This document shows positions 1 to 33,663 of a stretch of 33,663 nt of DNA, piece after piece. The stretch lies in the NCBI GenBank assembly GCA_026552955.1, contig JAPMTS010000048.1:1063-34725 (forward strand). Direction: 5' to 3'. A program made the translations under genes and the position numbers. The DNA is from Candidatus Methanoperedens sp. Its GTDB lineage: Archaea > Halobacteriota > Methanosarcinia > Methanosarcinales > Methanoperedenaceae. How positions within the stretch are numbered: position 1 is the first letter of the stretch; every line of letters begins with the position of its first letter. A model generated the notes under the pieces. That model ran no database searches, was not told where the DNA came from, and worked only from the letters and a program-made list of their open reading frames with translations.

Positions 1-318
1 CACTGTTGCGGTCTGTCCTGAATTATATTGACCTCCCCCCGAAGGTTGAGGACTCAAACCTGCAGGCGAAGTTGATACGGATATCGTATAAGATCCGGTA
101 TTCTGTGAATATACAGCCACTAAATTTCTATTTCCAGTCACGGCAAAAGAATATGATGCGCTTGTAGATACCTGGTTACCTCCTTCTGTCCATCTCTGGA
201 AAGTATAACCACTGACGGGTTGTGCGGTCACTGTTGCGGTCTGTCCTGAATTATATTGACCTCCCCCTGAAGGTTGAGGACTCAAACCTGCAGGCGAAGT
301 TGATACGGATATCGTATA
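1..318 (-). repeat. 228-bp (76-codon) tandem repeat within the surface protein
   Basis: The DNA at 1-90 repeats at 229-318 with about one mismatch over the first 80 bases, giving a period of 228 bp, an exact multiple of three. It encodes the start of successive InlB-like domains. The second unit is cut by the window edge, so the total copy number is unknown. Confidence 0.9.
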
Positions 319-2106
319 TGAAGATGATGATCCTTTCAGAGCTATATTTGCCCTGATACTTTGAATTATCGGAGTCTTTGAAGAGTCAGTTGTAGTCAGC
401 CTGCATCTTGAATATTTATAATTATTGCCCGGATTAACAGGATAATTGATATTAGGAGCTGCATTTGACTTTATCGTTACCCAATTAATATTATTGGTAC
501 TTGCCATGACATCCACTTTCGTTATTAAGCTATCCCATGTCCCATAACATCCCAACTCTTTTATTTCCTCCCCGGTTTTGATTATGGAACCAAGATTACG
601 AGTGACCGTACCTGATGTAAAATGTTCATTATTCCTTATAGAAGTAAATTCGGAAGATGATAATTTTCGATTGAAAAATCTAACCTCATCTATGGTTCCA
701 TGGGTATAATCCGTTCCGGTACCTGAAGTTTCAGTATCCTTTGCCCCTATGGCCAATTGAGCAGAGTTAACGGCATTTGTCTTGCAGTTGGTTCTGGATG
801 CTACAGTAGAACCGTCTACCATCAAACTGCATGTGGTCCCTGCTCTGGTATATGCAACAAAATGCCAGTTTCCATCCCTGCGAGCCACCGTATCTTTTTC
901 TGCAATTTCGTTGGACTCACCTTTATAAACAACGCCCTGCATTTTATTGTTTTTGATCTCGACTTTCCACCATTGGTCTGGATTCGCAGTGGCAGTGCTG
1001 CCTTTTCTGGTTATATCCGTATCCACGTTGTTCACATCGGAAGTCATTCTGATGAAAAATGAGATCGTAAAATCATAGGGCAACCTGAAGTCCGGGTGAT
1101 CATTGAACAAGACTTTATTTTTTACTCCGTCAAAATGTATAGCTTTCCCGTATTTGCCGGTTGTCCAGGTACCGGTTCCCACAGTACCCAAAAGATTACC
1201 CAGGGGTCTTGTTAAGATATTTTCATTATGAATTACTGTTCCAGTTCCTTCATCAAACCGGGTGTATAATGAGTAATCAGTAACCTTTTGTTTTAGCTCC
1301 ACATTACCTGTGGCTTTAACGTCTGCAGCCTGGGAAAATGCTACATTTCCCCCCCAATTATTTGGGCCAATTATGTCCCAGGTCCTGATCTCAATTGTGA
1401 CATTTCCCGTTAATTTGTTGAGTGAATCGTTCAAAAATTCTAATTTAATTTCACCATTATTATCTACCCCGTAATTATAATCACCAGGGAAAAGATATGT
1501 TACGTCCTGGACTACTTCTCCAGCCTCTATATAATCCCTGAGCGTGTCATCATGTATGGCTATATCTTCAGTCCCTGCTTTAAAATGAAGTCGGCCGTAT
1601 TTAATATTTGTTCTATCTTGATATTTTGTTTTGGGTTTCTTGGATTTCAAATCATAAGGAATACGAATAGGTGCCCTTTTTGAATTGGAGGATACTCCTT
1701 TCCCCAGCAATTCTGCTTTTGGAACTATTATATCATAACTGATTGAATTTTGTTTCAATTTAAGTTTTATATGTGCTTTTGGAATACTCAGGGTAGTGTC
1801 ATCTACCTTGAAATCTGCAGTCGTTGCATTTTCAGTATATAAATATGGCCAGCTTCCATTGGAAATATTCAATTCTTCTTTTGGTCTCCATACACCATCA
1901 TATCGAAGATAATTCAAAGCTCCACTTATTATATCCTTTGACCCATCGTCGTTAGTTATTACATTATATCCATCGTTATAAACTACTTCCTGGGCCAATG
2001 CAGGGACACAGAAAAATTGAATAAAAAAAAGACTGATTAATAATCTTGAAATAACCGTTAACGATACATTATTACTATTGATCAATAGATTTCTTTTTTC
2101 TCCCAT
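1..2106 (-). CDS. Secreted surface protein with LamG and InlB-type repeats (C-terminus beyond left edge)
   Basis: An open frame of 702 codons runs from ATG at 2106 to the left edge without a stop, so the C-terminus is missing. A signal peptide is visible: charged start (MGEKRN), hydrophobic stretch around residues 17-35, and an ALA-QE cleavage-like site near 37. The middle (roughly residues 280-480) reads as a LamG/concanavalin-A-like jelly roll, with a FDEGTG start, a W-H-F-V-A-Y-T strand and an IDEVRFFNR end. The last part holds divergent InlB B-repeat (Flg_new_2-like) domains with GGGQYNSGQTATV and GYTFQRW motifs, one complete and one cut by the edge. Such proteins are exported and act in adhesion or the cell envelope; the ligand cannot be deduced. 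A Shine-Dalgarno GAGGTGA (2113-2119) supports the start. Confidence 0.85.
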   Translation of the reverse strand, partial: MGEKRNLLINSNNVSLTVISRLLISLFFIQFFCVPALAQEVVYNDGYNVITNDDGSKDIISGALNYLRYDGVWRPKEELNISNGSWPYLYTENATTADFKVDDTTLSIPKAHIKLKLKQNSISYDIIVPKAELLGKGVSSNSKRAPIRIPYDLKSKKPKTKYQDRTNIKYGRLHFKAGTEDIAIHDDTLRDYIEAGEVVQDVTYLFPGDYNYGVDNNGEIKLEFLNDSLNKLTGNVTIEIRTWDIIGPNNWGGNVAFSQAADVKATGNVELKQKVTDYSLYTRFDEGTGTVIHNENILTRPLGNLLGTVGTGTWTTGKYGKAIHFDGVKNKVLFNDHPDFRLPYDFTISFFIRMTSDVNNVDTDITRKGSTATANPDQWWKVEIKNNKMQGVVYKGESNEIAEKDTVARRDGNWHFVAYTRAGTTCSLMVDGSTVASRTNCKTNAVNSAQLAIGAKDTETSGTGTDYTHGTIDEVRFFNRKLSSSEFTSIRNNEHFTSGTVTRNLGSIIKTGEEIKELGCYGTWDSLITKVDVMASTNNINWVTIKSNAAPNINYPVNPGNNYKYSRCRLTTTDSSKTPIIQSIRANIALKGSSSSYTISVSTSPAGLSPQPSGGGQYNSGQTATVTAQPVSGYTFQRWTEGGNQVSTSASYSFAVTGNRNLVAVYSQNTGSYTISVSTSPAGLSPQPSGGGQYNSGQTATV

Positions 2107-2110
2107 AATA

Positions 2111-2170
2111 AATCACCTCATTTTTTCCGAAAATATAGTAAAGACTATAGCCTTTTATTATATAAATATT
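2111..2170 (-). promoter_or_regulatory. Archaeal promoter and ribosome binding site of the surface protein gene
   Basis: On the minus strand a TATA element (TTTATATAATAAAA, about 2155-2168) lies about 50 bp upstream of the start codon and a Shine-Dalgarno GAGGTGA lies 7 bases before the ATG. This implies a short leadered mRNA of about 25-30 nt. Confidence 0.6.
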
Positions 2171-2233
2171 TGTGAAACTTACCGCCAAAGACTATATCAG
2201 AAAAAGCGGACAGTCCCTGAAAAAGATTATAAA

Positions 2234-2318
2234 TGCGAGGGGAGGGATTTGAACCCTCGAATCCCTTCGGAAATAACCCCTGAAGCTATCGCCTTTGACC
2301 GGTCTGGGCAACCCTCGC
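2234..2318 (-). tRNA. tRNA-Leu (CAG anticodon)
   Basis: The minus strand folds as a class II tRNA. The acceptor stem is GCGAGGG/CCCTCGC with discriminator A at 2234. The D-arm contains GCC...GGTC...GGC. The anticodon stem ATAGC/GTTAT encloses loop TTCAGGG, giving anticodon CAG. A variable-arm stem (TTCC/GGGA) and a T-arm GAGGG-TTCAAAT-CCCTC follow. The 3' CCA is not encoded, as is common in archaea. There is no intron. It begins 10 bp after the argF stop on the same strand, so it may be co-transcribed with argF and cut out by RNase P and tRNase Z. Confidence 0.95.
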
Positions 2319-2328
2319 AATTTGCTTT

Positions 2329-3237
2329 TTATGACAGCAGCTTCAGGAGCAATGCCTTCTGGACATGCAGCCTGTTCTCAGCCTGGTCAAATACGGCTGA
2401 GTTTGGCCCGTCAACAACTTCTGCTGTTATCTCCTCGCCCCTGTGGGCGGGAAGACAGTGAAGTACCATCACATCATGCTTAGCTTGTTCTAAAAGCTTG
2501 CTATTGATCTGGTAGGGTTTAAAGTCGCACAACCTCTGGTCATATTCTTCCTCATCACCCATTGAGACCCAGACATCAGTCGAGAGGATATCAGCATTCT
2601 TTGCCGCTTTTATTGGGTCGGTGATGACAATGATTCTTCCTCCCAGTTCCCTGGCTTTCGTCAGGACTTCGGCGTCAGGCTCATATCCCTGCGGACATGC
2701 AATAGACATTTTCATTCCAGTGAGTGCGCAGGCAAGCATGGCGGAATTGCACACATTATTGCCATCCCCTATCCATGCAAATTGAAGGTCTTTAAATTTT
2801 CCTTTGTATTCCCTTATTGTAAGAAGATCAGCTAGAAGCTGGCATGGGTGTTCGATGTCCGATAAACCGTTAATAACAGGTACAGAACCATTTTCTGAAA
2901 GCTGGATGAGTGTTTCATGCTTATTCACCCGCGCCATTATCGCATGGACATACCGTGTCATCACGCGCGCCGTATCAGCCACCGATTCACCGCGCCCTAA
3001 CTGGGCATCCTTATAATTAAGATATATCGCATGCCCGCCAAGTTCTGTCATTCCAACTTCGAATGATATCCTGGTGCGTGTTGAGGATTTCTCAAAAAGC
3101 ATGGCAAGGGTTTTATTATTGAGCTCCTGCGATGATTTTCCACGCGCACGTTTTTCTTTAAGCTGGGATGCGCAATCAAGTAAATTGATTATATCGGAAT
3201 AAGATAAATCGGCAAGTGATAATAGATGAGATGGCAA
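2329..3237 (-). CDS. argF: Ornithine carbamoyltransferase
   Basis: 302 residues, full length for the family. It makes citrulline from ornithine and carbamoyl phosphate in cytosolic arginine synthesis. The carbamoyl-phosphate signature STRTR is at 52-56, HPCQ at 130-133, and the ornithine loop/catalytic cysteine motif HCLPAHRGEEI at 260-270. The start is TTG at 3237, chosen because AAGGAG lies 5 bases before it and the protein begins MPSHLLSLADLS as expected. A TATA-like AAATTTAAATAGG (about 3283-3295) lies in the 64-bp gap to the upstream gene, so it may have its own promoter rather than belonging to the Fe-S operon. Confidence 0.97.
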   Translation of the reverse strand: MPSHLLSLADLSYSDIINLLDCASQLKEKRARGKSSQELNNKTLAMLFEKSSTRTRISFEVGMTELGGHAIYLNYKDAQLGRGESVADTARVMTRYVHAIMARVNKHETLIQLSENGSVPVINGLSDIEHPCQLLADLLTIREYKGKFKDLQFAWIGDGNNVCNSAMLACALTGMKMSIACPQGYEPDAEVLTKARELGGRIIVITDPIKAAKNADILSTDVWVSMGDEEEYDQRLCDFKPYQINSKLLEQAKHDVMVLHCLPAHRGEEITAEVVDGPNSAVFDQAENRLHVQKALLLKLLS

Positions 3238-3301
3238 AAGAACTCCTTATATGTATTATTCTGGGTTTCTAATTGTAGATTCCTATTTAAATTTCTTTTC
3301 C

Positions 3302-4630
3302 TCATCTCCAATAAGGTTTCTTCAATTCAATATATGCATTATGAGCGACCGTTGCCCCATTTGAGACGGCAACCACAACGAGCTGAAGGTCAGAAGCGAT
3401 ATCTCCGACAGCATAAATGCCATCAATATTGGTCTTCTGGGTCTTATCCGTCTTAAGATAGCCCCTCTCATCCATTTCAAGCCCAAGATTCTTGAAAATT
3501 TCGGTATTGGGTGTCAGGCCCACTGCCAGTACCACCGAATCCACAACCTGCTGGATGTTTTCATCTTCTTTCAGGTCTTTCATGAGGACTTTTTCGACGT
3601 TATCCGTCCCTGAAATTTCAAGGACTTCGGTATTATACAGCACTTTTACCCTGTCGATCGCTTTCAGTCGCTCTATCTTATTCGGGACTGACCTTAGTTC
3701 CTCATCCTTACATGCGATCGTAATGAGGTCGGCAGTATCAGCAATGCTTAATGCTGCATCAACTGCTGAATTCCCGCTGCCCACCACGATGACACGCTTG
3801 CCTGTGAAATTCCCGGGATTCCTGACATAATAATATACTCCTCTCTTGCTGAATTTCTCTTCGCCCTTTATCCCGCCGGACGCAGGAGAACTGCCTGTTG
3901 CAAGAACAATGATCTTACCTTTATATTCCCCGCTTTCTGCAATGATCTTCTTATCAGGGGTTATCTCATTCACACGTTCTTTTTTCAATTCCACTTTTAA
4001 TTTCTTCGCCTCATTCACCCAGCTATTGACAAGGTCTGAGCATGTTGATTTCTCACACAGCCCAGGGAAATTCTCGATCATCTTATTGGGGCAAAGCCAT
4101 GACAATATGCCGCCCCAGTTCGAAGCTTCAAATATGGCAGTCTTTAGCCCGCGATATGCGCAAAGGATACCCGTAGTCAGTCCGCCCGGACCTCCGCCTA
4201 CGATGATCACATCGAAATCATATTTTTGCGCTTCAATTTTTTCCTTCTCCTCCTTATGGGCCATATAATCCTTAATAGCCGCATGGAGAGCATCCGCTGC
4301 AAGATTGGAGCAGTGCATCTTGATAGGAGGCAAGCCCCCAAGCTCTTCGGCCACCTCACCGCGCGTGATCTTGAGTGCTTCTTCAAGCGTTTTCCCGATA
4401 GCCATTTCCGTTATCATGCTGCTTGTTGCGATAGCCGATCCGCAGCCGAACGTTTTGAATTTGACATCTTTTAAGATATTGTTCTCTACTTTAATCTGGA
4501 TCTCCATCAAGTCCCCGCATACTGGATTTCCAACCCTTCCAATACCATCTGCATCCTTTACCTGGCCTACGTTCCTTGGGTTCCTGAAATGATCCATTAC
4601 CTTTTCTGAATATTCTAACTGTTCTTCCAT
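3302..4630 (-). CDS. IscU/NifU-N Fe-S scaffold fused to a thioredoxin-reductase-like flavoprotein
   Basis: 442 residues with two domains. Residues 1-125 are an IscU-type scaffold with all three cluster cysteines (C38 in NPVCGD, C63 in FGCGSA, C107 in MHCSNL) and the conserved Asp40. After a charged linker (126-137), residues 138-442 form a two-dinucleotide flavoprotein: FAD motif GGGPGG at 145-150, NAD(P)H motif GSGNSA at 284-289, and the C-terminal FAD motif YAVGDIA at 406-412. The CxxC redox pair that thioredoxin reductase carries just before the NAD(P) motif is absent; the aligned stretch (264-280) reads YYYVRNPG. It therefore resembles TrxR-like ferredoxin/flavodoxin reductases more than a disulfide reductase. 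It starts 1 bp after the iscS stop, so the two are almost certainly co-translated. Inference: the flavoprotein feeds electrons to cluster assembly on the attached scaffold. Confidence 0.92.
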   Translation of the reverse strand: MEEQLEYSEKVMDHFRNPRNVGQVKDADGIGRVGNPVCGDLMEIQIKVENNILKDVKFKTFGCGSAIATSSMITEMAIGKTLEEALKITRGEVAEELGGLPPIKMHCSNLAADALHAAIKDYMAHKEEKEKIEAQKYDFDVIIVGGGPGGLTTGILCAYRGLKTAIFEASNWGGILSWLCPNKMIENFPGLCEKSTCSDLVNSWVNEAKKLKVELKKERVNEITPDKKIIAESGEYKGKIIVLATGSSPASGGIKGEEKFSKRGVYYYVRNPGNFTGKRVIVVGSGNSAVDAALSIADTADLITIACKDEELRSVPNKIERLKAIDRVKVLYNTEVLEISGTDNVEKVLMKDLKEDENIQQVVDSVVLAVGLTPNTEIFKNLGLEMDERGYLKTDKTQKTNIDGIYAVGDIASDLQLVVVAVSNGATVAHNAYIELKKPYWR

Positions 4631-4631
4631 A

Positions 4632-5795
4632 TTATTTCCTCACATAGAGCGGCGACAATTCTCTTAATCGCGCAACGATCTTCGGGATAGATACAATGAC
4701 ATGGTCCACATCTTCTATGGTGTTCCTTCTTCCAAGAGTAAGCAATAGCGATCCGTGAGCTTCCTCATGCCTTAATCCCAGAGCGATCAGGACATGTGAG
4801 GGCTCAAGGGTTTTTGTGGAACATGCAGAACCTGTGCTTGCTGTTATCCCCAGGTCGTTAAGCTGGAGAATGATGCTTTCACCTTCAATGAAGCTGAACC
4901 TGAAACTTGCATTATTGGGAAGCCTTTTTGTCCTGTGCCCCGTTAAATATGTGTATTCCATTTTGAGGATATTATCGATAAGTTTGTCCCGCATTTTCAT
5001 GAGCCTGGCGTTTTCACTCGTCATTTCTTCCAAAGCTATCAGGGCAGCTTTTCCCATCCCGACTATGCCGGGAATGTTCTCAGAACCGCTCCTCATCCCG
5101 AATTCCTGCCCTCCTCCCAGCATGAAAGGAATTATCCTCACACCCTGTTTGATATAGAGTGCGCCAACACCTTTCGTGCCTCCCATATCATTGGAAGAAA
5201 TTGTTAAAAAATCGATATGTTCCTTCTCCACATCAACAGGAACTTTGCCGACTGCAGCTGTCCCATCCACATGGAACATTATTTTCCTCTCTGAGGCGAT
5301 CTCGCCAATTTCTCGTATCGGCTGGATGGTCCCAATTTCACCGTTGGCATACATTACTGAAATAAGGATGGTCTTTTCTGTTATTGCATTCTTTACCTGT
5401 CCGGGATCCAGGAGCCCATCCTTATCAACAGGAATATATGTGACCTCAAATCCGCTCTTTTGCAGGTCTTTTAAGGCATTCATCACAGACATATGCTCTA
5501 TCGAGGTTGTGATTATATGATTTCCTTTATCTTTATACCTCATTGCTGCGCCGCGAAGAGCAAGATTGTTGGATTCGGTCGCGCACGATGTGAAAATAAT
5601 ACTTTTCGGATTGGGTGCACCTATCAGCTTTGCGACGCTTGTGCGTGCATTTTCAAGCTCTCTTTTTGCTTTTCGCCCCTGCGAATGAAGCGATGAGGGA
5701 TTCCCGATATCGTTTTCAAAAAACGGTATCATGGCTTCGAGCACGCAGGCATCCACCGGTGTAGCCGACCCGTAATCCATATAAACCTGTTTCAT
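4632..5795 (-). CDS. iscS: Cysteine desulfurase IscS, archaeal type lacking the PLP lysine
   Basis: 387 residues, fold type I aminotransferase-like desulfurase, full length. His102 (IEHMSV), Asp177 (HVDG) and the mobile-loop sulfur-accepting Cys325 (TGSACSTKT) are present, as is the GGGQEFGMRSGSEN stretch. The lysine that forms the PLP Schiff base in the canonical SGHK motif is replaced: the local sequence is SSNDMGG, with Asp203 at that place. The usual Gln of the D-x-x-Q motif is also Ala180. The same Lys-to-Asp change is known from Archaeoglobus fulgidus IscS, which was reported to carry PMP and to need added PLP. Likely role: sulfur donor to the IscU domain encoded 1 bp downstream. Kept as iscS with this reservation about mechanism. 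Confidence 0.93.
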   Translation of the reverse strand: MKQVYMDYGSATPVDACVLEAMIPFFENDIGNPSSLHSQGRKAKRELENARTSVAKLIGAPNPKSIIFTSCATESNNLALRGAAMRYKDKGNHIITTSIEHMSVMNALKDLQKSGFEVTYIPVDKDGLLDPGQVKNAITEKTILISVMYANGEIGTIQPIREIGEIASERKIMFHVDGTAAVGKVPVDVEKEHIDFLTISSNDMGGTKGVGALYIKQGVRIIPFMLGGGQEFGMRSGSENIPGIVGMGKAALIALEEMTSENARLMKMRDKLIDNILKMEYTYLTGHRTKRLPNNASFRFSFIEGESIILQLNDLGITASTGSACSTKTLEPSHVLIALGLRHEEAHGSLLLTLGRRNTIEDVDHVIVSIPKIVARLRELSPLYVRK

Positions 5796-5822
5796 ATTGT
5801 TCCTTGATCTTCCTGTCCTTTT

Positions 5823-5984
5823 TTAAATCCGCCTGTCCCTGCCTTCCGGCCCTTCACATTCCGGTATATAACAGGTCGCATCTATGAAACTGCATGCTTC
5901 CTTGCAACTGGGGCATCTTTCCGGGGGTGTAGCTTCGCCTTCGAACTGGTATCCGCACATTGAACATTTCCATTGGATTTTCAT
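5823..5984 (-). CDS. Small rubredoxin-like / zinc-ribbon protein
   Basis: 53 residues, translated from ATG at 5984 with a strong AGGAGGT ribosome site a few bases upstream. It begins [16 protein letters not shown] and carries a second pair CPSC (24-27), giving the CxxCGY...CPxC knuckles of rubredoxin or the rubrerythrin C-terminal domain. Three further cysteines (31, 38, 43) lie behind it. It could bind Fe(Cys)4 for electron transfer or Zn structurally; the sequence alone does not decide. It sits between a DsrE-like gene (9 bp upstream) and iscS (27 bp downstream) on the same strand, so an electron-transfer or metal-handling role in Fe-S/sulfur metabolism is a reasonable inference. Confidence 0.85.
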
Positions 5985-5993
5985 AATTACCTC

Positions 5994-6353
5994 CTAAAAC
6001 CACATAGTACCATCAGCTTCAAGCACAAGGTCGTTAAGAGTGGCAGCTCCAACGATTTCGGCTTCTTTTAAAAAATCGCCCCTGGTAAGATTGATGAGTT
6101 GAGTGCTCTGTTCACAGACCATAAGTTTCACTCCTGCTTTTGTTGTCTGATCCATCACTTCCTTAAGAGTTGGGAATTTTCCAATCTGGATCTTTTCAGC
6201 ATTCCCTTTTTTCACTACCGTTATTCCCATACCAAGGAAATAGATTATCGCATCTATACCCATGGCTTTTGCCGTTTGGGCAAGGATGAAAGGTGAATAA
6301 AGGCGTTCAGGCGTATCGATTCCGCTTGTCTGGACATATAATAGGTTTGTCAT
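5994..6353 (-). CDS. DsrE/DsrF-like sulfur-relay family protein
   Basis: 119 residues from the ATG at 6353. The fold-defining pattern of the DsrE family is visible: an N-terminal beta strand NLLYVQTSG, helix with SPFILAQTAKAMG, strand AIIYFLGMG, and a late strand KLMVCEQST with the candidate persulfide cysteine at 80. A longer reading from ATG 6365 adds four residues (MGDT), but GGGAG inside that extension is ideally placed as ribosome site for the 6353 start, so the shorter form is preferred. DsrE proteins relay sulfur or bind small ligands. As first gene of the minus-strand run to iscS and iscU-fusion it may pass sulfane sulfur into or out of the desulfurase. Confidence 0.85.
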   Translation of the reverse strand: MTNLLYVQTSGIDTPERLYSPFILAQTAKAMGIDAIIYFLGMGITVVKKGNAEKIQIGKFPTLKEVMDQTTKAGVKLMVCEQSTQLINLTRGDFLKEAEIVGAATLNDLVLEADGTMWF

Positions 6354-6485
6354 TGTATCTCCCATTATGGTATATGATTAATGACAGATATACACTTTTC
6401 CTTTTATTAAGTAAAATGTTTTAACTATTTTGGCAATGTAGGTGAACTATTTATTCAAAAGCTGATGGGCGTTGGCTTCGGGAGG

Positions 6486-6520
6486 ATCCGTGTGCATCCG
6501 CGTCATCCGCGAAATCCGCG
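6486..6520. repeat. Short ATCCGCG tandem-like repeat
   Basis: The unit ATCCG(C/T)G occurs four times within 35 bases, spaced by 1-3 bases. It is much richer in GC than the surrounding AT-rich intergenic DNA. Similar ATCCGCG-type sequences are, from memory, scattered in many prokaryote genomes; function unknown. Confidence 0.5.
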
Positions 6521-6643
6521 TTCTATCAAACAATAAAACAAAAGCAGTAAAATTGGTTTTCACTTCCTAAATAGGGTATGGTAAAAGGGATGAAAGCATT
6601 ACTTCGTCCCTCATAACCATCCTGAAAAGTTCAACCATAATTC

Positions 6644-6650
6644 TTATATA
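6644..6650 (+). promoter_or_regulatory. TATA box of the ATPase gene
   Basis: TTATATA ends 23 bp before the ATG at 6674 and no ribosome site is seen between them. With the usual archaeal spacing, transcription would begin at about the start codon, giving a leaderless mRNA. Confidence 0.6.
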
Positions 6651-6673
6651 CAAACTGAACAGTATGTTACTCT

Positions 6674-8080
6674 ATGGTAGGCTTTGTCAACCGAAAGAAT
6701 GAAATTCACATACTGGAAGATATTTATAGCTCAGATTCATCATCCTTTGTGGTGATCTATGGGCGCCGGAGGGTCGGCAAAACCGAATTGAGCCGCGAAT
6801 TCATAAAGGGAAAGAGAGCCGTTTATTTTTTTATAGAAATAAAGCCTGAAGCCATGATTTTTAAAGACATAGAAGAGTCGCTTGGAGAGATACTCAAAAT
6901 AAGACCGCGGATTGATAGCTGGGATGATTTCTTCACTCTGCTATTTGAACAAAAAGAGAAATTGATTGTGGTGTTTGATGAATTCCAGAATCTGAGTAAA
7001 GTCAATCCTGGAATTTTTTCAAAATTCCAGAAATATTGGGACATAAACCATTCTGAATCGAAGCACATGTTTTTGATAATAGGTTCTTATGTTGGAATGA
7101 TAAAGAAAATATTTAAAGATACAAAAGAACCGCTATTTGGAAGAGCTACGATGCTTTTTAATATAAAACCATTTAACTTTTTCGATAGTTTTACGTTCCT
7201 GAAGGCTTTTTTTGATCTGGATATCGAGGATGCATCAAAGTTTTATTTTATCTTTGGTGGTGTTCCTAAATATCTCCTTCTTGCTGGCCAGATGGGAACT
7301 AATGATCCGGTAGATACTTTTAAAAAATTGTTTATAGACACAAAGATACTGGCTGAAGAAGGAAAAAATATTCTTACACTTGAGTTTGGATCTGAGCACA
7401 GGAGCTATTTCTCGATACTTGAAGCAATTTCATCCGGAAATGCAACTCCAAAAGAGATTTCAGATTATACGGGTTTGCAGCCGGGTGCGGTATCAAAATA
7501 CCTTAACGAGCTTGTAAATAATTATGAGATAGTAATCAGGGAAAAACCAGTGGTAATGAGCCGCGCCAGAGATACCAGATATTTCCTTCAGGATAATTTT
7601 TTTAATTTCTGGTTCAGGTTCATCTACAGGAATTTACGTTTACTGGAAATCAATCCGGATAAGGCGTTTGAAATGATCATGAAAGATATTAATTCTTATT
7701 TCGGAAAGGCATTTGAAAAATTGGCAGCCGAATTTTTGATCGAAATGAACCGCAAAGGTTTGCTGCATTTTGAATTTATGGGTATTGGCAGATGGTGGCA
7801 TAAAACTGAAGAGATAGACATTATTACTTTGAACAAGGAAAAAAAAGAAATATCCTTTTTCGAATGTAAGTGGAGTTCATTGGATACGAAAGAGGCAAAG
7901 ATAATATTAGCGGAATTGAAGCGCAAAGCAACACTGGTGAATTGGTATAATGCCAGGAGAAAGGAAAGATATGGCATTATAGCAAAGGACATCAAAGATA
8001 AAGAAAAATTAAGGGATTTGGGTTATCTTGTTTTTGATCTTGGGGATTTCGCTCCTTTTATGCTTGCCGCTGGGAGTTAA
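6674..8080 (+). CDS. Archaeal AAA ATPase with C-terminal DUF234 / PD-(D/E)XK-like domain
   Basis: 468 residues, the usual length of the archaeal ATPase_2-DUF234 family. Walker A GRRRVGKT is at 30-37 and Walker B LIVVFDEFQ at 97-105. A winged-helix segment spans about 245-290 (GNATPKEISDYTG...AVSKYLNELV). The C-terminus has a nuclease-like pattern: E380, D382 (EEIDII), then ECKW at 397-400, resembling the D...ExK of PD-(D/E)XK enzymes. These ATPases are abundant in archaea, often in mobile or defence regions, and their cellular task is poorly known. Its TAA stop is immediately followed by the ATG of the hsdR remnant, an abutment that probably marks a deletion or insertion point. Confidence 0.85.
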   Translation: MVGFVNRKNEIHILEDIYSSDSSSFVVIYGRRRVGKTELSREFIKGKRAVYFFIEIKPEAMIFKDIEESLGEILKIRPRIDSWDDFFTLLFEQKEKLIVVFDEFQNLSKVNPGIFSKFQKYWDINHSESKHMFLIIGSYVGMIKKIFKDTKEPLFGRATMLFNIKPFNFFDSFTFLKAFFDLDIEDASKFYFIFGGVPKYLLLAGQMGTNDPVDTFKKLFIDTKILAEEGKNILTLEFGSEHRSYFSILEAISSGNATPKEISDYTGLQPGAVSKYLNELVNNYEIVIREKPVVMSRARDTRYFLQDNFFNFWFRFIYRNLRLLEINPDKAFEMIMKDINSYFGKAFEKLAAEFLIEMNRKGLLHFEFMGIGRWWHKTEEIDIITLNKEKKEISFFECKWSSLDTKEAKIILAELKRKATLVNWYNARRKERYGIIAKDIKDKEKLRDLGYLVFDLGDFAPFMLAAGS

Positions 8081-9137
8081 ATGAACCCGATCACTGAGAG
8101 TAACATAGAAACCTTCGCCATCGAAGTACTTAAGAAGCTGGGCTGGCAATACGTTCACGGCCTGTCCATCGCCCCCGGCGCCGAAAATGCAGAGAGGGAA
8201 AGTTTTGAGCAGATCATTTTAACTCAGCGCTTACGCAAAGCTGTTGCAAGATTAAACCGAGATATTCCCGCAGATGCACAGGAACAGGCTGTGCAAAAAA
8301 TACTGCGTATTTATTCGCCCGACATGCTGCATAACAGTGAAACCTTTCACCAGTTCCTGGTCGAGAAACTAAAAATACCCTATCAACAGGAATGCTGAAC
8401 CCCACCACCTTATTAGACCTTGTACGCAACTTCATAATATTTGAGAAATCAAAGAAAAAAGATGCAAGGACAGGCATCACACAGGTTGAGACTGAAAAGA
8501 AGTTAGCGGCTTATCATCAATACTATGCAGTCAATAAAGCAGTAAAGAACACGATCAAAGCTGCATCTTCAGGTGGAAACCGCAAAGGTGGTGTTGTATG
8601 GCACACACAGGGAAGCGGCAAATCCATTTCAATGGTTTTCTACATTGCCAAGCTTGTGTTAAGCCTGAACAATCCGGCGGTATTGTGTTTACAACCATCC
8701 AGAAGTTTTTACCCGAAGCTGGTAAGGCGGAATATGACCGGCTCTCAGATAGAACCAACATTGTAGTCATTGCAGACACGCCTGCGGTGTTCGGGCAGTA
8801 TGTTGACATCTATGATATTTCACAATCCATTGCTGATGGCGCCACAGTAAGGATTTACTATGAAAGCCGTCTCGCCAAAGTAAATCTGGATGAAGAAGGC
8901 AGGCGCTTGATAGCGGAGTTTGATAAAGAGCTTGAAGAAGATGAAGAAATAACCGACAAGCAAAGGGTAAGAGCCAAATGGACAATTCGGGAAAGTGCAA
9001 GGGCAAAGTTGATGGTACTGGTAAAAAGAACATTAAACAAATACGGGTATCCGCCGGATTTGCAGCAAAAGGCTATTGATACTGTCTTAAGGCAGGCTGA
9101 GTTGCTGGCAGATTACTTTGTTCGAAGGGGAGCTTAG
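8081..9137 (+). pseudogene. hsdR: Remnant of type I restriction endonuclease subunit R (hsdR) with several internal deletions
   Basis: Three overlapping frames hold successive parts of HsdR in the correct order. 8081-8398 encodes the N-terminus (TESNIETFAIEVL, YVHGLSIAPG, ERESFEQIIL). A jump then leads to LLDLVRNFIIFEKSK and the helicase motif [12 protein letters not shown] (8398-8690). A further shift leads to [14 protein letters not shown] and NIVVIAD (motif II, cut off). This joins directly to [10 protein letters not shown] and ESRLAKV, and finally to the C-terminal [13 protein letters not shown] ending at 9137. The PD-(D/E)XK nuclease core and helicase motifs III-VI are missing. About 1 kb remains of a gene normally near 3 kb. 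It cannot encode a working enzyme, and no hsdM or hsdS is present in the window. Confidence 0.88.
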
Positions 9138-9199
9138 TTCTTCTACCTTTCGACTGCAGGGTGTGTATAGTGCGGAGTTCAGTCTTGTCTGATGGCAAT

Positions 9200-10450
9200 T
9201 CACGAAATCCTGACCCTGCTATCTATCACCGATACATACTCCCCTAATTTGGCATTATTTGATTCAATTTCCTGTCTGAGTGATTCAAGCTGGTTCTTTG
9301 AAGTATCAAGTTCTTTTTCGGTCATCATTAGCTTTTCCTTCAGGTCTGACAGCATGTCTTTCAGGTTCTTTTCTTCCGTAATTATTTTCATTTTGGATAT
9401 TTCATCTTTCTTCAAATCAATATCATGCAGGATATCATGATATTCTTTCCTTGACTCACCCAGGGAGGATGCAGCAAACCGTATCTGTGGAAGGAATTTC
9501 TCAGGTTTTAGAAGATTTAGAACTCCGCTTTCAACGATTTTCTGGAATTCGACAAAGAACTCCGGAGGAACATCGGTCGGGCATGATAAGGATAAATTCA
9601 ATCCTTCTTTATCCTCAGGTTTTAATGCATGTCTGCCGCTTTCGTTCAATTGCTTAAGTCTGTTCAGGGCTTTATTCAATGGGGATATGATGCTCTTGAT
9701 CTCTGAGACTTTATTTTCTGCTTTTGTTTCCAGCAGAACCAGCTCATTTCTTGATATTATGTATTGCTTCCAGGATTCGCTATCGAGTAAAATGTTCAGA
9801 GCATTTTGTTTTTCATCAATTTCTTTTTTCAGGGAAACGCTTTTCACTTCGTTTTCCTTTATTGATCTTTCATTCGACTCAAGATCCAGCGTGTTCTTCC
9901 TAAGTGTCAGGATCATTTCCTTAGAATTATCCAGGGCATCAAGCACCTGCTTTTTCGAATTTATGGGTTCGATTATTTCATTAAGAAGCCTCCCCAGGGA
10001 ATTCACCTCCGATACTACTTCTTTTGACTCCTCAAAATATACGAGTTTTGTGTACTGGTAGCTCTTCATCATGTTCTCAAGGCAGACTCCCAGGGTCTGG
10101 TTCGCGCTTTCATGAAAAGACGCTATCGCTTTTATACTTTTATCTTTGGGGATGGTTACGTTTTCAAGAAGCATCCTCACCTGTTTTGCCATGTTATCCC
10201 TGTTGCTTGAGGCCACCTTAACTACCTTAAGATGATATCTTCCTTCAGGTTGTGCTTTTTCAAGCCGGGATGTACTTTCCTTGATTTTCCTGAGTGTTTT
10301 TTCTATTTCAGGATAAAGGGAAAATGCATCCTTTTCAAGTTTTTCTGAAATGCTTCGTGACCTGGATTCAAGCCATTCCGGAAGCATGTCCTGAGTTATT
10401 GATCCGGAGGATTTTTCCTTTTTTCCAAAAAGTTTTTCTATCAGGTTCAA
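9200..10450 (-). CDS. Coiled-coil protein of unknown function, coupled to trpB2
   Basis: 416 residues, very rich in Lys and Glu, with long heptad-like helices over about 150-270 and 330-405; no signal peptide, membrane helix or recognised catalytic motif. The N-terminus ([13 protein letters not shown]) is basic. Start is TTG at 10450, overlapping the trpB2 stop in the arrangement TTGA; AAGGA lies 6 bases upstream, so the two genes are translationally coupled. I do not recognise the family. The overall look is that of a cytosolic structural or SMC-like accessory protein. The coupling to trpB2 is the only functional hint and may be simple operon economy. Confidence 0.75.
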
Positions 10451-11754
10451 CTTGAGTCCTTCATATTACCGCTAAAATAATTATCATATGCTCCCATATC
10501 AAAATGCCCGTGACCGCTCAGGTTGAATAAGATGGTCTTCTTTTCACCGCTCTTCTTACATTCAAACGCCTTATCTATTGCGCATTTTATGGCATGCGAT
10601 GATTCAGGTGCCGGAACTATGCCTTCACTGCGTGCGAACGTAATAGCGGCATCAAATACTTCCTTCTGATGATATGCAACAGCGTCTATAAGTTTATCAG
10701 CATATAATTGGCTGACAATGGGAGAATCACCATGATATCGTAGTCCTCCTGCATGGATGGCCGGAGGTATGAATTCGTGTCCCATCGTATACATCTTCAA
10801 AAGAGGTGTAAGTTCTGCCGTATCACCGAAGTCATACCTGAATTCTCCTGCTGTCAGGCTTGGGCATGCTGTGGGTTCAACACCGATCACTTTGACGTCA
10901 TTTTTACCGGATATCTTATCACTGAGGAAGGGGAAACTTATTCCTGCGAAATTACTTCCGCCCCCAACGCTTCCGATGATATAATCAGGATATTCTTCAA
11001 CCTGGGCGAGCTGTTCTTTGGCTTCCAGGCCTATCACGGTCTGGTGAAGCATTACATGGTTCAGGACACTTCCAAGCGCATAATGTGTATCCTCATGGCT
11101 CGCTGCATCCTCAATAGCTTCACTTATCGCAATACCCAGACTACCTGGTGAATCAGGATTCTTGGAGAGTATCTTTTTTCCCGAAGTTGTAAGATTACTG
11201 GGGGAGGGAATAACATCAGCCCCCCAGAGATTCATCAGTGACCTTCTATAGGGTTTCTGCTGGAAACTGATTTTTACCATATAGACCGTGCATTTTAGGC
11301 CAAAATAAGTAGTTGCAAGCGACAGCGCACATCCCCATTGTCCGGCGCCTGTTTCAGTCGCAAGCCTTTGTGTACCTTCTTTCATATTATAATATGCCTG
11401 GGCTATGGCTGTGTTAGGCTTATGGCTGCCTGCAGGGCTTACACCTTCATATTTATAAAAGATCTTTGCAGGAGTTTTCAGGGCGGCTTCAAGGCGATGC
11501 GCCCTGTAGAGTGGGGAAGGGCGCCAGAGAGCATATATGTCCCGGATTTCATCAGGGATTTGAATAAATCTATCCTGGCTGACTTCTTGTTTTATAAGTT
11601 CCATCGGAAATAGCGGCGAGAGGTCTTTTGGGCCTATCGGCTCTTTCGTTCCTGGGTTCAAAGGCGGGGAAACAGGGGTAGGCATATCCGGAAGGATATT
11701 GTACCATTTCTTGGGGATATCATTTTCATCAAGAAGTATTTTTGTTTTAAGCAT
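10447..11754 (-). CDS. trpB2: TrpB2-type tryptophan synthase beta-like enzyme
   Basis: 435 residues, longer than TrpB1 (about 390-400) and with the TrpB2-type N-terminal extension ([13 protein letters not shown]). The PLP lysine is K112 in AGSHKPNTA; the phosphate-binding glycine loop is VGGGSNFAG. Family knowledge: fold-type II PLP enzymes that condense indole with serine (or phosphoserine) to tryptophan. TrpB2 forms often act without a standard TrpA partner and salvage indole. No trpA or other trp genes adjoin it. A TATA-like element lies near 11790-11805 upstream on the minus strand. It heads a two-gene unit with the coiled-coil gene. Confidence 0.95.
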
Positions 11755-11850
11755 GGAAATAACTCCTGAACTAGTATTTACGTGGGGGTATATTAAGATT
11801 ATATAATGAAAAATCTTAATATTTTAAATGAGAAAAAGATGAAAAAAAAA

Positions 11851-12072
11851 TCATCTTTTGATCAATCTCTCTTTTATGAAATAAATACTGATGGCAAGCA
11901 CCGAAATTGCATACAATGCATCAAAGATGGGCTTATATTTGTATTCAATAAAGTTCCCAATAAGCATGTTTATGGCGCTATACAGATTGAAAATAGCTAT
12001 CACAGCAAATAACATTGCAATCAGGAAAATTCCAATGTAGAAATAATCCTCAATTTTTTCCTTATTGACCAT
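11851..12072 (-). CDS. Small two-helix membrane protein
   Basis: 73 residues with two hydrophobic segments, about 12-35 (YIGIFLIAMLFAVIAIF...) and 47-65 (PIFDALYAISVLAISIYFI), a basic C-terminus (KERLIKR), and no recognised motif. It starts 1 bp after the stop of the PGF-CTERM protein gene, so the two form an operon. The topology is likely two-pass with a short exposed loop. Function unknown; a partner or anchor role for the surface protein is only a guess. Confidence 0.7.
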   Translation of the reverse strand: MVNKEKIEDYFYIGIFLIAMLFAVIAIFNLYSAINMLIGNFIEYKYKPIFDALYAISVLAISIYFIKERLIKR

Positions 12073-12073
12073 T

Positions 12074-13054
12074 TCATGACCTCCTTCTCAATATGAACAT
12101 AACTAAGAGAGCTGATATTGCCGCAAATATTTCAAATCCGGGCGTTGTGGGTTGTGCTGGACTTTGTGCCTCACTTGGGGAAATTCCCTGTGGAACACCA
12201 CCTTCACGCACGAACTTTGAGACTTCGATATTCGTTTTTTTCTCAACGCTTTCTTTGGGCATTGTCTTTGTAGGAGCAAGCTGGACAGGCCTCTCCCATG
12301 TGTTTATTATTGTTTCTCCACGCCAGAGCTCAACTACTACCATATAATTATATCCTTCAGGAACTTCGAGCCCAACGCTTCTTACAACTGTAGACTCATT
12401 AGTGATAGTACCGGTTTGAGTATCTTTTTTATCCGCTATCAAATTGGATGTGGCCTCCCTTGCCTTGACGATCATCGTGAGGTTATCGGAAACATCCGGT
12501 CCTTTGTTTTCGAGGTATATATCTGATCTGATCGATGCTTTGCCAGACGACACACCGCCCACTATGAAATCAATATTATTCAGGCCGACGCCGCTTCTTT
12601 TTGACATGGGGGTCAGTGCGTTCAACCCAAGGATATTGACTTTACCGCTGTCCAGGATGCTTCCATTGTCAAAAAGCAGGATATTCAACTCATAGCCACC
12701 ATTTCTTTCCACATTGATGTTCGTTGAAACAGAAAGCGTTTTTGTTACTTGTGAATTTGTTTCAGGTATGGGAGTAGAAACCTGGTTCTCAAGAAGCCTT
12801 GTTTCGCTGTTTATGGCCCTAATTAGCATTACTGCATCCCGGGTTCTGCCTCCGGTATGATCTAAGTATGCCGTGACATTTACATTTATTCGTGCACTTG
12901 TCACCTCGATCGGCTTGACATCAACCTCACGGATAGAAAGGTATGATGGATATGTCGGTTCTTTCTGGAGAACTTCTTTATTGAGCTGTACAATGGCAAA
13001 TGATAAGATCAGAACTGATGCCAGTATGATTGTAAGTATATACCCCGGTTTCAT
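12074..13054 (-). CDS. PGF-CTERM surface protein (DUF7490-like)
   Basis: 326 residues. Residues 1-23 form a signal peptide or N-terminal anchor (PGYILTIILASVLILSFAIV). Residues 35-260 are beta-rich, with two similar Ig-like halves (ARINVNVTAYLDHTGG...; IRSDIYLENKGPDVSDN...). A Ser/Pro/Thr/Gln linker precedes the C-terminal tripartite sorting signal: TTPGFE, a hydrophobic helix (IFAAISALLVMF) and RRRS. This is the PGF-CTERM signal processed by archaeosortase A, so the mature protein should be lipid-anchored outside the membrane. The two-half architecture recalls DUF7490 proteins; that assignment is from memory. A TATA-like element (about 13077-13090) lies 25-35 bp upstream. Confidence 0.85.
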   Translation of the reverse strand: MKPGYILTIILASVLILSFAIVQLNKEVLQKEPTYPSYLSIREVDVKPIEVTSARINVNVTAYLDHTGGRTRDAVMLIRAINSETRLLENQVSTPIPETNSQVTKTLSVSTNINVERNGGYELNILLFDNGSILDSGKVNILGLNALTPMSKRSGVGLNNIDFIVGGVSSGKASIRSDIYLENKGPDVSDNLTMIVKAREATSNLIADKKDTQTGTITNESTVVRSVGLEVPEGYNYMVVVELWRGETIINTWERPVQLAPTKTMPKESVEKKTNIEVSKFVREGGVPQGISPSEAQSPAQPTTPGFEIFAAISALLVMFILRRRS

Positions 13055-13164
13055 AATTCCGTTTTATATACTAGCTGATATAATATATACTTTATTATTG
13101 AACACACCTGACAGTTAATACAAGAATTACAGTTTTATAACGTGGAAGGGGAGAGAATACCACC

Positions 13165-13350
13165 TTACGTGTAGGACTTGTGGGGAGGTAGTTCACTCAG
13201 AGAATCTAACTCAACCAATTCAACAATATTGGGATTTCGTTCAATTCTGAAAGCATTACATTCAATATATAGTGTTTCTATCATATTTCCTGTAAAGCCC
13301 GCTTTTAATAATTTTATTCTGTCTTTTGAAGTTTCCAACATCTTAGACAC
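13165..13350 (-). CDS. Small hypothetical protein
   Basis: 61 codons from GTG at 13350, or 58 from the ATG at 13341, which is preceded by AGGTG at a good distance. The protein (KDRIKLLKAGFTGNMIETLYI...) has the amphipathic look of a real short protein: a helix at 6-30, then a beta-like NPNIVELVELD. A TATA-like CTATATAAG (about 13391-13399) lies upstream. No family recognised. The opposite strand also has an open frame, but its composition (hydrophobic, aromatic) looks like a shadow. Confidence 0.5.
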   Translation of the reverse strand: MSKMLETSKDRIKLLKAGFTGNMIETLYIECNAFRIERNPNIVELVELDSLSELPPHKSYT

Positions 13351-13475
13351 CTATCCAATATCCTATAGTAACCAAATTGTATTTTTTTACTTATATAGGT
13401 ACCTTAAGATTTTTATGCTCAGTATAATTGTAATTATAATTATCACTTAGATTTATATCATTAATCCGGAGGGGA

Positions 13476-13991
13476 TCAGTCACTATTCCAGATTTGAAAT
13501 TCAAGAAGAGTCCTCTGGAAAGGATCCTCAACCACATCCGCCAGCACTTTATAATGTTTTTTTATCCGCTTCATTAAATTCGCCCTGAAATCAGGATCCG
13601 GAAAAAGATATGCTGGATTTTTAATGACTTTCATAGAATTGAGGTCAAATAGCCCCAGGTCTTTTATTTCAAATGTTGCTTTTGAGAAGCGTTTCGCAGC
13701 AAGATAAAAATATTCACATGTATCACGGTATGTTTCCAGGTAAGTAAGGGCAAGTTTGGAATTGACCACAGCATTCCATTCTTTGATCTCAATCCCTACA
13801 ATATAGAATCTTTCGGATTGTTTGAAGACCGCGATTATATCTGCCAGGTTGCATACGCTCTTTCGGCAAAGGAAAGGCTTGATGTGGATCTCAGGTGTGT
13901 GAAAAACCGGGATTCCATGATTTGTAATGGAATTGACTATCTGATGAGAGTTAGTTGTCATGCCAAAATGCGAGAACATCATCTTGATCAA
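13476..13991 (-). CDS. PD-(D/E)XK-like hypothetical protein
   Basis: 171 residues from TTG at 13991; a later start at the ATG four codons in (MMFSHFG) is equally possible. The core NLADIIAVFKQSERFYIVGIEIKEW gives the D-(x)n-E-x-K pattern of restriction-endonuclease-like folds (D51 region, then EIK near 73-75), followed by a helix with LALTYLETYRDTCEYFYLA, typical of the fold's next helix. The order D...ExK...Y recalls MmcB-like DNA repair nucleases, but identity is not certain. It sits alone at the start of the accessory zone. Confidence 0.6.
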   Translation of the reverse strand: MIKMMFSHFGMTTNSHQIVNSITNHGIPVFHTPEIHIKPFLCRKSVCNLADIIAVFKQSERFYIVGIEIKEWNAVVNSKLALTYLETYRDTCEYFYLAAKRFSKATFEIKDLGLFDLNSMKVIKNPAYLFPDPDFRANLMKRIKKHYKVLADVVEDPFQRTLLEFQIWNSD

Positions 13992-14129
13992 GCATGGGGT
14001 TTCTAAAATAAGAACATTTTGTGAGAGGTGTGAAACTATTGAGCATATTGACCCATTCGGATTAGTTTCACTCCGCTCTTCGATCGGGAATATATATTAA
14101 ATCGTTAATCTTTCAGTGAGGTGAAATAT

Positions 14130-14264
14130 ATGGATATGTTATGGAGCGGCCTTGCAAGGCGTGCATCTGAATATACAAGGATTGAAAGGAAAAGCCAGTT
14201 CAGTGGAGTACATGAAATTGCCTTTAAATCTGCGAAAATGCAGGATCAAGATAAAGATATATAG
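14130..14264 (+). CDS. 44-residue microprotein with a strong ribosome site
   Basis: ATG at 14130 is preceded by GAGGTGA at ideal spacing and by a TATA-like AATATATATTAAAT about 35-45 bp upstream. The peptide begins MDMLWSGLARRASEYTR and ends KMQDQDKDI; it is basic in the middle and acidic at the end, with no membrane helix. The regulatory signals are better than those of many larger genes in the region, which is why it is listed. No family recognised; it could be an orphan or a leader peptide. Confidence 0.45.
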   Translation: MDMLWSGLARRASEYTRIERKSQFSGVHEIAFKSAKMQDQDKDI

Positions 14265-14880
14265 GAAAATATCTTTTTTTCTTGATAGGTATCTTATCCC
14301 TGCCTCTTGGCTAAATCTGTAAGGCGAATTTCAAGTGGCTCCGGTTATGTCCTTCTATATACTAATATTTTCATCGGTTTCTATTAAAATGCTTGGTGGC
14401 AATGTTACTGGCCTTACTGAATCACTATGAAGGGACAAAAAAGGAAGAACAATGAACTTCGTTGAAAAAATGAGCATTTTTATTTTTTTCTAACTGCGCC
14501 GCTACGCGGTAGGGCGCCCGGGTTTAAGCAGTTCAGACCCGACAAGGAAATTAGGTAATATTTAGTTGCGCGGATTTATGATGAACAATGAGGCGCAGGG
14601 ACTTAGGCGAACTCTCTGGATGCTATGGAAAATCCTATTGTTTCTTTCATAGCTATAAAACTGGTTCATAAAAAATTATTTCTGGTATTTTTTCGTGAAA
14701 AGATCAGCGTATCAAAAGGTGTGTTTTCAATATGTCAGGCTGTGTGAAAATAAATTTGGACAATCGTATAGTATAGACCATGTGGATACGCTCAAAATCA
14801 AATTCATATTCAGATTTTTATCATGGGAATGAGATACAATAGTTTTAAATATTTACATGTAACCCGAAATATTGAGGAAA
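14265..14880. other. Gene-poor accessory stretch
   Basis: 616 bp without a convincing gene. Short open frames (for example about 14687-14830 on plus) look partly coding but lack starts or ribosome sites, and may be remnants. A GC-rich hairpin at 14496-14517 and scattered TATA-like sequences are the only structures seen. Confidence 0.5.
14496..14517. repeat. GC-rich hairpin
   Basis: GCGCC-g-CTAC, loop GCG, GTAG-GGCGC: 9 paired positions with one bulge. It lies in otherwise AT-rich DNA. On plus it is preceded, not followed, by a T-tract, so it does not look like an intrinsic terminator. Confidence 0.5.
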
Positions 14881-14979
14881 ATGAAGCTATTTACCATAAA
14901 AAATGGAGCTGTTGAAATTGAAAATGAGCTTGGAATAAACATAAATGATTCCAATATCGAGATAATTTACCATCAGTGA
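14881..14979 (+). CDS. Possible 32-residue ORF
   Basis: ATG at 14881 with GAGGAAA just upstream and a TATA-like TTTAAATATTT about 30-35 bp before. The peptide starts MKLFTIKNGAVEIENELG and ends at TGA 14977-14979. It reads like the beginning of a longer protein and may be a truncated remnant. Weak call. Confidence 0.25.
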   Translation: MKLFTIKNGAVEIENELGININDSNIEIIYHQ

Positions 14980-15124
14980 GAAGGCGCATTGACCTCTGGA
15001 ATTCTACACCGTTGTTGACATAGGTTTGCGCAGAGTGTGGATATGGATTGTATTGTGGGGAATAGGAATCGCTGAGTTTGAGATTTTCTTTCATTGAACT
15101 GGCGTAAATAGTAACCTTTTAATA

Positions 15125-15169
15125 TTTGTGTAACAATACTCTCTTATAACAAGAGTATGATTACACAAA
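15125..15169. promoter_or_regulatory. 45-bp inverted repeat over the AbiEi start codon (probable autoregulatory operator)
   Basis: Two nested perfect arms: TTTGTGTAA (15125-15133) with TTACACAAA (15161-15169), and ATACTCT (15136-15142) with AGAGTAT (15152-15158). The arms are separated by symmetric 2-base gaps and a 9-base centre containing CTTATAA. The ATG (15157) lies inside the right arm. AbiEi antitoxins are known to repress their own promoter through inverted repeats, so this is the expected operator. In mRNA the same sequence could also hide the start codon. Confidence 0.75.
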
Positions 15170-15972
15170 ACATAAAATTAGGAACGAACGAACTTAAGTT
15201 ACTGTTCACTTTAGAAGAAGAGAATAAATCCATTTTTTCAATAACCGATGCAAAGCGAATTCTGAAAACCTCCACCCCCTCTGTCTGGAATGTTATATAC
15301 CGCTTAAAGAAAAAGGGAAGGATAGAAGAGATAGAAAAAGGAAAATACCTTCTGATCCCGGCAAGAGCAGGTTATGGGGGATCATGGTCTGAAGTCCCAT
15401 ATCTGCTCGTTCCTAATATCATAAGTACTTATTACATCGGTTTCTGGACAGCACTTAACTATTGGGGCATGACAGAACAGGTTCCTAATGTGGTCTTCGT
15501 TGCGACAACACGGAGAAAAAAAGATGTTGAATTTGGAGATACGCGATACGAATTTGTCACATTGATGAAAAAGAGATTTTTTGGATATGTGGAAGAAAAT
15601 ACCGCCAGTGGAACTTTCAATATATCCTCAAGGGAAAAAACAATAATTGACTGCATATTATATCCAAAATACTGCGGCGGGCTGGATGAAGTTATTAAAG
15701 GGATATGGAAAGCCAAAGATGAACTGGACTTTATTAAGCTGCTTGAGTACTCAAAAAGGATGGATGTTAGCGTGGTTACCAGAAGAATAGGTTATGCACT
15801 GGAGTTACTGGGACTGGCAGAGGAAATAAGTTCCCAGATCGCTTCCACCAGATCAAAAGGATATATGTGGCTTGATCCTGTAGGACCAAAAAAAGTTATA
15901 GAATACTCAAAAAAATACGGACTCATAATCAATCGAAAAAAGGATGAATTGACGGGCTGGATGGAGTATTAA
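15157..15972 (+). CDS. AbiEi-type antitoxin / transcriptional repressor (type IV TA), copy 1
   Basis: 271 residues. The N-terminal winged helix (about 1-70: FSITDAKRILKTSTPSVWNVIYRLKKKGRI..., then a wing EEIEKGKYLLIP) is followed by the conserved AbiEi core with ISTYYIGFWTALNYWG (about 88-105) and a later SSREKTIIDCI (about 152-162). Antitoxins of this type repress the operon by DNA binding and counteract the nucleotidyltransferase toxin without binding it. The partner toxin gene begins 2 bp after its stop but carries an amber codon. The start is set inside the 45-bp palindrome. Confidence 0.85.
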   Translation: MITQNIKLGTNELKLLFTLEEENKSIFSITDAKRILKTSTPSVWNVIYRLKKKGRIEEIEKGKYLLIPARAGYGGSWSEVPYLLVPNIISTYYIGFWTALNYWGMTEQVPNVVFVATTRRKKDVEFGDTRYEFVTLMKKRFFGYVEENTASGTFNISSREKTIIDCILYPKYCGGLDEVIKGIWKAKDELDFIKLLEYSKRMDVSVVTRRIGYALELLGLAEEISSQIASTRSKGYMWLDPVGPKKVIEYSKKYGLIINRKKDELTGWMEY

Positions 15973-15974
15973 AA

Positions 15975-16766
15975 ATGGATGAAAATGATTTAAGAAGGCG
16001 AGCCAGAAAGACAGGTTTCAACGTGGCTACCCTGGAAAAAGACTATGCTCTGACATGGCTGCTCAGCGGAATTTACTAGGAAGACTCAAAGCTAAGGGAT
16101 ATCCTGATCTTTAAAGGAGGGACAGCGATACGAAAAATTTACTTTCCTGAATGGCGCCTTTCAGAGGATATGGACTTCACGATCATGCAGGAAGTTGATC
16201 CTTCAGAGTTGAAAGATGGATTTGAACAGGTTTTCTCATCTGTTTCCAAGAAAAGCAGCATCAATTATTCGTTCACTTCTTTTAATGCAGGAGAGTATGC
16301 TATTTTTGCTGATGTCCAGTTCCTGGGTCCAATTGGATTCAAGAATAAGATCGCTCATGACATCTCCCTGACAGAAAAAATGATCGAAAAGCCCATGCGG
16401 ATAAAAATTAAGCCTGAGTATGAAGACATTCCGGAATTTGAAGTACTTGTTTATTCACCAAATGAGATCCTGGTTGAAAAGCTGCGCAGCATCCTTCAAA
16501 GAGGAAAGGCGCGAGATTATTACGATGTCTGGCGGCTTATGAAAGAAAAAGAGTTTAACAGGGATAAGATCAGAGAACTTTTCATCCTGAAATGCCAGAT
16601 CACTGGGATTGAGTTCAACCCTGAACTGATCTTTGATGAAAACAGGCTCTCTGAAGCAAAAAAGTTCTGGACTATCGCTCTTGCCAGACTTACAAAGAAC
16701 CTTCCTGATTTCGATTCGGTTGTAAATGATTTGAGGTTGATGCTGGATTTTATCAAAGTGAAATAG
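15975..16766 (+). pseudogene. AbiEii-type nucleotidyltransferase toxin interrupted by an in-frame TAG
   Basis: One frame from ATG 15975 to TAG 16764-16766 encodes a complete AbiEii-like toxin, except that codon 35 (16077-16079) is TAG. Upstream: KDYALTWLLSGIY; directly after the stop: EDSKLRDILIFKGGTAIRKIYF, then RLSEDMDFT, the GG(T/S)...SED-x-DF nucleotidyltransferase signature, and later LQRGKARDYYDVWRL. Nothing else is broken, so the lesion is recent, a sequencing error, or recoded. A CAG-to-TAG or AAG-to-TAG change would explain it. The family modifies tRNA or other targets and causes stasis. A shorter product from an ATG at 16170 would lack the active site. Confidence 0.85.
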
Positions 16767-17215
16767 CTGCCAGAATATTCATTGGAATACGATGTCTTCA
16801 GGAGGCTCATAAGGATGGTGAATTGTCCTCATAAACAACTATCCGGAAATTCCTGACAATTCAAACCGAAGGAGGCGGGCAGGATTTTCTTTAATCAGTT
16901 GCAATATAATGAAATATTTTTTTTCTGCCTCCCTATCTACCTCCTTCAATTCGTTTACTCCCTCCTTTTCTCCCTCCCTCCCAAACAAAGCCCCCAACTA
17001 ATCCTCGCAGGCGCATGATCTGGCAAAATCATGACCATCACCACCAAGATCACAACCTAATCGAAAATGAAAACATCGACCTCCCCAGCCTCATGCTCAC
17101 GTTCTTCAAAGAGATCGCAAGAAACATGCGCAAAAAAGTCGAGAAGCCCCCAGAGAAAAGAATTGATTGTTAACTATTACCAATTCAGCGCCGCCGATGT
17201 GGGATTGTTCCGTTA
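16767..17215. other. Intergenic region with pyrimidine tract and a possible small ORF
   Basis: The plus strand at 16928-16988 is a striking C/T-rich tract built of CTCC and CTCCCT units. Downstream, an ATG at 17015 opens a 52-codon frame (MIWQNHDHHHQDH..., ending EKPPEKRIDC, stop 17171-17173) that looks coding-like at its C-terminal half (LTFFKEIARNMRKKV) but lacks a good ribosome site; perhaps the tail of a lost gene. The repeat copy at 17216 follows closely. Confidence 0.35.
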
Positions 17216-17361
17216 TCCGTACGCTCCAATCACCGCATCCTTCGCTCATTCCGCTCACGCTTCGTTCACTCAGGCACGGCTCTCGCCTTGCGGTCATTGT
17301 CGCTTCTGTTCTGGCGACAGTCCGCGCCGGGTGCTCAGACAGTCGCCGGCATCGGTAGCAT
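17216..17361. repeat. Dispersed intergenic repeat, copy 1 (short, diverged)
   Basis: Shares with 25931-26157 and 26921-27147 the stretch beginning TCCGTACGCTCCAATCACCG, then GTTCACT, CTTGCGGTCATTGTCGCT, GGTGCTCAGA and AGTCGCCGG in the same order. It ends after about 146 bp, where the other two copies continue for another 80 bp. It is GC-rich compared with the flanks. It lies between the two AbiE loci. Confidence 0.8.
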
Positions 17362-17497
17362 GTTTCTTTTAGGCTGCAAGTTATTTCTATCTAGAGGGGC
17401 ACTGGATACCTGAAGATTACAGGGTAGGAATACTATCTTTCCACGTGTCAGAAGGAATAGTTTTATAAACCTTATTACACATATTTTATAGTATATC

Positions 17498-17509
17498 TAC
17501 ATATATGTA
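17498..17509. promoter_or_regulatory. Palindrome at the start codon of AbiEi copy 2
   Basis: TACATATATGTA is a perfect 12-bp palindrome that includes the ATG (17505-17507). A TATA-like TATTTTATAGTATA lies just upstream (about 17482-17495). Probable autoregulatory site, by analogy with the longer palindrome of copy 1. Being AT-rich and short, it could be chance. Confidence 0.4.
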
Positions 17510-18305
17510 TAACAACAGCAAAATAAGCGTAAATCTAAGCCCACTGGAACATAAACTGTATTTTGGTTTCTATGAGAAAGAGGTTCTCAGGAATAGCGAT
17601 GCATATGAGCTCATTCCAAATAAAAAAACAGCAAGACAGATCCTTTTCAGATTGAAAAAGAAGGGTTTTATCAGGCAGGTCAGGCGCGGCTTGTTTGCCA
17701 TCGTTCCGGCGCAAATGATAGGAAAAGAATTTTCTATCGACAGGATCCTTGTAGCGTCACAGTTAACCCGGCCCTACTTCATCTCGCACCATACAGCACT
17801 TGAAATACACGGAGTAGCGCAGTCCTATCATAATATCACATATATTTCAACAAACAAGATCTTAAGACCTTTCGAATACCAGGACATTTCCTATAAGATC
17901 ATAACTACGAAATACAAGTTCGGAATTGAGCAGATCCAGCGAGGAACTCTCAAAATAAATGTCAGCGACAGGGAAAGAACCGTTCTTGATTGCATCAGGA
18001 ACCTAGAATATGCTGGCGGCATCGAAGAGCTAACAAAAAGCATATCAGCATTTCCCGGTCTCAATTATAAAAAGTTACTGGAATATCTTTACCTTTACAA
18101 GGAAAAAAGCCTTTATCACAGGACTGGTTTCATCCTCGATCGCCTGAAAAGTGAATTGAATGTCCCGCAAGACATTCTTGAAAATATAAGGGAAAATCTC
18201 AGCAAGAGAACTTATTATTTGTATCCCGGAATAAAAGGAGTTTATAAGAAAGAATGGAACATCATCGTGCCTGAAAACATAACAGAGTTGATGAAAGTTG
18301 CTTAA
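17505..18305 (+). CDS. AbiEi-type antitoxin / transcriptional repressor (type IV TA), copy 2
   Basis: 266 residues with the same plan as the protein at 15157: N-terminal winged helix (about 10-70, TARQILFRLKKKGFIRQVRRGLFAIVP), then SRPYFIS-like core here TRPYFISHHTALEIHG (about 88-103), and VSDRERTVLDCIRN (about 160-172). The two antitoxins are clearly diverged rather than a recent duplication. Its stop overlaps the toxin start by 8 bases, the standard coupling in AbiE operons. The partner toxin is truncated, so the antitoxin may now be free to act only as a regulator. Confidence 0.85.
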   Translation: MYNNSKISVNLSPLEHKLYFGFYEKEVLRNSDAYELIPNKKTARQILFRLKKKGFIRQVRRGLFAIVPAQMIGKEFSIDRILVASQLTRPYFISHHTALEIHGVAQSYHNITYISTNKILRPFEYQDISYKIITTKYKFGIEQIQRGTLKINVSDRERTVLDCIRNLEYAGGIEELTKSISAFPGLNYKKLLEYLYLYKEKSLYHRTGFILDRLKSELNVPQDILENIRENLSKRTYYLYPGIKGVYKKEWNIIVPENITELMKVA

Positions 18306-18864
18306 GCCTGACAGGAAATACTATGAGAATCTTTCAGAGAAGACAAATTTCCAAAAAGATATTCTGGAAAAGGTTTACAGGCTCGCTGACCTTCTGAGAA
18401 CGATCTATGATACTGAGTTTTTAAATGGCAAGTTTGTCCTAAAAGGCGGTACTGCAATAAATTTCATCTATTTCAACATGCCTCGGCTTTCTGTTGATGT
18501 TGATTTCAATTTTGTAACTGGTGAACAAAGAGAAGATATGTTAAAAAGCAGGGAGAATATCGATAAGATCCTGACAAAGATCTTCACCATGAAAGGATAT
18601 GGAATTGAAACAATAAAGCGATATGCACTTTTGCAATACAATCTGAAATACACAAATACCGGCGGAAATATCGACAGGATGAAGGTTGAAATAAATTTCA
18701 TGGAACGCATCCCTGTTTTTGAGATCGCTGAAAAGAAGATCAGCATCTTTGACATTCCTGAATTTACAGTCAGGACTTACAGACTGGAGGAGCTTTTTGC
18801 CACAAAGCTAAGGGCGTTGCTCACAAGGACTGCTCCAAGAGATATGTTTGATATTTACATTTGA
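18298..18864 (+). pseudogene. AbiEii-type nucleotidyltransferase toxin, C-terminally truncated
   Basis: 188 residues from TTG 18298. The active-site region is intact: FVLKGGTAINFIY (about 43-55) and RLSVDVDFNF (about 61-70). The frame ends at the RTAPRDMFDIYI segment, which in this family is followed by roughly 80 more residues. The stop is created where the sequence joins the tail of the opposite-strand glycosyltransferase at 18855-18864. Because the C-terminal helical domain is missing, activity is doubtful. Confidence 0.8.
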
Positions 18865-19625
18865 TTCAGAACAAACTCAAGCGGTGAAAGATCTACATTC
18901 TTGCCAGTGGCTGAAATATTTCGCATAAGTTCTATCATCGGCCAATTATGCTGATACTGCCATATTATGTTGGGCAAAACAATGAGAAAGGCAATTAATC
19001 CTGCAGCTGTGAACCACCTGTCAAATAAATAGCGGCGTTCTTTTGTCAGCAGAATCCCTATGAAGATTCCAAATATTAAGAGCACCATGGGGTGTTTATT
19101 CATAATACCCAGCCCGGCAAGAACTCCTGCTACAGGCCAGAACCGCGGATCATTGCGATTAACAGCAAGAATGATGAAATAAACAGTACCCATCCAGAAA
19201 ACTGGTTCGAAGGCGTTCATCGTTAGCAAAGTGTCAATGACGAGATAAACTGGAGCAATCAGTACGCACAGGCAGGCAAGAGCAACTGCAAAACGACTAC
19301 CTCCGAACTCCTTCACGATTAGCCCTGTCAACAATACCTTTAAAGCTCCGGCAATAGCGGGCAAAAAACGTATAGCTGTGAGAGAAGTGCCCATAAGTGT
19401 GGTGGTGAACTTAGCAATTAGTGCGACAAGAGGTGGAAAATCCACATAGCCCCAGTCGAGATGTTCACTTGCAGCAAGAAAATAAAGTTCATCACGGAAA
19501 TAGCCGTATTGACCATTGGTAAATAAGTGAATCAATAGTTTGATAAGTGCAAAAAAAATCGCAATTGAGGTTAAGCTTGTCCAGTGATTTTTAACAAACG
19601 CATTTAATCTTTGTGTTTTCTTCAT
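18855..19625 (-). pseudogene. GT39-family membrane glycosyltransferase, truncated at C-terminus
   Basis: 256 residues, about half of a typical family member (500 or more). It has the N-terminal transmembrane helix, the first extracytoplasmic loop GYFRDELYFLAASEHLDWGY with the conserved acidic pair (RDELYF), PPLVALIAKF, and about seven hydrophobic helices. Members (PMT/ArnT-like) move sugars from polyprenyl-phosphate carriers to acceptors outside the membrane. Translation stops after LEFVLNQM, exactly where the toxin gene on the other strand also ends; the missing half would contain the acceptor-side domain. Probably inactive. Confidence 0.8.
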
Positions 19626-19704
19626 TTTGGATTTCCCCGTGGACTTTTTAATCTACTCAGATTTTTACTATTCACTTCACATATTTAAAGCTGGTACAAA
19701 TCAC

Positions 19705-19896
19705 CTATATCCGTACTTGAAGGGTACAGGGCTTGATAGCGTTTTTTTGCCTATAATGCTTTTTCTCCTGCATTACGTTCTGTGAGGAAATGTATTTCTC
19801 TACCACTTCCCAACCCTGCCTAACCGAGCCGTGATAGAAGCTAGGAGCCCAAATATGGCCTTCACAACAATCTCTGAGAGTGAAAATGATCTTCAC
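19705..19896 (-). mobile_element. IS200/IS605 TnpA transposase remnant
   Basis: 63 codons. The segment EGHIWAPSFYHGSV followed by VVEKYISSQN matches the C-terminal part of Y1 (HUH) transposases, including the catalytic-tyrosine helix (YIxxQ). The N-terminal HUH half is missing and no continuation is found upstream. No TnpB gene or clear element ends are seen nearby. It marks an old insertion beside the truncated glycosyltransferase. Confidence 0.7.
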
Positions 19897-19971
19897 TCAG
19901 GGCAACATATATGATTTTATACACGACGACTTAAGAAATTGCGCATAAATTCCGGATAATATTATTTCACA

Positions 19972-20196
19972 ATGGCAAACAAAGCCGGGGAGACAACTTC
20001 GGAATATACCAGGATCTATGTGGATAATGTAGAGGTCGGATCAGCAGACATAACACTATCTTCAGCGACTCCTGCCGTAGTGGCCATCCCGTCATGTATT
20101 GTAGGCCAGATCGTTCAGATATACACCCATAGGTTGATCATTGGCTGGCGAAAAACGATCCATCATATTACTAATGCTAATATCATTGATCTATAA
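19972..20196 (+). CDS. Short hypothetical ORF, probably a gene fragment
   Basis: 74 codons from ATG 19972. The first 50 residues (NKAGETTSEYTRIYVDNVEVGSA...) look like part of a beta-rich surface or structural protein; the tail runs into the 3' end of the SDR gene on the other strand and loses that character. No ribosome site. Likely a remnant. Confidence 0.3.
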   Translation: MANKAGETTSEYTRIYVDNVEVGSADITLSSATPAVVAIPSCIVGQIVQIYTHRLIIGWRKTIHHITNANIIDL

Positions 20197-20876
20197 ATTT
20201 CAATGGACTGCCCCTGACGGTATTTTCCTGGATGGATGCAGATATCAGCAACTTTTTCAGCAACTTCCTCCGGTTTGAGGTCTGCCTTTTCACCTGGGAA
20301 AAGCCATTTGAACATCCCCGTATCCACGCTGCCCGGGCATAATGCAACTATTTTGATATTATTAACCTCCACTGCAGCAGATTCGGTAAGGCCTATCACA
20401 GCAAATTTTGATGCGCAGTATGCACCAAGCTCCTGAATTCCTGCTTTCCCCGCCCCTGAAGAAATGTTTATTATCAAGCCTGTGCTATTTTTCATTTCTG
20501 GAATTCCATTCTTCATATACAGGAAAGTGCCTTTGACATTCACGTCCATTACTTCCTCAAATTCTTCGACCCCGGTTTCCCATAGATATTTTCTTAATCC
20601 CTTCCCTGCATTATTTACAAGAATATCAACTTTCCCGAATTCTTTGATAGTTGCATGGATAACTTCTTTTACATCTTTTTCTATCGTAACATCCCCTTTT
20701 ATAAAAATCGATCTTCCTCCTGCATCATTTATTTCCTTGCTCACTTTTTCTATATCCCTTGCTGTCCTTCCGGTTACAATTACATTTGCCCCTTCCCTGG
20801 CCAGCCTTTTTGCGATATATTCACCTATACCTCTTCCACTTCCGGTAACGATCACGCTTTTATTTTCAAGTTTCAT
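20163..20876 (-). CDS. Short-chain dehydrogenase/reductase (FabG-like)
   Basis: 237 residues, classical SDR. The NAD(P) motif TGSGRGIG is at 11-18, NNAG at 88-91, catalytic Ser near 139-140 (NISSGAG), and YCASK with Tyr153 and Lys157. It reduces a carbonyl with NAD(P)H or the reverse; the substrate is not evident. GAGGAAT lies just before the ATG and a TATA-like TTTTATAGC (about 20886-20894) upstream. It is divergent from the biotin operon and shares its regulatory region, so a role in supplying pimelate-like precursors is possible but unproven. Confidence 0.9.
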   Translation of the reverse strand: MKLENKSVIVTGSGRGIGEYIAKRLAREGANVIVTGRTARDIEKVSKEINDAGGRSIFIKGDVTIEKDVKEVIHATIKEFGKVDILVNNAGKGLRKYLWETGVEEFEEVMDVNVKGTFLYMKNGIPEMKNSTGLIINISSGAGKAGIQELGAYCASKFAVIGLTESAAVEVNNIKIVALCPGSVDTGMFKWLFPGEKADLKPEEVAEKVADICIHPGKYRQGQSIEIYRSMILALVI

Positions 20877-20978
20877 TAAGATTCCTCGCTATAAAACTCC
20901 CTTTCCACATATTCTAAAAAGTTTGATTCAACTATTTAAACATGACCGTTACATTACATGTTGGTGCAATTAAGGCAA

Positions 20979-21000
20979 TTCGATGTTATCAAACATCGAA
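20979..21000. promoter_or_regulatory. Inverted repeat in the SDR-bioB divergent region
   Basis: TTCGATGT (20979-20986), 6-base loop, ACATCGAA (20993-21000): a perfect 8-bp pair. Imperfect outer arms (GCAA...TTGC) extend it. It could be an operator serving the SDR gene or both promoters. It is distinct from the BirA-type site. Confidence 0.45.
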
Positions 21001-21070
21001 TATGAATTGCTGCCCATGATTGTATCCTTGACTTTTATTTGCTCTAAAAACACCATAACATTTTAATCGA

Positions 21071-21101
21071 TTGTTAACATTACCAACAACAAAGTTAACA
21101 A
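21071..21101. promoter_or_regulatory. BirA-type biotin operator
   Basis: TTGTTAAC (21071-21078), 15-bp spacer, GTTAACAA (21094-21101): perfect arms matching the known BirA operator pattern of bacteria and archaea, including the spacing seen in the Bacillus bio operon. It ends 11 bp before the bioB ATG at 21113, so binding of a biotinoyl-AMP-loaded BirA with a DNA-binding domain would block transcription of bioBWUFD. Confidence 0.85.
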
Positions 21102-21112
21102 TACCTCAAATC

Positions 21113-22087
21113 ATGCTAAAAAAGATCCTTGCGAAAATCGAAAAAAATGAATCTATAGACTTCTCGGAAGCATTTGAACTCATTCAACGGGAAGGAAAAG
21201 ATTGCATGGAATTGTTCTCCCTGGCAAACCATGTGCGCTCAAAGCTCGGTGACAGGGTTGACCTGTGTTCTATCGTTAATGCAAAGTGCGGTCTCTGCTC
21301 CGAAGACTGCAAATTCTGCGCGCAATCGGTACACAACGATACCGAAATAACGCCTTACCCGATGATGGAGGAGGACGAGATCATCAACATGGCACAACTG
21401 ATGGAAGAAGAGGGATCCGCCCGATTTTGCATCGTTACAAGTGGAAAAGACGTAGTTGGGGAAGATTTTGAAAATATACTAAGTTCCATACGACGGATCA
21501 GGAAAGAAACCCATTTATCAGTGTGCATTTCTTCGGGCATGCTCACAGGTGAGCGCGCTTTGGCCCTGAAAAGTGCGGGAGCAACGAGATTGCATCATAA
21601 TCTTGAGACCTCAAAAAGTTTTTTCAATAAAATATGTACCACACACACGTATGATGACAAAATAAAAACGATTCATATTGCAAAGGAGGCTGGTTTTGAA
21701 GTCTGCTGCGGCGGGATAATCGGGATGGGCGAGTCGGTACGAGACCGTCTGGAACTTGCTTTTACCCTTCGGGAACTGGATGTGGATTCCATCCCCATAA
21801 ATATATTAAATCCCATCAAAGGAACGCCTCTTGATAATGAAAAACCCATACAACCTCTTGATATCATAAAGACAATATCAGTTTTCCGTCTCATTCTGCC
21901 TGGAAAAAATATACGAATTGGCGGCGGTCGTGAGAAAAATCTCCGGGATCTGCAGGGTTTATGTCTTCTTGCAGGCGCGAACGGACTGCTTCTTGGCAAT
22001 TATCTCACCACTCAGGGTAGAACGCCGCGCGATGACATCATGATGATAAATGACCTTGGACTTATTCCGGGAGGTGTTCATGTTTAG
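21113..22087 (+). CDS. bioB: Biotin synthase
   Basis: 324 residues. Radical-SAM enzyme inserting sulfur into dethiobiotin, the last step of biotin synthesis. The 4Fe-4S cluster motif C-x3-C-x2-C is at 62, 66 and 69 (CSEDCKFCAQS); typical BioB segments ISSGMLTGE, HHNLETS, CCGGIIGMGES and NILNPIKGTP follow in order. The ATG at 21113 is chosen over an in-frame TTG at 21071, because the upstream 14 codons are the BirA operator itself. First gene of the biotin operon; its end overlaps bioW by 8 bases. Confidence 0.97.
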   Translation: MLKKILAKIEKNESIDFSEAFELIQREGKDCMELFSLANHVRSKLGDRVDLCSIVNAKCGLCSEDCKFCAQSVHNDTEITPYPMMEEDEIINMAQLMEEEGSARFCIVTSGKDVVGEDFENILSSIRRIRKETHLSVCISSGMLTGERALALKSAGATRLHHNLETSKSFFNKICTTHTYDDKIKTIHIAKEAGFEVCCGGIIGMGESVRDRLELAFTLRELDVDSIPINILNPIKGTPLDNEKPIQPLDIIKTISVFRLILPGKNIRIGGGREKNLRDLQGLCLLAGANGLLLGNYLTTQGRTPRDDIMMINDLGLIPGGVHV

Positions 22088-22847
22088 TATCAGAATGAGA
22101 GCGGAAAAAAACGAAAAACACATATCAGGAGCAGAGACCCTCGTTGAGAAAAACATGATCTTGGCGACTATCACGGAATTTGCCCAACGAGCGTTATCTC
22201 ATGAAAAAGGAGAGCCTGATTTCATAAATATATCAGTTGAATTAATAAAAACCCCGGTCAAGAAACTAACTTCCCTTCCGCTTATCTTGACGCATGTTGA
22301 AAATGAAACCGAAGGAAAAACGCTTGCCAGGAAATTGCTTCTTGAACTTGGGATACCGGAATTGTGCATTGAAAAAAGTATCTCTCTTCTTGAAAAAGGA
22401 CCGGCAAATGGTGAAAATATGCGGGGTGCGATCATCATGGATCTTAATGGGAACAGGCTTGAGCCCGACTTCGTTCGAGGCATCCGGGCATCCCACATTG
22501 GGATAACGGAAGAAGCTTCAAAGGAACTTCAAATGGCGATTTCGGATATAGGACTGTCAGCTTTTTATACATATATAAGCGATGCACTTGTGCTTGCAAC
22601 AAAAGTAGCATCTGTCGAAGGGACGCTCGGTGAACTTTGCTGGTCTGATGACCCTTCATATACCGCTGGCTATGTTGCATCTGGAAAAAAAGGATACATC
22701 CGTATACCGCATTTGAAAAAGAAAGGTGACTCCTGCGGAGGACGCGTGTTTTTTGTGGAAAATATCGACCCTGGGAATTATATTAATGAGATGGAAAGTG
22801 CTCCTGTTCTGGTCAATAGATTTGGGGGAATAAGGAACTTCAAATAA
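22080..22847 (+). CDS. bioW: 6-carboxyhexanoate-CoA ligase (pimeloyl-CoA synthetase)
   Basis: 255 residues. It activates free pimelate with ATP and CoA, giving the substrate of BioF. The hallmark N-terminus MFSIRMRAEKNEKHISGAE and the C-terminal GGRVFFVE are present; length matches the family. Start at ATG 22080, because GGGAGGTG lies 4-5 bases before it; an upstream ATG at 22050 lacks a site and would only extend into bioB. The presence of BioW implies that pimelate itself is the entry metabolite rather than a BioC/BioH pathway. Confidence 0.95.
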   Translation: MFSIRMRAEKNEKHISGAETLVEKNMILATITEFAQRALSHEKGEPDFINISVELIKTPVKKLTSLPLILTHVENETEGKTLARKLLLELGIPELCIEKSISLLEKGPANGENMRGAIIMDLNGNRLEPDFVRGIRASHIGITEEASKELQMAISDIGLSAFYTYISDALVLATKVASVEGTLGELCWSDDPSYTAGYVASGKKGYIRIPHLKKKGDSCGGRVFFVENIDPGNYINEMESAPVLVNRFGGIRNFK

Positions 22848-22875
22848 TGATACATATAACAAATCGAGGCTTTTT

Positions 22876-23876
22876 ATGAAACAACAACAGGTAGTGAAAT
22901 TGAAACGATCGAAAAGGAATGAAACTGCCAACATCGCCGTTCTTGGCGCTGGTGGTCTTGGAATGGCAGCAGCAAAAATGCTAGCAAAGAAAAAGGAAAT
23001 GAGACTTGCGGCCATTGCTGATAAAACCGGGTATATTTTTGACCATGGGGGGATAGATCCGGGACTTCTTGAGACAAAAAAGCCCGGTGAAATTGGAATC
23101 AGCACCAAGGACGCTATTACTCTAATCATTGAAAATTCACAGGAATTCGACGGTATTTTCCTTGCTCTTCCAAACCTTACGAATAGCTTTATCCCTGATA
23201 TTGTCTCACGATTTGCAGATGCGGGTTATAACGGGGTGATGGTGGATGCCATGAAACGGTCGCAGGCAGTTGAAATGATCTTTGGACTGGATGGTGTTCT
23301 AAAGGATGCAGGCATCACCTATATTACAGGGGCCGGCGCAACTCCGGGATTGCTGACATGCGCTGCCGCGATAGCTTCGAATTCTTTTATGGAAGTAACA
23401 GGTGTTGACATAAATTTCGGAGTAGGAGTTTCAAACTGGGAATCATACCGTGCAACAATACGGGAAGATATCGCGCATCTTGAGGGCTTTAACCTTCCAA
23501 AAGCTGCGGATATGACCTGCGCTGAGATAAAGAGGGAGCTTGATACTAGAAAAGGAATTCTCCACTTGCACAATATGGAACATGCGGATGATGTGCTTCT
23601 CGAAAGGGCCGGGATCTTATCTCGTGAAAAAGTCACAGTCGGTGGAGTTGTTGACACGCGAAATCCCAAGAAACCTGTAAGCACAACGATGACACTCACT
23701 GGAAAAACTTTTGATGGAGCAGTTTCAAGCCACAAATTCATCCTTGGCGATGAGACAACAATGGCAGCCAACGTGGTTGGACCAGCTCTTGGATGGATGA
23801 AAGCTGGTCTTGAGTTCCATGCAAGGGGTATATATGGCGTATTCGGTTCCGCTGAACTGATGCCAAGATTCGTCCT

Positions 23877-23880
<4 letters not shown>
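22876..23880 (+). CDS. bioU: BioU-type (S)-8-amino-7-oxononanoate synthase: suicide-lysine replacement of BioA
   Basis: 334 residues with an N-terminal NAD(P)-binding Rossmann motif GAGGLG (24-29) and a saccharopine/homoserine-dehydrogenase-like layout. The gene stands exactly between bioW and bioF where bioA would be expected, and no bioA is present. In cyanobacterial BioU, Lys124 is covalently joined to the substrate and gives up its amino group; here K127 in VDAMKRSQ is at nearly the same distance from the N-terminus. Other features are TGAGATPGLLTC and the conserved HNMEHADD. Function: converts KAPA to DAPA-type product with its own lysine as amino donor, one turnover per molecule. GAGG precedes the ATG; the stop overlaps bioF by 4 bases. 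Confidence 0.88.
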
Positions 23881-25875
<1,995 letters not shown>

Positions 25876-25930
25876 TAGAGGTTTTTTTCAACATCCACGG
25901 CGCCGTTTCCAACGGATTGTTGCATTGTTG

Positions 25931-26157
25931 TCCGTACGCTCCAATCACCGCATCCTTCGCTCACTCCGCAGTGCTGCGTTCACTCAGGCACAGCTCTTGC
26001 CTTGCGGTCATTGTCGCTGTAGTCTGGGCGACACTCTTGCGCTCCAGCAGGTGCTCAGAGAGTCGCCGGTATCGTCTGGCATATCATTCGGGCCTTTTCC
26101 TGACTTTGCTGAAAACGGGTGCACGAGAAAAAATACAGAATAATGCGGGTGAATCTC
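25931..26157. repeat. 227-bp dispersed repeat, copy 2 (left of DUF433/DUF5615 TA)
   Basis: Begins TCCGTACGCTCCAATCACCG and ends near GTGAATCTC. By eye it differs from copy 3 at about 15 positions, including small indels that cancel so both copies are 227 bp. GC-rich relative to flanks. Open frames inside it are not conserved between copies and are not considered genes. The rest of the 540-bp gap to the next gene holds a TATA-like ATATTTATAAAT (about 26209-26220). Confidence 0.9.
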
Positions 26158-26296
26158 TGAACATATCTTTGCATCAGATGAGGTGTTGCCCTTATCTCAT
26201 CTTGAAACAATATTTATAAATGGGAATCTACCATATCTGATTAGAGTATATCCATACCTGTTGAATATCCTGATATCAATTCAAAAGGAGTTAATA

Positions 26297-26533
26297 ATGC
26301 CAAAAAAATTGATCATATCCAATCCCAAAGTGATGATGGGAAAACCAATAATCGCAGGAACCCGCATTACAGTTGAGATGATCCTGGAAAAACTTTCTGC
26401 AGGTGAAACAACGGAAGAGATTCTAAAAGCACACCCCAGACTCACTGAAGAGTCAATAAGAGCAGCTCTTGCATTTGCAGCGCAGGCATTACGCGCAGAT
26501 GTAGTATATCCTGTTGCTGAGGCCACTTCGTGA
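26297..26533 (+). CDS. DUF433 antitoxin
   Basis: 78 residues from ATG 26297, supported by AAAGGAG 8 bases upstream. Family signature GKPIIAGTRITVEMILEKLSAGET followed by LKAHPRLTEESIRAALAFA is complete. DUF433 proteins are helix-turn-helix-like antitoxins that pair with PIN-like toxins. The stop overlaps the DUF5615 start by 4 bases (GTGA), the typical TA arrangement. An upstream extension to 26183 has no ribosome site and is rejected. Confidence 0.9.
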   Translation: MPKKLIISNPKVMMGKPIIAGTRITVEMILEKLSAGETTEEILKAHPRLTEESIRAALAFAAQALRADVVYPVAEATS

Positions 26534-26886
26534 ATTTCCTGGCCGATGAGAATATTGACAGGCAAATTGTGGAGCGCCTTAGACAGGAAGGCCATAATGT
26601 GGAATATGTTGGTGAAATTGATCCCGGAATTACTGATGATGAAGTACTTGAAATGGCAAAGAGTAAAGCATTCTTGCTGTTAACAGCAGATAAAGACTTT
26701 GGTGAGCTAGTATTTCGTCAGCAACGAATTACACATGGTGTTATTCTCATTCGATTAGCAGGTTTTTCTTCGGAAAAGAAAGCTGAAATTGTCGCTTCTT
26801 CCATCAAGAAACATATCAAAGAATTGCTGCACGCTTTCACAGTAATTAGTAAAGGGGCAATCAGGATTCGTCATGAAATTGAATGA
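26530..26886 (+). CDS. DUF5615 PIN-like toxin
   Basis: 118 residues from GTG 26530. FLADENIDRQIVERLRQEGHNV at the start and LLTADKDFGELVF at about 50-62 give the acidic residues (D6, D54, D56) of the PIN-like/Mut7-C nuclease fold; HGVILIRLAG is the usual third strand. It is predicted to cleave RNA and to be neutralised by the DUF433 protein encoded immediately upstream. Both genes are intact, unlike the AbiE toxins in the window. The pair is bracketed by the two 227-bp repeats. Confidence 0.88.
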   Translation: MNFLADENIDRQIVERLRQEGHNVEYVGEIDPGITDDEVLEMAKSKAFLLLTADKDFGELVFRQQRITHGVILIRLAGFSSEKKAEIVASSIKKHIKELLHAFTVISKGAIRIRHEIE

Positions 26887-26920
26887 TAAGAATACAGGTC
26901 CATCACAGGTTGCCTGGCCA

Positions 26921-27147
26921 TCCGTACGCTCCAATCACCGCATCCTTCGTTCACTCCGCAGTGCTGCGTTCACTCTGGCACGGCTCTTGCCTTGCGGTCA
27001 TTGTCGCTGTAATCTGGGCGACACTCTTGCGCTCCAGTAGGTGCTCAGAGAGTCACCGGTATCGTCTGGCATATCATTGGGGCATTTTCTGTCTTTATTG
27101 AAAACGGGTGCGCGAGAAAAATTACAGAATAATGCGGTGTGAATCTC
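26921..27147. repeat. 227-bp dispersed repeat, copy 3 (right of DUF433/DUF5615 TA)
   Basis: Same orientation and same length as copy 2, starting 34 bp after the DUF5615 stop. Ends near GTGAATCTC. Remaining bases to the next gene (27148-27219) show nothing notable. Confidence 0.9.
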
Positions 27148-27219
27148 AAAGAATCATGATGCTGCCCTATTTTCTGAGCATGATACAAGTGCTATTTTCA
27201 CATTCAATTAAAGTAATAA

Positions 27220-28878
27220 TCAAGATTCTGGTTCTAATCGATATAAGACGTTATCAACATCTCCAGTAACATAAATAGTTCCTGATGGACCGACCGCTAC
27301 TCCATTAAAAAAATACGCATGCATCATGCCCGGGATGGTCTCAAGGCCAAGTTTGAGATTTTCGGCTAATGTTGTGACTTTACCAGTTTTTATATCTATC
27401 CGTGATAGTCGTCTTGCTCCTGTCTCAATTACCAGCAGATTTCCATCGTTGTCAACAGCAAGACCTTCTGGAAAAGATAGATTCTTTGCAACCTGAATAG
27501 GTGTATCCAGTTTCCGTCCATTCGCTATGAGCTGCAACACATTGCCAGTAGCCCAATCACTGACCCAAAGATCATTTTTCGCAGCAGCCAGACCAACGGG
27601 CACGATAAGTCCATCAGATGAATTCGCTATGGAGATACGTTCATTGTTGCTTACCCGAACAATACGAGCAGCTCCCTGTTCATATCCAAGTTCAACCACG
27701 ATCAGGTCGCCCTGGAACCTGATGGCATTTATCGGCACGGAAAAGTTCTGGTGTTCCTCTATGATCTCCTTTTTCTTTGGATTCCAGACCTGAACAGCAT
27801 TGTCAAAGGATGATGCCAGCACTAAATTGTCACCGTCTGTTGAGACAGTATCAGGAGATATTATGCCCCCTGGTATCCTTATAATACTTCTCTCAATGCC
27901 CCGATCTTCACCGGTCAATCCATTGAATTCTCGAATAGTGAAGGTGTCGGCAACAAAAACGGACTCGCCATCAGAATGTGGCATCACAGCCACACCGCCA
28001 GGCCCAACCATACCGCCAGGACTTACTATCCTCTTTGTGCCATTTATAAAGATTTCATAGATAGAGCCATCTTCAGCATGTGAGACAAATAAGTTATCTC
28101 TTGAATCGAAAGCAAGATTATCTAAACCGACCAATCCTGAAGCAATCACTTCCTTGCTCCTATTCTCTATATCGACATACACTATCTCGCCCTTCATATG
28201 GTCAGCAACAAATAGATGACCTCGCGAGTCAAATTTCACAGCTGCCGGAGCTCCAAAACCATCGGCAACGGTTGTGATTGTCCCTTTATCTACATCGATG
28301 CGTACCACTTGCCCTTTTGACCATATAGGGCCATATAGGAATCCATCAGATCCCCAGTCCATACCATTTAGCCAACCCAGGTTCTCGGCAATGAGACGAG
28401 GAGGCTTTGCAAAATCAGGATCTATCTCATATAGTGCATCACCCCAGAAATCAAGAGCGACAAACAGACGACCGTTATCGGAAAAGGTGATGGGATTTGC
28501 GCCTTGAGCCACAAACTGACTGGTATTGATCCTATCTGAAGAAAGACGGCCGACTTCACCAGTTATTATTGCCGTCCAATAAAGCGATCCATCAGTACCA
28601 AAGATCAGATCGTCTGGTCCATCTATCCCATATTCCCTGCCCAACCTTTCGACAATCTTTCCGGTTTCTGGATCCATTACGATGATTTCTCTTCCAAAAA
28701 TCGAAGCGATGTAAAGCAAATCTTTACTATCGAAAATAATTCCATTCGCACCATGGATGGGTGAACCATGTGCGATAACCTTTATAGACATTTTTTCATC
28801 TTTTGGAGATTCTATGCAACCCAGGACAATTAGTCCCAGGAAAATTAAAGCAATCAAAAAATAAGATTTGATTTTCAT
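27220..28878 (-). CDS. NHL/SMP-30-type beta-propeller lipoprotein
   Basis: 552 residues from ATG 28878, chosen because GGAAGGT lies 4 bases before it; a start seven codons earlier lacks a site. Residues 1-21 are a lipoprotein signal with lipobox VLGC (Cys21), so the protein is exported and lipid-anchored. The rest is a series of blades with repeating patterns of the type G-x-hh-FD-S-x-x-x-L-Y-h-A (for example NGIIFDSKDLLYIAS, AAVKFDSRGHLFVAD, DNLAFDSRDNLFVSH, EGLAVDNDGNLLVIE). Such propellers bind ligands or act as lactonase-like enzymes; which applies is not visible. It is monocistronic. Confidence 0.88.
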   Translation of the reverse strand: MKIKSYFLIALIFLGLIVLGCIESPKDEKMSIKVIAHGSPIHGANGIIFDSKDLLYIASIFGREIIVMDPETGKIVERLGREYGIDGPDDLIFGTDGSLYWTAIITGEVGRLSSDRINTSQFVAQGANPITFSDNGRLFVALDFWGDALYEIDPDFAKPPRLIAENLGWLNGMDWGSDGFLYGPIWSKGQVVRIDVDKGTITTVADGFGAPAAVKFDSRGHLFVADHMKGEIVYVDIENRSKEVIASGLVGLDNLAFDSRDNLFVSHAEDGSIYEIFINGTKRIVSPGGMVGPGGVAVMPHSDGESVFVADTFTIREFNGLTGEDRGIERSIIRIPGGIISPDTVSTDGDNLVLASSFDNAVQVWNPKKKEIIEEHQNFSVPINAIRFQGDLIVVELGYEQGAARIVRVSNNERISIANSSDGLIVPVGLAAAKNDLWVSDWATGNVLQLIANGRKLDTPIQVAKNLSFPEGLAVDNDGNLLVIETGARRLSRIDIKTGKVTTLAENLKLGLETIPGMMHAYFFNGVAVGPSGTIYVTGDVDNVLYRLEPES

Positions 28879-29040
28879 TATACCTTCCCTCTTTTCCACT
28901 CCTCTGAAGAATTTAACACATATAACTATGGTTTCTATTGTATGCTGAATTAATTCCCCAATATATTTTTTCTATCAAATAATAAATAGCTTTCTATTTG
29001 ATCTTGTCCATCTCGTTGGTTGCGTAATAGCAAGTGATAG

Positions 29041-29049
29041 TTTTATATA
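29041..29049 (+). promoter_or_regulatory. TATA box of the MNT-HEPN operon
   Basis: TTTTATATA ends 27 bp before GTG 29077, with no ribosome site between, suggesting a leaderless transcript. Confidence 0.6.
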
Positions 29050-29070
29050 CTGAACGTGCGTTTAATAAAT

Positions 29071-29084
29071 TGAACGGTGGTTCA
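29071..29084. promoter_or_regulatory. Inverted repeat over the start of the MNT gene
   Basis: TGAAC (29071-29075), 4-base spacer, GTTCA (29080-29084), covering GTG 29077. TGAACG also occurs at 29051-29056, 20 bp upstream, and TTGAAC at 29090-29095. The winged-helix domain of the encoded protein is the likely reader. Confidence 0.45.
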
Positions 29085-29649
29085 TTTGATTGAACTTTTC
29101 AGAAAATACGTACCATGGAAGATTCTGGCGCATTATATGGGAAATCCAAATACATCTTTTCACATAAAACAGCTTGCAAGGATCATCGAAGTTAGCCCTG
29201 CCAGTGTAAGCAGCGCTGTCAAATCCTTCGAAAGTGAAGGTTTTCTGTTAAAGGAAGAAAAGGGACTGGCGCATATTTACAGGCTGAACGCAGAAAATGC
29301 TTTTATCATTTCACTAAAGAAAGCATATGGTATTGCTCTTGTGAGTTCATCAAAACCCGGGGAAAAATTCCTTGAAACAGACCCAGGCATCATTTCCCTT
29401 GCACTTTTTGGAAGTTATGCGCAGGGGAGTTTTGATGAAAGAAGCGATATAGATTTTCTAGTAGTGACACCCACCAGGAAAGAGAATCTCATAAAAGCTG
29501 CAAAAAGAATAGAGGAAGAACTGGAAAAGGAAGTAAATTTATCAGTATTTAAATTATCAGAATGGAGATCTATGGCAAAAAAAGGTGATGCAATCTACAA
29601 AAGAATTGTGGAGAACCACATTCTGCTTTATGGAAGTGGATTAAAATGA
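29077..29649 (+). CDS. MNT-type nucleotidyltransferase antitoxin with N-terminal winged helix
   Basis: 190 residues. Residues 10-70 form a winged helix (HIKQLARIIEVSPASVSSAVKSFESEGFL); residues 105-185 a minimal nucleotidyltransferase with the GS(x10)DxD active site: G112-S113 and D124/D126 (FGSYAQGS...SDIDFLV). In MNT-HEPN pairs the MNT protein inactivates the HEPN RNase, in studied cases by AMP-ylating it. Start GTG 29077 is set by TATA distance. The stop overlaps the HEPN start by 4 bases (ATGA). Confidence 0.88.
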   Translation: MVHLIELFRKYVPWKILAHYMGNPNTSFHIKQLARIIEVSPASVSSAVKSFESEGFLLKEEKGLAHIYRLNAENAFIISLKKAYGIALVSSSKPGEKFLETDPGIISLALFGSYAQGSFDERSDIDFLVVTPTRKENLIKAAKRIEEELEKEVNLSVFKLSEWRSMAKKGDAIYKRIVENHILLYGSGLK

Positions 29650-30068
29650 AACTTGATGAATGTTTCAAGAAAGGTCTTCTAAAGAGGATACCGCCGGATA
29701 TGGATAATGCTCATCGTTCCATCAGACTATCATCGGAAAATATAGAAGACGCCGAAGAGAATCTTCGAATTAAACGTTACAGAGTCGTGGCAATTTTGAG
29801 TTATACTGCCATGTTCCATGCTGCAAGAGCTATTCTGTTCAGGGATGGTGTAAAAGAGCGCAGTCACGAATGCATACCTGTTTATCTTAAAGAAAAGTAT
29901 CTGGAACTGGAGTCTCTGGCGAACCTTCTTGATTCGTACAGAAGATTCAGACACGATGCGATATATGGTCTTGATTTTGCCATTGATGAAGAAGAAGCGC
30001 GAGCTTCACTGGAATCATCAAAAGAATTTCTGGAAACAATTAGAGATATTTTGAATGGGCATTTGTGA
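29646..30068 (+). CDS. HEPN-domain protein, toxin partner of MNT
   Basis: 140 residues, all-helical. The pattern SYTAMFHAARAILF (about 52-65) and SYRRFRHDAIYG (97-108) is that of HEPN proteins next to MNT genes; the basic and aromatic cluster R99/R100/R102/H103/Y107 occupies the place of the R-x4-6-H RNase motif, although the exact spacing differs. It is coupled to the MNT gene by overlap and appears intact. Expected role: RNase toxin held in check by the upstream protein. Confidence 0.85.
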   Translation: MKLDECFKKGLLKRIPPDMDNAHRSIRLSSENIEDAEENLRIKRYRVVAILSYTAMFHAARAILFRDGVKERSHECIPVYLKEKYLELESLANLLDSYRRFRHDAIYGLDFAIDEEEARASLESSKEFLETIRDILNGHL

Positions 30069-30474
30069 CCGTGAAATTTTGAATGCATCGGTGTCGTTGC
30101 AGCAGCGCAATTGAAGCAGGGCACTCAGTCGCAGATCCCAAGAGGATTGCCAGGGGGCTAATCAGAAAAACGGTTTTGGGAGTGCAGAACAGTTTCAATA
30201 TAATGGCCATGGGATTAACAGAGTCAAGTATCCAAATGCGGTTAAAACAAACACAATGTTTGAATATTTCGGCTGGGTTCCCTCCCCAGCCGACCTACTT
30301 TTATAAAAAGTAGGCAAAAGAAGACGATTCCAGAAGGGGGTGGAATGGTTTTTTCGTATGTGTGCCCTTCGGGTGGGGTATGTACGCTCGCTGCGCCTGC
30401 CCTCTGCTCGCTGTAAGCTGAAGAAAACAGGCATAACCTCAGAGTTTTTGAAGCTGTTCAACTGCCCGCCGTCA
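30069..30474. other. Intergenic region with strong hairpins and repeat-like DNA
   Basis: 406 bp with no gene I can support. Frames on either strand are low quality. It contains two adjacent 9-bp hairpins (30269-30314) and a GC-rich stretch at about 30360-30420 (CCTTCGGGTGGGG, TACGCTCGCTGCGCCTGCC) that differs in composition from the flanks and resembles intergenic repeat material. Confidence 0.5.
30269..30314. repeat. Two adjacent perfect hairpins
   Basis: Hairpin 1: TCGGCTGGG (30269-30277), 7-base loop, CCCAGCCGA (30285-30293). Hairpin 2 follows at once: CCTACTTTT (30294-30302), loop ATA, AAAAGTAGG (30306-30314). Two 9-bp perfect stems with no space between them. Possible bidirectional terminator of the HEPN operon or a small-element end. 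Confidence 0.65.
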
Positions 30475-30633
30475 TCATGAAGATTTTGAAACTTTTTCCA
30501 GCTTTTTCAGATCCACTTTTGATTCAATAAGAAAGTCAAGGATCTGGGAAAAAGTCAAATCTTCATAGCGCTCCTGTATTGCCTTTAGTTTATCATATGT
30601 TTCCTCATCGAGCCTAATGCTTTTAGTAGTCAT
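30475..30633 (-). CDS. Small ribbon-helix-helix / VapB-like antitoxin
   Basis: 52 residues from ATG 30633. The N-terminal strand TTKSIRLDEETYDKLKAIQ followed by a second helix with TFSQILDFLIES is the RHH dimer pattern of small archaeal antitoxins. GAGGT lies 10 bases upstream of the ATG. No toxin gene is adjacent on the downstream side. It is divergent from the SWIM/ArdC operon, so it may instead be that operon's repressor, acting at the TGCATGCA motifs between them. Confidence 0.7.
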   Translation of the reverse strand: MTTKSIRLDEETYDKLKAIQERYEDLTFSQILDFLIESKVDLKKLEKVSKSS

Positions 30634-30659
30634 TATTACAGATACCTCGATGTTATATT

Positions 30660-30740
30660 GTATGCACTTATATTAATACTTTGCATGCACATTCTAAAGG
30701 ATTTTAATATGCGTTATTTTAAATAGTATGCATGCATATA
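30660..30740. promoter_or_regulatory. Divergent promoter region with repeated TGCATGCA motifs
   Basis: GTATGCA (30660-30666), TTGCATGCAC (30681-30690), ATATGCG (about 30708-30714) and the palindrome TATGCATGCATA (30728-30739) occur within 80 bp between the divergent RHH gene and the SWIM/ArdC operon. The last overlaps a TATA-like CATATAAAG. The arrangement resembles multi-site RHH operators. Confidence 0.5.
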
Positions 30741-30828
30741 AAGCATTAAGGAAAAGAGCAAGATTGCCCCTGCGGTGCAACTAACACCCAGAGGCGCGGC
30801 TCATTCCTGTACTGGAGGAATAAGCGAT

Positions 30829-31035
30829 ATGGAAAACAACGCACAGAGAATTAAATCTATCTCCTCTGCGGAGATGGCAAAGATCGAGGAACTGGAGAAG
30901 TTGCTGGGCCAAAAAGCAGCCAGCGCGCCACAATATAACCCCTTCACTATTGAAGGTAATCAGGCATGGGGGGAATGGGCCGAAGAGTGCAGGGAAATTG
31001 AGAGGCAGCTTGAAGCAGAAGGGGTGAGGCTATGA
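30829..31035 (+). CDS. Small hypothetical protein, first gene of the ArdC operon
   Basis: 68 residues from ATG 30829, with GGAGG about 9 bases upstream; an in-frame upstream extension (to 30775) has no ribosome site. Helical, charged N-terminal half (EMAKIEELEKLLGQK), then GNQAWGEWAEECREIERQLEAEG. No family recognised. The end overlaps the SWIM gene (ATGA), so the three genes form one unit. Proteins of this size often accompany plasmid antirestriction genes. Confidence 0.7.
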   Translation: MENNAQRIKSISSAEMAKIEELEKLLGQKAASAPQYNPFTIEGNQAWGEWAEECREIERQLEAEGVRL

Positions 31036-31286
31036 TGAAGAAAGATCAAAGCTTCGAAAATGTCAGGGATACGGACACCCTGAACAGGCTGGCCAGATCT
31101 GCCCATATCAGGGTTTTAAACCGCTTTGAATATTACGAGGCTGTAAACGGCAAGAACGGCCACAGGTACAAAGTAGAAATCACCGGACAGGATATTGTTT
31201 GCTCCTGTCCTGATGCGAAAAACCATAATTGCAAGCATGAAATCGCTGTGGCTCGTGATATGGACTTTTTTAAGGAGGTGGTCTAA
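31032..31286 (+). CDS. SWIM zinc-finger protein
   Basis: 84 residues. The SWIM motif C-x-C-x(n)-C-x-H is complete: C57, C59, C67, H69 (VCSCPDAKNHNCKHEIAV). The preceding part (RYKVEITGQD) gives the expected beta strands. SWIM domains bind zinc and act in DNA or protein binding; free-standing small ones are common on archaeal mobile elements. It begins within the stop of the previous gene, and its 3' end carries AAGGAGGTGG, the ribosome site of the ArdC-like gene. Confidence 0.82.
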   Translation: MMKKDQSFENVRDTDTLNRLARSAHIRVLNRFEYYEAVNGKNGHRYKVEITGQDIVCSCPDAKNHNCKHEIAVARDMDFFKEVV

Positions 31287-32123
31287 ATGACCGCCCCTGA
31301 AACCAGGAATTCACGAGTAAAAGAGGCGATGGACCTTCTCCTTAAAATCTTCGATGAGGATAACCTTGAGAAAGTCGCTCATGCTGTATTCAGGGGAAGC
31401 AGTAATATTCCATCTGATAAATGGAGCTTCTTTAACCGCATAGTGATGTTCATGCATGACACGGAAGACGCAAGAGGATTCAAGCAATGGCACGAAGCCG
31501 GCAGGTATGTCACGAAAGGTTCAAAGGCTTTCTATATCTTTGGGCCTGTGTTCAAGAAGATCAAAGAAGAGAAGACCACAGCATCAAGCGAGACAGAGAC
31601 GAACGAAAAAGAAATACTTGCAGGATTCAGGGGAATCCCTGTTTTCAGGAGTGAGGACACAGAAGGCGCACCGCTGATAACAGAAAATTACAAAGTCAAT
31701 ATTCCCTGCGAATTCAACAGCATCATACAGGAACTTGGCCTTAAGGTTGTGCCTGTGCGGTTTTGCGGGGCATATGGATCGTACAACATGCTTAATAAAA
31801 ATATCAAGCTTGCCAGCCCTGATATCGAGGTATTCCTTCACGAACTCAGCCACGCAGTAGATGACAGGCTCAACGGCCTGAAGCCCGGCCAGAAGAAGGA
31901 TCAAGAAGTAACAGCAGAGTTCAGCGCCGCAGTAATTGGTTATCTTATGGGCTATAAGATCCCTCTCGGCAATGTCAAAGAATATGTAGAAAATTATAGT
32001 TTCAAGGAACTTCTTAATTCCCTGTCCAGGATCGAAAAAGTGGTTACTTTTGTGATCGACAGGACAAGGATGAATCCGGCTGCGGTCAATATCCCCCGGC
32101 AAGCAGCCACATGCACAGGTTGA
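31287..32123 (+). CDS. ArdC-like antirestriction protein (ssDNA-binding plus zinc metalloprotease)
   Basis: 278 residues. The N-terminal part (about 40-90: WSFFNRIVMFMHDTEDARGFKQW..., GRYVTKGSKAFYIFGPVF) is the ArdC ssDNA-binding domain. The C-terminal part has the zinc-protease helix HELSH at 185-189 and the third ligand candidate E211 (TAEFSAAVIGYLMG). ArdC proteins of conjugative plasmids protect incoming DNA from restriction. Here it suggests an integrated or decayed plasmid. Its strong Shine-Dalgarno lies inside the SWIM gene. The hsdR ghost elsewhere in the window is a possible historical opponent. Confidence 0.85.
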   Translation: MTAPETRNSRVKEAMDLLLKIFDEDNLEKVAHAVFRGSSNIPSDKWSFFNRIVMFMHDTEDARGFKQWHEAGRYVTKGSKAFYIFGPVFKKIKEEKTTASSETETNEKEILAGFRGIPVFRSEDTEGAPLITENYKVNIPCEFNSIIQELGLKVVPVRFCGAYGSYNMLNKNIKLASPDIEVFLHELSHAVDDRLNGLKPGQKKDQEVTAEFSAAVIGYLMGYKIPLGNVKEYVENYSFKELLNSLSRIEKVVTFVIDRTRMNPAAVNIPRQAATCTG

Positions 32124-32141
32124 GGATTTTACTTATGGTTA

Positions 32142-32162
32142 TGTTGGGGTGACGACCCCCAC
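32142..32162 (+). terminator. Hairpin after the ArdC operon, possible terminator
   Basis: GTtGGGGT, loop GACG, ACCCC-CAC: 5 contiguous pairs plus outer pairs, 20 bp after the ArdC-like stop. No strong T-tract follows, so terminator function is tentative. Confidence 0.4.
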
Positions 32163-32201
32163 ATTACCAGATCGGCCACCATGCCCCGCGCCACAGCCCA
32201 C

Positions 32202-32261
32202 GAGGATTTATACTCCTTGCCCTAAGGGGCAGCTGTGCCCCTGGGGCGAGTACAAATCCTC
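32202..32261. repeat. 60-base nested long hairpin
   Basis: Outer arms GAGGATTTaTACTC (32202-32215) and GAGTAcAAATCCTC (32248-32261) pair at 13 of 14 positions. Within them GCCC pairs GGGC, and an inner stem AGGGGCA/TGCCCCT encloses the loop GCTG. This is the largest potential structure in the window. Candidates: single-strand origin or oriT-like site, recombination hairpin, or structured RNA. Confidence 0.7.
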
Positions 32262-32348
32262 CTGCTGAGACACTGAACCTTTCACCATCCACGCCTCACG
32301 TTTCTTTATCCTCTGCATTTGTATCGTCTTTTTCTTCCTGAACGTGCG

Positions 32349-32367
32349 CTGGGGACAGATTCCCCAG
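32349..32367. repeat. Hairpin
   Basis: CTGGGGA, 5-base loop CAGAT, TCCCCAG: 7 perfect pairs. Confidence 0.65.
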
Positions 32368-32410
32368 ACCCTTTCTAATGCTTGAGGAATATTCCAGCAA
32401 GAATATGGTG

Positions 32411-32428
32411 TCTGGGCATTCGCCCAGA
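32411..32428. repeat. Hairpin
   Basis: TCTGGGC, loop ATTC, GCCCAGA: 7 perfect pairs, 43 bases after the previous hairpin. Confidence 0.65.
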
Positions 32429-32487
32429 GTCAGGGAGTGTGCTTCGCGTGAACATTTTGTTTTATGCAGGAGTTATTGAAATTAGGA

Positions 32488-32733
32488 TCAATGATCGTTA
32501 GGTTTAACTTTTTTAGTTGTTCTTGTATCATCGGGTTTTTCAGGAATTGATATTTTCGATTCCTCGTCCCTCATTTCATAAATAGTCCGAATGTGTTCAA
32601 TTGCGAGATCAATCGCTTCGGTCTCATTCCTGTAAATCTTGTGATCTATGAGCCAATTAAAGTTTTCAATTGTACGCTGACTGAATGCATAGTTTCTTCG
32701 CACGCTGGCTTCTGATAATTCTTTGCGTTTCAT
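32488..32733 (-). CDS. RHH-like small DNA-binding protein
   Basis: 81 residues from ATG 32733. RRNYAFSQRTIENFNWLIDHKIYRNETEAIDLAIEHI has the strand-helix-helix order of ribbon-helix-helix proteins; the C-terminal third is charged and probably flexible (KPDDTRTTKKVKPNDH). A leaderless arrangement is likely: a TATA-like TTATAAATATTTAG lies about 22-35 bp upstream. The tandem GTACGT sites directly before the ATG suggest self-repression. No toxin partner adjoins. Confidence 0.65.
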   Translation of the reverse strand: MKRKELSEASVRRNYAFSQRTIENFNWLIDHKIYRNETEAIDLAIEHIRTIYEMRDEESKISIPEKPDDTRTTKKVKPNDH

Positions 32734-32736
32734 TAT

Positions 32737-32754
32737 GTACGTATTATAGTACGT
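32737..32754. promoter_or_regulatory. Tandem GTACGT operator before the RHH-like gene
   Basis: GTACGT (32737-32742), 6-base spacer ATTATA, GTACGT (32749-32754): a perfect direct repeat with 12-bp period ending 3 bp before the start codon and covering the expected transcription start. RHH repressors typically bind short tandem sites about 10-12 bp apart. Confidence 0.6.
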
Positions 32755-32806
32755 CTAAATATTTATAACTTTGCTGAATATTATCCAAGCAAGCAATTAA
32801 GACCCT

Positions 32807-32953
32807 GTGCATCTAAGAAAATTAAGTGTTCTGAATGGTAAATCAAGGAATCTATTCTCCATTGATGCGATGTATGACGGCAAATTATCCCAGATTCCAG
32901 AATATTATACAAATGATCGAAATTTTTTCTTATTGCTTATTATGGATGAATAA
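32807..32953 (+). CDS. Possible 48-residue ORF
   Basis: GTG 32807 to TAA 32951-32953. The sequence (LRKLSVLNGKSRNLFS..., then YYTNDRNFFLLLIMDE) has protein-like composition but no ribosome site and no family; probably a remnant or shadow. Confidence 0.25.
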   Translation: MHLRKLSVLNGKSRNLFSIDAMYDGKLSQIPEYYTNDRNFFLLLIMDE

Positions 32954-32967
32954 CCCATGAGAACGGA

Positions 32968-33055
32968 TTTTATAAAAACTGTACGGATTTCTTACTAAAG
33001 TGGTATAGCCCGGCAAGGGCTCTCACCACTTGAGTGAGAATCCTATTTGATTCCT
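32968..33055 (+). ncRNA. Candidate structured RNA with its own TATA box
   Basis: TTTATAAAA (32968-32976) lies 22-30 bp before a compact structured stretch. Stem A: AAGTGGT (32998-33004) with ACCACTT (33025-33031), enclosing AGCCC-GGCAA-GGGCT (33007-33021). Alternative stem B: TCTCAC (33021-33026) with GTGAGA (33034-33039) would compete with stem A. Stem C: GAATC/GATTC (about 33038-33053). The rest of the 33055-33195 gap holds no gene I can support. Inference only; it could also be an end of a transposable element. Confidence 0.4.
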
Positions 33056-33195
33056 ATAATGCAACCAATATATGATAATTGTATTCTTTGTGAAATTACA
33101 AAGACAACTGCTATAATGAGAAATCTGTTTATAACTCTTTCTTAATCAGTTGCTCTGTTGACACGCCGAGTCCAACCATCCCCACATACCGATGA

Positions 33196-33663
33196 TCAAT
33201 AAGTTACCAATGACCCAACAAATGCTACACTCTTACCGCAGATCGCGTCTGGTTTCCAGAAGTGCAAATCTTGGGGGGATGCCAGTTGCACTGTACCATC
33301 TAAAAGGGCAGGTGTCCCGTATTTCGTATAAGATACGCTAAAGGATTTTCCAGCAAGGCCCACAATCACCGAACGACCATCATATTTTGTATTTTTTACA
33401 AATACCTGATAGAATCCAGTGTCTGGATTTACAGTACCCATCTGGTCTAATCCGATTGAATAGGTGCTGGTAATGATTACCTTCGTGCCAGCAATGATAT
33501 TTTCATTTTGGTCTCTTACATATCCTGATAACACTTGACCCACTGTGGTTTCCGAATATGTTTTTATTAAGAGGATTTCTCGCCTGTTAAATGTTCTTCC
33601 GGACAGGCATTCTGGTATCCAGGTCTCATCTACACCAACTGTCCAGATACTGTATTTCTGTAG
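33196..33663 (-). CDS. Surface protein with carboxypeptidase-regulatory-like domain (N-terminus beyond right edge)
   Basis: The frame is open from the right edge (33663) to the TGA at 33196-33198, 155 codons; the N-terminal part is outside. The readable part contains a CarboxypepD_reg/CNA-B-like beta sandwich: VLSGYVRDQNENIIAGTKVIITS, then NPDTGFYQVFV. Such domains occur in archaeal exported proteins. No sorting signal is seen at the C-terminus. A second frame just beyond the stop (about 33144-33192) reads VGMVGLGVSTEQLIKKEL, so the tail may be frameshifted. Confidence 0.7.
   Translation of the reverse strand, partial: LQKYSIWTVGVDETWIPECLSGRTFNRREILLIKTYSETTVGQVLSGYVRDQNENIIAGTKVIITSTYSIGLDQMGTVNPDTGFYQVFVKNTKYDGRSVIVGLAGKSFSVSYTKYGTPALLDGTVQLASPQDLHFWKPDAICGKSVAFVGSLVTY

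Follow-up and report, generated by a model that had tools for sequence, protein, structure and literature searches.

The stretch of DNA analysed here, 33,663 nt at its full length (the window), carries five biotin synthesis genes in the order bioB-bioW-bioU-bioF-bioD, all of them on one strand and with successive gaps of -8, +28, -4 and +1 nt (Table 1). The ATG at 21113 is the likelier start of bioB, because the TTG listed at 21071 would set the operator described below inside the gene. A divergent SDR gene (20163-20876) was considered as an additional member of the operon and discarded, as it was not seen near bioB in other loci. The bio operon is set among toxin-antitoxin type pairs (15157-18864, 26183-26886, and 29077-30068), i.e., two AbiEi/AbiEii-like pairs, one DUF433/DUF5615 (PIN-like) pair, and one nucleotidyltransferase/HEPN pair. 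The window also contains, at 3302-4630 on the minus strand, a gene whose product joins a NifU_N domain and a thioredoxin-reductase-like flavoprotein in one fusion and, adjoining it (4632-5795), an apparent NifS/IscS-type cysteine desulfurase.

Table 1. Genes, regulatory site, and predicted catalytic residues of the bioBWUFD locus (positions in the window).
Feature	Position	Strand	Evidence
BirA-type operator	21070..21102	.	ATTGTTAAC-N15-GTTAACAAT; perfect 9-bp arms, palindrome
bioB, biotin synthase	21113..22087	+	TIGR00433, 408 bits (cut-off 225)
bioW, 6-carboxyhexanoate (pimelate)-CoA ligase	22080..22847	+	NF002360, 259 bits (cut-off 226); PF03744, E 1e-75
bioU	22876..23880	+	ATG..TGA, 334 aa; NF047886, E 7e-128; PDB 6ir4/6k36/6itd/6k37/6k38
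Glycine-rich nucleotide-binding loop G24-G29, Rossmann domain	22945..22962	+	alignment
K127, predicted sacrificial lysine	23254..23256	+	codon AAA; Lys124 equivalent by alignment
H236, His233 equivalent	23581..23583	+	H in 111/111 homologues
bioF	23877..25031	+	TIGR00858, 456 bits (cut-off 426)
bioD, dethiobiotin synthase	25033..25755	+	TIGR00347, 188 bits (cut-off 83); ATG 25033

The operon is preceded by a BirA-type operator located directly after the TATA-like element ATTTTAAT and 10 nt upstream of the bioB ATG. This operator is the sole match in the window, with 0 expected from shuffled sequences, and its core has a single exact match in the 2.48-Mb genome and 0 in the reversed control. 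Equivalent sites (ATTGTnAAC-N15-GTTnACAAT) are located upstream of bioB in most Methanoperedens loci. The bioY gene of the present genome is also preceded by the operator, with one mismatch (L155:1097-1129), and the same box is found before bioY in relatives, including some that do not have the bio operon and carry the box at bioY alone. The BirA protein of the genome (locus L108, 1237-2211), encoded downstream of a biotin carboxylase gene, comprises HTH_11, ligase, and C-terminal domains. The presence of these sites, together with a BirA that has a DNA-binding domain, makes it likely that BirA represses both bioBWUFD and bioY. Since bioY is also present, the operon may be needed only conditionally. 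This organization is similar to that of the BirA-biotin operator systems of bacteria and archaea, which have a 9-bp inverted repeat with a 15-bp spacer before the bio genes or bioY and a BirA with an N-terminal HTH, but here the system would control an operon that contains BioU.

The bioU product matches the BioU profile of NCBIfam (NF047886) with 426 bits, residues 20-333 aligning with positions 1-322 of the 323 in the model, a score that lies below the curated cut-off of 600 bits. This cut-off is a naming threshold and not a biochemical defining feature; it was reached by none of the 394 genomes of the phylum sample, and all the archaeal BioUs seen score below it. When the PDB was searched with the sequence, the sole matches were the entries of Synechocystis Slr0355 (BioU), with E values of ~1e-111, the best one being 6ir4 (E 1.5e-111, residues 19-333 of the window protein), and both proteins share 56% identity over their full length. 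The AlphaFold model (pLDDT 88) has an NAD(P)-binding Rossmann fold and the tertiary structure of BioU, with TM scores of 0.89-0.93 to five BioU crystal structures, the next folds being meso-diaminopimelate dehydrogenases (TM 0.5-0.6). No match to a class-III aminotransferase domain was found in the protein. On sequence grounds, the ORF is a full-length BioU. To our knowledge, BioU has so far been characterised in a cyanobacterium.

The predicted sacrificial residue K127 is part of the sequence VDAMKRS, and a lysine occupies this position in all the homologues that cover it (109/109, in an alignment of 111). The glycines G24, G26, G27, and G29 of the nucleotide-binding loop are invariant in the 102 homologues covering them. 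In the Synechocystis enzyme, Lys124 has been mutated in the PDB entries 6itd and 6k37, and His233 in 6k38, whose title describes the H233A mutant structure as that of the DAPA conjugate. The earlier note had taken the gene in the place of bioA to be an archaeal bioU whose K127, in a DAMK motif, falls near Lys124. The alignment carried out here places K127 on the BioU lysine, and the family profile, the PDB matches, the predicted fold, and the pair K127/H236 all agree with the identification. The term archaeal is also appropriate, as the closest named BioU records belong to Candidatus Methanoperedens, that of strain BLZ2 being 94% identical. Because the closest named BioU loci are all from this genus, the host is an anaerobic methane-oxidising archaeon.

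In the predicted pathway, BioW would transform free pimelate, the entry point, into pimeloyl-CoA, and BioF would use pimeloyl-CoA and alanine to yield 8-amino-7-oxononanoate (AON). We infer, as one possibility, that pimelate might derive from the oxidation of 7-oxoheptanoate, a compound that is made on the coenzyme B route. The predicted BioU would then convert (S)-8-amino-7-oxononanoate into 7,8-diaminononanoate-carbamate, replacing the PLP enzyme BioA. In this reaction, the side-chain amine of Lys127 would condense with the ketone of AON, and NAD(P)H would reduce the imine, so that diaminononanoate becomes covalently bound to BioU. The amine left free in this conjugate would take up CO2, and an oxidation of the lysine side by NAD(P)+ would then free diaminononanoate-carbamate, with Lys127 ending up as a dead aldehyde. 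One BioU polypeptide would thus be consumed per biotin. Finally, BioD would close the ring with ATP, and BioB would insert the sulphur.

This scheme is that of the cyanobacterial enzyme, for which PMC12915131 and PMC7133116, reporting the work of Sakaki et al. 2020, describe that AON is attached to Lys124 with reduction by NAD(P)H and that the conjugate is carboxylated, after which an oxidation with NAD(P)+ frees diaminononanoate-carbamate and the lysine is spent. Given that K127 and H236 are invariant, the cyanobacterial route is the most likely one for the window BioU, and it is family membership together with the conserved catalytic residues that would justify calling it a suicide enzyme. 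We consider it improbable that a dehydrogenase with the BioU fold performs the BioA step with many turnovers, either because Lys127 is re-aminated or because ammonia or another amine is used. To spend one protein per vitamin molecule is costly, and the next-closest folds correspond to meso-diaminopimelate and amine dehydrogenases, whose reactions rely on ammonia and NAD(P)H; against this, the single-turnover cyanobacterial enzyme, to which the protein is 56% identical from end to end, has the same residues at and around Lys127 and His236.

The search for BioA covered the window and the draft genome (2.48 Mb, 95% complete). No bioA was found in the window, and no protein of the genome exceeds the 405-bit cut-off of the BioA profile (TIGR00508). 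The best match, with 285 bits, was discarded as a BioA, since it is an ArgD (523 bits, over the ArgD cut-off). The genome encodes four class-III aminotransferases, all below the BioA cut-off; among the others, one is PRK05769-like, with a sub-cut-off score, and the remaining two obtain low scores with the BioA profile. One of the four (C28:118280-119470) falls below every specific NCBIfam cut-off, so that a side activity on AON is possible in principle. The genome being 95% complete, a bioA could lie in the missing 5%. In the 60 genomes searched, the present one included, no BioA over the cut-off was detected.

Methanoperedens loci in which one contig covers the entire operon have the bioBWUFD arrangement, except in genome G030, in which bioB, bioU, and bioD are together (L022, L034) and bioW and bioF are on another contig (L023). 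BioB and BioW were found in the same 20 of the 60 genomes and BioU in 20 as well, 18 of them in common (Fisher p 4e-11, kinship ignored). The four mismatches comprise two genomes with a BioU cut at a contig end (G026, G031), one with a cut BioW (G027), and one that is 56% complete (G056). The genes of the operon are present or absent together in these genomes. The earlier note had described a contiguous set of biotin genes with bioA missing and BioW paired with BioU. Each of bioB, bioW, bioF, and bioD has its family match beside bioU, no bioA above the family cut-off appears elsewhere in the genome or in the relatives searched, and the pairing is kept across the genus.

Two Methanoperedens genomes, i.e., METP1 (G003) and BLZ2 (G017), have two sets of bioB, bioW, and bioU, and in BLZ2 both complete operons were read. 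In these double operons (G003:C10; G017:C27/C33; L027, L029, L033, L158), one copy is near that of the window and the other has diverged; the METP1 genome is listed with 6% contamination, and thus, a mixed bin is possible there. The anaerobic ethane oxidisers Argoarchaeum and Ethanoperedens also have BioU, but encoded separately from bioB-bioW. A bioBWUFD operon with a BioU 45% identical was also found in an archaeon (G187; L157, G187:C76) that belongs to the same phylum but to a different family; McrA motifs, sought there in connection with coenzyme B synthesis, were not detected in about 1.0 of its 1.9 Mb. BioU was not found in phage records or in IMG/VR, so there is no sign of a virus-borne gene.

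It is very unlikely that the gene encodes a relative acting on another substrate (e.g., a dehydrogenase of the diaminopimelate or saccharopine type) lodged in the operon, with a promiscuous class-III aminotransferase providing the BioA activity, since, even if the genome has four such enzymes, among them the one below every specific cut-off, these aminotransferases are also present in relatives that have none of the pathway, while the gene co-occurs closely with bioB and bioW, keeps its position in the bio operon across the genus, the haloarchaea, and G187, and reaches a TM of 0.9 to BioU only. With high probability, the window contains a complete bioBWUFD operon under BirA-type control that would enable biotin synthesis in vivo, in which the predicted BioU does the job of BioA by spending Lys127.

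The window BioU shares with Synechocystis sp. PCC 6803 BioU (Slr0355) the fold, the lysine (K124/K127), and the histidine (H233/H236), and differs from it in being archaeal, in being encoded in a bioBWUFD operon that a BirA-type operator precedes, and in scoring under the family cut-off. In the cyanobacterial loci examined, no other bio genes were found within about 5 kb of bioU. A related organization, bioB-[BioU]-bioF-bioD, is that of the haloarchaea (e.g., a plasmid of Haloferax larsenii and plasmid 2 of Natronococcus occultus SP4), in which BioU occupies the slot between bioB and bioF and the lysine and the histidine are kept, but the haloarchaeal BioUs are about 43-45% identical to that of the window and form a long separate branch, represented by, e.g., NATOC_RS19850. 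BioW was not found in any of the 10 haloarchaea-like genomes searched, the assignment to haloarchaea being based on the named plasmid records (Natronococcus, Haloferax) of the same layout. The deposited haloarchaeal BioUs are labelled as hypothetical protein or transcriptional regulator (e.g., L159:3902-4930 and L160:3902-4930). Methanococcales are comparable as archaea with a pimeloyl-CoA supply of the BioW type, BioF, BioD, and BioB, but they use BioA where the window operon has BioU (PMC6138646).

A deep split divides the BioU tree in two, one part comprising the haloarchaea and G187, and the other the bacteria, Methanoperedens, and the ethane oxidisers. Within the latter, the BioUs of Methanoperedens and of the ethane oxidisers adjoin those of cyanobacteria and Poribacteria with good support, and the sequences suggest a transfer of BioU between bacteria and these archaea. 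A single archaeal BioU clade gave an AU p of 0.0455, a borderline rejection with long branches, and thus, independent acquisition is not established. It is conceivable, if rather doubtful, that BioU entered the same operon slot, from bioB/bioW to bioF, in two deeply separate archaeal lineages, i.e., as a haloarchaeal type and as a bacterial-like type, the latter in Methanoperedens and the anaerobic ethane oxidisers. If this were true, BioA would have been repeatedly replaced in place by an unrelated single-use enzyme, and the possible advantage would be an aminotransferase-free route or a strict stoichiometric control of biotin output.

BioU itself is already known, but in the literature examined, we found no earlier report of BioU in methane- or ethane-oxidising archaea, of a BioU-BioW operon, or of a BirA-type control of BioU; the original description of BioU may already mention homologues from haloarchaea or other archaea. 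The curated NF047886 model misses the archaeal BioUs, and thus, public records under-annotate this enzyme. A survey of 2018 found a complete archaeal biotin pathway only in Methanococcales, reported Methanosarcinales without bioW, bioF, bioA, and bioD, and described Halobacteria with bioF, bioD, and bioB and never with bioA (PMC6138646). BioU fills the bioA gap of Halobacteria, and the picture of Methanosarcinales is corrected by the complete pathway of Methanoperedens, whose five genes constitute a compact cassette from pimelate to biotin. Methanoperedens are environmentally important methane oxidisers, and among them, biotin-making species coexist with others that, having bioY only, are apparently biotin-scavenging.
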